A stretch of DNA of 47,112 nucleotides from Selenomonadales bacterium (GTDB lineage Bacteria > Bacillota > Negativicutes > Sporomusales > UBA7701). Of this stretch, positions 1-47,112 are shown piece after piece. A model generated the notes under the pieces. The model saw only the letters and a list, made by a program, of their open reading frames with translations. It ran no database searches and was not told where the DNA came from. The stretch covers positions 1 through 47,112 of the forward strand of contig JARKNV010000030.1 of the NCBI GenBank assembly GCA_029976065.1, written 5' to 3'. Both the position numbers and the translations under genes were made by a program. The first letter of the stretch is position 1. Every line of letters begins with the position of its first letter.

Positions 1-1
1 C

Positions 2-1201
2 ACCACCCTCCGGGAACCCGGCATCTTTCAGCACCGCATCATCCGCCGCGACGGGTCCGTCCGCACCGTCAGGGTATGGCGCGGCGTCATTAACCGCGAT
101 GCCGCCGGCAACCCGGAAAAAATCTTCGGCGGCAACCAGGACATCACCGACGAAATCCTCGCCAAAAACGCCCTCCGGGAAAGCGAGGAACGTCAGAACG
201 CCACCCTCGGCGCCCTGCCGGACCTGCTGCTGCGCCTCGATGACGACGGCAAGCTGCTCGACTACCGCATCCCCGAACAATACGCCGCCTACCTCATAAC
301 CGCCGCCGCCTACGACACCGTCGACGCCCTGCTGCCCGCCCCGCTCGCGCAGACCGTCAAAGACCTTGCCGGCTCCGCGCTGCTCCAGGGAAAAACCAAA
401 ACCGCCAACTACTCCGGCCAACTGGGCGGCGCGGCCTGCGCCTTCGAAATCCGCACCGCGCCCGTCGGCGACAACCAGGCCCTCGTCCTCCTCCGCGACC
501 AGACGGAACTCTACCGCGCCCAGCGGGAAGTCCAGCGCCTCGACAGCCTCAACCTCCTCGGCGAAATGGCCGCCAGCATCGGCCACGAAATAAGAAACCC
601 CCTCACCACCGTCCGCGGCTACCTCCAGTTTCTCTCCGCCAAAGAACCCTTCAACACCCGCGACAGCATGTTCCGGATCATGATCGCCGAACTCGACCGC
701 ACCAACGCCATCATCTCCCAATTCCTCGCCCTGGCGAAAAACAAAGCCGTCAACATGGAAACAAAAAACCTCAACACCGTCATCGCCGCCATCTACCCGC
801 TGCTCGAAGTCGACGCCGCCGCCGCCAACAAAACCGTAATCCTCGACCTCGAACCCGAGCTGCCGGACACCAGCCTCGACGAAAGCGAATTCCGGCAGCT
901 GCTCATCAACCTCGTGCGCAACGGCCTCGAAGCCATGGCCGACAACGGCTGCCTCAAAATCTCCACCGCCGGCGACGGCGACCACGTCATCCTCGCCATC
1001 CGCGACCAAGGCCCGGGAATACCGGACAGCGTCGTCGCCCAGATCGGCACCCCCTTCGTCACCACCAAAGAAAACGGCACCGGCCTCGGCCTGTCCGTCT
1101 GCTACAGCATCGCCGCCCGCCACGGCGCCCTCATCGACTTCGTCACCGGCGCCGACGGCACCGAATTCGTCGTCCGCTTCCAAGCCTGCCGGCCCCGCTA
1201 G
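2..1201 (+). CDS. PAS-containing sensor histidine kinase (5' end missing)
   Basis: The frame is open from base 2, so the start lies outside the window; about 399 residues are visible. The first part, with the sequence FQHRIIRRDGSVR and later FGGNQDITDE, is typical of the end of a PAS/PAC domain, and a second PAS-like stretch (LGALPDLLLRLDDDGKLLDY) follows. A HisKA phospho-acceptor box is clear: GEMAASIGHEIRNPLTTVRG, with the His of GHEIRNP as the expected phosphorylation site. The HATPase domain shows the N box (LINLVRNGLEAM), G1 box (DQGPGIP) and G2 box (GTGLGLSVCYSI). The C-terminus is complete and a terminator follows. It autophosphorylates and passes phosphate to a response regulator; the resemblance to sporulation-type kinases (KinA-like PAS kinases) is suggestive only. 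No partner regulator is adjacent. Confidence 0.93.
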   Translation, partial: TTLREPGIFQHRIIRRDGSVRTVRVWRGVINRDAAGNPEKIFGGNQDITDEILAKNALRESEERQNATLGALPDLLLRLDDDGKLLDYRIPEQYAAYLITAAAYDTVDALLPAPLAQTVKDLAGSALLQGKTKTANYSGQLGGAACAFEIRTAPVGDNQALVLLRDQTELYRAQREVQRLDSLNLLGEMAASIGHEIRNPLTTVRGYLQFLSAKEPFNTRDSMFRIMIAELDRTNAIISQFLALAKNKAVNMETKNLNTVIAAIYPLLEVDAAAANKTVILDLEPELPDTSLDESEFRQLLINLVRNGLEAMADNGCLKISTAGDGDHVILAIRDQGPGIPDSVVAQIGTPFVTTKENGTGLGLSVCYSIAARHGALIDFVTGADGTEFVVRFQACRPR

Positions 1202-1239
1202 CCGCCCGGGCGCCGATATCCCCTACAAACAACAGAAAA

Positions 1240-1262
1240 CCCGCGTACTGCGCGGGCTTTTT
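1240..1262 (+). terminator. Rho-independent terminator after the histidine kinase
   Basis: CCCGCG and CGCGGG arms around a five-base loop, followed directly by a run of T. It lies 39 bases after the kinase stop codon. Confidence 0.8.
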
Positions 1263-1263
1263 C

Positions 1264-1345
1264 CTCGAGCGCGATCACCCCGGAGGCGGTGTTGGTCAGT
1301 TTGCCCCAGTTAGCGAAACTGTATATTGTGCCGCTGTTGGTCAGC
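1264..1345 (-). pseudogene. possible remnant of a beta-solenoid (autotransporter-like) repeat protein
   Basis: Read on the minus strand the translation is ELTNSGTIYSFANWGKLTNT followed by ASGVIALEE. The alternating LTNSGTI / LTNTASGVI pattern is what repeats of haemagglutinin-like beta-helix proteins look like. Only about 27 residues are present, there is no start codon or ribosome binding site, and the stretch runs into the terminator region. It may be the tail of a decayed surface protein or a chance resemblance. Confidence 0.25.
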
Positions 1346-1688
1346 TCGCGAAGAGAAAGGCGCGGGCGGCGCGGATGACGGCCGGCCGCTGCCCGGTGAG
1401 GTAGACGGCGGTCATGAGGACCAGCGGGATGACGGCCAGGGCGCTCAGCTGGTGGATGACGGCCCAGCGGAGCTTGTCGGCCGGGGCCGGGCTGAAGGTT
1501 ATCATGACCAGCGCGACCAGCCAGACGACCCTGGCGAACGTGCTGAGGGCGAGGCACGTTCGCCAGGTGTATACGGTCAGCGCCAGCAGCACCGCCGCCG
1601 ACAGGAGATATACCCATATGTCGTTGATCGGATGGTAGATCAGCGCCTGCAGCGCCGGCCCGCCGGCCAATGGAGAAAACACGTTCAT
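1341..1688 (-). CDS. small four-helix integral membrane protein, function unknown
   Basis: 115 residues, nearly all hydrophobic, with about four membrane segments: around residues 22-42, 47-65, 78-95 and 98-112. Short charged loops (TWRTC, APADKLRW, GQRPAVIRAAR) separate them. The ATG is preceded on the minus strand by GAAAGG at a plausible distance. I do not recognise a family; the pattern resembles small DUF membrane proteins or the membrane part of a cytochrome b561-like protein, but no haem-ligand His pair is evident. It stands alone, convergent with the kinase upstream. Longer overlapping frames on both strands here lack membrane or domain character and were not chosen. Confidence 0.6.
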   Translation of the reverse strand: MNVFSPLAGGPALQALIYHPINDIWVYLLSAAVLLALTVYTWRTCLALSTFARVVWLVALVMITFSPAPADKLRWAVIHQLSALAVIPLVLMTAVYLTGQRPAVIRAARAFLFAS

Positions 1689-1928
1689 AAGAAAGCCTTT
1701 CGCGCCTGCCGCTCCCCGAAAGGGGCGTTTTATTTGTCATTATTCGGCAAATAACATCTTTTTCCTACTTTTTCCTCGCATCCTTCACGGAGCGTAGTCA
1801 ACCACCGGCCCGCAGCCCCTCCGGGGTGCCCCTCTGATTAAACAATAATTATTAAACGAAAATAATTATTGACAAAATGGCGGGAAAATGGTAAAAATAA
1901 AGCAAAGATATCTATGGAGATGATTACC

Positions 1929-2117
1929 GTGAAACCCGTGAAAGCAGTTAAACCGACCTTTTCACGGCAGCCGGATGAACAGGCCAAGTTCAATTATCTC
2001 ATCCACCTGCTCGTGCGGGTCAAAGGGAAAACCGGCCGTCCCTCGGGCGAAATCGTCAGCGCCCTCCTCACGCGGGGCAAGGACGAAATCAACTGGAACA
2101 GGGCGAAGTGCCTGTAA
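1929..2117 (+). CDS. small basic hypothetical protein
   Basis: A GTG start is chosen because GGAG lies nine bases before it; upstream in-frame ATG codons lack a spaced ribosome binding site. The product is 62 residues, beginning MKPVKAVKPTFSRQ, basic and without a signal peptide or membrane segment. The middle (FNYLIHLLVRVKGKTGRPSGEIVSAL) could form helices. It follows an AT-rich stretch and is closed by a strong hairpin at 2132-2167, so it appears to be its own transcription unit. No family recognised. Confidence 0.5.
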   Translation: MKPVKAVKPTFSRQPDEQAKFNYLIHLLVRVKGKTGRPSGEIVSALLTRGKDEINWNRAKCL

Positions 2118-2131
2118 GCCGCATACATATG

Positions 2132-2167
2132 CAGAAATCCCCGGTCTATAAAGGCCGGGGATTTCTG
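2132..2167 (+). terminator. hairpin terminator
   Basis: CAGAAATCCCCGG and its complement around a short loop TCTATAAAG. The same stem and loop recur almost unchanged at 3961-3994. It ends the 1929-2117 gene. Confidence 0.7.
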
Positions 2168-2265
2168 TGTCGTCTTGCCCGGCGGGGGCGGCCTCCTCCG
2201 GCGTTCGAACGGCATTTTCCTCGAACCTGCCGGCCATGAATTAGCTAATTTTGGCGGCGAGAGCA

Positions 2266-2294
2266 TTGACAGGAGCGGCAAAATAGTCTAAAAT
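2266..2294 (+). promoter_or_regulatory. sigma-A promoter of the arsR-type gene
   Basis: TTGACA at 2266-2271, a 17-base spacer, then TAAAAT at 2289-2294. This is a near-consensus vegetative promoter placed just upstream of the regulator gene. Confidence 0.75.
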
Positions 2295-2297
2295 TAA

Positions 2298-2313
2298 TTC
2301 GACGGTTATCGAA
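2298..2313 (+). promoter_or_regulatory. candidate ArsR operator (inverted repeat)
   Basis: TTCGA-CGGTTA-TCGAA, an inverted repeat directly downstream of the -10 box, over the expected transcription start. A related half site, TTCGATAGTTAT, lies at 2671-2682 ahead of the aldo/keto reductase gene. ArsR proteins usually bind imperfect inverted repeats overlapping their own promoter; the assignment here is inferred. Confidence 0.5.
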
Positions 2314-2344
2314 GTATGATATGACGGAAATAGAGGTAGCAAAA

Positions 2345-2641
2345 GTGGATACAAAGAGAATGGCCAAGGTATTCAAGGCGCTCTCCCATCCCCACCGGTT
2401 GGAGCTGTACCTGAAAATCGCCCAAGCGCACGAAGCCAGCTTTGAAAGCGGCTGCGAATGCTTTGTCACCGATATAATCGCCTCTTTGCCGATCGGCGCT
2501 CCGACCATCTCGCACCATATCAAGGAACTGGCGAACGCCGACCTGATCAGTACGGAAAGGAAAGGAAAATATCTGATCTGCAGGGTGAATGAGGAGTTGG
2601 TCGAGGAGGTCGGCCGGCTGCTGGCCCTACAGCATAAATAG
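2345..2641 (+). CDS. ArsR/SmtB-family transcriptional regulator
   Basis: 98 residues from a GTG start preceded by AGAGGT at seven bases. An ATG at 2321 is also in frame but has no ribosome binding site and would sit close to the predicted transcription start. The sequence MAKVFKALSHPHRLELYLKI is the classic first helices of ArsR winged-helix proteins. The recognition-helix region is IGAPTISHHIKELANADLIS, followed by the wing (ERKGKYLICRVN). A Cys pair in ESGCECF lies between the first helices and the HTH and could bind metal or sense thiol chemistry; this is inferred. It probably controls itself and the aldo/keto reductase 126 bases downstream, since both have TTCGA-type sites upstream. Confidence 0.9.
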   Translation: MDTKRMAKVFKALSHPHRLELYLKIAQAHEASFESGCECFVTDIIASLPIGAPTISHHIKELANADLISTERKGKYLICRVNEELVEEVGRLLALQHK

Positions 2642-2767
2642 TCCGGCCCGCCCTTTAAATCGCCTTAAAATTCGATAGTTATAAAAATATTGAAACATAC
2701 GGAGGGCACCCCGCCTAGCGGGTAGGGAATAAATGCCGATCAACAAAAACATAAAGGTGGGATTGAT

Positions 2768-3916
2768 ATGCTGTACAGAAAGTATGGCAAGACCGGTGAA
2801 AAGGTTTCTGTTCTGGGATTTGGCTGCATGCGGCTGCCGATAATCGGCAAAGATCCGACGAATATCGACGAGGGCCAGGCAATCGGCATGCTCCGCTATG
2901 CCATCGACGCCGGCGTCAATTACGTCGACACCGCGTACCCGTATCACGGCGCCGGCTTCACCCAGGGCGGGGCCAGCGAGCCGCTTGTCGCCAAGGCCTT
3001 GAAAGACGGCTACCGGGAAAAAGTCAACCTCGCCACCAAGCTGCCGAGCTGGTTGGTGAAAACCAGGGCCGACATGGACAAATACCTCAACGAGCAGTTG
3101 GCGCGTCTGGAAACGGATGTAATCGACTTTTACCTGGTCCATAACCTGAACCAAGGTGTCTGGCCTGCGCTGAAAGCAGCCGGCATCGCCGAATTTCTCG
3201 ATCAGGCGATTAAGGACGGGCGAATCCGCCACGCCGGATTTTCCTTCCATGACCAGGTCGGCTTGTTTAAGGAAATCGTCGATTATTATGACTGGTCTTT
3301 TTGCCAGATCCAGTATAATTACCTGGACGAAAAGTTCCAGGCCGGCAGGGAAGGGCTGGAGTATGCGGCCCGGAAAGGGTTGGGCATTGCGGTCATGGAG
3401 CCCCTGAAAGGCGGCAATCTGGTCCGCCTGCCCGCGGAAGTCAAAGCGATCTTCGCGCGGGCAGGCGTCGAAAGAACGCCGGCGGAATGGGCTCTCAGAT
3501 GGGTGTGGAATCATCCGGAAGTATCCGTGGTATTGAGCGGCATGACGGCTATGGAACATGTCGTCGAGAATATCCGCGTGGCCCGTGAAGGCGCGGCGAA
3601 CTCCCTGACGGCGGAAGAAACGGCAACTATCGATGCAGTGAAGACGCTGTTCAGGGAAAGAATAAAAATAAATTGTACCGCGTGCGCCTATTGTATGCCT
3701 TGCCCCGCCGGCATCAACATTCCCGGCTGCTTTGCCGCCTACAACGACCATTGGGTTTTTGAAGGCAGTCCCGAAGCGCGGAACGTGTACGGAATTTTAG
3801 CGAAGATCGCCGCGCCGGCGTCCAAATGCCTGGCGTGCGGCAAGTGCGAAAGCCACTGCCCGCAGGCGATCGGGATTCGCGAAGAACTGAAAAAAGTAAC
3901 AGCGCTGTTCGAATAA
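2768..3916 (+). CDS. aldo/keto reductase with C-terminal 4Fe-4S ferredoxin-like domain
   Basis: 382 residues. Residues 1-290 form an aldo/keto reductase barrel: GFGCMRLP, GVNYVDTAYPYHG (Asp and Tyr of the catalytic tetrad), ATKLPSW (Lys) and DFYLVHN (His). The C-terminal 80 residues hold two Cys clusters, CTACAYCMPCPAGI and CLACGKCESHCPQ, the signature of the Fe-S-containing aldo/keto reductases common in anaerobes. These are thought to move electrons between a carbonyl substrate and ferredoxin-like carriers; the substrate is unknown. The ATG has AAAGGTGGG upstream. It follows the ArsR gene and probably belongs to its regulon. It converges on the formate dehydrogenase gene at a shared terminator. 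Confidence 0.93.
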   Translation: MLYRKYGKTGEKVSVLGFGCMRLPIIGKDPTNIDEGQAIGMLRYAIDAGVNYVDTAYPYHGAGFTQGGASEPLVAKALKDGYREKVNLATKLPSWLVKTRADMDKYLNEQLARLETDVIDFYLVHNLNQGVWPALKAAGIAEFLDQAIKDGRIRHAGFSFHDQVGLFKEIVDYYDWSFCQIQYNYLDEKFQAGREGLEYAARKGLGIAVMEPLKGGNLVRLPAEVKAIFARAGVERTPAEWALRWVWNHPEVSVVLSGMTAMEHVVENIRVAREGAANSLTAEETATIDAVKTLFRERIKINCTACAYCMPCPAGINIPGCFAAYNDHWVFEGSPEARNVYGILAKIAAPASKCLACGKCESHCPQAIGIREELKKVTALFE

Positions 3917-3960
3917 CGCCGGCCTGGCAGGCGGCGGCTTCAGCGGAGCGGCGCGACCAC

Positions 3961-3994
3961 AGAAATCCCCGGCCTATAAAGGCCGGGGATTTTC
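3961..3994. terminator. bidirectional terminator between the reductase and fdh
   Basis: AGAAATCCCCGGCC and its complement around TATAA, with A- and T-rich flanks on both sides. It serves the convergent genes ending at 3916 (+) and 3999 (-). Confidence 0.8.
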
Positions 3995-3998
3995 TCCG

Positions 3999-6500
3999 TT
4001 ATCTTGCCTTCCTGATATCCACCAGGCAGGTTTTGGCTGTCGGCGTGCCGGCCGTCGGATCGGCGGCGGCGCTCGTGACGGCGTTCGCGCCCAGCGCCGA
4101 TGCCGCCCGGCCGAGCGGCATCGCCACCGTGTGGACGGTCCGCCCGCCGGCCGTCAGCGGCCGCAGCGCGCCGCTCACCCGCACCGTGGCATGCGTCTCG
4201 CCGCGGGCCGACGCCACCGCCGCCTTATCGCCGTCCGCCAGCCCCAGTTCGTCCGCCAGCGCCGCCGACACCTCCACCGTCACGGCCGTCTCGTCGCCGG
4301 CCGGAGCGGCATAGGTCGTCAGCACATAGGGGAAAACGGCTTTTCCGCCTGTGGCCGGCGCCCGCAACAGGGGGGTGGCGTTGACCGCCGGGTGGAGGGC
4401 GTTGGCCAGCGGGCTCTCCGCCGGCTCGTAGTGTTCCGGCAAAGGGCCGTCCAGGCACACGGCCGCCACCCTCGCCGGCGCCGCTTCCCCCTTGCGCCGG
4501 CTGGCGTACGGGGCCGCGAACAGGCGGGCCGTCCCCTCGGCGGTGGCGAAAACGCCGTCCTCGTACAATATCGATTGATTATGCGGCCAGGCGAAGGTCC
4601 TTCCCGCCGCCAGCGCCTCGGCCGCCCCGGCATACAGCCGGCAGGCGCGGCCGATTTCCGCCAGCACCTTTTTCGCGTCCGCCGGCCGGCCGTAATCCCA
4701 CCGCGCCGCCAGCAAAGGCGCGTCCTGCGCCGCCCGGCTGGCCGCGTACAGCGAGCGCACCGCCCGGAAGAGCCGGTCGATTATCGCCAGATCGGGCCTT
4801 GCCAGTCCCGCCGGGCGGAGGAGCTGCTGCTGCCGTTGGACGAGGCGGCTGCCGCTGGTCAGCGAACCGTCCTTCTCGTAAAAGTGGGCCGCCGGCAAAA
4901 ACAGCACCTCCGTCTTGACCGCTGCCGGCCGCACGCCGGGCAGCCGCCAGAACTCGGCCGTCTCCGACGGGAAGAGATCAACCACCGCCAGCGTGTCGAG
5001 CGCCGCCAGCGCCTGGGTCGCCAGGCGGTTGTCGGGGGTGCCGGTCAGCGGGTTGATGCCCACCGCCAGCGCCGCCTTGAATTGCCCGGCCGCCATGGCC
5101 GCCAGCATCGGCAGATAGGTGGCCGGCTTGTCCGCCCCCCGGCGCGGCAGCCAGCGGTAGCACTCGTCCGGACTCCCCGCGAACCACGCCGCCAGCAGCG
5201 CCGCGAGGTCGCCGGCCGCTTCCGTGCCGTGGCGGGCCGCGTAGTCCGTGAGCGTCTCCTCCCCGTGCGCCGGCGCCGGCAGATAGCCGGGCAGGCTGGT
5301 GGCGAGGCCGCCGAGGTCGGTCGACCCCTGCACGTTCGCCTCGCCCCTGAGCGCGTTCACCCCGCCGCCCGCCACCCCAACGGCCCCCAGGAGCAGCGAC
5401 AGGATGGCGTAGCAGCGGATCGTCTGCACCGCCGTCGTATGCTGCGTTATGCCCAAAGCGTACAGGATGGCCAGCGGCCGCCGTCCCGCCACCGCGGCCG
5501 CCAGCTCCTCGATGGTCGCCGCCGGCACGCCGGTTATGTCCGCCGCCGTCGCCGCCTCGTAGCGGCTGAAGTGCCCCCGCAGGTGGCTGAAAACCGTTCC
5601 CGGCGCGTCGATATCCGCCGCCATGGCCGGGCGGCCCCCGCCGTCGAGCCGATAAGCCCAGCGGGAAATGTCATAGCTCCCGGCGGCGGCGTCATAGCCC
5701 GCGAACAGCCCATCCGTGAAGTCGTAGCCGGGATTCACCGCATAGCGGGCGTTCGTGCGCCGCGTTACATACTCGCGGTCGAACAATTCTTTTTTCAGGA
5801 TAATGTTTATCACCGCCCCCAGCAGGGCGATGTCGCTGCCGGGGCGGAGCTGGGCGAAAACGTCGGCCTGGGCGGCGGTTGCGGTGCGGCGGGGGTCGAC
5901 GACCACCACCTTCGCCCCGGCCGCCCGCGCGGCCAGCACCTGCCGCATCGCCGCCGGATGGTTGTCGGCCGCGTTGGCCCCGGCGATCAGCACCGTTCCG
6001 GCCTTGTCCAGATCGGCCCACGAATTTGTCGTCGCCCCGTACCCGAATGTCGATGACAGACCTGCCACCGTGGGGGCGTGTCAGACGCGGGCCTGGTGCT
6101 CGATATACGGCGACCCCAGCAGGCGGCTGAACTTGGCGAGCAGATAGCTTTCCTCGTTCGTTATCGCCGCCGAGCCGAACACCGCGATGCCGTCGGTGCG
6201 GGCGTCGTCATGGACCCAGCCCGCGTCGCGCGCCTCCTTCAGCCGCGCAGCAAGCCGGGCGATCGCCTGCCGCCAGGTGATTTCCCGCCACTCGCCGGCG
6301 CCCGCCGGGCGCCACAGTGGCCGGGTGACGCGGCCCGGCTGGCCGCGGTGGCAGTCCGGACCGGCCTTGGGGCACAGGGCACCCTGGCTGACGGGGTGGG
6401 CGGGGTCGCCCCGGACGGCGACGATTTCATTCTTGTTTACCGTAAACAGGGCGCCGCAGCCCCCGGAGCAAAAACGGCAAATTCCTGGAATTGTCGGCAT
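3999..6500 (-). CDS. fdhF: selenocysteine-containing formate dehydrogenase, molybdopterin catalytic subunit
   Basis: One gene interrupted by an in-frame UGA at 6081-6083, read here as selenocysteine (residue 140 of 833). The flanking residues, HQARV-(Sec)-HAPTVAGL, match the active site of molybdenum/tungsten formate dehydrogenases such as E. coli FdhF. A SECIS hairpin follows at once. The N-terminus carries a 4Fe-4S motif (CRFCSGGCGALF, then ALCPKAG), followed by the molybdopterin domains (LIAGANAADNHP, VVVVDPRRTATA, GGGVNALRGEANVQGS) and the C-terminal dinucleotide-binding domain (VEVSAALADELGLADGD). It oxidises formate to CO2 or the reverse. No Fe-S or flavin partner subunit is nearby, so it may act alone with ferredoxin or with subunits encoded elsewhere. 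Ribosome binding site GGGAGG lies upstream of the ATG, next to the GTCAG repeat array. Confidence 0.93.
6051..6070 (-). promoter_or_regulatory. bacterial SECIS element of fdhF
   Basis: On the minus strand, beginning 11 bases after the UGA, CGGTGGC and GTCATCG pair over seven base pairs (two of them G-U) around the loop AGGTCT. The GCAGGTCTG loop region is the same as in the E. coli fdhF SECIS as I remember it. It recruits SelB and Sec-tRNA to recode the UGA. Confidence 0.85.
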
Positions 6501-6532
6501 ACTAAAGTCAATACCTCCCGGTCGGGCATGTT

Positions 6533-6618
6533 GTCAGAGCGGACGTCAGGGTAAAAGACAGGCAAAAGTCAGTGCTTTTGTCAGGGAAAATGTCAGGGTT
6601 TTTGTCAGCGTTTGTCAG
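6533..6618. repeat. array of eight GTCAG repeats at about 12-base spacing
   Basis: GTCAG begins at 6533, 6545, 6568, 6580, 6592, 6604 and 6614, with a GACAG variant at 6557. The steps are 12, 12, 11, 12, 12, 12 and 10. Spacer bases are mostly A- or T-runs. The array lies between the divergent fdhF (-) and deacetylase (+) genes, upstream of both. It could be a multi-site binding region for a regulator; a simple minisatellite is the alternative. Confidence 0.75.
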
Positions 6619-6706
6619 AGCCGGTCCATACCTCTCATTGTAGTAAATTTATCTCCCCGTGGCAACTTCCCCCGCCCGGTTCTACTGGGCGGACAGGCAT
6701 CATAGA

Positions 6707-6729
6707 CTGTCAGTGAACGATACTGACAG
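6707..6729. promoter_or_regulatory. inverted repeat CTGTCAGT/ACTGACAG before the deacetylase
   Basis: A perfect 8-bp inverted repeat with a 7-base spacer (GAACGAT). Each arm contains the GTCAG word of the nearby array. The 3' arm touches the AGGAGG ribosome binding site of the 6742 gene, so a bound protein, or the hairpin in mRNA, could affect translation. Confidence 0.5.
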
Positions 6730-6741
6730 GAGGACGATGCT

Positions 6742-8064
6742 TTGCAGATAGCGATTATCGGCGCAACCTTTTTAGCCTTGCTGGCCGGGCCTCTACCGGC
6801 CGCGGCCGCCCTGCCGGCCGTCGTCGACCGGGTGCCGGCCGCAAAAACGGTGGCCCTGACGGTGGAGGACGCCGACGGCGCGGCCGAGTTCGCGGCGGTG
6901 CTCAAGCTGTGCCGGGACGAGAAGATAAAAGTCACCTTCTTCATCAAGGGCGAGGCCCTGGCGGCGTTGCCGGTGAAACAGGCGGCGGCGGACGGCCACG
7001 AATTCGGCAACCACGGCTGGCGCCACGAATACTGGGCCGAGTTCAGCGACGAGGCGATCGCCGCCGACCTCGCGGCCGGGGCCAGGGCGGCGCAGGCGGC
7101 CGCAGGCGTGGCGCCGCGCGTAATAAGGCCGCCTTATAATTATTACGGCGACAATTTCCGCCGGGCGGCGGCCGGGCTGACGCCGGCGGCGGCCGTGGTC
7201 CGGGGCGTTGACACAGGCGACTGGCTGGTGGATTCGCCGGCGGCGGTGGTCGAGCAGCTCCGCGGGGCGGTGAGCGACGGGGCGATCATCAACGTGAACA
7301 TGAAGGCGAAGGCGGCTGCCGAGGCGCTGCCGGCGATCGTCCGCGACCTCAAGGAGCGGGGCTTCGCGCTGGCGACGGTAAGCGAACTGCTACGCAAGGG
7401 TCAGCCGGTCGCGCCGGCCCCGCCGGCAGCAGCGCCGCAGGCGGGAAGCCCTCTCACGGTACTGCGGCGGAGCGAGAGCGGCCGGCCGTGTGTGGCGCTG
7501 ACCTTCGATGACGGCGGTCCTGAGTGGCGGGTGAACGAAATCCTCGATGTGCTCAAGGAGGCGGGGGTGAAGGGCACTTTTTTCCTGTTGGGCGAGTGGG
7601 TGAGAGCCAACCCGGAGGCGGTGCGCCGCATGGCGGCCGAAGGGCATGAGCTGGCGAACCATTCCTATTCCCATCCCCGCTTCAGCTGGCTGGATGCGGC
7701 GGCGATGAGGGGGGAAATCCTCGCCGCCCGCGCCGCCCTGCGGGAGGTGGCGGGCCGGGACGGGGCGCTGTTCTTCCGGCCGCCGTACGGGGCGTACAAC
7801 GGCACGCTGACAAGCCTGCTGGCCGAGCTCGGTTACCGGGCGCTGGTGATGTGGGACGTGGACAGCCGTGACTGGTCCGGACTGGCCGCGGCGACGATCG
7901 CCCGCCAGGTGACCGAGGAGGCGTCGGCGGGGTCGGTCGTGCTTTTCCACCTGCACGGCGCGCACACCGCCGAGGCGCTGCGCGAGATCATTCCAAGCCT
8001 GCGGGCCAAGGGTTACGGGCTGACGACGGTTGGCGGCCTGTTCGGCGGCGACGGTGGATATTAA
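6742..8064 (+). CDS. exported protein with two NodB polysaccharide deacetylase domains
   Basis: 440 residues from a TTG start, chosen because AGGAGG lies eight bases upstream and the nearby ATG frame closes at once. Residues 1-21 form a signal peptide (IAIIGATFLALLAGPLPAAA). The second NodB domain (about 245-435) has all the usual motifs: TFDDG, HSYSHPRFSW (His ligands), RPPYGAYN and LFHLHGAHT. The first (about 30-215) is related but altered: the TFDDG position reads TVEDAD and the final His motif reads NVNMKAK, though NHGWRH and RPPYNYY remain. The first domain is probably inactive or binding-only. The family removes acetyl groups from peptidoglycan or chitin-like glycans in the envelope; in spore formers, PdaA-type members modify cortex. 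Confidence 0.9.
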   Translation: MQIAIIGATFLALLAGPLPAAAALPAVVDRVPAAKTVALTVEDADGAAEFAAVLKLCRDEKIKVTFFIKGEALAALPVKQAAADGHEFGNHGWRHEYWAEFSDEAIAADLAAGARAAQAAAGVAPRVIRPPYNYYGDNFRRAAAGLTPAAAVVRGVDTGDWLVDSPAAVVEQLRGAVSDGAIINVNMKAKAAAEALPAIVRDLKERGFALATVSELLRKGQPVAPAPPAAAPQAGSPLTVLRRSESGRPCVALTFDDGGPEWRVNEILDVLKEAGVKGTFFLLGEWVRANPEAVRRMAAEGHELANHSYSHPRFSWLDAAAMRGEILAARAALREVAGRDGALFFRPPYGAYNGTLTSLLAELGYRALVMWDVDSRDWSGLAAATIARQVTEEASAGSVVLFHLHGAHTAEALREIIPSLRAKGYGLTTVGGLFGGDGGY

Positions 8065-8180
8065 CGGGATAAAAAAATATAATATTACAGACAGAGGAGT
8101 TTCGGAGGCAGGCGGGCAGGAAATCGTTACCTATGGGGCTAAGTATATAGGATAAATTGCTGCGTGAGGTGGATGTTATC

Positions 8181-9476
8181 ATGGATAAGGTTTTCGAGTT
8201 TGGATTCGGTGACCAGAAGCTTAAGCTCGCCCTGCCGGAAGAGCAGGTAATAGAGGTTATCAAAGGGCGGGAGTATCCGCCGGTGACCGATGTTGCCGCG
8301 GCGGTCAAGGAAGCGCTGAACAACCCCATCGGCACTCCGCCCCTGAAGGATATCGTAAAGCCGGGCGAGAAGGTCGGCATCGTCGTCAGCGACATCACCC
8401 GGGCCTGGGTCAAGTTCAATTTCTTCCTGCCGGTGCTGCTCGACGAGCTGAACGCCTGCGGAATTCCCGACAGCGACATGTTTATCGTCATCGGTCTCGG
8501 CGCCCACCGCGCCCACAACGCGGACGAGGACGTCCTGGTGTGCGGCCAGGATGTCTGCCACCGGGTGCCCATTTACCAGCACGACTGCCATAACAAGGAC
8601 GAGCTCACGTATGTGGGCAAGACTAAGCGCGGCGTCGAGACTTACATCAACAAGCGCCTGGCCGAGGCGGACCGGATGATTATCACCGGCGGCATCGTGT
8701 ATCATTTCATGGCCGGCTTCGGCGGCGGCCGCAAGTCGATCATGCCGGCGATCAGCGGCTTCCGCACCATCCAGGGCAACCACCTGTTCTGCATGAACAA
8801 GGAGGTGGGCAAGGGCCTGAACCCGCTGTGCGCCTCGGGGTCGCTGGAGACGAACGACATGCATCACGATATGTGCGACATGGCCGAGCTCGCCAAGCCC
8901 GATTTCCTGCTGAACGCCGTCTTCACGCCCGAGGGCAAGTTCGCCAAGTTTTTCGCCGGCCACTGGTACAAGGCGTGGGAGGCGGGCGCCAAGCTGGTGG
9001 AGGAGATTTACGGCGTGCCGATCAAGGCCCAGGCCGACCTGGTAATTGCCTCTTCGGGCGGTTTCCCGAAGGATATCAACCTCTACCAGGGCTCGAAGAC
9101 GATCGACAACGCCTTTATGGCCTGCAAGCCCGGCGGGGCGATCATCTGCATCATGGAGTGCCGCGATATTTACGAGCCGCGGGAATTCAGCGACTGGTTC
9201 AAGTATAAGGATATGCTGGAGTTCGAGATGGCCATCCGCAACCATTTCACCATCCCGGGCTTCGTGGCGTACAAGTGCGCCGACATCGCCAAGAAGCACC
9301 CGCTGATCGTGGTGACCAAGCCCGAGAATGTCGATTTCGTCAACGGCACGGGCATGATCGCCGTGACCAGCCTGGACGAAGCTTACCGCATCGCCAAGGA
9401 GAAGCTCGGCAGGAAGGATTTCACCATCACCGTCATGCCGGGAGCGGCGAACACGGTGCCTGTGCTGCAAGGGTAG
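8181..9476 (+). CDS. larA: LarA-family nickel-pincer racemase (lactate racemase-like)
   Basis: 431 residues from ATG 8181 with GAGGTGG about eight bases upstream. The fold family is DUF2088/LarA. Residues matching the catalytic set of L. plantarum LarA are visible: GLGAHRAHN (first His), then YHFMAGFGGGRKS in which the His and Lys are ten apart (His174/Lys184 equivalents), and IQGNH with the His 16 further on (His200 equivalent). LarA uses a nickel-pincer nucleotide linked to that Lys to racemise lactate; homologues act on other 2-hydroxy acids, so the substrate is open. No larB/C/E cofactor genes are nearby. A second homologue starts at 46444 beside GlcD/GlcF genes. A strong terminator follows. 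Confidence 0.85.
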   Translation: MDKVFEFGFGDQKLKLALPEEQVIEVIKGREYPPVTDVAAAVKEALNNPIGTPPLKDIVKPGEKVGIVVSDITRAWVKFNFFLPVLLDELNACGIPDSDMFIVIGLGAHRAHNADEDVLVCGQDVCHRVPIYQHDCHNKDELTYVGKTKRGVETYINKRLAEADRMIITGGIVYHFMAGFGGGRKSIMPAISGFRTIQGNHLFCMNKEVGKGLNPLCASGSLETNDMHHDMCDMAELAKPDFLLNAVFTPEGKFAKFFAGHWYKAWEAGAKLVEEIYGVPIKAQADLVIASSGGFPKDINLYQGSKTIDNAFMACKPGGAIICIMECRDIYEPREFSDWFKYKDMLEFEMAIRNHFTIPGFVAYKCADIAKKHPLIVVTKPENVDFVNGTGMIAVTSLDEAYRIAKEKLGRKDFTITVMPGAANTVPVLQG

Positions 9477-9489
9477 CAAGATACGGAGA

Positions 9490-9519
9490 AGCCCCCCGGC
9501 GGAAGCCGGGGGGCTTTTT
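9490..9519 (+). terminator. terminator after larA
   Basis: AGCCCCCCGGC, loop GGAA, GCCGGGGGGCT and a T-run. It may also serve the minus-strand gene ending at 9528. Confidence 0.85.
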
Positions 9520-9527
9520 ATCGGTGG

Positions 9528-9764
9528 CTAGGAGACAGGGGTGTTGACGAAGGAATCGTCGCGGCCGGGGTCGTCGTCTTCATCCGGATACTGGATAAAA
9601 TGGGTGTACACGTCGTCGGATTCAGAGCTGCGCACCTTCCACAATTCGCCGTCGAAACTTACGCTGACGAGCGTGACCAGCAGGACCGGCAGGACGGAGA
9701 TCTTGCCGTTTTCAAGCCTGCCCAGATAGATTACGTCGCCCGCGCTGTACCCCTTTCTGGCCAT
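9528..9764 (-). CDS. small acidic hypothetical protein
   Basis: 78 residues with a good ribosome binding site (GGAGG, seven bases before ATG on the minus strand). The first half (YSAGDVIYLGRLENGKISVLPVLLVTLVSVSFDG) looks beta-rich, like a small SH3-type barrel. The tail is very acidic (YPDEDDDPGRDDS). There is no signal peptide or membrane segment. No family recognised. It is a single-gene unit, convergent with larA. Confidence 0.55.
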   Translation of the reverse strand: MARKGYSAGDVIYLGRLENGKISVLPVLLVTLVSVSFDGELWKVRSSESDDVYTHFIQYPDEDDDPGRDDSFVNTPVS

Positions 9765-9979
9765 GATCGACCTCCATTCAGAGCGACTGAGTTTATATAA
9801 TTAGTTTACCACCGGCTATACGTATTGTCACTTGCCGTTTGCAGAATCAAAATAAAAGTGAAATGTGAAATAATTGTTGGCTATTTCAGCCATATAAGCT
9901 AAATTATAGGTAAAAACGGAAAGACGCTTGGGGACAGGGATAGTTATTCCTCATTGGAAACACAAATGAGGAGGCAGCC

Positions 9980-10873
9980 ATGAGAAGGAACCAAAACGAG
10001 CTGCAGAAAATTCAAAAGCTGGTAGGCGACATTAAGGAGAGCGATCTCCGCAATGTCGACTGCTATGTTGGCGGGAAGCTCGCCCTATTTATTCCCAGCG
10101 TGGGTTTTTGTGGTTATGCGGTCAAACCCCGGCATATTCATCCGGCATATTCCTTTGCCTTGTTTTTTTCCAAAAACCAAAGCATTTTCCCGGTACATAT
10201 CGACGTTCCGGCTGATCATTATTTGGTGACCTTTATCCCGCCCGGCGTGCCGCACGAAGAAGAAATAAAAGACAGTTTCGTACGTTACATCGCCATCTTT
10301 ATCGCCAGAGATTATTATGAGCGGGAACTTGCTTTTTATAACCGCCGGTCCTCCGGGACAGGCGGCTGGCAACAGTTTCTCGTCGACGCCGGCATTATGG
10401 TTTATCTAAAGAGATTCATGGCCGAATACGAGGGTAACCTTCCGGGGTGCGAGAAAGTTCTCGGCGGCCTGGGGAGCGTCATCACCCATGAACTGATAAG
10501 AAATTTGCTGGCGATAGACGCTCCGCCGGTTTTTGCCGCCGACCGGCTCGACATTGAACGGGTGGCGGAACACATGCAGCAGCATTATGGCGAAAAAAGT
10601 TCCGTCGCCGGCCTGGCAAAGCTGGTCAATATGTCCGAGTCGAATCTGATCCGGCTTTTCAATAAGGAAAAGGGCGTTGCCCCAATGGAATATTTGATCA
10701 GGCTCCGCGTGGACAAAGCCAGGAAGCTTCTTATGAACCCGGACAACAGAATAACCGAGATATCGCTGCAGTGCGGATTTAACAGCGCGTCGCACTTTTC
10801 GGCGTGTTTCGCCAAACGCTTTGGGATAACACCGCGGCAATACCGTAATATGTTCGCGAAGCGGCCGAAATGA
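9980..10873 (+). CDS. AraC-family transcriptional regulator
   Basis: 297 residues, ATG preceded by GAGGAGG. Residues 30-150 look like a cupin-type sensing domain (HIHPAYSFALFF, HYLVTFIPPGVPHEEE). Residues 190-290 form the double HTH of AraC proteins: SSVAGLAKLVNMSESNLIRL, then ITEISLQCGFNSASHFSACF and the closing FGITPRQYRNM. A short inverted repeat (CCTCATT / AATGAGG at about 9950-9973) covers the ribosome binding site and may limit translation. The gene precedes the acetolactate decarboxylase and may control it; that link rests on position only. Confidence 0.92.
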   Translation: MRRNQNELQKIQKLVGDIKESDLRNVDCYVGGKLALFIPSVGFCGYAVKPRHIHPAYSFALFFSKNQSIFPVHIDVPADHYLVTFIPPGVPHEEEIKDSFVRYIAIFIARDYYERELAFYNRRSSGTGGWQQFLVDAGIMVYLKRFMAEYEGNLPGCEKVLGGLGSVITHELIRNLLAIDAPPVFAADRLDIERVAEHMQQHYGEKSSVAGLAKLVNMSESNLIRLFNKEKGVAPMEYLIRLRVDKARKLLMNPDNRITEISLQCGFNSASHFSACFAKRFGITPRQYRNMFAKRPK

Positions 10874-10966
10874 ACAGATTCCTAAAATAAATGCCGGCAT
10901 TTTGCAAGTTTTCCTTTCCCCATCCATCGTATGATATAAAAAAGCGGTGAGGGGAGGTGAACTTTC

Positions 10967-11056
10967 ATGGCCTTTCGATGCCTCGATAACCGGATTTTCG
11001 AAAGGGTTGCCCGGCGAAAGGGGGGCGGAGGGGGAACGCCGGCACCGCCATTATGA
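10967..11056 (+). CDS. possible 29-residue leader peptide
   Basis: ATG with a very strong ribosome binding site (GGGGAGGTGA, six bases upstream). The product starts MAFRCLDNRIFERVARRKGG and ends in Gly/Pro/Thr-rich residues. It is followed within five bases by a GC-rich hairpin and then by the acetolactate decarboxylase gene. The arrangement of a well-translated tiny ORF, hairpin and structural gene resembles an attenuator leader, but no run of regulatory codons is evident and the ORF may be accidental. Confidence 0.3.
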   Translation: MAFRCLDNRIFERVARRKGGGGGTPAPPL

Positions 11057-11060
11057 AACG

Positions 11061-11096
11061 GCCCGAGCCTTTGCAAAAAGAGGGTTCGGGCATTTT
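11061..11096 (+). terminator. hairpin between the tiny ORF and acetolactate decarboxylase
   Basis: GCCCGAGCCT pairs with AGGGTTCGGGC around TTGCAAAAAG and is followed by ATTTT. It could act as a terminator or attenuator 60 bases ahead of the next gene. Confidence 0.55.
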
Positions 11097-11157
11097 CCAT
11101 GCTTTTTCGGCGTGAAGATGGGAACCTTTGGAGAAAACGCTAGGGAGGCACAAAACC

Positions 11158-11922
11158 GTGAGAAAAATAATCGTTTTGAGTCTGCTTGCCTTCATTTTAT
11201 CTTTAAGCTGCTATGCGTTTGTTTTCGCTGCAGCCCGGCAAGGCAATGCGCCGCCTGCCAGGCAGGAGAGCGCCATTTTTCAATTATCAACCTGGGGCTC
11301 AATATTCCGCGGCGTTTACGACGGCGCCATCACCTGCGGGGAGTTAAAACAGCGGGGCAATTTCGGCATCGGGACTTTTGACAGCCTGGACGGCGAGATG
11401 GTCGTTGTGGACGGCGAGATATTTCAGGTTAAGGGCGACGGGAATGTTCTCGCGGCGGACGACAAGCTTTTGACGCCGTTCGCGATGGTGACATTCTTTG
11501 CCCCCGACCAGAAGTTTTCCCAGGAGGATATCGCCAGCCTCGAAGAACTGCAGCAGAACCTGGAGCCGTTCTTTCCGAGCCGCAACATATTCTACGCCAT
11601 CCGCATCGACGGCACATTCAACTACGTCAAAACCCGCAGCGTCCCCAGACAGGAGCGGCCTTACCGTCCGGTAGTCCAAAGCGAATTTGAGGCCCGCGAT
11701 ATCACGGGCACGATAATTGGCTTCTGGTGCCCCGGCTATGCCCAAGGCATTCTTGCCCCCGGATTCCATTTTCATTTTATAAGCGCTGACCGAAAAATGG
11801 GCGGCCATTTGCTCGATTGCCGCTTTGCCAAGGGAGATGTTCAGATACAATACCATGCGAAGCTTGAAACGGTGCTGCCGGCGACGGAGGCATTCAGGAA
11901 AGCGGATTTGTCAAGAAGGTAG
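11158..11922 (+). CDS. budA: alpha-acetolactate decarboxylase, with signal peptide
   Basis: 254 residues from a GTG start with GGGAGG nine bases upstream. Residues 1-24 are a clear signal peptide (MRKIIVLSLLAFILSLSCYA). The rest matches acetolactate decarboxylase: IFQLSTWGSIFRGVYDGAIT, GNFGIGTFDSLDGEMVV, VTFFAP, then GFHFHFI and MGGHLLDC, which carry the zinc-binding His residues and the substrate-side region. The enzyme converts 2-acetolactate to acetoin and CO2. Most bacterial forms are cytosolic, though secreted forms are known in Bacillus relatives, so export is notable rather than unique. Placed between an AraC regulator and another exported protein. Confidence 0.9.
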   Translation: MRKIIVLSLLAFILSLSCYAFVFAAARQGNAPPARQESAIFQLSTWGSIFRGVYDGAITCGELKQRGNFGIGTFDSLDGEMVVVDGEIFQVKGDGNVLAADDKLLTPFAMVTFFAPDQKFSQEDIASLEELQQNLEPFFPSRNIFYAIRIDGTFNYVKTRSVPRQERPYRPVVQSEFEARDITGTIIGFWCPGYAQGILAPGFHFHFISADRKMGGHLLDCRFAKGDVQIQYHAKLETVLPATEAFRKADLSRR

Positions 11923-11977
11923 GATGGAGCGCAAGGGCGTATAGCGCTGATGGCTGGAGCCAAAAAGGAGGCGAATG

Positions 11978-12475
11978 ATGAAACTCGGAAAGCTGGCGGT
12001 CTTATTCTTGTTTTTGACCGGTACCCTGATGCCTTGTTTTCCGGCTGCGGCGACGGAGCCAGCCAAAACTATGAAAGTGCATGTTACGAATTATCCTGTT
12101 GTCGTTACGTTGCTCCCTGCCGGGGATGAAGATGGCCATGTTCTCGGCACGGCGCGACGGGAGGGCCAGGCAGTGATCGACGATGGGGAAACCGCCAAGT
12201 ATTCTACCGTTTTCGGGTTCGACACCCACAGGGGTAAGGGCGGCTCGTCGCAAGGATATACGCGCTTCGAATTCGCGGACGGATCGCGGATAATTATCTC
12301 CTGGACAGCCACGGTTATCTTCGATAAGACTGGCGCATCCTCTTCCGAGGGGCAGGGAACCATTGCGGCGGGAATAGGCAGGTTCGAAGGCGTCAAAGGG
12401 GCCTGCACCTTTACCGCCAAAGAGGAGAAAACAGGCGCTATCGTTGCCGACGCGACAGTTACGTATACTCATTAA
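11978..12475 (+). CDS. exported beta-barrel-like protein (allene-oxide-cyclase/dirigent-like)
   Basis: 165 residues; two adjacent ATG codons (11975, 11978) follow AAGGAG, and the second has the better spacing. Residues 1-25 are a signal peptide (LGKLAVLFLFLTGTLMPCFP). The mature part alternates short beta strands, with ISWTATVIFDKTGASSSEGQ and GIGRFEGVKGACTFTAKE near the end. The GxGRFxGxxG motif is typical of the small barrel shared by dirigent proteins and allene oxide cyclases, so the fold is suggested; the function is not. It follows the decarboxylase by 55 bases and may be cotranscribed. Confidence 0.7.
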   Translation: MKLGKLAVLFLFLTGTLMPCFPAAATEPAKTMKVHVTNYPVVVTLLPAGDEDGHVLGTARREGQAVIDDGETAKYSTVFGFDTHRGKGGSSQGYTRFEFADGSRIIISWTATVIFDKTGASSSEGQGTIAAGIGRFEGVKGACTFTAKEEKTGAIVADATVTYTH

Positions 12476-12478
12476 CCC

Positions 12479-12532
12479 CAAAGAAAAACCCAGTAACGGC
12501 GGAGGTCCGGGCCGGTACTGGGTTTTTCTTTG
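12479..12532. terminator. long bidirectional hairpin terminator
   Basis: AAAGAAAAACCCAGTA pairs perfectly with TACTGGGTTTTTCTTT around a GC-rich loop. It lies between convergent genes ending at 12475 (+) and 12552 (-). Confidence 0.85.
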
Positions 12533-12551
12533 GCGGGGTGGGCCAGGGGGA

Positions 12552-13529
12552 TTATTTGTTGGACAGGGGGAAGGTGCGCTCTAGTTCGCCGATCCAGGCG
12601 CCGGTTTTGTGGTTGAAGGTTTTTACGGTTACTTTGTCGGCATACAGGTAGAGCGAGTTTGTCCAGATGCCCTCGCGGTCGAGGTCGGTGTTGTGGATGT
12701 TGGTCACTCGTCCGGCGTACAGGTTGAGGTCCGCGGCGAAGCTGGGATTGTCGGCCGGCGTGTGGGTGTGCCCCGATACCCACAGCATTATCTGCGGGTT
12801 GGCGGCTATTATGGTGGCGATGGCCTCCTCCGGCTGGGCAATGGAATTGGGGGTATTGACCGATTTGTTGTAGCTGGCCAGCGTGCCGCTCAGGGGGGCA
12901 TGGAAAAAGATGATCGTCGGCGCGGCGGGATTGTTTTTCAGTTCCTGCCGCAGCCACTTGAGTTGATTGTCGGATAGCTGCGCCAGGTACGGGGAGTCGA
13001 GCGAATCGACGGACAGGAATATGAGCAGGTAGTTGCCGATTTTTTGGCTGCGGTAGAGGGCCGGCAGGTGGAACGTTTTTTGGAAGCGCTGCAGCTTGTC
13101 GCGGCGGGAGTCGGCGTCGCCCTTGGCGTTGCGGCCGTTCGGCCCCGGCTCGTCCCGATAGAGGTAGTCGTGGTTGCCGGTGATGAATACGCACGGTCTG
13201 GCGAATTTGGCGAAATAGTCGACGGCATAGGCGTATTCGGCCGCCGTCCCGCGGTCGGCGGCGATGTCGCCCAGAACGACGATTTCGCCGACGTCGTTCC
13301 AGGCGTTGACGTCCGCGATCAGCTTGTTTTTGGCGGCGATGATCCTGTTCTGTTTCGCGGGGTCGCCTATTTTGGCCTTGAAGGGCAGGTGCGTGTCGGA
13401 CAGCAGCACGATGCGGTAGTAGCCGGCGGGATGGGGAGCGGCGAAGGAGGGGGCGGCGAGGAGGCAAAGGGCCAAGAGTACCGCCGCGGCGATCAGGAAG
13501 GGTTTGGCGGGGGAGAAAAAACGGCGCAT
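12552..13529 (-). CDS. exported calcineurin-like metallophosphoesterase
   Basis: 325 residues with a signal peptide (about 1-30, FLIAAAVLLALCLLAAPSFA). Dimetal motifs appear in order: LSDTHLP (Asp-x-His), VVLGDIAADRG (Gly-Asp), TGNHDYLYR (Gly-Asn-His-Asp), FFHAPLSG (His) and SGHTHTPADN (Gly-His-x-His). This is a complete set, so an active phosphoesterase outside the cytoplasmic membrane is expected; the substrate is unknown. The gene before it on the same strand (13599-14336) is also exported, so they may form a two-gene unit. Confidence 0.9.
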   Translation of the reverse strand: MRRFFSPAKPFLIAAAVLLALCLLAAPSFAAPHPAGYYRIVLLSDTHLPFKAKIGDPAKQNRIIAAKNKLIADVNAWNDVGEIVVLGDIAADRGTAAEYAYAVDYFAKFARPCVFITGNHDYLYRDEPGPNGRNAKGDADSRRDKLQRFQKTFHLPALYRSQKIGNYLLIFLSVDSLDSPYLAQLSDNQLKWLRQELKNNPAAPTIIFFHAPLSGTLASYNKSVNTPNSIAQPEEAIATIIAANPQIMLWVSGHTHTPADNPSFAADLNLYAGRVTNIHNTDLDREGIWTNSLYLYADKVTVKTFNHKTGAWIGELERTFPLSNK

Positions 13530-13598
13530 CAGGGAAGCTTCCTTTCTGTATGGTCATAGCGAAGACATGGCCGGCCGGATTAAAGGCGGGCGCGGCGG

Positions 13599-14336
13599 TT
13601 AGGGGTTGGGGGCGGGAGGAGTGCCGGCCGGCGGGTTCTGCGCCGGTTTCGGCGTGTGATCGGGGGCGGGCCTGTCCCATTCTTCCCAGGCGGCGTGTTT
13701 GTTGAGCCAGTCGAGCAGGGTCTCCCGTTTGTGGTTTTTCAGTGCGATGTTTTTATCTCTGATGGCGAGCAGCTTGTCGACAGCCGGGAAGATGATGTCC
13801 TTGAACAGGAGGACGGCGGTGTCTACCGGAAGCGATTTCGGTCCCCCCAGGTGACCGGGCGGCCCGGACGGAGCGTCGGCCTGATGCATGGTCAGGAGCG
13901 GGTTGCGGACATAGTCGTCGGCTGCTTTGGCGAAGATGGCGTGGGAGGCGAGCGCTTTGGCGCCGATGCCGGTATAATATACGTCGTTCACGGGAATTTT
14001 GGCGTCGTTGATAACAGCGAGCTCCATGACGGCCCGCCAGCCTTCGAAATCGGCGGCGGCTTGCTGATAGGCGAGCTTGACGTTGAGGTATGCCGCTATT
14101 CTCTTTTTAAGGGCTGCCAGATCGGCGGCGGTGAGATTGTCGTGGGCCTTCTCGTAGGCATTTTTCTCTTCAAGGTATTGTTCTTTCACGGCGGCGGCGT
14201 AGCTGGCGGCATGCGTTTTGGCCTGCACGTACGCGCTGAGGCTTGCGGCGATTTGGTCCGCGTCGGCGGCCGTACAGGTGGCGGAAAAGGCGAATATGGC
14301 GAACAGGACACCGATAAAAAGCTTCGCGGCATGCAT
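13599..14336 (-). CDS. exported protein of unknown function, helical, Pro-rich tail
   Basis: The ATG at 14336 gives a clean signal peptide (MHAAKLFIGVLFAIFAFSAT, then CTAADAD). An in-frame ATG at 14348 is also possible, and a longer frame to 14480 adds a segment unlike a signal sequence. The mature region is about 220 residues, Ala/Lys-rich and probably alpha-helical (ASYAAAVKEQYLEEKNAYEK). The tail is Pro-rich (PDHTPKPAQNPPAGTPPAPN). The bases before 14336 hold GGG at awkward spacing, so the start is uncertain. I do not recognise the family. It lies upstream of the phosphoesterase on the same strand. Confidence 0.6.
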   Translation of the reverse strand: MHAAKLFIGVLFAIFAFSATCTAADADQIAASLSAYVQAKTHAASYAAAVKEQYLEEKNAYEKAHDNLTAADLAALKKRIAAYLNVKLAYQQAAADFEGWRAVMELAVINDAKIPVNDVYYTGIGAKALASHAIFAKAADDYVRNPLLTMHQADAPSGPPGHLGGPKSLPVDTAVLLFKDIIFPAVDKLLAIRDKNIALKNHKRETLLDWLNKHAAWEEWDRPAPDHTPKPAQNPPAGTPPAPNP

Positions 14337-14536
14337 TTGCCCAATCATCCCTTTCGTAGCGGCTGATTTTCCGGTGTTGCGCGGGAATTTTCGCCCGGCG
14401 ACTATAGCTTCGACAGGGCGGGCCAATGTCCTTCCATTAGCTGGAAATAATGGCGCGGCAACGAAGTTTGTTGTCGGCAAATAATTATTCCTGAGGCTGA
14501 GAGGGCTGGGTGGATATGGGGGCAGGGGTAAGGGGA

Positions 14537-15304
14537 TCAGGATTGCTTTATGGACGGACAGGATTGATTTTCAGCGGGCCGGGCGGGGAGCGGTTTTTTC
14601 AGCAGGGCGTCGAGGTAGCTTTCGACGCCGCGGATGTAGGCTTCGGCGGGGATGAAGGGCTGGGCCAGCTTTTCGCGGGTCTGGGCCGATATTTCGAGGC
14701 CGGCGGCGATTTCCCGGCCGGCGGTTTCGACCGACCGGAGGAAGCCGGCGACGGCGGGCCGCAGTTCTTCGGCCGGGTCGCGGAGGAGGGCACCCTCGGA
14801 GGCGTAGATTTCGCCGGCGACCGCGACACCGAGGTTGCGGGCGTGGCGGGCGAGCCAGTGGGAGAGGACCTGGAAGTGGGAGCGCTCGGGGTAGCCGCAG
14901 TTGGCGATCAGCATGAGCCTGGTGGGCGCCAGGGAGGTATGGTGGCGGCATTCGCCGGCCTCGTCCCGCGTCCAGCCGGGGCTGCCGAAGACCATGAGGC
15001 GGTCGATGAAGGTTTTGAGCATGGAGGAGACGTTGTCGAAGTAGAGCGGGGTGGCCCAGACCCAGAGGTCGGCGCCGGTGAGGGCCTGCGCTATGCCGGA
15101 CATGTCGTCAGCCAGGACGCACCGTCCCGGGGTGGCGAACCAGCAGGCCTTGCAGGCCCGGCAGTGGCCGATTTCCTTCTCCGCCAGGCAGATGTCGATT
15201 GTTTCCGCGCCGGCGAGCCGCGCCCCCCGCAAAAAGGCGTCGACCATTATGGCGGTGTTGCCGGCGCGGCCCCGGTGGCTGCCGTTGACGGCGACGAGCT
15301 TCAT
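14537..15304 (-). CDS. flavodoxin-like NADPH-dependent FMN reductase / iron-sulfur flavoprotein-type
   Basis: 255 residues. The N-terminus MKLVAVNGSHRGRAGNTAIM is the phosphate-binding loop of the flavodoxin-like reductase family. A Cys cluster, HCRACKACWFATPGRCV, follows at about residues 47-63, where Fe-S flavoproteins of anaerobes have cluster ligands. The flavin-contact motif ATPLYFDNVSSMLKTFIDR is present. The C-terminal third is an extra helical region found in longer family members. It probably transfers electrons using FMN; partner and substrate are unknown. It is a single-gene unit divergent from the AraC-GNAT gene. Confidence 0.85.
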   Translation of the reverse strand: MKLVAVNGSHRGRAGNTAIMVDAFLRGARLAGAETIDICLAEKEIGHCRACKACWFATPGRCVLADDMSGIAQALTGADLWVWATPLYFDNVSSMLKTFIDRLMVFGSPGWTRDEAGECRHHTSLAPTRLMLIANCGYPERSHFQVLSHWLARHARNLGVAVAGEIYASEGALLRDPAEELRPAVAGFLRSVETAGREIAAGLEISAQTREKLAQPFIPAEAYIRGVESYLDALLKKPLPARPAENQSCPSIKQS

Positions 15305-15424
15305 AGAGCATCATCCTTTTCTCGTGGAATCTCAGTAAATTGTAGCAGCTTCATCCAGCGATTTACAGCCTTAAAATGGGGCGGGATTTCTGGTATAATA
15401 TTCATAGAAAATGGACGGAAAATG

Positions 15425-15453
15425 GCCCCCGGCGTGAGCCGGGGGCTTGTTTG
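15425..15453 (+). terminator. hairpin in the gap between the FMN reductase and AraC-GNAT genes
   Basis: GCCCCCGGC, loop GTGA, GCCGGGGGC, then TTGTTTGTTTT. The 395-base gap 15305-15698 also holds AT-rich stretches; I see no supportable gene in it. Confidence 0.65.
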
Positions 15454-15698
15454 TTTTATCTGCGACCGATGCGGCATGGATGTGATGGGGGAGGGGATGA
15501 ACCATATTGGGTTGCGCGCGTACAAAGCGGGGGTGATGCGCGGCGGGGGGGGGGGCTCCGGCTTTGCGCCAGACATGGTAGCTGAGCAAAGGGGGTATGA
15601 TCGCAATAATGATTAAAAATGGCGTCTGCAAAACTGATATAATTAATTGGGTCATTTACCGGATGTGTGCTGTTTCAAAGCCGGAGCCAGGAGGCACC

Positions 15699-16550
15699 AT
15701 GAGAAATCTTGCGACGGTGATAGCGGCGATTCAATATATTGAAAGCCATCTGGCGGCCGCGAGGATGGACCTGGATATAGTTGCCGCGGCGGTGCACTAT
15801 TCGAAATATCACCTGCACCGCATCTTCACCGCGGCGGTGGGGCTTACTATTCATGATTACGCGCAACGCAGGCAGTTGACGGAAGCTGCCAAGCTGTTGG
15901 TTTTTTCCAATAAGCCGATTATGGATATCGCCCTTCTGGCGGGTTACGACAGCCAGCAGGCTTTCGGCAGCGTGTTCAAGGCGATATATAAGCAGTCTCC
16001 CCGCCAATTCCGGAACAATGAGGTGTTCTATCCGTTGCAGCTCGAATACAATTTCAGGGACCAGCGCGAGGCGCTGGAAAGGGCGCAGAAAAAATCCCCG
16101 CGGGAGATTCGCTTTGCCGAGGAAGCCGATATTCCGGCCTGGATGGAGTTGGTGAGCCTGGCGGTCGACGGGTTTCCCCATCTGGAGGAAAATGAGCATT
16201 TAGCGGTTCTGAGACGCTATATCACCGGCAAAGGGGCGCTGATCGCGACGGGGGGCGGCGTTTGCCTCGGCGGCATGATGATTGATTACGAAACAGGCAG
16301 CATCGGTTTCCTGGCGGTACATCCGCTTTACCGGAACAGGGGCGTTTCTCAAGACCTCCTGAATGTGGCGCTGACCGAGCTGTTGAAGGATAGGGAGATC
16401 AGCATCACCACCTTCCGCGAGGGCGACAGGGCGGATACGGGATATCGCAAAGCGCTCAAGGAGCTGGGCTTTGCCGAGGCGGAGCTACTGACGGAATTTG
16501 GTTATCCGACGCAAAAGATGGTGTTGGCCAAGGGGGATGAAAATGACTGA
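15699..16550 (+). CDS. AraC-type HTH fused to a GNAT acetyltransferase
   Basis: 283 residues from ATG 15699 with CAGGAGG five bases upstream. Residues 1-105 are an N-terminal AraC double HTH (VAAAVHYSKYHLHRIFTAAV and IMDIALLAGYDSQQAFGSVF, then YKQSPRQFR). Residues about 145-280 form a GNAT domain: RFAEEADIPAWMELV, then GSIGFLAVHPLYRNRGVSQD, which is the acetyl-CoA pyrophosphate loop, and YRKALKELGFAEAEL. Having the DNA-binding part first and an acyltransferase as the second domain is unusual; it may sense acyl-CoA or modify a ligand. Its stop codon overlaps the start of the HelD gene by eight bases, so the two are translationally coupled. Confidence 0.88.
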   Translation: MRNLATVIAAIQYIESHLAAARMDLDIVAAAVHYSKYHLHRIFTAAVGLTIHDYAQRRQLTEAAKLLVFSNKPIMDIALLAGYDSQQAFGSVFKAIYKQSPRQFRNNEVFYPLQLEYNFRDQREALERAQKKSPREIRFAEEADIPAWMELVSLAVDGFPHLEENEHLAVLRRYITGKGALIATGGGVCLGGMMIDYETGSIGFLAVHPLYRNRGVSQDLLNVALTELLKDREISITTFREGDRADTGYRKALKELGFAEAELLTEFGYPTQKMVLAKGDEND

Positions 16551-18657
16551 TGCGCGGCAAGCGGGCGGGCGCGCCCTGGATGTGCCTGCCCGTAGCAGGG
16601 AAAGCGACAAGAAAGCAGGAGATGGGGCGCCGGCTTTTCCCGATGAAATTGCCCATCTTGAATATATTAAGGGCGAGCTTGCGGAGGCCATAAAGCAGGC
16701 GGATGATTCGGTCGAGAAATTCGATAAGGAATATATGGATGCCAAACGGTATATGGTGGAGCATCGCGGGGAAATCGACCCGCACGAGATGTTCCAGAAT
16801 GAACTGGCTTTAAACCGGATCGACAATCTGGGGGCTTTTGCGTCCGAGATCCGCGATCGAATCGCCAAGTTGCTGGATTCGCCTTACTTTGCCCGGATCG
16901 ACTTCCGGGAAGTATCGAAAGAAACGCCTGCCACCCTTTATATCGGCAGATTCGGTTTAAGCCGCGATCATGAGTTGTTGATCGTCGATTGGCGCGCCCC
17001 GGTGGCGAGCATGTTTTATGATTGCGAGGTCGGGCCGGCGGGCTACGACGCTCCGGATGGACGGATCGACGGCGAGCTGACGCGGAAGCGGCAGTTCAAA
17101 ATCAGGAACGGCGAGCTGGAGTATGCGCTGGAGAGCTCGGTCAATGTCCAGGATGATATTCTGCAGCGCGAACTGAGTCATACCTCGGACGATAAGATGA
17201 AGTCCATTATCGCCACGATTCAAAAGGAGCAGAACCTGATTATCCGCAACGAGAAGGCGGAGACTCTTCTTATTCAAGGGGTCGCGGGTTCCGGCAAGAC
17301 GTCAATTGCGCTGCACCGCATCGCCTATTTGCTTTACCGCTTCAAAGACGAGTTAGCGGCGAAGAACGTGGCCATTTTGTCGCCCAACAAGGTGTTTGGG
17401 GATTATATAGCCAATGTCCTGCCCGAATTGGGCGAGGAGCCGATCGACGGGGCGAGCTTTGCGGATGTTGCCGCGGCTCAGCTTAAGGGCATCATCTCTT
17501 TCGAGGCCGACAATGATCCTTTTGAAACGGCTGATCCCGAGTGGGCGGAGCGGATACGCTTCAAATCTACGCTGCGCTTTTTACGAATGATGGACGAGTA
17601 TCTGGCTGGCATGCCGGAAACCGTCTTTACGCCGTCGGATTACGTTTTCGGGCGATTCACCGCCAAAAGCAAATGGATACAAAGCCGCTACGCCGCTTAT
17701 CACAAGTACCCGGTCAAAAGGCGGCTGCAGATGATCGCGGAGGATATCAACGACCGCTTCGAAACCGATAACTTCACCGGGAAACCTGTGCCGAAGGCTA
17801 AGGCTATCTTTAAGGGTCTGGCGGCGATGCTGAAAGTGAAGAATACGCTGGCGCTTTATCGGGATTTTTATCAGTGCATGAATATTGCCGACAAGTTTGT
17901 GATGCCGGCGAAGAATACCCTCGAATGGGCCGATGTATATCCGTTTATGTATTTTCACGCCGCGCTTGAGGGTTTGCGGGAGAACGGAGCCATACGCCAT
18001 CTGGTTATCGACGAAATGCAGGATTACACGCCGGCGCAATACGCGGTGATGAATATCCTGTTTAAGTGCCAGAAAACGATCCTGGGCGACTTCGGCCAGG
18101 TTATCAATCCGAATCATTTGCATACGCTCGGCGATTTGCGCCGGCTGTATGATGGCGCGGAACTGGTGGCGCTGAATAAGAGCTACCGCTCGACCTACGA
18201 GATTATCACCTTCGCCAGGCGCATCCAAAAGGTTGCCTCGCTCGAGGCGATCGAGCGCCATGGCGACGCTCCCGGGCTCATATATTGCCGCGACGGGCAG
18301 GACGAGCTGGCGCGGATAAAGGAAGAAATCGCCGCCTTTCAGGGCGGCGGGTATGTGACCCTGGGAATTATTCTGAAAACGGACGGCGCGGCTAAAGCGC
18401 TTTATGACGTGCTAGCGCAAAGCTGCGAGGCGCATTTGCTTTCACCGGAGAGCGAGGCTTTTACGGAGGGGGTGTCGATCACTTCGGTTAAAATGTCGAA
18501 AGGGCTGGAATTTGACGCGGTCGTCATCCCGTCGGCCAATAACGAGACCTACGTCGGCGAATACGACCGCAGCCTGCTTTACATTGCCTGCACTCGGGCG
18601 ATGCACCGGTTGACGCTGACATATACCGGCGCGCTGACCCGGTTGGTCGGCGCGTAA
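16543..18657 (+). CDS. helD: HelD-like UvrD/Rep superfamily helicase (RNA polymerase recycling factor)
   Basis: 704 residues from ATG 16543, within the end of the preceding gene and with AGGGGG upstream. The N-terminal part is a charged helical arm (HLEYIKGELAEAIKQADDSV) as in HelD. Walker A is IQGVAGSGKTSIALHRIAYL. Later motifs include LSPNKVFGDYI, HLVIDEMQDYTPAQYAVM (Walker B, DEMQD), LNKSYRSTYEI, SVKMSKGLEFDAVVIP and YIACTRAMHRLTL. Known HelD proteins remove RNA polymerase from DNA and aid recycling or rifamycin resistance. Coupling to an AraC-GNAT regulator is the unusual feature here. Confidence 0.92.
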   Translation: MTDARQAGGRALDVPARSRESDKKAGDGAPAFPDEIAHLEYIKGELAEAIKQADDSVEKFDKEYMDAKRYMVEHRGEIDPHEMFQNELALNRIDNLGAFASEIRDRIAKLLDSPYFARIDFREVSKETPATLYIGRFGLSRDHELLIVDWRAPVASMFYDCEVGPAGYDAPDGRIDGELTRKRQFKIRNGELEYALESSVNVQDDILQRELSHTSDDKMKSIIATIQKEQNLIIRNEKAETLLIQGVAGSGKTSIALHRIAYLLYRFKDELAAKNVAILSPNKVFGDYIANVLPELGEEPIDGASFADVAAAQLKGIISFEADNDPFETADPEWAERIRFKSTLRFLRMMDEYLAGMPETVFTPSDYVFGRFTAKSKWIQSRYAAYHKYPVKRRLQMIAEDINDRFETDNFTGKPVPKAKAIFKGLAAMLKVKNTLALYRDFYQCMNIADKFVMPAKNTLEWADVYPFMYFHAALEGLRENGAIRHLVIDEMQDYTPAQYAVMNILFKCQKTILGDFGQVINPNHLHTLGDLRRLYDGAELVALNKSYRSTYEIITFARRIQKVASLEAIERHGDAPGLIYCRDGQDELARIKEEIAAFQGGGYVTLGIILKTDGAAKALYDVLAQSCEAHLLSPESEAFTEGVSITSVKMSKGLEFDAVVIPSANNETYVGEYDRSLLYIACTRAMHRLTLTYTGALTRLVGA

Positions 18658-18687
18658 GGCGGCGAGCCGGAGTTCTTTTCTGTGAAT

Positions 18688-18720
18688 AAACCCCCGGAGC
18701 GCAATGCCCCGGGGGTTTTT
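18688..18720. terminator. terminator after helD
   Basis: AAACCCCCGG and CCGGGGGTTTTT arms with a short loop. Positioned 31 bases after the helD stop and facing the rarD fragment. Confidence 0.85.
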
Positions 18721-18727
18721 GGCGGTT

Positions 18728-19018
18728 TTACTTGGCTGCTTCCGGCGTTTCGTTTTGGGCTCGACGCCCGGCGGGGGCGAGGGAGAAGACGACGAGCGCC
18801 GCCCAGATGAAGGCGAAGGAGAGGAGGTGGCTGGCGGAAAATGGTTCGTGGTAGATGGAGACGCCGACGAGGAGGGCGAGGATGGGGGGGAGGAGGAGGG
18901 TTTCGAGGGTGAGGCCGGTTATCGCCCCGAGGTTGAGCATTTTTTTGCAGAGGCCGTAGAGGCCGAAGCTGACGGCCAAGGAGAGGGATACCCAGGGGAG
19001 GCCGCCGACGTTGACGGC
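18728..19018 (-). pseudogene. truncated, internally deleted copy of rarD
   Basis: The translation matches the rarD gene at 22079-23002 nearly residue for residue from AVNVGGLPWVSLSL to LTLETLLL, then jumps to LALLVGVSIYHEPF and ends SLAPAG. About 62 codons are missing internally. In the intact gene this stretch is bounded by two copies of GGGCGAGAGG (22235-22244 and 22421-22430), which would explain the deletion. Homology stops at 19018, so the first half of the protein is absent. An open frame continues to 19084 but with unrelated sequence. It cannot make a functional transporter. Confidence 0.88.
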
Positions 19019-19093
19019 CCGGAGCGTTCCCGCCGGAGAACGGGAGCCGAACGCTTGTCTTCCGCCGGAAAAGGGCACAAGCAAAGCGGGCCT

Positions 19094-19131
19094 AAAAGAT
19101 CAGCCCCCGGGACGCCGGGGGCTGATCTTTT
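19094..19131. terminator. strong palindromic terminator
   Basis: AAAAGATCAGCCCCCGG and its exact complement around GACG, with A/T flanks. It lies between the rarD fragment and the encapsulin gene. Confidence 0.75.
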
Positions 19132-19141
19132 GAAAAGAAAT

Positions 19142-19168
19142 AACCTACGCTTGGTCAAAGCGTAGGTT
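19142..19168 (-). terminator. terminator after encapsulin
   Basis: AACCTACGCT pairs with AGCGTAGGTT around a short loop. On the minus strand it is followed by a T-rich run, 14 bases past the encapsulin stop codon. Confidence 0.7.
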
Positions 19169-19182
19169 ATTTACGAGGCAGG

Positions 19183-20019
19183 CTATTCTAAAGAGCAGAT
19201 GGCGCTCGGCCGCCGGATGAGAAGCGCTGCGGTTTCCAGGACTCTGAACAGATGGTTCATTTTTTCAGCGCCAAGATAGCCGGCGGTAAAGTCCTGGCCG
19301 ATGGCCAAGCTGAGGTTTTTCGCCCCTACTTCAACCAGCACCGCTTTTTGCCCGCCGATTGCATTAGAGTAATATATGCCGCCGGTTACGAGCGCCTTGA
19401 TCTGGTCAAGTTCAAGCGTACCGGTATTGCCGTATATCCGGATAAGTTTGCCGAATTGCACCGGGCTCATAACCATGGCATAGGGCCCGTAATGCCCGGC
19501 ACCGGCGAGCTGGTTGACCGCTTTTACGGCATCCGCCAAGCCGCTGCCCGGCTCGTCCCAGTTGCCGATCTTGACGGTGGAGCGTCCTGCGGCCGTGAAC
19601 AAGCCTTCCAGCCCCAGTTCTTTGCTGCCGTTAAAAATCAGCGCGTCTTCCTGCATCGCCACCGAGCCCGCCGCAATAGAGGCAGCGCTGACATCGAGCG
19701 GCAGGCCCATTTGCCTGTCGGTTTCAACGTCGCGCCAGGTAATTTTAAAATCGGTATAGAGTTGCGGCAAAGACACCGTTTTCCGGTTACTAGCCTCGAC
19801 CACGGAGCTTTCCCCTTCCCCGGTCATATCGACGCCGGCAACCATTTTCCCTTTATAGACCGCGAAAGGGATGTTATATGCCCCGGCCCCCAGAGGGCCA
19901 AGCACTTCGACCACGCGACGGCCAACCAGCGTAGTCCGCGCGGAGGATATTATCGCCTCGTCGATTCTGTTCCATTCAGCCTCAGAGATGGGTGCGGTCG
20001 CCCGATCCAAATAATCCAT
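19183..20019 (-). CDS. encapsulin shell protein (family 1, linocin M18-like)
   Basis: 278 residues. The opening LDRATAPISEAEWNRIDEAI and the following TTLVGRRVVEVLGPLGAGAY match encapsulin shell proteins, as do TDFKITWRDVETDRQMGLPL, VSAASIAAGSVAMQEDALIF and the C-terminal YLGAEKMNHLFRVLETAALL. Length fits the family (about 265-285). These proteins have the HK97 phage capsid fold and self-assemble into a hollow compartment. The cargo gene lies 26 bases upstream on the same strand, so the pair is almost certainly an operon. Role: iron storage or oxidative-stress protection by family knowledge. Confidence 0.96.
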   Translation of the reverse strand: MDYLDRATAPISEAEWNRIDEAIISSARTTLVGRRVVEVLGPLGAGAYNIPFAVYKGKMVAGVDMTGEGESSVVEASNRKTVSLPQLYTDFKITWRDVETDRQMGLPLDVSAASIAAGSVAMQEDALIFNGSKELGLEGLFTAAGRSTVKIGNWDEPGSGLADAVKAVNQLAGAGHYGPYAMVMSPVQFGKLIRIYGNTGTLELDQIKALVTGGIYYSNAIGGQKAVLVEVGAKNLSLAIGQDFTAGYLGAEKMNHLFRVLETAALLIRRPSAICSLE

Positions 20020-20045
20020 CGTCTTTACCTCCTTTTACTATCAGC

Positions 20046-20429
20046 TTATTTTTGCCCAAGCAAATTTCCCACCGTGAAGGTGGGCTTGTCGGCTTGGGCG
20101 GTTGCCGTGTCTTGAACGGAGCCGCCGGCAGACAAAGATTCCTTCAGTTCCGCCACTTCCTGCTCACCCTGCTGATACCAGGCTTCTTCATCGGGCGCCA
20201 ATGTTTTCAGCAAAGCCAGGAATTCACCGGCATGAACTTTTTCCTCATCGGCTATGTCTGTCAGCACGGCCTGAGCCAAGGGGTCATCGACCGATTCCGC
20301 CAACTGGACATAAAGCTGCACCGCCTCATATTCGGCAGCGATGAGAAATCGGATGGCGCGGATTATTTCCGGCTTCGTCAGTTTTCGATCCGCAGCCATC
20401 CCGGCAAAGGGGTTCCCAAAATCAGGCAT
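20046..20429 (-). CDS. encapsulated ferritin-like cargo protein
   Basis: 127 residues. A ferritin-like half-bundle is visible: IIRAIRFLIAAEYEAVQLYV, with Glu in the AEYEAV turn, and LTDIADEEKVHAGEFLALLK, which contains the ExxH iron-binding motif. This half-size form needs to assemble into larger rings to make a ferroxidase site. The C-terminus TFTVGNLLGQK, after an Ala/Thr-rich linker, is the typical encapsulation signal that docks cargo inside the shell. First gene of the unit with encapsulin. Confidence 0.95.
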   Translation of the reverse strand: MPDFGNPFAGMAADRKLTKPEIIRAIRFLIAAEYEAVQLYVQLAESVDDPLAQAVLTDIADEEKVHAGEFLALLKTLAPDEEAWYQQGEQEVAELKESLSAGGSVQDTATAQADKPTFTVGNLLGQK

Positions 20430-20538
20430 TGTTCATTCCTCCCGGCATATTGTATTTGCACCCTCGTCAGGACGGTGTCGGCGGCAACACTTCAACAACA
20501 CATTTGCCGGCAACAGCGTCCTTTATCAGGGTTAACGA

Positions 20539-20565
20539 ATAATTATTATCTATAGAAAATAATAC
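20539..20565. promoter_or_regulatory. AT-rich imperfect inverted repeat upstream of the encapsulin operon
   Basis: TAATTATTATC-TATAG-AAAATAATA has matching arms. AT-rich inverted repeats of this type occur as PerR or Fur sites, which would suit an iron or peroxide-responsive ferritin operon. It matches neither consensus exactly. The wider gap 20430-20759 shows no gene. Confidence 0.3.
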
Positions 20566-20759
20566 CACGAAGAGGAAGATGAGGCAATAGTTTAGTAGCG
20601 TTAAAATCCATATACGACAAATTTATTATATTTTAAACCTTAAAGAATTATCAATAGATTGCTAATGAGGTCTGACAGGTCAGCTATGTGACGGGTTTTC
20701 TCCCGGCCGTCCGGGAGGCTCGCCGCGGAGAAGGCTCCGGGGGGCGTGCTGGGGCGTCG

Positions 20760-21755
20760 TCAGCAATCCCATTCGATTTCGACCGAGCCGACGGGCTGGT
20801 GGTGGTCGTTGCGGATTTCGGGGGGGAAGTGCTGGAGGAGGGCGGCTTGTTCCGCGGCGGTTATCCAGTCGAGGCGGCGGAGGATATGGATGCCGAAGTG
20901 ATCGAGGGCGCGCCGGCCGCCGTCGACGATTTTGAAGACGAGCCCCTGGCCGGCGGGGCAGGAGCCGATGCAGAGGGAGGCCTCGGCCCCGAGCTTGGCG
21001 ATCAGCCGGCCGCCGGTGACTTCCATGAGGACGGTTTCGAAGCGGCCGCGGCCGCCGATGCAGTCAGGGTGGGCGCGCATGGCGTCGCGGACGCGGGCGG
21101 CGTCGGCATGACGGCCCTGCCAGTCTTCGTCGGTGGGGTCGCTTAGGCGGGCGTAGGCGAGAGCCATGTTGTAGAGGGGCAGGGAGAAGGTGGGGACGCC
21201 GCAGCCGTCGACGCCTTCGTCCATGTCGTTTTCGGCCAGGCCGGCCGCGCGGGCGACCGCGGAGCGCATCAGCCGCTGGACCTGGTGGCCGGGGGCGGTG
21301 TAGCCGGCGAGGGGCGCGCCGGTGAGGAGGGCGAGGCCGAGCATGGCGGAGTGTTTGCCCGAGCAGTCGTTGTGGAGGGCGGTATAGGGGCGGTCTTCTT
21401 TGTAGAGTTGCCGGGCGATGGCCGGGTCGAGCGGCTCGGATACGCCGCAGGCCAGGTTTTCGGGGCTCAGTCCCATGTTGCTCAGGATTGCCTGCACCAG
21501 TTGGAGATGGAATTGGTCGCCGCTGTGCGAGGAGACCATGACGGCCAGTTGCCGCTCGGTGAGGGCGAATTTCTCCATGCCGCCGTGGGCGAGGAAGGGG
21601 AGTATCTGAAAGGATTTGGCCCCGGAGCGCCAGAAGGTGCGGTAGTGGGGACGGTCTTTGGCGAGCACCAGCCGGCCGGCCCGGTCGACGACGACGGCTT
21701 CTATCCGGTGGCTGCTTTCGATGAAGTTGCCGCGTTTGAAATGTACTTGAGGCAT
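20760..21755 (-). CDS. asparaginase (asparaginase II family, COG4448-type)
   Basis: 331 residues from ATG 21755, which starts MPQVHFKRGNFIESSHRIEA and has AAAGGA upstream; an in-frame ATG 39 bases earlier lacks one. Motifs of this Ser-type asparaginase family are visible: RSGAKSFQILPF, VMVSSHSGDQFH, HNDCSGKHSAMLGLAL (the SGKH core), DGCGVPTFSLPLYNMALAYA and GRGRFETVLMEV, plus KLGAEASLCIG. Predicted to hydrolyse L-asparagine to aspartate and ammonia in the cytoplasm. It is a single-gene unit between encapsulin and rarD. Confidence 0.9.
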   Translation of the reverse strand: MPQVHFKRGNFIESSHRIEAVVVDRAGRLVLAKDRPHYRTFWRSGAKSFQILPFLAHGGMEKFALTERQLAVMVSSHSGDQFHLQLVQAILSNMGLSPENLACGVSEPLDPAIARQLYKEDRPYTALHNDCSGKHSAMLGLALLTGAPLAGYTAPGHQVQRLMRSAVARAAGLAENDMDEGVDGCGVPTFSLPLYNMALAYARLSDPTDEDWQGRHADAARVRDAMRAHPDCIGGRGRFETVLMEVTGGRLIAKLGAEASLCIGSCPAGQGLVFKIVDGGRRALDHFGIHILRRLDWITAAEQAALLQHFPPEIRNDHHQPVGSVEIEWDC

Positions 21756-22036
21756 ATGTTCAGTCCTTTCGCGGGGTGTGGTCCACAGGAACATTGTACC
21801 ATTACATGGCCCGCGCCGCCACCGGATTGACGGGAAGCCCGGGTGCCCGCCATGCTTTGACGGGGCGGCCGTTTATGTTCGTAATGCGGTTACGGGCGCG
21901 GCCAATGCGAGAATCGACGCGATGACCGGCGGTTTGGGCGGCAGGCTTGTGCTGCTGGGCTTTCGGGGAGCAAGAACTGCTGCGGCTAGTCGCCGAAGCG
22001 GTTTCAGCGGGTACGGCAAGGAGCAGTGTTTTACTA

Positions 22037-22070
22037 TCACCCCTCGGAGCAATTCGCTCCGGGGGTGATT
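22037..22070 (-). terminator. terminator after rarD
   Basis: TCACCCCTCGGAGC and GCTCCGGGGGTGATT around AATT, ending nine bases from the rarD stop. The stretch 21795-22036 between asparaginase and this hairpin shows no supportable gene. Confidence 0.75.
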
Positions 22071-22078
22071 ATTGGCAA

Positions 22079-23002
22079 CTATTCCGCGGCGTCGGCGGCC
22101 CGGCTGGGGGCGGGCCGTTTGGCGGGGGCGAGGGAGAAGACGACGAGCGCGGCCCAGATGAAGGCGAAGGAGAGGAGGTGGGAGGCGGAAAAGGGTTCGT
22201 GGTAGATGAAGACGCCGACGAGGAGGGCGAGGGTGGGCGAGAGGTACTGGATGAAGCCGAGAGCGGTGAGGGAGATGCGGTTGGCGGCGTTGGCGAAGAG
22301 GAGGAGCGGTACGGAGGTGACGATGCCGGTGCCGAGGAGGAGGGCGGCGATGGCGGGCTGGCCGGGGGTGAGGGCGCCGTGGCCCTGGCTGTGCAGCCAG
22401 GCGAGGTAGAGGAGGGAGGGGGGCGAGAGGAGGAGGGTTTCGAGGGTGAGGCCGGTTATCGCCCCGAGGTTGAGCATTTTTTTGCAAAGGCCGTAGAGGC
22501 CGAAGCTGAGGGCTAAAGAGAGGGATACCCAGGGGAGGCCGCCGACGTTGACGGCCTGGTTGAGGACGCCGAGGGCGGCCAGACCGACGGCGGCGGCCTG
22601 GCGGAGGGAGAGGCGCTCCTTGAGGACGATGATGCCGAGGAGGACGCTGACGAGGGGGTTTATGTAGTAGCCGAGGCTGGTTTCGAGGATGCGGCTGTCG
22701 TTGACGGCCCAGATGTACACCAGCCAGTTTACGGCGATGAGGACGGTGGCGGCGAACACGCCGGCGAGCTTTTTCCGGTCGGCGAGGACGGCGGCCGTTT
22801 CCCGGCGGGCGGAGGCGAGCTTGCCGGTGACGGCGAGGAGGGCGACGAGGAAGACGAAGGACCAGATGATGCGGTGGGCGAGGATTTCCAGGGCGGGGAC
22901 GGTGTCGATGAATTTCCAGTAGATGGGCAGGACGCCCCACAGTATGTAGCAGAGGGCGGCGGAGGCGATGCCGGAGCTGATTTGGGGCGTGCGGTCGGGC
23001 AT
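22079..23002 (-). CDS. rarD: RarD, EamA-family permease
   Basis: 307 residues with about ten predicted membrane helices. RarD signature stretches: ALCYILWGVLPIYWKFIDTV at the N-terminus, NWLVYIWAVNDSRILETSLG, YYINPLVSVLLGIIVLKERL and LGFIQYLSPTLALLVGVFIY. RarD members of the drug/metabolite transporter superfamily are often annotated as chloramphenicol-sensitive protein; substrate is unproven. A truncated copy lies at 18728-19018 in the same orientation. The coding region is rich in GGCGAGG-type repeats, which may have favoured recombination. A 377-base gap up to the tRNA promoter holds a GC-rich, Pro-encoding minus frame I could not support. Confidence 0.92.
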   Translation of the reverse strand: MPDRTPQISSGIASAALCYILWGVLPIYWKFIDTVPALEILAHRIIWSFVFLVALLAVTGKLASARRETAAVLADRKKLAGVFAATVLIAVNWLVYIWAVNDSRILETSLGYYINPLVSVLLGIIVLKERLSLRQAAAVGLAALGVLNQAVNVGGLPWVSLSLALSFGLYGLCKKMLNLGAITGLTLETLLLSPPSLLYLAWLHSQGHGALTPGQPAIAALLLGTGIVTSVPLLLFANAANRISLTALGFIQYLSPTLALLVGVFIYHEPFSASHLLSFAFIWAALVVFSLAPAKRPAPSRAADAAE

Positions 23003-23379
23003 GGTTTTTACCTCGGCGGATTAGTGTCGGGACGAGCGTGATGTATTTATTTTACTACGTATCCGGCCGATTTGCAGCAGTATTTATTAGCGTGGGGTGC
23101 GGGGCGGTTGCCCGCGGGTGTGGGCGCCGGGGCCGACGAGGACGGGCCAGGCATAGGGCGGCGCTTTTGCGGGCGGCGTTGGGGGCTTTACAACCTGCTT
23201 CACTTGGGTTATGATAAGGGCCTGGATTGGGCAGCGGCGGGGGCGGGGCGGCCGGGGAACGACGACGCAGATGGGCGCTTTCCCGTGCCTCTGGGCACGG
23301 ATAGCTCGACTAGGGCTCGGGCCAATCGCCCGCGCCAAGTTTCGCTTATCAACGGCCTCATTTACCAGTATTTACGCTG

Positions 23380-23408
23380 TTGACATTGCCAGCCCGTCCG
23401 GCTATAAT
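23380..23408 (+). promoter_or_regulatory. consensus sigma-A promoter of tRNA-Arg
   Basis: TTGACA at 23380-23385, 17-base spacer, TATAAT at 23403-23408; 36 bases ahead of the tRNA. Confidence 0.9.
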
Positions 23409-23443
23409 ATACGAGTGGACAGCGATGAGCCGTCCGGCGATAT

Positions 23444-23520
23444 GACTCCGTAGCTCAGCTGGATAGAGCGTTTGACTACGAATCAAAAGGTCGCAGGTTC
23501 GAATCCTGCCGGGGTCGCCA
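23444..23520 (+). tRNA. tRNA-Arg (anticodon ACG)
   Basis: 77 bases with all stems: acceptor GACTCCG/CGGGGTC, D arm GCTCAGCTGGATAGAGC, anticodon arm TTTGA-CTACGAA-TCAAA, T arm GCAGG-TTCGAAT-CCTGC, and encoded CCA. Its 3' part serves as the left end of the island. Confidence 0.97.
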
Positions 23521-23521
23521 T
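23479..23521 (+). repeat. attL-like repeat: 3' part of tRNA-Arg
   Basis: 43 bases from the anticodon loop to CCA plus one base. They recur at 29187-29229 with one mismatch (T at 23507, C at 29215). This is the usual geometry of tRNA-targeted integration. Confidence 0.85.
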
Positions 23522-23530
23522 TTGAGATGC

Positions 23531-23564
23531 AAGGCTTTGCGTATTTACGCAGAGCCTTTTTTTT
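23531..23564 (+). terminator. terminator after tRNA-Arg
   Basis: AAGGCTTTGCGTA and TACGCAGAGCCTT arms followed by a T-run. Confidence 0.85.
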
Positions 23565-24175
23565 CTTGCCGAAATCAGTTGTTGACCCAATATCTGACCA
23601 ATTTATAGAAAGATGATTGGGTAAATCCAGCTAATGGCCTGTTATCATAATAGATAACAGGCCATTCTTTGCAGCTTCGAGAAATTCGGATAAGGGTTCG
23701 AACAGGCGATTGAAAACCTTGCGAATCCCTCGCAAATTGGCACGCTCACAAGCCTTTCCGGCAGGGAATCCGGCGTGCGATCTCACACCGCCTGTCCCCA
23801 TCATCTTTGGCTTGGCTACTGGACCTGCGACCGAATGGCCGTATAATGCCGGATGATAACTATATATAATGGCCAGTCATTGGGCTCGCCGCCCAGATGG
23901 GCGAGCCCAATATCCATGTGAGAAGCATGTCATGGCTCATCTTGTTTATCGCGGCGAACTGGGAACCTAGAGCACCGGCCACTCGTCCAGCAAAGATCGA
24001 CTACCTCCTGTTTTCTCGCGTCCTCTGGAACAAATAAAAATTGTCGGCACTGGGTGGCGCGGTATATACGCGCCCAACATAGACCTGATGTTTGGCACCG
24101 TTACAGTAATGTTGTTTTTTGTGTTTACCTACCGAAAACAAGTTCTAAATACTGTTACCATTTCCACACCAGACT

Positions 24176-24202
24176 TTGACCCTTCCGTACTCCTGTTAAA
24201 AT
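24176..24202 (+). promoter_or_regulatory. possible promoter of the island operon
   Basis: TTGACC and TAAAAT with a short 15-base spacer, 79 bases ahead of the RraA-like gene. Spacing is below optimum, so the match is weak. Confidence 0.35.
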
Positions 24203-24223
24203 ATATTATTGATTATTATTCAA

Positions 24224-24249
24224 CATTATGATATGATTTTCGCATAATA
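24224..24249 (+). promoter_or_regulatory. candidate operator: CATTATG / CATAATA inverted repeat
   Basis: 7-base arms 12 bases apart, placed between the possible promoter and the first island gene. A CATTATG half site also occurs at 28203-28209 ahead of the rpiR-type gene. The RpiR regulator of the island is the natural candidate to bind both. Confidence 0.45.
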
Positions 24250-24280
24250 ATATTCAAAATAATAAAGGTGGTGAATAGGC

Positions 24281-24976
24281 ATGCCGATCGGAAACCGTGT
24301 TTTTCTGAAACGCAAAATGCCTGATCCCAAGATCGTGGAGCGGCTTGGTATGCTCCCCACAGCTAATATTGCTGATACCATGGGTCGTTCCTGCGCCTTA
24401 AATCCGCGTGTTTATCTTGTTTCCCAGCCCAAACGGGAGATCACGGCCGGTCCTGCTTTGACTGTAAAAGCACGGGCTGGCGACAATTTACTCATTCACA
24501 AAGCGTTGGATATTGCCCATGAGGGGGATGTCATCGTCGTCTCCAATGAAGGGGAGTCTTCGCGCGCCTTAATGGGGGCAATTATGTTTAATTACGCTAA
24601 GTTCAAAAAGGTCGGCGCCCTGGTCCTCGACGGCCCCATCCGGGATGTCGGCGAGGCGAAGCATATGGATTTCCCCATCTACGCGACGGGAAGCACTCCG
24701 GGCGGCCCGTATAAGGAAGGGCCTGGCGAAGTCAATGTACCTATTTCCTGCGGTGAAGTCAGCGTGAATCCCGGCGATGTTATCGTTATGGATGAAGACG
24801 GGGTTATCGTTATCCCCCGTCAGGACGCAGATGGCGTCCTTGCCGTCGCCGAACCTTTTTCCCGTCAGGACGCAGATAAGGTTCTTGCCGCCGCCACCGG
24901 GAAGGCAAAACGCGATTGGGTCGACAAGCAGCTCCGGGAAAAGGGGATTGAAGTTATCGATGAATGCTGCGAATAA
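24281..24976 (+). CDS. RraA-like HMG/CHA aldolase family protein
   Basis: 231 residues, AAAGGTGGTG upstream of the ATG. Family motifs: TANIADTMGRSCALNPRVYL, GPALTVKARAGDNLLIHKAL, GDVIVVSNEGE, ALVLDGPIRDVGEAKHMDFP (DGPIRD is the metal/substrate site) and GDVIVMDEDGVIVIPR. In this family, true aldolases split 4-hydroxy-4-methyl-2-oxoglutarate or 4-carboxy-4-hydroxy-2-oxoadipate and often decarboxylate oxaloacetate; others are RraA RNase E inhibitors. With an aminotransferase and acidic symporter in the same operon, an aldolase or decarboxylase role is favoured. A 45-base near-repeat (QDADGVLAVAE / QDADKVLAAAT) sits near the C-terminus. Confidence 0.88.
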   Translation: MPIGNRVFLKRKMPDPKIVERLGMLPTANIADTMGRSCALNPRVYLVSQPKREITAGPALTVKARAGDNLLIHKALDIAHEGDVIVVSNEGESSRALMGAIMFNYAKFKKVGALVLDGPIRDVGEAKHMDFPIYATGSTPGGPYKEGPGEVNVPISCGEVSVNPGDVIVMDEDGVIVIPRQDADGVLAVAEPFSRQDADKVLAAATGKAKRDWVDKQLREKGIEVIDECCE

Positions 24977-24989
24977 GGAGAAACGACGC

Positions 24990-25532
24990 ATGGACAAGCA
25001 AGAAAAGATTGATTTTCTGGCACAATACCTGCCCAGCATCAAACAGATTTCCAATACCGACACCGCCGCAGCCGTGGCCGATGTCTGGCTGGAAATGCTG
25101 CGCCTCAGTCCCTGGGACAGCGTCGATCAGGCGAAGTTCAAGGAAGGAATGGACGTCAGCCTGATCTCGCACGTCAATTCCACGGTCGAGGCCGCTCTCG
25201 CTGTCAGCAGGATTATCACAAGGTACCATAAGGTGACCTTCGACGAAGAAAAGATTATCATTCTCGGCCTGCTGCACGATGTGGATAAGATCATTGAATA
25301 TCTGCCCGACGCAAACGGCGACCTCGTCGTTTCCGATGTGGGGCAGAAGATCCAGCACGGTGTAATGACCGCCATTCTCGCCTATCAGGCCGGGTTTGAT
25401 ACGGATATGCTCCATATGATTCTGACGCATACTTCAACGCAAAATATGAAGACGATTTTTCGGGAAGGGCTTTTATTCGAGCATATCGATATTTGCGACT
25501 GGGAAATGGTCGTCAAGTTTTACGGCTCATGA
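24990..25532 (+). CDS. HD-domain protein
   Basis: 180 residues, AAGGAG upstream, 13 bases after the aldolase gene. The HD pattern appears as ISHVNSTVEAALAV (first His), IILGLLHDVDKIIEYL (the HD pair plus Asp) and ILTHTSTQNMKT, consistent with a small metal-dependent phosphohydrolase. The substrate is not indicated. It is encoded inside a catabolic operon, which is unexpected for a nucleotide hydrolase; a sugar- or acid-phosphate substrate would fit but is speculation. Confidence 0.8.
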   Translation: MDKQEKIDFLAQYLPSIKQISNTDTAAAVADVWLEMLRLSPWDSVDQAKFKEGMDVSLISHVNSTVEAALAVSRIITRYHKVTFDEEKIIILGLLHDVDKIIEYLPDANGDLVVSDVGQKIQHGVMTAILAYQAGFDTDMLHMILTHTSTQNMKTIFREGLLFEHIDICDWEMVVKFYGS

Positions 25533-25620
25533 ACTCAAGCCTTTTAGCGAAAGGTGGACGAGTTACCGAAAGGAGGATAGCTAGTTCCCCGGCCAATTCA
25601 ATAAAAAAGGAGTAGACAAA

Positions 25621-26853
25621 ATGAACTTTTGGACAAAAAGGCCATTGTATTTTAAGATTTTCGTGATGATGATTATAGGTTGTATCGTCGGCTGGATCGT
25701 TGGTCCCGGTATAAAAGTTATTTCCCCGATCGGCGATGCCTTTATCCTATTGCTGAAAATGCTGGTTGTGCCCCTTGTCTTTTTCTCCATCATGTCCGGC
25801 GTAACTAAACTGGGCAGCCCGAAGGAATTCCGCGACATCGGCGGTTCAGTCATTCTCTACTATGTCATTAGTTCGATCGTTGCCGTCTGCTTCGGCACCC
25901 TGCTCGGCCTGCTGATCAAGCCTGGTCTCGACGCGCAGGGCCTGCTGGGCTTGGCTAATAAAGTTTCCTATAAACAATACTCCGCTGTGGATACCATCCT
26001 GGCCTGGATCCCATCCAATCTCGTAGGCTCCATGGCGAGTATGGATATGATCCCGGTGATCTTCTTTGCCGTCTTTTTCGGCGTTTGCCTCATCATAATC
26101 GGCGACAAGGGCAAACCCGTGGTAGCCGTAATCGACGCCGCCAATGAGGCGATGCTGAAAATGACCGAGCTGGTCACGGATCTGGCGCCTTACGGCATCT
26201 TTGCCCTTTCCGCCGTCATGGTCGGCACTCTGGGCAGTAAGATGCTTGCGGTGGCCGCCAAATTTGTCCTGGCCGATTACCTGGGCCTGCTTGGCATCCT
26301 CCTGATCGGCTATCCGTTGCTGCTCATATTCTTCGGAAAAATCTCGCCGATCCAGTTCTATAAGAATATCTTCCCGGCGATGATTGTGGCCGCCAGCACT
26401 ACTTCCAGCAATGCCACGCTGCCCATGAGCATGAAGTGTGCCAGAGAACGCGTCGGCCTGCCGGAAAAGCTCTATGCTTTTTCTTTGCCCCTGGGAGCTA
26501 CCGTTAATATGGACGGCTTTGCCTGCTCGCTGGGTATTATAAGCTTGATGGCTCTCCAAGTATATGATATTTCCATTACCGCAATACTGGTCATCCAGAT
26601 CGTATATATGGGCTTGATGCTCTCCATCGGCGCCGCTGGCGTAAAGGGCACCGCGGTTGTGATTTCCGCCGTTCTTTTTGAAGCCTTAAACCTTCCCATG
26701 GGCCTGCTTCCCTTAATCGCTGCCATTTGGCCCATAGTTGATATCGGCCATACTACCGTCAATGTCACGGGCGATCTTGTCGGCTCAACCATAGTAGGTT
26801 CCAGAAAAGACCTTCTTGATCTGGAAATTTTCCATAACAAGAACGCCAAATAA
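25621..26853 (+). CDS. dicarboxylate/amino acid:cation symporter (DAACS family)
   Basis: 410 residues with about eight helices plus re-entrant loops. Characteristic motifs: PLVFFSIMSGVTKLGSPKEF near residue 50, the Ser-rich hairpin IVAASTTSSNATLPMSMKCA, LPLGATVNMDGFA (the NMDG substrate/Na site) and the second hairpin region SIGAAGVKGTAVVISAVLFE, followed by DIGHTTVNVTGDLVGSTIVG. This family takes up glutamate, aspartate, C4-dicarboxylates, Ser/Thr or cystine with Na+ or H+. The D-x-x-x-T-x-N-V-x-G end motif supports an acidic substrate. RBS AAAGGAG lies upstream. Confidence 0.93.
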   Translation: MNFWTKRPLYFKIFVMMIIGCIVGWIVGPGIKVISPIGDAFILLLKMLVVPLVFFSIMSGVTKLGSPKEFRDIGGSVILYYVISSIVAVCFGTLLGLLIKPGLDAQGLLGLANKVSYKQYSAVDTILAWIPSNLVGSMASMDMIPVIFFAVFFGVCLIIIGDKGKPVVAVIDAANEAMLKMTELVTDLAPYGIFALSAVMVGTLGSKMLAVAAKFVLADYLGLLGILLIGYPLLLIFFGKISPIQFYKNIFPAMIVAASTTSSNATLPMSMKCARERVGLPEKLYAFSLPLGATVNMDGFACSLGIISLMALQVYDISITAILVIQIVYMGLMLSIGAAGVKGTAVVISAVLFEALNLPMGLLPLIAAIWPIVDIGHTTVNVTGDLVGSTIVGSRKDLLDLEIFHNKNAK

Positions 26854-26928
26854 GATACCCAGTCTGTTAGAAGTCCCGAGACATTAAAAAATATGATAAC
26901 AGAGACTCGTTATTTTAGGAGAGGTAGT

Positions 26929-28125
26929 ATGTTTAGCGATAGAGCAATAAACTTGACGCCGTCAGCTACGGTTGAATTGAATGCAAAGGTCGCGCAACTT
27001 AAGAAAGATGGCATCGACATCATAAAACTTAATATCGGCGAGCCGGATTTCGGCACACCGGAAAACATCAAGAGGGCCGCCAAACAAGCGATCGATGAAG
27101 AATTTACCAAGTATACTCCCGTACCGGGAATACCCGAATTACGCCAGGCTATTTGCCATAAGTTAAAAGCGGAAAATGGGATAGACTATCAACCGAACGA
27201 GATCTGCGTATCCACCGGCGCCAAGCAAGCTCTGATCAACGCCGTGCTGGTGATTGCCCAGGCGGGCGACGAGGTCATCATTCCCACGCCGTGTTGGGTA
27301 AGCTATGAAGAGATGGTGCGGATCGCTGGTGCTGAGCCGGTGCTTGTCCCTGTTTCGCAACAGCCCGGCCGGGAATTCGATCTGGATATTGCTGCGATCG
27401 AGAAAGCGGTCACACCCCGTACCCGGGCCATCATTATCAACACGCCTAACAATCCGACGGGTGCAGTTTATCTGAAAGAAACTCTGGAACAGTTAGTCGA
27501 GTTGGCCGTTCGTTATGAGCTATATATCATTACAGACGAAGTCTACGAAAAGCTGCTATATAACGGCGCGGTCCATGTGAGCGTTGCCTCGCTGTCCCCG
27601 GAAGCTCGAAAAATCAGTATTACGGTAAATGGTTTATCGAAAAGCTATGCCATGACGGGCTGGCGCATAGGTTATGTGGCGGCGGACCGCCCAATCGTGG
27701 CCGCGATCAGTGGCATCCAGGGGCATATGACGTCTTGCGCAAGCTCAATCGCCCAAAGGGCCGCGCTGGAGGCTTTGACTGGCCCGCAGAAGTCCGTGGA
27801 AGTCATGCGGGAAGAGTTCTCGCGTCGACGGAATATGATGTATAGCCGACTTAAAACCATGCCTGGCATCACATGCTCTGACGCGAACGGCGCGTTTTAT
27901 TTGCTGCCAGATATATCGGCTTATTACGGCAAACGATATGGCAGTACGATTATTCGGGATTCGTGCGATATGGCGAATTTTCTGCTTGATCAGGCGCACA
28001 TCGCCGTTGTCCCCGGTGCCAGTTTCCGGGCGCCTGACTGTCTGCGGCTATCTTATTCCAACTCGATGGAGAATTTACAAAAAGGTCTTGACCGCTTTGA
28101 AGAAGCTTTGTCGTATCTAAAGTAA
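26929..28125 (+). CDS. class I/II PLP aminotransferase (aspartate aminotransferase-like)
   Basis: 398 residues from ATG 26929 with AGGAGAGG upstream; an earlier in-frame ATG lacks a site. Family I gamma aspartate aminotransferase features: LNIGEPDFGTPENI, KYTPVPGIPELRQAI, STGAKQALINAVLVI (phosphate loop), NTPNNPTGAVY, TDEVYEKLLYNG, the PLP Lys in VNGLSKSYAMTGWRIGY, and LRLSYSNSMENL near the end with the carboxylate-binding Arg. It would convert an amino acid imported by the symporter to a 2-oxo acid that the aldolase could cleave or decarboxylate. Confidence 0.93.
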   Translation: MFSDRAINLTPSATVELNAKVAQLKKDGIDIIKLNIGEPDFGTPENIKRAAKQAIDEEFTKYTPVPGIPELRQAICHKLKAENGIDYQPNEICVSTGAKQALINAVLVIAQAGDEVIIPTPCWVSYEEMVRIAGAEPVLVPVSQQPGREFDLDIAAIEKAVTPRTRAIIINTPNNPTGAVYLKETLEQLVELAVRYELYIITDEVYEKLLYNGAVHVSVASLSPEARKISITVNGLSKSYAMTGWRIGYVAADRPIVAAISGIQGHMTSCASSIAQRAALEALTGPQKSVEVMREEFSRRRNMMYSRLKTMPGITCSDANGAFYLLPDISAYYGKRYGSTIIRDSCDMANFLLDQAHIAVVPGASFRAPDCLRLSYSNSMENLQKGLDRFEEALSYLK

Positions 28126-28143
28126 AGTCTGGCACATTCCGAT

Positions 28144-28181
28144 CCGTAGAGGGGGTTTTACCCCTCTACGGCCTTATTTTT
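28144..28181 (+). terminator. terminator of the island operon
   Basis: CCGTAGAGGGG and CCCCTCTACGG arms, loop GTTTTA, then a T-rich run. Confidence 0.88.
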
Positions 28182-28231
28182 CTGTAGTATGTTTTTCTTT
28201 TACATTATGGTATAATCTTGGCAGAAACACA

Positions 28232-29104
28232 ATGTCTGGAAAAGGAATGAGTCTAATAGACGCCTTACTGCAACAAATCAAACAAACACCTTTGACTAAA
28301 ACGGAAAAGAAAATCGCCGATTATATAGTGGATAACATTAATACTATCGGCCTGCAGACCGTGACCAGCCTGGCCTACGAGATCGGCGTGAGCGATACCT
28401 CGATCATTCGCTTAGTCCGTAAACTCGGTTTTCACAGTTATGCAGAGTTTAAACGGAATATGAGTACACGCATGATCCAGCAATACAACGAAGCGCTTTT
28501 GCCTAGCGAGAAATACATTAAGACCCGCGAAACGCTGGATAAGTCCAACCTGATCTCCGACGTGGTCAATCGCACTATCGAGAACCTTCGCAAAAGCTGC
28601 GATATCTTGGATCTGCAAACTATAGAACGGATCGCCGCCATTCTTATCCGCAGCAATCACAAGTACATCGTCGGATTCCGCTCCACGGCCAGTTGCGCAA
28701 CCTACATGTCCAGCAAGCTGCTGTATTTCGTGCCTAACGTGATTTGTTGCAACCAGGCGGAAAGCATGGCTATCGAGCATATCGTGGATATAAAACAGGA
28801 CGACTGCTTGTTGCTCTACAGTTTTCCCCGTTATTCCGAGGTCAATCTTTCCTTGCTGGAGATTGCCAAACGACAGGGCGCAGCGACCATATTGATTACG
28901 GACCGGATTACTTCCCCCCTGGCAACGCTGGCGGATTTTGTGTTACCCGCGGCTATTGACGGCCTCGGCTTTACCAATTCCTACATCGTGCCGATTTGTA
29001 TTTCCGAGATAATCCTTTTTGCCGTTAACGGCCAAACGAATAATGCCAACAACGAGCGTGTCTATCTACTCGACGATTATCTTGGCCACCATCACTTGTA
29101 TTGA
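28232..29104 (+). CDS. MurR/RpiR-family transcriptional regulator
   Basis: 290 residues (or 285 from ATG 28247; neither start has a well-spaced ribosome binding site). N-terminal HTH_6: TKTEKKIADYIVDNINTIGL, TVTSLAYEIGVSDTSIIRLV, RKLGFHSYAEFKRNM. The C-terminal SIS domain (residues about 125-270) has IVGFRSTASCATYMSSKLLY and DDCLLLYSFPRYSEVNLSLL, the phosphosugar-isomerase-like ligand fold. Several Cys residues are present (CATYM, VICC). It lies just downstream of the island operon and probably controls it. A TATAAT and the CATTATG half site lie upstream. Confidence 0.93.
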   Translation: MSGKGMSLIDALLQQIKQTPLTKTEKKIADYIVDNINTIGLQTVTSLAYEIGVSDTSIIRLVRKLGFHSYAEFKRNMSTRMIQQYNEALLPSEKYIKTRETLDKSNLISDVVNRTIENLRKSCDILDLQTIERIAAILIRSNHKYIVGFRSTASCATYMSSKLLYFVPNVICCNQAESMAIEHIVDIKQDDCLLLYSFPRYSEVNLSLLEIAKRQGAATILITDRITSPLATLADFVLPAAIDGLGFTNSYIVPICISEIILFAVNGQTNNANNERVYLLDDYLGHHHLY

Positions 29105-29186
29105 CCCCTATTCCGCAAGTTAGAATTCTTATTTTATAGGGATTTTAGAGACTAATATAGTCCAATACAATGGCAATAGTTGCCCG

Positions 29187-29229
29187 CGAATCAAAAGGTC
29201 GCAGGTTCGAATCCCGCCGGGGTCGCCAT
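29187..29229 (+). repeat. attR-like repeat: tRNA-Arg 3' fragment
   Basis: 42 of 43 bases match the tRNA-Arg 3' part at 23479-23521. The one change breaks a T-stem pair and the 5' half of a tRNA is absent, so this is not a working tRNA. Confidence 0.88.
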
Positions 29230-29238
29230 ATTGAACAT

Positions 29239-29271
29239 AAAAACCGCGAGGCATTGAGCTTTGCGGTTTTT
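29239..29271 (+). terminator. hairpin downstream of the tRNA fragment
   Basis: AAAAACCGC and GCGGTTTTT arms with a 15-base loop. It sits after the partial tRNA much as the real terminator sits after tRNA-Arg. Confidence 0.6.
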
Positions 29272-29288
29272 GTTCTGCCGTATTACGG

Positions 29289-29309
29289 GAATCCCGCCGG
29301 GGGCGTCAT
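29289..29309 (+). repeat. second, shorter fragment of the tRNA-Arg 3' end
   Basis: 21 bases matching the T arm and acceptor end with two mismatches relative to 29209-29229. It may mark an older integration junction. Confidence 0.5.
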
Positions 29310-29440
29310 GGGAAAATAAGTCCGGGCGGCGGATTATTTTTTGTTCTCCACCTTTTGGCTGTTGTTGGGGTGCAAAACTTTGTAATATATTAGATGCAGC
29401 CGGTGTTAACGAAGAATAATTTTTATTGAAGGTGAATATC

Positions 29441-29833
29441 GTGCGTGTTTTGGTGCTGGAGGATTCGGATATTATGCGGAAGATCATCATAAAGCATCTG
29501 TTGTCGCTGGGCCTCCAGGAAAGCGAGGTTTTCGAGGCCAACAACGGGGCGGAGGCTTTGCGCAAGCTGCATACGCAGGCTTTTGATCTTCTTGTCCTGG
29601 ATATTGTTATGGAGGGGATCGACGGCATCGCCGTTTTCAAGGAGGCCAAGGAGATTCAGCCCCAGGCGCGGATCGTGATGTGCAGCAGCTACAGCGAGCC
29701 TGGCGCGGTGATCGAGCTGGTCAATATGGGGATTGACGATTTTATCGTGAAGCCGTTTTCCGAGGAAAGGTTTGTCGAAACGCTTTCCCGCAATCTGGCG
29801 GCGGCCAGCGTCGGGCAGAAACGCAAAAAGTAA
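29441..29833 (+). CDS. CheY-like single-domain response regulator
   Basis: 130 residues from GTG 29441 with AAGGTG seven bases before it. It starts MRVLVLEDSDIMRKIIIKHL (acidic pair LEDSD), has the phospho-acceptor Asp in LLVLDIVMEGIDGI, the Thr/Ser switch region VMCSSYSEPG and the conserved Lys in FIVKPFSEERF. There is no output domain, so it acts through protein contacts, as CheY or Spo0F do. No kinase or chemotaxis gene is adjacent. It is followed at 35 bases by the rubredoxin-flavoprotein gene, possibly cotranscribed. Confidence 0.93.
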   Translation: MRVLVLEDSDIMRKIIIKHLLSLGLQESEVFEANNGAEALRKLHTQAFDLLVLDIVMEGIDGIAVFKEAKEIQPQARIVMCSSYSEPGAVIELVNMGIDDFIVKPFSEERFVETLSRNLAAASVGQKRKK

Positions 29834-29867
29834 GGTGACCGGGCAGCAACGATCGGAGGAGAGGGCA

Positions 29868-30623
29868 ATGAAAAAGTGGCTTTGCAAGGTTTGCGGTTAT
29901 GTGCATGAGGGGGACAGCCCCCCGGAGACGTGCCCGGTGTGCGGCGTCGGCCCGGAGGAGTTCGTGCTGCAGGCCGAGCCGTCGCCGGCGGCAGCGGCGC
30001 CCAAACGCTGGAAATGCAAGGTGTGCGACTATATCCATGACGGCGACGAGCCGCCGGCGGTTTGCCCCGTTTGCGGCGTGGGCAGGGAGGAGTTCATCCT
30101 GCTGGCCGGCGAGGTGGCCGAGCTTACGGCGGAGGCCATGCTGGCGACGGATGAGGGGACGATCAACGCCGCCCTGGATGCGGTGAGCTACGGTTTGTAT
30201 GTCGTTTCCGCGGTGAAGGACGGCAGGATAAACGGCCAGACGGCGAACGCCGTTTTTCAGGTCACGGCCAGCCCGCCGCAGATCGCCATTTGTCTCAACA
30301 AAAACAATCTGACGACCGAGTTTGTTTTGGCGAGCGGCAAGTTCGCGGTGTCCATCCTCGCCCAGGACCAGGGCGACGTGGTGAGGACGTTCGGCTATCA
30401 GTCGGGCCGCACGGCCGACAAGTTTGCCGCGGTGCGGCATCTTGCCGGGAAAAACGGCTGCCCGGTGTTGAAAAACTGCCTCGGCTACCTGGAGGCGGAG
30501 GTGCTGGCGGACAAGACCGTCGATGTCGGCACCCATATGCTTTTTGTGGCGAGGGTTACCGCCGGGAAGCTGGCGGGCAAGAGCGACGCGCTTACTTACG
30601 CTTTTTTCCGCAGGCGGAAATAG
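29868..30623 (+). CDS. double-rubredoxin flavin reductase (high-molecular-weight rubredoxin type)
   Basis: 251 residues, ATG after GGAGGA. Two rubredoxin-like modules come first: CKVCGYVHEGDSPPETCPVC (residues about 5-24) and CKVCDYIHDGDEPPAVCPVC (about 46-65), each with two CxxC knuckles and a short spacing as in rubrerythrin. Then an FMN-binding flavin reductase domain: ALDAVSYGLYVVSAVKDGRI, TANAVFQVTASPPQIAICLN, TEFVLASGKFAVSILAQDQG. Known Hrb proteins, as in Moorella, have one rubredoxin module and pass electrons from NADH to flavodiiron proteins for oxygen or NO removal. Two modules are less usual. Confidence 0.9.
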   Translation: MKKWLCKVCGYVHEGDSPPETCPVCGVGPEEFVLQAEPSPAAAAPKRWKCKVCDYIHDGDEPPAVCPVCGVGREEFILLAGEVAELTAEAMLATDEGTINAALDAVSYGLYVVSAVKDGRINGQTANAVFQVTASPPQIAICLNKNNLTTEFVLASGKFAVSILAQDQGDVVRTFGYQSGRTADKFAAVRHLAGKNGCPVLKNCLGYLEAEVLADKTVDVGTHMLFVARVTAGKLAGKSDALTYAFFRRRK

Positions 30624-30642
30624 GCTGATGCCTCGAAAAAAG

Positions 30643-30676
30643 AGACCTCCTTCCCCGCAAGGGGAGGGAGGTCTTT
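30643..30676. terminator. bidirectional terminator
   Basis: AGACCTCC-TTCCCC, loop GCAA, GGGGAG-GGAGGTCT with A-run and T-rich flanks, between the convergent Hrb-type (+) and PFOR (-) genes. Confidence 0.85.
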
Positions 30677-30688
30677 GTGGTTGGCGGC

Positions 30689-34273
<3,585 letters not shown>

Positions 34274-34317
34274 TTAAAGCCGTACGGCTCTAAATAAGCG
34301 GGTACATAAAACTATAA

Positions 34318-34345
34318 ATTTGTGTATACAAGATACACTACAAAT
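34318..34345. promoter_or_regulatory. candidate operator upstream of PFOR
   Basis: ATTTGT-GTAT-ACAAG-ATAC-ACT-ACAAAT: an extended inverted repeat (6-bp perfect core GTGTAT/ATACAC, outer ATTTGT/ACAAAT offset by one base). It resembles redox-regulator sites such as Rex in general shape but not in exact consensus. Confidence 0.4.
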
Positions 34346-34563
34346 AGTAGTTCCTTCCGTATTGCCATTATCCTTCAAGGGGAAAAATGTTTTATTGTTC
34401 AGAAAAGAACGAGAAATTACGCCGGCTATTCCCCCGGGCGGGTGGCGGAGAAATCGGCTTGTCCGTTTGCAAAGGAAAAACTTTTCCTATCGGAGCGGAG
34501 AGTAATGCTGGTATAATATAAGTGACGTGCCTGTGGGCAGACAGGGTCGCCGGAGGATGAGCG

Positions 34564-34785
34564 ATGCCGCCGAAAAAGCCGCTGTGCCTTCTGTGCCGGC
34601 ATTATTACGTGACATGGGACAAGGCTTTCCCCCATGGCTGCAGGGCGATGGGGTTCAAGAGCAGGACCGCGCCGTGCCTGGTGACGCAGGATGCTTCGGG
34701 GCTGGAGTGTTTATCGTTCGCCGCCAAGGGTGCGAAGGGCGGCGGGAATTTGACGGAGCGAGGTAAAGGCGATGTTCAGAGTTAG
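34564..34785 (+). CDS. small Cys-containing protein (CxxCxHYYVTWD type)
   Basis: 73 residues, GGAGG upstream. The core CLLCRHYYVTWDKAFPHGCR and FKSRTAPCLVTQDASGLECL is a recognisable conserved small family in many bacteria, of unknown role, often annotated loosely beside uracil-DNA glycosylase. Cys spacing (CxxC, then single Cys) suggests a small zinc site. Its last bases overlap the next small gene, pointing to an operon. Confidence 0.65.
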   Translation: MPPKKPLCLLCRHYYVTWDKAFPHGCRAMGFKSRTAPCLVTQDASGLECLSFAAKGAKGGGNLTERGKGDVQS

Positions 34786-34930
34786 GCACGAGTGCGGGGG
34801 AATAGCCCATCTGGTGGGCAAGCAGCCGGTCCGGGGCTGGAATCTTTACTGCTGCGACCGCTGCGGCGAGGCTTATTACCGCTGGGTGACGCAGGCGATG
34901 CTCGAGCTGGCGGCCAAGCAGGGCGGCTGA
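34772..34930 (+). CDS. 52-residue zinc-ribbon-like protein
   Basis: ATG 34772, inside the end of the previous gene, with GAGGTAAAGG upstream. The product MFRVRHECGGIAHLVGKQPV continues with WNLYCCDRCGEAYYRWV. HxC and CCxxC could form a small zinc ribbon. It was too short for routine length cut-offs. No known function. Confidence 0.5.
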   Translation: MFRVRHECGGIAHLVGKQPVRGWNLYCCDRCGEAYYRWVTQAMLELAAKQGG

Positions 34931-34990
34931 CAAAAGGAAAATTTTTAAAATTATATGGAAGTTTTTGGAAAAATGTAATATAATAACCCC

Positions 34991-35218
34991 GTGAAGTCGA
35001 TGCTGAGCGGGGGGAGATTTTTGGCCGCGGATTTTGTGCAGGGTGAGCTGGCGTATTTTTTTGCCGCGAATCCCGAGGCCCGGCAGGCCGATGAGACGGA
35101 ACTGCTGGAGCTGTGGCGCCGCTGGATCGCGGAGCGGGTGCCGAACCTGGCGCTGGCCCATATGACCATCGGACAGGTGATGAGGTACCGTGACGGCGGA
35201 GGCGAGCCGGCGAATTGA
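34991..35218 (+). CDS. small hypothetical protein
   Basis: 75 residues if started at GTG 34991; a TTG at 35021 after GGGGGGAG is an equally possible start (65 residues). The sequence is soluble, with an acidic helical centre (ADETELLELWRRWIAERVPN) and no membrane span or motif recognised. A terminator follows at once, which supports a real transcription unit. Confidence 0.5.
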   Translation: MKSMLSGGRFLAADFVQGELAYFFAANPEARQADETELLELWRRWIAERVPNLALAHMTIGQVMRYRDGGGEPAN

Positions 35219-35230
35219 ATACCGCAAACG

Positions 35231-35258
35231 AAAAAGCTTCGCGCCGGCGAAGCTTTTT
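35231..35258 (+). terminator. terminator
   Basis: AAAAAGCTTCGC and GCGAAGCTTTTT around GCCG. Confidence 0.85.
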
Positions 35259-35291
35259 GTGTGGGGGGCTTTAAGGAAAGCCAAAGGCCGT

Positions 35292-35396
35292 TCAGAAGCG
35301 CCTAGATGCAAGGCGCACCGGAGAAGCGCGCCGCGACGCGTACTTGGAACGTACGCTAGCAAGCGCTTTGAGGAGCAACGCCGCAGATGGGTGCTT
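35292..35396. repeat. palindromic intergenic element, copy 1
   Basis: Ends are inverted repeats (CAGAAGCGCCTAGATGC and GCAGATGGGTGCTTCTG); inside are GCAACGCCGCAG and a small palindrome GCGTACTTGGAACGTACGC. A shorter relative lies at 43258-43326, sharing ATCTGCGGCGTTGCTCCTC in reverse orientation. It resembles REP/MITE-type extragenic repeats. Confidence 0.65.
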
Positions 35397-35409
35397 CTGG
35401 GCGGCCGCT

Positions 35410-36039
35410 TTATTTGATGAGGCGGAAGACGGCGAGGAATACGAGCAGCGCGCCCGGCAGGTAGAGGAGGCGTTTTTCCGGCCCGGGGGCGAAGGCGACG
35501 GCGAGCAGCAGGCCGAGGCGCACGAGAGCCATTTGGATGAGGGCCATGACGAGCGGGGTGTAGAGGGGGAGGATGCCTATCAGGCAGGCGCCGAAGATGG
35601 CGGCCATGTTGTCGAGCCCGAGGGCGATGCCCAGGTAGACGGCTTCGTGGGGGCTGATGGTTTTCGACCGGTCGAAGTCGGCGTATTCGGGGTCGGACAT
35701 GATGGAGACGATTATCCTCCCGAGGCGGAAGGTGAGCCGGTCGGCGGCGCCGGCAGGCGGGAAGGCGAGTCTTTTGAGCAGGTAGTCCTGAAGGATGTTC
35801 CAGACGCCGAGGGTGAAGAGCAGGGCCGAGCCGACCCAGACGGCGACGGCGGGGTCGACGGCGGAGCCGACGAAGCCGCTTACCGCCATGGGGACGGCGG
35901 AGCAGACGGCGGTTACGAGGCCCACGACGGCCAGCGAGGCGGCCGGGATGCGGATGGCGCCGGCGCCGTAGGTCACGCCGGCGAAGAAGGAGTCGAGGCT
36001 TACCGCCAGGGCGAGGATGACGACATAGAGCAGGTCCAA
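35410..36039 (-). CDS. ytaF: YtaF-like sporulation membrane protein (MntP/TerC-like fold)
   Basis: 209 residues, about six helices in two symmetrical halves. Each half carries an acidic membrane motif: ILALAVSLDSFFAGVTYGAG and YLGIALGLDNMAAIFGACLI. These Asp residues are typical of the MntP/YtaF cation-exporter-like superfamily. The central loop with SIMSDPEYADFDRSKTISPH is the YtaF-type insertion (an Asp-rich loop) seen in spore formers. Its precise role in sporulation is not known. It is a single-gene unit. Confidence 0.88.
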   Translation of the reverse strand: MDLLYVVILALAVSLDSFFAGVTYGAGAIRIPAASLAVVGLVTAVCSAVPMAVSGFVGSAVDPAVAVWVGSALLFTLGVWNILQDYLLKRLAFPPAGAADRLTFRLGRIIVSIMSDPEYADFDRSKTISPHEAVYLGIALGLDNMAAIFGACLIGILPLYTPLVMALIQMALVRLGLLLAVAFAPGPEKRLLYLPGALLVFLAVFRLIK

Positions 36040-36110
36040 CGGTTTATCCCTCCCAAAAGCGCTTCGGGGTATTGTATGCCGCCGGGAAGCGGGGTGTGTA
36101 GCGGCAGACG

Positions 36111-36135
36111 AAAAAAAGCCCCGCTTGCGCGGGGC
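36111..36135 (-). terminator. terminator after the YD-repeat protein gene
   Basis: GCCCCGC, loop TTGC, GCGGGGC; on the minus strand a run of seven T follows. Confidence 0.8.
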
Positions 36136-36170
36136 GAGTGGTGGGCTGTATCAGTAGAAGGCCAAGGCCG

Positions 36171-37034
36171 TTAATAGTATTCAATCTCCTGGGTGAACGT
36201 CTGCGCCGCCGCCTGCCCGTTCGCGTCGCGGCGGGTCATGATGAGCCGGGTCCAGTTGCCGTGCTTGTCGTATTCGCCCTGGATGGCGAGGGTGACGGAG
36301 GCGGGGGGCTTGTCGGCCTGGAAGAAGGCGTCGGTGAGGTGGCCGCGCAGGTCGTAGCGGTATTCGAGCTTGTTCTGAGTTTCGGCGGTGGCCGGGCCGT
36401 CCGGCTGGGCCGAGCCGACGAGGAGGCGGCTTAAGATGCGGCCGTTGGCGTCGTAGGCGCGTTCGACGTTCAGCGTGCCGTGCTTGGTCATGCGCGAGGC
36501 TTCCCGGATGAGGAGGCCGGCGGGGTTGTATTCGTAGATGGCTTCGTAGAGGACGCCTTCGGGGTAGCGGACGGTTTTGGCGATGACCCGGCCGTTGGCG
36601 TCAAGCGTGCCGCCGCCCAGTTCCGCGGTTTGGCCGCCCAGGGCCGGGGCGACGACTCTGAAGGCGCGGCCTGAGGCGTCGTATTGGACGAAGAGGGCGG
36701 ACTGCTTGCCGGCGGGGATGTTTTCCAGCCGCTTGACGGGGCGGCCGGCTTCGTATATGATTTCTTCGTTGGTGAGTCCGGGGATGAACTGTTCACGGCT
36801 CAGAGGCTTGCCGTCGTGGTCGAAGGATGCCGACCAGCGGGATTCGCCGGTTTTGACGGTGACTTTTTTAACCGGGCCGAGCAGGGGGCCCTGGAGTTCG
36901 TCGCTGAGGTAGAGGTTGAAGATGCCGGCGGGGAAGCGCTGGGTACTTTTCTCGGCGGCGAGGACGGCGCCGGGCAGGATGACGAGGGCCGCCAGCAGAA
37001 GAGCCAGAATGCGGGCGTATGAGGGTTTTTTCAT
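36171..37034 (-). CDS. exported YD/RHS-repeat-like protein
   Basis: 287 residues with a signal peptide (residues about 1-26, ILALLLAALVILPGAVLAAE). The rest holds loosely repeated beta motifs typical of YD/RHS repeats: YDASGRAFRVVAPALGG, LDANGRVIAKTVRYPEG, YEYNPAGLLIREASRM, YDANGRILSRLLVG, YRYDLRGHLTDAFFQ and YDKHGNWTRLIMTRR. Such repeats form beta wraps that bind carbohydrate or envelope partners. No toxin domain is visible and it is much shorter than RHS toxins. Function is unknown. Confidence 0.8.
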   Translation of the reverse strand: MKKPSYARILALLLAALVILPGAVLAAEKSTQRFPAGIFNLYLSDELQGPLLGPVKKVTVKTGESRWSASFDHDGKPLSREQFIPGLTNEEIIYEAGRPVKRLENIPAGKQSALFVQYDASGRAFRVVAPALGGQTAELGGGTLDANGRVIAKTVRYPEGVLYEAIYEYNPAGLLIREASRMTKHGTLNVERAYDANGRILSRLLVGSAQPDGPATAETQNKLEYRYDLRGHLTDAFFQADKPPASVTLAIQGEYDKHGNWTRLIMTRRDANGQAAAQTFTQEIEYY

Positions 37035-37191
37035 GGGGTTGCAAGCCTCCCGTGATAATGTTTTAGCAAATATTTACATTCGAGTAAAAATTTACAAATC
37101 CTGCCAGCGGCAAAAATATTTCGTCGTAAAGCGGGAAAAACTTCCTGCAAAAGACCCCGGTAATTCCACTTATTTTCAGCCCATGACCTTA

Positions 37192-37220
37192 TTGACATAA
37201 GGGTACCCCCATGGTAGAAT
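37192..37220 (+). promoter_or_regulatory. sigma-A promoter of the tRNA cluster
   Basis: TTGACA at 37192-37197, 17-base spacer, TAGAAT at 37215-37220. Confidence 0.88.
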
Positions 37221-37251
37221 ATATTCTGTCGCAGGCGCTGCCTGCTTTTAT

Positions 37252-37328
37252 GGTGGCTGTGGTGAAGCGGTTAACACGGCGGATTGTGGATCCGTTATGC
37301 GAGGGTTCGAACCCCTCCAGTCACCCCA
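37252..37328 (+). tRNA. tRNA-His (anticodon GTG)
   Basis: Cloverleaf with acceptor GTGGCTG/CAGTCAC, anticodon loop TTGTGGA, T arm GAGGG-TTCGAAC-CCCTC and the tRNA-His-specific extra 5' G opposite the C discriminator; CCA is encoded. Confidence 0.95.
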
Positions 37329-37343
37329 CTCAAATCAATACAC

Positions 37344-37419
37344 AGGGGCGTAGCCAAGGCGGTAAGGCAACGGACTTTGACTCCGTCATGCGTTGGTTCG
37401 AGTCCAGCCGCCCCTGCCA
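37344..37419 (+). tRNA. tRNA-Gln (anticodon TTG)
   Basis: Acceptor AGGGGCG/CGCCCCT, anticodon loop CTTTGAC, T arm GCTGG-type around TTCGAGT, encoded CCA. 15 bases after tRNA-His. Confidence 0.95.
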
Positions 37420-37426
37420 CACATGT

Positions 37427-37502
37427 GACCCACTAGCTCAGTCGGTAGAGCACCTGACTTTTAATCAGGGTGTCGATGGTTCGAGTCCATCGTGGGTCAC
37501 CA
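37427..37502 (+). tRNA. tRNA-Lys (anticodon TTT)
   Basis: Acceptor GACCCAC/GTGGGTC, D arm GCTCAGTCGGTAGAGC, anticodon arm CTGA-CTTTTAA-TCAG, T arm GATGG-TTCGAGT-CCATC, encoded CCA. Confidence 0.96.
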
Positions 37503-37521
37503 TTTTCTATGTTTGTAACCT

Positions 37522-37606
37522 GCGGGCGTGGCGGAACTGGCAGACGCGACGGACTTAGGATCCGTTGGGTAAAACCGTGGGGGTTCAAGTCCCTTCGCCC
37601 GCACCA
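37522..37606 (+). tRNA. tRNA-Leu (anticodon TAG)
   Basis: Class II tRNA with a long variable arm (TGGGTAAAACCGT). Acceptor GCGGGCG/CGCCCGC, anticodon loop CTTAGGA, encoded CCA. Confidence 0.96.
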
Positions 37607-37616
37607 AATGACAGCA

Positions 37617-37655
37617 GCGAGACCTTCGCCAGGCAGGCGGGGGTCTCGTTTTTTT
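37617..37655 (+). terminator. terminator of the tRNA cluster
   Basis: CGAGACC and GGTCTCG arms followed by seven T. Confidence 0.85.
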
Positions 37656-37728
37656 ATGCGGGGGCGTGAGCGGCAGGAAAGGGAGCGGCGGAGAAAAAGG
37701 GCGCGCTATGACAAAATATTACAAGTGT

Positions 37729-37756
37729 AAGGCCTTCGGTTAATTCCGGAGGCCTT
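37729..37756 (+). terminator. hairpin just ahead of the peptide array
   Basis: AAGGCC-TT-CGG, loop TTAATT, CCG-GA-GGCCTT then TTCG. It insulates the peptide genes from upstream transcription. A similar hairpin precedes the second sub-array. Confidence 0.7.
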
Positions 37757-37770
37757 TTCGGAAGTATTTT

Positions 37771-37830
37771 TGCTGTAGGCTATATTTTTTGCAGGAGATA
37801 GGGAATTTTTGTCGAAGAAGGAAGAAAAGG
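37771..37830 (+). promoter_or_regulatory. duplicated upstream element A, with TGTCGAA box
   Basis: Shares about 55 bases with 39199-39258: the ordered words TATATTTTT, GCAGGA, GGGA, TTTTGTCGAAGAAGGAAGAA. TGTCGAA at 37810-37816 equals the core of the Spo0A binding box. TATATT could be a -10 element. It lies about 97 bases ahead of the first peptide gene, right after a terminator, so it is the likely promoter region of sub-array 1. Confidence 0.6.
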
Positions 37831-37912
37831 GAGAAGCCGGATAAGGTGACGGGGGAACGGCGAAGTTTTGCGAACTGGGGCGTCAGGCCGCGGTGAAGGA
37901 GGAGAGAAGGAT

Positions 37913-38134
37913 TTGACCGAGGAGAAGAAGCGCGCCGGTAAGAAGGCGGGCAAGGAAGAGAAGGCCAAGAACGTCGAGAAGCTGACGGACGAGAAGCTTG
38001 CCGGGGTGGCGGGCGGGATTATGTGCCGGCCGGACGGCTCCTGCCAGCCGGACAGGGTGCAGTGCGCGCCGCCGCCGCCGCCACCGACGCGCGAGAAGTG
38101 CCGGCCGGAATGCGCGGTGATACAGGCCCGCTGA
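37913..38134 (+). CDS. Cys-x-Pro peptide precursor 1
   Basis: 73 residues from a TTG start with AAGGAGG ten bases upstream. Lys-rich leader ending NVEKLTDEKLAGVAGG, then a core of 39 residues with five Cys: MCRPDGSC, QPDRVQCAPPPPPPTREKCR, PECAVIQAR. Four of the five Cys are in C-x-P. The six-Pro run is unique to this member. The leader double Gly is the expected cleavage site. First gene of sub-array 1. Confidence 0.75.
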   Translation: MTEEKKRAGKKAGKEEKAKNVEKLTDEKLAGVAGGIMCRPDGSCQPDRVQCAPPPPPPTREKCRPECAVIQAR

Positions 38135-38161
38135 GGAGAACAGGATCGGAAGGGTGGCAGG

Positions 38162-38383
38162 ATGACGGGCAATAATAAAGGCTCCGGCAAAAAGGAGAAG
38201 GCCGGGAATGTGGAGCAGCTTACGGACGAAAGCCTGGACAAGGTGTCCGGCGGGAAGAAGATTTGCGTGCTCTGCCAGCCCCAGTACAAGGACAAGGATA
38301 AGGCGGATTCCGGAGAACAGCCGCTGTGCCGGCCGCAGCTGGAGGGGCCCGAGTCCCGGCCCTGCTTGCCGCGTGGCTATTGA
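38162..38383 (+). CDS. Cys-x-Pro peptide precursor 2
   Basis: 73 residues; ATG with GAAGGGTGG upstream. Leader ends NVEQLTDESLDKVSGG at residue 31. Core: KKICVLCQPQYKDKDK, ADSGEQPLCRPQLEG, PESRPCLPRGY; four Cys, three in C-x-P (CQP, CRP, CLP). The opening CVLC-QPQ is shared with precursor 7 (CLIC-QPQ), suggesting these two form a subtype. Confidence 0.78.
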   Translation: MTGNNKGSGKKEKAGNVEQLTDESLDKVSGGKKICVLCQPQYKDKDKADSGEQPLCRPQLEGPESRPCLPRGY

Positions 38384-38437
38384 GGGACGGGGCGGAGGCC
38401 ATGCGAATACGCCAACCTGATTAACGGAGGAAATGTG

Positions 38438-38638
38438 ATGACTTGCAGCAAGAAGGGCGCCGGCAAAGCGGAGCGGGAAAGCGGCATCGAAAAGCTGACG
38501 GACGAGAGCCTGGACAAGGTGTCGGGGGGAGCGGTGGACAAATGCGCGCCCGACAGCTGCTTTCCGACGATGGTCGAGTGCGACCCGCAGCATGTGCCGC
38601 ACTGTAAACCGCTGACGCCGCCATGGGAGAAGAAGTGA
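38438..38638 (+). CDS. Cys-x-Pro peptide precursor 3
   Basis: 66 residues from ATG 38438, seven bases after GGAGG; a GTG directly before it is also in frame. Leader has MTC at the start and ends GIEKLTDESLDKVSGG. Core: AVDKCAPDSCFPTMVECDPQ then HVPHCKPLTPPWEKK; all four core Cys are C-x-P. Confidence 0.8.
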   Translation: MTCSKKGAGKAERESGIEKLTDESLDKVSGGAVDKCAPDSCFPTMVECDPQHVPHCKPLTPPWEKK

Positions 38639-38675
38639 ACGGAACGATCAATGAAAATGAAGGGAGAGAAAGAAG

Positions 38676-38870
38676 ATGACGTGCAACAAGAAGGGTCCGT
38701 GCAAAGAGGAGAAGGCCAAGAGTGTGGAAAAGCTGACGGACGAGAGCCTGGACAAGGTGTCGGGGGGCAAAGTGGGCTGCGCGCCTACGTCGACGCCGTG
38801 CGAGCCGAAACGGAAAGTGGACGGCGGGCCGTCGCCCTGCAAGCCCGGTCGCTGCGGGCCGGCCATATAA
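38676..38870 (+). CDS. Cys-x-Pro peptide precursor 4
   Basis: 64 residues, AGGGAG upstream. Leader of 31 residues: MTCNKKGPCKEEKAKSVEKL followed by TDESLDKVSGG. Core KVGCAPTSTPCEPKRKV, then DGGPSPCKPGRCGPAI; all four core Cys are C-x-P. The leader and first part of the core are nearly identical at DNA level to precursor 5, a recent duplication. Confidence 0.82.
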   Translation: MTCNKKGPCKEEKAKSVEKLTDESLDKVSGGKVGCAPTSTPCEPKRKVDGGPSPCKPGRCGPAI

Positions 38871-38924
38871 GGCAGGGAACGAACGACAGCGTTTAGCGAT
38901 TACATATAAAGGAGGGAAAAGAAG

Positions 38925-39089
38925 ATGACTTGCAATAAGAAGGGTCCTTGCAAAGAGGAGAAGGCCAAGAGCGTGGAAAAGCTGACGGACGAGAGCCTGG
39001 ACAAGGTGTCGGGGGGCAAAGTGGGCTGCGCGCCTACGTCGACGCCGTGCGAACCGAAACGGAAAGTGGGCTGCGGGCCGACGACCTGA
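38925..39089 (+). CDS. Cys-x-Pro peptide precursor 5
   Basis: 54 residues, ATG after AAAGGAGGG; below usual length cut-offs. Leader identical to precursor 4. The core KVGCAPTSTPCEPKRKV, then GCGPTT, has three Cys, all C-x-P. It diverges from precursor 4 only near the end, where it stops early. Last gene of sub-array 1; a terminator follows. Confidence 0.82.
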   Translation: MTCNKKGPCKEEKAKSVEKLTDESLDKVSGGKVGCAPTSTPCEPKRKVGCGPTT

Positions 39090-39158
39090 CGACAAGGCCC
39101 GGAGAAGACGGGGCGGGATTAACGCGCCGCAAAACGATAAAATGGTTCGCTAATAAAA

Positions 39159-39187
39159 CCTCCGGCTAATGCCGGGGGATATTTTTT
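39159..39187 (+). terminator. terminator between the two peptide sub-arrays
   Basis: CCTCCGGC, loop TAAT, GCCGGGGG, then ATATTTTTT. It divides the nine genes into groups of five and four. Confidence 0.85.
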
Positions 39188-39198
39188 GAGAAAAAATT

Positions 39199-39258
39199 TA
39201 CCGTGAGTTATATTTTTGGCAGGATATCGGGATATTTTGTCGAAGAAGGAAGAAAAAG
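39199..39258 (+). promoter_or_regulatory. duplicated upstream element B, with TGTCGAA box
   Basis: Second copy of the element at 37771-37830; TGTCGAA at 39238-39244, about 79 bases before precursor 6. As in copy A it directly follows a terminator, so each sub-array seems to have its own promoter with the same control. Confidence 0.6.
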
Positions 39259-39322
39259 GTTTACTAAGCCGCGACAAAGATTGAAGGGGGCGCGGTTACG
39301 GGTCAGCGACAGGGGAAGGGAA

Positions 39323-39549
39323 ATGGCCGAGGGGAAGAAGACCGCCGCCGATAAGGCGGGCGGGAATGAGAGGGAGAAGCATGTCGAGCGGCCGACGGAC
39401 GAGAAGCTGGAGGGTGTGACGGGGGCGAGGGGTGGAAGCCGCGGTGCGGGCCGGTGGCTTGCCTGCCTTACGACCCCGAGTGCTACCCGCGGACGCAATA
39501 TTGCCAGCCGAACTGCATTCCGGGCAGGTGCAAGCCGCTGGCGCCGTGA
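39323..39549 (+). pseudogene. Cys-x-Pro peptide precursor 6, frameshifted
   Basis: ATG 39323 after AAGGG opens a leader like the others (AADKAGGNEREKHVERPTDE, then KLEGVTG). The frame then goes astray at a run of five G (39421-39425). With six G it would read VTGGEGWKPRCGPVACLPYD, then PECYPRTQYCQPNCIPG and RCKPLAP, stopping at 39549. That core has six Cys, all C-x-P, the richest in the array. So one G is missing, either by mutation or by a sequencing error in a homopolymer. As given, the frame runs on to 39598 with no core. Confidence 0.8.
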
Positions 39550-39597
39550 AAGAACGAGACCGCCGGAAAGACAGACGAAAGATAAGGGGGGATTGTG

Positions 39598-39843
39598 ATG
39601 AGTAGTAATAAGAAGGATGGCAAGGAAGAGAAGGGCCGGAACGTCGAGAAGCTGACCAGAGAAGAGCTTGACAAGGTTTCAGGGGGGAAGGTCTGCCTGA
39701 TCTGCCAGCCCCAGCACGAGAACCAGACCGAGGGGAAGGTGGGCTGCAAGCCGTCGTGGCCGCCGCAGGGCGAGCCGCATGAGGCGACGCCGCAGATTCA
39801 CTGGTGCGGGCCGACCGGCGGCTGCAAACCCAAGCAGGATTAG
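39598..39843 (+). CDS. Cys-x-Pro peptide precursor 7
   Basis: 81 residues from ATG 39598, seven bases after AAGGGGG; the longest member. Leader ends NVEKLTREELDKVSGG. Core: KVCLICQPQHENQTEGKVGC, then KPSWPPQGEPHEATPQIHWC and GPTGGCKPKQD; five Cys, four in C-x-P. The start KVCLICQPQ resembles precursor 2. Confidence 0.8.
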   Translation: MSSNKKDGKEEKGRNVEKLTREELDKVSGGKVCLICQPQHENQTEGKVGCKPSWPPQGEPHEATPQIHWCGPTGGCKPKQD

Positions 39844-39904
39844 GGACCCCGGCGGCGCCGGCGTGAAACGACCCGTAAATAGCGCGACGGGGGATGGAGA
39901 ACCG

Positions 39905-40111
39905 GTGACCGGCGAGGAGGGTCCCGGCAAGGAAGAGAAAGAAAAGCATGTCGAGCGGCTGACGGACGAGAAACTGGATAAGGTGTCGGGAGGGACGCCG
40001 ATCATTTGTACCCCGAAGACGCCGTGCACGCCGTATGATCCGTGCAAGCCGAAACTGGAGACAGGGTGGCCGTGCGATCCGGCTTCCTGCAACCCGCAGG
40101 CGTATCTCTGA
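39905..40111 (+). CDS. Cys-x-Pro peptide precursor 8
   Basis: 68 residues from GTG 39905 with GGAGA upstream; a longer in-frame opening exists but has no ribosome binding site and no similarity to other members. Begins MTGEEGPGKEEK as precursor 2 begins MTGNN. Leader ends HVERLTDEKLDKVSGG. Core: TPIICTPKTPCTPYDPCKPK, then LETGWPCDPASCNPQAYL; five Cys, all C-x-P. Confidence 0.78.
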   Translation: MTGEEGPGKEEKEKHVERLTDEKLDKVSGGTPIICTPKTPCTPYDPCKPKLETGWPCDPASCNPQAYL

Positions 40112-40152
40112 GGCCCCATTTGGGGGAACAAAAAATAAGGAGGAGAAGGAAA

Positions 40153-40371
40153 ATGACCTGCAATAAAAAGAGCCCCTGCAAAGAGGAGAAGGCCAAGAGC
40201 GTCGAAAAGCTGACGGACGAGAGCCTGGACAAGGTGTCGGGCGGGAAAAATATCGGCTGCCAGCCGTCGTGGTCGCCGTGCGAGCCGAAGGGTAAGGTGG
40301 GCTGCGGGCCGACCTCGACGCCGTGCGAGCCGAAGAAGAATGCCAACTACTGCGCGCCGGTTGATATGTGA
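40153..40371 (+). CDS. Cys-x-Pro peptide precursor 9
   Basis: 72 residues, ATG after AAGGAGGAGAAGG. Leader nearly identical to precursors 4 and 5 (MTCNKKSPCKEEKAKSVEKL). Core KNIGCQPSWSPCEPKGKV, then GCGPTSTPCEPKKNANYC and APVDM; five Cys, all C-x-P. The core looks like two tandem copies of a GC-x-P ... PCEPK unit. Last intact precursor, 113 bases before the radical SAM gene. Confidence 0.82.
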   Translation: MTCNKKSPCKEEKAKSVEKLTDESLDKVSGGKNIGCQPSWSPCEPKGKVGCGPTSTPCEPKKNANYCAPVDM

Positions 40372-40415
40372 AACGGGACGCCGTGGTGAAACGGCCGGGC
40401 GGCGAGCCGACGTAG

Positions 40416-40445
40416 TCGCCGTGCCGGCCGAAAAGCGAGGCCTAA
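40416..40445 (+). pseudogene. possible remnant of a tenth core
   Basis: After a TAG the frame reads SPCRPKSEA then stop, close to the SPCEPK part of precursor 9. No leader is joined to it. It may be a decayed duplicate or chance similarity. Confidence 0.3.
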
Positions 40446-40484
40446 GGACGGATATCGGCAGAGGATTTAACAGAGGATTAATTT

Positions 40485-41699
40485 ATGGCGGGTGAACAGC
40501 GGATGAGGAAGACGGTCGCCCTCAGCAAGGATTTGCTGCTGGTGAAGGGCGCGCACAAGCATTGCATTTACGACCTGGCCGGCGGCAAACTGTACCGGGT
40601 ATCGGCGGCGGCCGGGGCGGTGGCGGAGAAGCATGCGCGGGGCGCGGTCCTCGACGCGGAAGAGGAAGCGGTGAGGGACGAGCTGGCGGCGGCCGGCATC
40701 CTCGGCCCGGCGGGCCAGGGACCGGTGCGCAAGCGGACGGGTCCGGCGGCGCAGCCGAGCTTCGCCTGGCTGGTGATAACCGACCGCTGCAATCTGCGGT
40801 GCCTGCACTGCTACGAGGACGCGAAGGCCGCCGGGGGGCGCGACATGAGTTTCGCGGATTTCGAGCGGGCGGTGGCCGAGGTGCAGGCGGCGGGGATAAG
40901 GAAGGCGCAACTGATCGGCGGCGAGCCGATGGCGCACCCTGATTTCCGGAGGATGGTGGAGCACGCCGCCAGGCGGTTCAAGTTCCTGGAGGTGTTCACG
41001 AACGGGACGCTGATCGACGCGGCGTGGTGCGAGTTTTTCAAGACCCACGGGGTGCATATCGCGGTGTCGGTGTATTCGTACGACGCGGCGGAGCACGACA
41101 AGGTGACGAAGGGCGCGGGCTCGCACGCGCGGACGACGACGGCGGTGGCGCTGCTGAAGGAGCACGGGGTGCCTTGCCGGACGGCCTGCATCCGCATGGC
41201 GGGGATCGCGCTGGGCGAGAAGAATACCGACGCCTACAACCTCGACGAGGGGAGCGACGTCGTGCGCCTGACGGGGCGCGGCAACCTCGGCCTGCTGGAC
41301 GCGGCGCTTGTGAAGCAGCGGCTGACGACGAAGGAGATGTTCCGCTGGCCGCTGGTGAGGAAGACGGTGGAGCGGGCGCTGGCGCGCCACAATTGCTTCG
41401 GCCGCGATGTGTGCATTTCGCCGACGCTGGAGGTTTATCCGTGCATCATGGAGCGGCGGATCAGCCACGGCAACCTGCGGGAGACGGGGCTGAAGGCGCT
41501 GATGAAGCGGGAGCTTTGCGGGCTGAACAAGGACAAGGTGGAGGGCTGCCGGGACTGTGAGTTCCGCTACGCCTGCCACGATTGCCGCCCGGACGCGCTG
41601 GACGGCGATTTGACCGCGAAGCCGTGGTACTGCACGTATGACCCGTACAGCGGGGAGTGGGAGGATGCCGACGCCGCGGTGCAAAGGATACTGGGATAG
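40485..41699 (+). CDS. radical SAM/SPASM peptide maturase
   Basis: 404 residues. Residues about 8-72 (VALSKDLLLVKGAHKHCIYD, LAGGKLYRVSAAAGAV) look like the PqqD-type winged-helix leader-recognition region found at the start of many peptide-modifying radical SAM enzymes. The radical SAM motif is C102-x3-C106-x2-C109 in TDRCNLRCLHCYED, followed by LIGGEPMAHPDF (the GGEP motif). The C-terminal SPASM region has Cys ligands for auxiliary 4Fe-4S clusters: NCFGRDVCISPTLEVYPCIM, then GCRDCEFRYACHDCRPDA and WYCTYDP. SPASM enzymes of this type form thioether or C-C links in ribosomal peptides. It is the only modifying enzyme beside nine precursors, so it is the likely maturase for all. Confidence 0.92.
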   Translation: MAGEQRMRKTVALSKDLLLVKGAHKHCIYDLAGGKLYRVSAAAGAVAEKHARGAVLDAEEEAVRDELAAAGILGPAGQGPVRKRTGPAAQPSFAWLVITDRCNLRCLHCYEDAKAAGGRDMSFADFERAVAEVQAAGIRKAQLIGGEPMAHPDFRRMVEHAARRFKFLEVFTNGTLIDAAWCEFFKTHGVHIAVSVYSYDAAEHDKVTKGAGSHARTTTAVALLKEHGVPCRTACIRMAGIALGEKNTDAYNLDEGSDVVRLTGRGNLGLLDAALVKQRLTTKEMFRWPLVRKTVERALARHNCFGRDVCISPTLEVYPCIMERRISHGNLRETGLKALMKRELCGLNKDKVEGCRDCEFRYACHDCRPDALDGDLTAKPWYCTYDPYSGEWEDADAAVQRILG

Positions 41700-41714
41700 G
41701 AAGGGAAAGTTGCG

Positions 41715-41745
41715 AAGCCCTCCGGCGCAGGCCGGGGGGCTTCTT
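41715..41745 (+). terminator. terminator after the maturase
   Basis: AAGCCCTCCGGC, loop GCAG, GCCGGGGGGCTT then CTT. Closes the peptide locus. Confidence 0.8.
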
Positions 41746-41772
41746 GTCGGGCTTTAGCAGCCCGTTGTCCGC

Positions 41773-42237
41773 TTATTCGTCGTCGTCGGGGCGGCCGTTC
41801 AGCACCGCCAAGGCGTCCGCTACGGCTTCGGCGAAGGCGATGGGGTCGCCGACGTTTTCGAAGTGGACGTACATGAGGCGCGGGCGGTCGAACAGCCAGT
41901 GGGTGTGGAGGGCGGATACGAGGAGGCCGGCGTCGCGCAGGGCGTCGATGAAGGGGTTGACTTCGCGCTGGCGGACGGGAACTTCGCCGGTGTTGAGGGT
42001 GTTGCCGTTGATGTCGGGGGACTGGTAGTCGAACATGGCGGCCGCCTGGTAGGGCCAGCCGAGGATGGCGGTGGAGAGCTCGGGCCGCGGGCGGCTGACA
42101 AGGCAGGAGGCTTCGGTGGAGTCGAGGACGTTGCCGCCGAGGATGCGGCCGAACTGGCGGCAGACGCTGGTGTTGTTGGCGATTTCGCCGGCGACGTAGA
42201 CGGCGGCGTTGGTTTTGTTTTTGGGCAAGCTTATCAT
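41773..42237 (-). CDS. DUF1259-like protein
   Basis: 154 residues from ATG 42237; TTG 42228 has a better-spaced GGGAG and is an alternative. Further upstream codons read as low-quality Pro/Arg sequence. The C-terminal LLVSALHTHWLFDRPRLMYV and HFENVGDPIAFAEAVADAL match the SALHxH...PRxxxxH pattern of DUF1259 (LppY/LpqO-like) proteins. Earlier: AVYVAGEIANNTSVCRQFGR, MFDYQSPDINGNTL. Function of the family is unknown. There is no signal peptide in this version, and it is shorter than two-domain relatives. Confidence 0.7.
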   Translation of the reverse strand: MISLPKNKTNAAVYVAGEIANNTSVCRQFGRILGGNVLDSTEASCLVSRPRPELSTAILGWPYQAAAMFDYQSPDINGNTLNTGEVPVRQREVNPFIDALRDAGLLVSALHTHWLFDRPRLMYVHFENVGDPIAFAEAVADALAVLNGRPDDDE

Positions 42238-42481
42238 CTCCCGTAACGGTTTTCGATATATATTATGGGAAATCTGGATGTTATGTGAACGCGGGAGATG
42301 CCTGGGCCGGGAGGGCGGAGGGCGCAGGCTTTGGCTGGCCCAATGCCGGGTGACAGCCATGCATGAAGGAATTGGCAAAGAAACGGGCCGGGCAATGCCG
42401 GTTGCGTTGAGAGGAACATTTATGTTACTCTGAAAAAAAGGCCTTATTTATCGACAGGGGCCGACACCTTGGGAGGATGCT

Positions 42482-43255
42482 ATGGCCGGCGAGAACGAAC
42501 TTATCAATTCCATCGACCGGGCGCTCGACGTGCTGCTGCTGCTCCAGCAGGAGGGCAAGGAGATGGGGGTTACCCAGATCGCTGCGGCTCTCGGCATTTA
42601 CAAGAGCACGGTGCACCGGACGCTGACGACGCTGGAGGCCAAGGGCTTCGTGCAGCAGAACCCGGACAACGGCAAGTACTGGCTGGGCATCCGCCTGTAT
42701 TCGCTGGGGATGCTGATCCGCGAGCGGCTGCCGCTGAAGAATATCGCCTACCCGTTCGCCAAGGAGCTGTCGGAGAAATTCGACGAGGTGGTGCATATTT
42801 CCATCCTCGACAAGAGCGCGCTTACGTATCCCAAGCATATCATCATCGATAAAATCCAGGGCCGGCAGCAGGTGCTGAGCCTGACGCCGCCGGTGGGGTC
42901 GAGCGCCGCCTGTCACAGCGCGGCGGTGGGCAAGTGCCTGTTGGCGTTCAGCCCCCGCAGTTTTCTGGACAGGTTCGTGGGCAACCCGCTGCCGACGTTC
43001 ACCGAGAAGACGATCTGTTCGTGGGAGGAGCTGCTGGCGGAGCTGGAGGCGATCAGGCGGCGGGGCTACGCCGTCGACGACGAGGAGCTGGAGCTCGGCC
43101 TGACGTGCGTCGCCGGGCCGATTATGGGCCGCCACGCCGGCATCATCGCCGCGTTGAGCCTGTCGGGGCCGACGACGCGGGTGCGGGCGAGGTTCGGGGA
43201 GATCGCGGCAGAGGTGATGAGGACGGCGCGGGCGATTTCGGACAGCTTAGGATAG
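42482..43255 (+). CDS. IclR-family transcriptional regulator
   Basis: 257 residues, GGGAGG upstream of the ATG. N-terminal winged helix: NSIDRALDVLLLLQQEGKEM, VTQIAAALGIYKSTVHRTLT, TLEAKGFVQQNPDNGKYWLG. The C-terminal effector domain shows HISILDKSALTYPKHIIIDK, SSAACHSAAVGKCLLAFSPR, IRRRGYAVDDEELELGLTCV and AGPIMGRHAGIIAALSLSGP. IclR proteins sense small acids and control catabolic operons. Here the adjacent glcD-glcF-larA genes on the same strand are the obvious target. A short inverted repeat AACAT-TT-ATGTT near 42416 may be a binding site. Confidence 0.93.
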   Translation: MAGENELINSIDRALDVLLLLQQEGKEMGVTQIAAALGIYKSTVHRTLTTLEAKGFVQQNPDNGKYWLGIRLYSLGMLIRERLPLKNIAYPFAKELSEKFDEVVHISILDKSALTYPKHIIIDKIQGRQQVLSLTPPVGSSAACHSAAVGKCLLAFSPRSFLDRFVGNPLPTFTEKTICSWEELLAELEAIRRRGYAVDDEELELGLTCVAGPIMGRHAGIIAALSLSGPTTRVRARFGEIAAEVMRTARAISDSLG

Positions 43256-43257
43256 TT

Positions 43258-43326
43258 ACGGTCGTTCAGCAGCCCCAATCTGCGGCGTTGCTCCTCAGCG
43301 ACTTGCATCTGGGGACTTCTGAGCGA
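43258..43326. repeat. palindromic intergenic element, copy 2
   Basis: Ends GTCGTTCAGCAGCCCC-AATCTGC and GCATCTGGGGACTTCTGAGCGAC are imperfect inverted repeats. The centre CTGCGGCGTTGCTCCTCA matches copy 1 (35292-35396) in reverse. A shorter, partly decayed form of the same element. Confidence 0.6.
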
Positions 43327-43346
43327 CCTAAGCCAAAAGAGAAAAG

Positions 43347-43379
43347 AAACCAGCCCTTCTTGACGGAGGGCTGGTTTTT
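43347..43379 (+). terminator. terminator after iclR-type gene
   Basis: AAACCAGCCCT and AGGGCTGGTTTTT arms with a ten-base loop. Confidence 0.85.
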
Positions 43380-43512
43380 ATTTGCCGGCAGGATACTATG
43401 GGGGAAGGAAATTTACACTTTCCATTGAATTAGGATGGAAATGTGCTCGCCGGGGATGGACAATTTCAGTACGGCGTTCCTTCTGGCGGAACGGAAAGTG
43501 GGGGTGCAGGGT

Positions 43513-44892
43513 ATGGATAAGGCAGTCGCGGCAGCGGTGAAGGACATCGTCGGGGCGGAGCACGTGCTGGAGAAGTACGAGGACAGGTATTGTTACACTT
43601 ACGATGCGTCGGCGGTGACGGCGGGCAAGGAGGGGACGCCGGCGCTGGTGGTTTATCCGGGCAGCGCCGCCGAGGTTTCCGCGCTGCTGAAGCTGGCGAA
43701 CGAGCATGGGTTTCCGGTGATTCCCCGCGGGGCGGGGTCGAACGTGAGCGGCGGCAGTATCCCCCGCGCCGATGCGATGGTGATGGTGCTGACGAGAATG
43801 AACAGGATAGTGGCCATCGACCGCAAGAATATGGTGGCCGAAGTGGAGGCGGGGGTGATTACCGCCGATTTCCAGGCCGAGGTGGAGAAGCTGGGGCTTT
43901 TTTATCCCCCCGACCCGGCGAGCCGGGCGTTTTCGACGATGGGCGGCAACGTGGCGGAGTGCGCCGGCGGGCCGCGCGGGGCGAAGTACGGCGTGACGCG
44001 GGATTATGTGCTCGGCCTGGAGGTGGTGCTGCCGACGGGCGAGATCATCAGGACGGGGGCGCGGACGATGAAGTGCGTGGCCGGGTACGACCTGACCCGG
44101 CTGATGACCGGCTCGGAGGGGACGCTGGGGGTGGTGACGAAGGCGATCGTGAAGCTGCTGCCGCTGCCTGAGGCGAAGAAGACGATGCTGGCGATTTTCG
44201 ACGATATCGACAGGGCGGCGGAGACGGTGGCCCAGGTGTTCATGGCCGGGGTGATTCCGACGACGCTGGAGCTGTTGGACAATATTTATATCCGCAATAT
44301 CGAGGCGGCGGTGAATATCGGCCTGCCGACGGAGGCGGAGGCGGTGCTGCTGATCGAGGTGGACGGCGACAGCGCGGTGCTGGACAAGCAGGTCGGCGTC
44401 ATCGCCGGCATTTGCCGCGAGCAGGGGGCGACGGCGGTGAAGGTGGCGCAGGACGCCAGGGAGGCGGACGAGCTGTGGGTGGCCCGCCGCGCGGCGTTTG
44501 CGGCCGTTTCCCGGGTGCGGCCGACGATCATCGGCGAGGACTGTACGGTGCCGCGCGACAAGATTCCGGAGATGGTGCGTACGATCCGCGCGATCGGCGA
44601 GAAATACGATATTATCATCGCGGTGCTGGGCCACGCGGGCGACGGCAATCTGCACGCCACCATCCTGACCGACGAGCGGGACAAGGAGGAGATGGCGCGG
44701 GTGGAGAAGGCGGCGGAGGAGATTTTCGCCGCGACGCTGGCGGTGGAGGGCACGCTGACGGGCGAGCACGGCATCGGCCTGGTGAAGAAGAAGTATTTGC
44801 CGCTGGAGCTGGGCGAGGGCGGCATGATGGCGATGCGGGCCATCAAGAAGGCGCTTGATCCGAATAACATCCTCAACCCCGAGCTGGTTTAG
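43513..44892 (+). CDS. glcD: FAD-linked oxidase, glycolate/D-lactate dehydrogenase GlcD type
   Basis: 459 residues from ATG 43513, which starts MDKAVAAAVKDIVGAEHVLE; a longer frame begins at 43435 without better support. FAD-binding PCMH domain: PALVVYPGSAAEVSALLKLA, GFPVIPRGAGSNVSGGSIPR, and DPASRAFSTMGGNVAECAGG, PRGAKYGVTRDYVLGLEVVL, TGSEGTLGVVTKAIVKL. The C-terminal oxidase domain has AVLGHAGDGNLHATI (HAGDGNLH) and EHGIGLVKKKYLPLELGEG, both standard. It oxidises a 2-hydroxy acid, probably D-lactate or glycolate, to the 2-oxo acid. It is followed 11 bases later by glcF. Confidence 0.95.
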   Translation: MDKAVAAAVKDIVGAEHVLEKYEDRYCYTYDASAVTAGKEGTPALVVYPGSAAEVSALLKLANEHGFPVIPRGAGSNVSGGSIPRADAMVMVLTRMNRIVAIDRKNMVAEVEAGVITADFQAEVEKLGLFYPPDPASRAFSTMGGNVAECAGGPRGAKYGVTRDYVLGLEVVLPTGEIIRTGARTMKCVAGYDLTRLMTGSEGTLGVVTKAIVKLLPLPEAKKTMLAIFDDIDRAAETVAQVFMAGVIPTTLELLDNIYIRNIEAAVNIGLPTEAEAVLLIEVDGDSAVLDKQVGVIAGICREQGATAVKVAQDAREADELWVARRAAFAAVSRVRPTIIGEDCTVPRDKIPEMVRTIRAIGEKYDIIIAVLGHAGDGNLHATILTDERDKEEMARVEKAAEEIFAATLAVEGTLTGEHGIGLVKKKYLPLELGEGGMMAMRAIKKALDPNNILNPELV

Positions 44893-44903
44893 GGGGTAGG
44901 GGC

Positions 44904-46193
44904 ATGCAGTGGAGCGAGCTGGAGAAGGAAGTAATACGGTGCATAAAGTGCGGGGCCTGCCAGTCGGTGTGCCCGGTGTTCCGGGAGCTGCGGGCGGAGT
45001 CGACGGTGGCCCGCGGCAAGATAAACCTGATCAAGGCGGTGATCCGCGGCGAGGTGGACGCGGGCGGCGCGGCGTTCGCGGAGCGGATGTCGTGGTGCCT
45101 GATGTGCAAGGCGTGCCAGGAGAGCTGCCCGAGCGGCGTGCGGCTGGACCAGCTGATGCTGGCGGCGCGGCGGAAGCTGGTCGAGGATAAGGGCCTGCCG
45201 CTCTTGAAGAAGCTGATTTTCCGCCTGGGGCTGAGGAACCGCCGGGTGTTCGACCTGGGGATGAGCCTGGGGGCGGTGTTCCAGGGGCTGCTGCTGCGGC
45301 CGGCGCCGGGCGGCGGAGGGATGCTGCCCAGGCTGCCGATGGGGCTGGACAAACGGCGGCTGGTGTCGCCGGTGGACGCGAAGCCGTTCCGGAGCCGCGT
45401 GCCCGCGGTGGTGGCGGTGGACAAGCCGCGCCGGACGGTGGCGTTTTTCACCGGCTGCATGATAAATTACGTTTATCCGCGGATCGGCGAGGCGGTGGTG
45501 GATGTCCTGACCCGCAACGGCATTGCGGTGGTCATCCCCGCGAACCAGCACTGCTGCGGCACGCCGGTGTACGTGAGCGGCGACGTGCCGACGGCGGTGG
45601 AGCTGGCGCGGGCGACGGTGGACACGTTCGCCGGCCTGGAGGTGGACGCGGTCGTCACCGGCTGCGGGTCGTGCGGGGCGGCGCTGCGCAAGGAGTATGC
45701 GGCGCTGCTGGCCAACGAGCCGGGCTACGCGGACAAGGCCGCGCAATTGGCGGCCAGGACGAAGGATTTCGCCGAGTTTCTGGCCGAGGTCGGCCTGACG
45801 GCCGGGATGAAGGGGCTGGCGGCGACGGCGACTTATCACGATTCCTGCCACCTGGCCCGTTCGCAGGGGGTGCGCCGGCAGCCGCGGGCGCTGCTCGCCG
45901 CCGTCCCGGGGCTGGTTTTCAGGGAGCTGCAGGCGCCGGCCCGCTGCTGCGGGGCGGCCGGCAGCTTCAGCCTCAGCCATTACGGGCTGTCGCGCAAAAT
46001 CAACGACCATAAGGTGGACGACATCGCCGCCAGCGGGGCGGAGGTCGTGGCGACCGGCTGCCCGATGTGCGTGATGCATATCCGCGACGGCCTGAACCAG
46101 CGGGGCATGGCCGGCGAGGTGCTGGTGCTGCACACCGCCGAGCTGCTGGCGCGGGCCTATGGTACTGCGGAACAAAAGAATGGCCAGGTTTAG
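44904..46193 (+). CDS. glcF: Fe-S subunit GlcF-like with two CCG domains
   Basis: 429 residues. Two N-terminal 4Fe-4S motifs, CIKCGACQSVCPVF and CLMCKACQESCPSGV. Two cysteine-rich CCG domains follow: the first with FFTGCMINYVYPRIGEAVVD, NQHCCGTPVYVSGD and TGCGSCGAALRKEY, the second with YHDSCHLARSQGV, ARCCGAAGSFSLSHYGLS and TGCPMCVMHIRDGL. This pattern accepts electrons from the GlcD flavin and passes them to quinone, a flavoprotein or ferredoxin. Operon with glcD and larA. Confidence 0.94.
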   Translation: MQWSELEKEVIRCIKCGACQSVCPVFRELRAESTVARGKINLIKAVIRGEVDAGGAAFAERMSWCLMCKACQESCPSGVRLDQLMLAARRKLVEDKGLPLLKKLIFRLGLRNRRVFDLGMSLGAVFQGLLLRPAPGGGGMLPRLPMGLDKRRLVSPVDAKPFRSRVPAVVAVDKPRRTVAFFTGCMINYVYPRIGEAVVDVLTRNGIAVVIPANQHCCGTPVYVSGDVPTAVELARATVDTFAGLEVDAVVTGCGSCGAALRKEYAALLANEPGYADKAAQLAARTKDFAEFLAEVGLTAGMKGLAATATYHDSCHLARSQGVRRQPRALLAAVPGLVFRELQAPARCCGAAGSFSLSHYGLSRKINDHKVDDIAASGAEVVATGCPMCVMHIRDGLNQRGMAGEVLVLHTAELLARAYGTAEQKNGQV

Positions 46194-46195
46194 TA

Positions 46196-46408
46196 AGGCA
46201 GAACCGCAAACTCGCCGGCGACTTTGCGGAGGCTGACTACGCGCCGTTAACGAAGGACGCCGTGAACGACACCGCACGAGCGGCCATGGACGGCCGCGAG
46301 AGTCGACAAACGAACATGGATGTGATTTTGGGGGCGGTGCGGCGGAGTCGGCGCGAGTTTACGGCGCGTTCAGCCGGAGAACGGAGCCGGCGTTTGACGG
46401 TTCTGCCT
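46196..46408. repeat. 213-bp MITE-like element with long inverted repeats
   Basis: The ends AGGCAGAACCGCAAACTCGC and the reverse complement of the last bases, AGGCAGAACCGTCAAACGCC, match, and similarity continues inward for about 55 bases (both arms reach ACGCGCCGT). It has no supportable gene and no obvious target duplication. It sits between glcF and larA in what would otherwise be one operon; it may be a non-autonomous transposon or fold in the mRNA. Confidence 0.65.
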
Positions 46409-46443
46409 GAACAGACATTGCCTGTTGAAAGTGAGGTTGGCCA

Positions 46444-47112
46444 ATGGCTCAATACTCTGTCCACTACGGCAAACGTGAAGAGGTTTTCGATATCCCGGAT
46501 AATTACCGGGTGAATGTCATCCGCGCCAATCCGGTCGCGCCGGTGGCCGATATGAAGGCCGGGGTGCTGGCCGCGCTGGCCGCGCCCATCGGCTCGCCGC
46601 CCTTCCGGGAGGTGTTCGGCCGCGGCGACAGGGTGGTCATCGTGGTGAGCGACGTGACCCGCCTGTGGGTGCGGAGCGACGTGCTCGTGACCATCCTCCT
46701 CGACGAGCTGAACGCGGTGGGGGTGCCGGACGACGACGTGTCCATCGTGTTTGCGACCGGCGACCACCGCGACCAGACGGCCGAGGAACACCGCCTTATC
46801 GTCGGCGACGCGGTGCTGCGGCGGGTGAGGGTGTACGACCACGACTGCCACGCCGCCGACCTGGTGGACCTGGGCAGGAGCAGCCGGGGCACGGCCATCC
46901 TGCTCAACCGGAGGGTGTGCGAGGCGCCGAAGCTCATCCTGACCGGCGGCATATCCTATCATCTGCTGGCCGGCTTCGGCGGCGGCCGCAAGAGCGTCGC
47001 CCCCGGCACGGCCGGGTACGCGACCATCCAGGGCAACCACGGCCTGGCCCTGAAGGCGGGGCCGGAGGAAATCGGGTCCGGCATCCTGGCCGGCAATCCG
47101 GTGGCCGCCGAT
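46444..47112 (+). CDS. larA: LarA-family racemase, 3' end beyond the window
   Basis: 223 residues visible from ATG 46444 (MAQYSVHYGKREEVFDIPDN), with GTGAGG upstream; open to the last base. LarA active-site residues are all visible: ATGDHRDQT (first His), YDHDCHAADLVDLG, SYHLLAGFGGGRKSVAPG (His and the pincer Lys ten apart) and IQGNH with His 16 past that Lys. Together with glcD/glcF and IclR, it suggests interconversion of lactate (or another 2-hydroxy acid) enantiomers followed by oxidation. It is a clear but diverged paralogue of the 8181-9476 gene. Confidence 0.9.
   Translation, partial: MAQYSVHYGKREEVFDIPDNYRVNVIRANPVAPVADMKAGVLAALAAPIGSPPFREVFGRGDRVVIVVSDVTRLWVRSDVLVTILLDELNAVGVPDDDVSIVFATGDHRDQTAEEHRLIVGDAVLRRVRVYDHDCHAADLVDLGRSSRGTAILLNRRVCEAPKLILTGGISYHLLAGFGGGRKSVAPGTAGYATIQGNHGLALKAGPEEIGSGILAGNPVAAD

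Follow-up and report, generated by a model that had tools for sequence, protein, structure and literature searches.

A nine-gene Cys-x-Pro precursor array with a radical SAM/SPASM enzyme in a Selenomonadales bacterium, and a sister enzyme clade with a predicted link to sporulation

The stretch of DNA that we analyzed (hereafter, the window; 47,112 nucleotides) comes from a relative of the spore-former Sporomusa. It contains nine side-by-side precursor genes (37913-40371, + strand) followed by one radical SAM/SPASM gene (40485-41699, +). The nine precursors have one leader in common, with Gly-Gly at its end, while their cores differ. Gene 1 (37913..38134, +) has a TTG start, the leader end VAGG, and four of its five core cysteines in the motif Cys-x-Pro (C-x-P). 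It is followed on the same + strand by gene 2 (38162..38383), gene 3 (38438..38638), gene 4 (38676..38870), and gene 5 (38925..39089), and then, beyond the broken gene 6 (39323..39549, +), by gene 7 (39598..39843), gene 8 (39905..40111; GTG start), and gene 9 (40153..40371). Eight of the nine genes are intact. Gene 6 is split between two frames, with the leader in the frame of the ATG at 39323 and the core in the other (5/5 Cys in C-x-P); P0149 is an intact relative of this gene. The sequence thus confirms the nine-gene array with a common leader and a radical SAM/SPASM gene that a preliminary description had reported, and bears out its reading of the layout as that of a radical-SAM RiPP system with several precursors per single enzyme.

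That description had also named the C-x-P character of the cores, which proves to be their key feature: 37 of the 40 core cysteines of the window precursors lie within C-x-P. Gly-Gly stands at the leader end in all eight intact genes and in 17/17 rows of A2; the best precursor score with the double-Gly leader model TIGR01847 was 13.3 bits, below the cut-off of 15.7. No NCBIfam or Pfam model matches the precursors at cut-off, in line with the earlier suggestion of a new precursor family. Our precursor profile found strong matches in three of 300 genomes of the class (best E 5e-32 to 6e-35), namely, the array carriers G000, G002, and G004. The proposed check on whether precursors and enzyme co-occur was run in part, and that part was positive, as strong profile matches are confined to the same three genomes with a window-type enzyme. 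The presence of the array in just 3/300 class genomes and the split gene 6 would fit a decaying, unexpressed cluster. We find this hardly credible, given that the enzyme and eight genes are intact and that the intact cores share 41-84% identity with their closest counterparts in two relatives (highest for the best conserved core, that of gene 7, with 84% to its counterpart in L030). Similar cores also recur in database precursors (29 compared, of 37 found).

A promoter-like element, GCAGGA...TGTCGAA, stands 5' of gene 1 (37791..37816, +), and a second copy stands 5' of gene 6 (39219..39245, +; 0.01 expected in the window). Terminator-like hairpins, identified by pattern match only, lie 5' of the first transcription unit (37744..37763, +) and between genes 5 and 6 (39159..39178, +). 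Both promoter-like elements resemble sigma-H sites; for the element at 39219, a sigma-70-like site in an overlapping region (39186-39214) is an alternative. The same block occurs 5' of sub-arrays in two relatives (8248 and 8923 in L030; 10954 in L032). A looser sigma-H-like pattern gave 14, 12, 8, and 8 sites in G000, G001, G002, and G004, respectively; reversed, the pattern gave 0, 1, 1, and 1. Some of these sites stand 5' of genes for a ParB-like and an SLH protein, and others fall inside ORFs; a stretch taken for SepF had no Pfam match. No sigma-K-like site was found on the + strand of 37401-40500.

The enzyme (404 aa) has an RRE-like N-terminus (about residues 10-75), a radical SAM core whose CxxxCxxC is formed by C102, C106, and C109, and SPASM cysteines at C304, C320, C355, C358, C364, C367, and C383. 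It matches PF04055 at 76.9 bits (cut-off 29.5). CxxxCxxC and the seven SPASM cysteines are each invariant in 31/31 rows of the enzyme family; PF13186 itself reached 14.6 bits, below its cut-off of 21.5. The SPASM end in the family is C-x2-C-x5-C-x2-C, with x2 where the published seven-Cys motif has x3 (PMC6231123). Based on the predicted fold, the N-terminal region is likely an RRE-type (PqqD-like) leader-binding domain. Among the best 25 of 72 NCBIfam models for the enzyme, none was over its cut-off, and scores end at 48 bits.

The nearest folds to the enzyme are SkfB, CteB, and SuiB (PapB and SCIFF structures are absent from the fold-match lists, which carries no evidential weight). No C-x-P motif is known from the CteB/CteA ranthipeptide system. 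The fold alignment with CteB spans 14-384, the sequence match is weak (5wgg; E 0.00018), and both enzymes have the order RRE, radical SAM, SPASM (PMC6231123); CteB makes a Cys-Thr link (PMC10352776). These fold neighbors, together with the variation of acceptors among known sactipeptides (PMC5682303), speak for classical sactipeptide or ranthipeptide chemistry, in which the partner of each Cys would lie beyond the C-x-P unit to which that Cys belongs, with rings that are nested or adjacent, and Pro would only shape the chain. However, we consider such chemistry unlikely here, since there is no conserved acceptor spacing: C-x3-D/E, the repeat of the PapB-type ranthipeptides, holds for 3 of 40 window cysteines. 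The enzyme also falls far under the cut-offs of the curated models for the sactisynthases AlbA (69.7 vs. 850 bits) and StsB (77.4 vs. 625 bits), and the coat-type repeats of relatives, e.g., CFPRPCFPRP, have a unit of 5 residues that leaves few other acceptors. The identity as a sactipeptide or ranthipeptide that had been considered is not established, and the link drawn to Clo7bot is not supported. Clo7bot/CcpM resembles the window system in pairing one radical SAM enzyme with several Cys-rich precursors, but its maturase model TIGR04068 (cut-off 500 bits) is outside the best 25 of 72 models for the window enzyme. The same model gave 58.6 and 60.4 bits with two distant enzyme relatives, and no precursor model reached its cut-off with the window precursors.

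The anaerobic sulfatase maturase anSME reads C-x-P/A-x-R, and an anSME-like, formylglycine-type enzyme would oxidize the C-x-P Cys to an aldehyde; the resulting poly-aldehyde peptides or coat proteins could cross-link to amines. This is quite improbable, as Arg is not conserved: C-x-P-x-R holds for 5/40 window cysteines, and Arg is outside the eight commonest residues at that position in the other two C-x-P groups (described below). In addition, the anSME model TIGR03942 gave 54.8 bits against a cut-off of 349.45, and the eighth SPASM Cys is missing in 28/31 family rows. The network-mapped repeat-motif radical-SAM RiPPs (TVGG of TvgA, Asp-Cys of Cluster 59) resemble the window system in having a single enzyme and a short repeated precursor motif; no motif named in section 4 of PMC9062424 is C-x-P, and an entry among the 22 supplementary pathways is possible.

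Beyond the window, in Blautia, Roseburia, Synergistaceae, and others, relatives of the enzyme are again encoded next to Cys-x-Pro polypeptides, whose leaders are unrelated. A separate, well-supported enzyme clade extends across spore-forming Negativicutes, where the neighbor protein has nearly all of its Cys in Cys-x-Pro. The window array is the double-Gly-leader branch of this C-x-P enzyme family, present in 3/300 class genomes. Conserved across all three C-x-P groups are C and P, not x. This pattern counts against Cys-rich metal- or disulfide-binding peptides in which the enzymatic change spares Cys, e.g., by epimerization of residue x, and we give that reading as little weight as aldehyde formation. 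Same-family enzymes beside C-x-P proteins in distant bacteria would make for a widespread peptide-tailoring chemistry. A single enzyme family and a single motif of three residues, combined with three or more unrelated types of leader, pinpoint the residues of interest, so the chemistry is testable on short C-x-P repeats, whether synthetic or co-expressed. In the open-licence literature (titles and abstract openings, with subscription papers mostly outside), we found no account of a C-x-P radical-SAM system. The preliminary description, for its part, had missed that C-x-P runs through an entire enzyme family whose leaders are unrelated, the sporulation-linked sister clade among them.

The enzyme very probably modifies the array peptides, and its target is probably the Cys of C-x-P. 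We slightly favor a thioether as the product; an acceptor within the C-x-P unit is a tentative assignment. We propose that the enzyme binds the leader and ties each Cys by a thioether within its own Cys-x-Pro unit, followed by Gly-Gly cleavage and export, and that the array belongs to a family in which a sister clade is a predicted spore-coat system; for this scheme as a whole, with its inferred chemistry, we see the balance as even. The leader would dock on the RRE-like N-terminal domain, as the fold suggests, and the enzyme would then move from unit to unit along the core. A 5'-deoxyadenosyl radical would abstract H within each C-x-P unit, most simply at proline, which is the weakest step; the tertiary amide of proline could then give an acyliminium ion for capture by the Cys sulfur. 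Finally, a C39 peptidase-exporter coded elsewhere would cleave after Gly-Gly and export the peptides. No C39 exporter was seen at the array, and the single C39 match of the window's assembly is part of a separate NHLM-type cluster. In a small set of six genomes, a strong C39 gene is present in the array carriers G000, G002, and G004, while nothing matches in G003 or G005; G001, which has no array, has two weaker matches over the cut-off. With many cores accepted by one enzyme, the array would be a natural library.

The sister enzyme family occurs in 52 and spoIVA (SpoIVA) in 51 of the 300 genomes, with both in 47. The sister enzyme is found without SpoIVA in G010, G055, G061, G085, and G124, and SpoIVA without the sister enzyme in G006, G032, G050, and G089. 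A late mother-cell (sigma-K-like) promoter pattern in the sequence, AC-N15-18-CATANNNT[AG], is present in 31/35 sister-clade upstream regions; in a comparison within the same loci, it was found in 16/22 sister-clade regions vs. 4/287 other ORFs. Because of the co-occurrence with spoIVA and the sigma-K-like promoter, the sister system is a predicted spore-coat locus, a reading that covers the sister clade only and not the window array. The sister (tig-linked) locus had no match in the window's own assembly, an absence that is uninformative because trigger factor gives no match there either and the assembly is 88% complete.

More tentatively still than the placement of the acceptor, we suggest that C-x-P may be the recognition unit of an undescribed family of radical-SAM cross-linking enzymes that serve to harden material. 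In spore-forming Negativicutes, a late-mother-cell enzyme would staple a repetitive Cys-x-Pro polypeptide into a thioether spore-coat polymer, and the window array would be a branch that carries C-x-P units on export leaders as nine secreted peptides. The open-licence literature (titles and abstract openings) gave no account of spore coats with a radical SAM enzyme; two genome papers contain both terms. Should the sister clade be confirmed in spores, the Negativicutes spore coat would hold a structural polymer made by a radical SAM enzyme, which would tie RiPP chemistry to sporulation. An in-frame TGA in several relatives was considered as selenocysteine and rejected; in the translated loci, TGA is an ordinary stop at the gene end.

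The array lies on the + strand after four tRNA genes (37253-37606) and consists of nine small precursor genes (37913-40371) and one radical SAM gene (40485-41699). Leaders are almost identical between precursor genes (genes 4 and 5 have MTCNKKGPCKEEKAKSVEKLTDESLDKVSGG); the C-terminal parts differ. Eight of the nine genes are intact; in gene 6, leader and core are out of frame with each other, and a database relative (P0149) carries both in a single frame. Pattern matching located terminator-like hairpins at 37744-37763 and 39159-39178, and a promoter-like block is repeated ahead of genes 1 and 6, which suggests that the array may be transcribed as two units. Upstream, a GCAGGA...TCGAA element (37079-37104, - strand), kept in the related genome G004, precedes an RHS-repeat gene (36171-37034). 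A DUF1529 (DUF1259) protein adjoins the array on the opposite strand (41773-42249, -), and a similar ORF holds this position in G002 and G004 (loci L032 13791-14273 and L030 11160-11624). Farther downstream, a TwoAYGGAY RNA motif (46224-46382, +) scores just above the Rfam gathering score (45.1 vs 43).

The cores are marked by a Cys-x-Pro (C-x-P) motif, which holds 37 of their 40 cysteines (32 of 35 without gene 6), compared with a mean of 7.7 and a maximum of 15 when each core was shuffled 2000 times. The eight intact genes have seven leader cysteines in all, none of them in C-x-P. Residue x is unconstrained in these cores (K, Q, A, E, G, R, and others).

The window-type enzyme occurs in three of 28 genomes from the order, a set that includes the window: G000 (the window genome), G002, and G004 (88% identity), which carry nine, four, and five precursors. 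A profile of 17 aligned precursors (A2) gave strong matches (E 1e-17 or better) in these genomes only, out of 300 from the class, the exception being the leader of gene 6 (E 3e-5). Weak matches (E 3e-6 to 1e-3) appeared in 20 more class genomes; those of G016, G021, and G022 are coat-type proteins, i.e., C-x-P polypeptides coded near sister-type enzymes, and most others involve the leader part only. Searched against 5.8 billion proteins, A2 found 37 at E 0.01, the window's own among them, and the 29 precursors inspected group into recurring core families. For two of the database precursors, P0137 and P0157, the longest contig is equal in length to that of a 73% enzyme relative (P0003). The eight intact cores share 41-84% identity with their best counterparts in G002/G004. 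Because the cores are conserved, not hypervariable, we favor a fixed set of roles for the array peptides over an arms race.

In an 88-row enzyme tree, the 45 sister-type rows (including two duplicates) and the 4 window-type rows each split off at 100/100, and the window type is nested in the small-peptide clade, next to database proteins P0008 and P0017 (98/85). An outgroup tree with 11 other radical SAM proteins, from which CteB, SkfB, and PapB were absent, united the two clades at 97/90. The invariant cluster cysteines of the family are established, as is its fold class.

Pairing of the enzyme with C-x-P polypeptides is family-wide. On contigs of wider-family relatives (enzyme identity 37-49% where given), small C-x-P peptides with very different leaders adjoin the enzyme in Blautia (L013), Roseburia (L011), Synergistaceae (L012, two), Clostridia (L010, two), G405 (L137, two), and G124 (L138). 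C-x-P accounts for 54 of the 63 cysteines in this group (shuffle mean 9.2, maximum 20). The locus scan found no such peptide at L014, L016, L017 (Bacteroidales-type), or L018 (Lachnospiraceae); L015 is broken off by its contig end. At the Bacteroidales-type loci L016 (7678-7815) and L017 (7824-7952), a 42-45-residue ORF containing CCPGECIAGPGSPITR lies shortly upstream of the enzyme and is possibly a different kind of precursor in the enzyme family.

For the sister clade, 43 loci from 42 genomes were scanned for a nearby ORF, on the strand of the enzyme, that contains three or more C-x-P and has no fewer than half of its cysteines in that motif. Such a neighbor was found at 31 loci, and others at L036, L064, and L075 were excluded from this count by an overlap filter; the scan found none at nine loci (L061, L070, L073, L077, L142, L144, L145, L148, and L150), nor at any of 13 control loci of other radical SAM genes, seven with only 1.5-kb flanks and some overlapping. 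The 31 neighbors have 447 of 453 cysteines in C-x-P, a figure raised partly by the selection filter. Most (26/31) start between 69 bases before and 61 bases after the enzyme stop; the neighbor is upstream of the enzyme at L066, L076, and L156 and 2-3 kb distant at L146 and L153. It usually has an N-terminal acidic stretch (PKWE.PE..WDD) and lacks a Gly-Gly leader. The L146 neighbors (3410-4019, - strand), ~2 kb from the enzyme, repeat CWPWRGGGGG and CWPRRRPPCSP, and their CWPWR matches the sulfatase motif C-x-P-x-R. At L066, the ORF upstream of the enzyme gene (7591-7854) has C-x-P units separated by Tyr/Trp/Gly-rich stretches, and the closely related L070 has just a fragment of a similar ORF (9323-9445).

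Family members with E below 1e-30 were present in 27 of the 28 order genomes (all but G006), and the family profile matched 52 of the 300 class genomes. The sister type is found in 50 of these 52 (42 fetched and inspected, eight assigned from score alone), the exceptions being G000, which has just the window type, and G124, which has the small-peptide type. Database matches to the sister enzyme, among the best 120 of 475, name Sporomusa, Pelosinus, Methylomusa, Lucifera, Dendrosporobacter, and others. A trigger-factor gene is present at 24 of 25 clustered sister-type loci, mostly with clpP, clpX, and lon further out (Pfam-checked, one representative each).

SpoIVA (PF09547) was above cut-off in 51 of the 300 class genomes, plus one weak match, and 47 genomes have both SpoIVA and an enzyme of the family. 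The enzyme occurs without SpoIVA in G010 (65% complete), G055 (92%), G061 (93%), G085 (83%), and G124 (99%), and SpoIVA without the enzyme in G006, G032, G050, and G089. At the genus level, 26 of 97 genera have both (29 enzyme, 28 SpoIVA); Fisher tests of the co-occurrence, with relatedness ignored, gave 2.6e-44 and 4.5e-18. PMC3789822 describes a sigma-K promoter of Clostridioides difficile as CATATAAT, its -35 element being AC, and the sigma-E -10 as very similar to that of sigma-K. The pattern AC-N15-18-CATANNNT[AG], set down before upstream sequences were viewed, lies upstream of the sister enzyme in 31 of 35 extractable regions (from 43 loci), compared with 4/35 on the reverse strand and a mean of 1.36 in 50 mononucleotide shuffles. 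With cruder starts, it precedes 16 of 22 enzymes vs 4 of 287 other ORFs of the same loci (at least 150 residues; some will not be genes). A sigma-E-like match was found in one of the 35 regions. From the SpoIVA co-occurrence and the sigma-K-like upstream pattern, we predict that the sister system is a locus of the late mother cell, probably a coat locus.

Since C-x-P is the sole feature common to otherwise differing leaders and organisms, we take it as the likely target of the enzyme, which would bind the leader; the product may be a thioether, and proline, as a guess, could be the acceptor. With regard to the acceptor, residue x is freely variable, and some coat-type proteins have a repeat unit of five residues. 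No C-x-P radical-SAM system was found in the curated libraries or in the open-licence literature searched. PMC9062424 annotates 22 new pathways, which may include one of this kind, and the repeat motifs named in its section 4 differ from C-x-P. We regard the C-x-P system as radical-SAM RiPPs with a new motif, possibly in a new role.

The array peptides may be exported through a C39 exporter. All three genomes with the array have a strong C39 gene. Among three close genomes lacking the array, two are without any such gene, and G001 has a pair of weaker ones. The sole C39 match of the window assembly sits in a separate NHLM-type RiPP cluster on contig 58 (locus L079, 6519-15607), together with a radical SAM gene and a 225-residue precursor that has two nitrile-hydratase-like leader repeats ending VVGG and a Gly-rich core. 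A further ORF at L079 resembles a second ABC gene.
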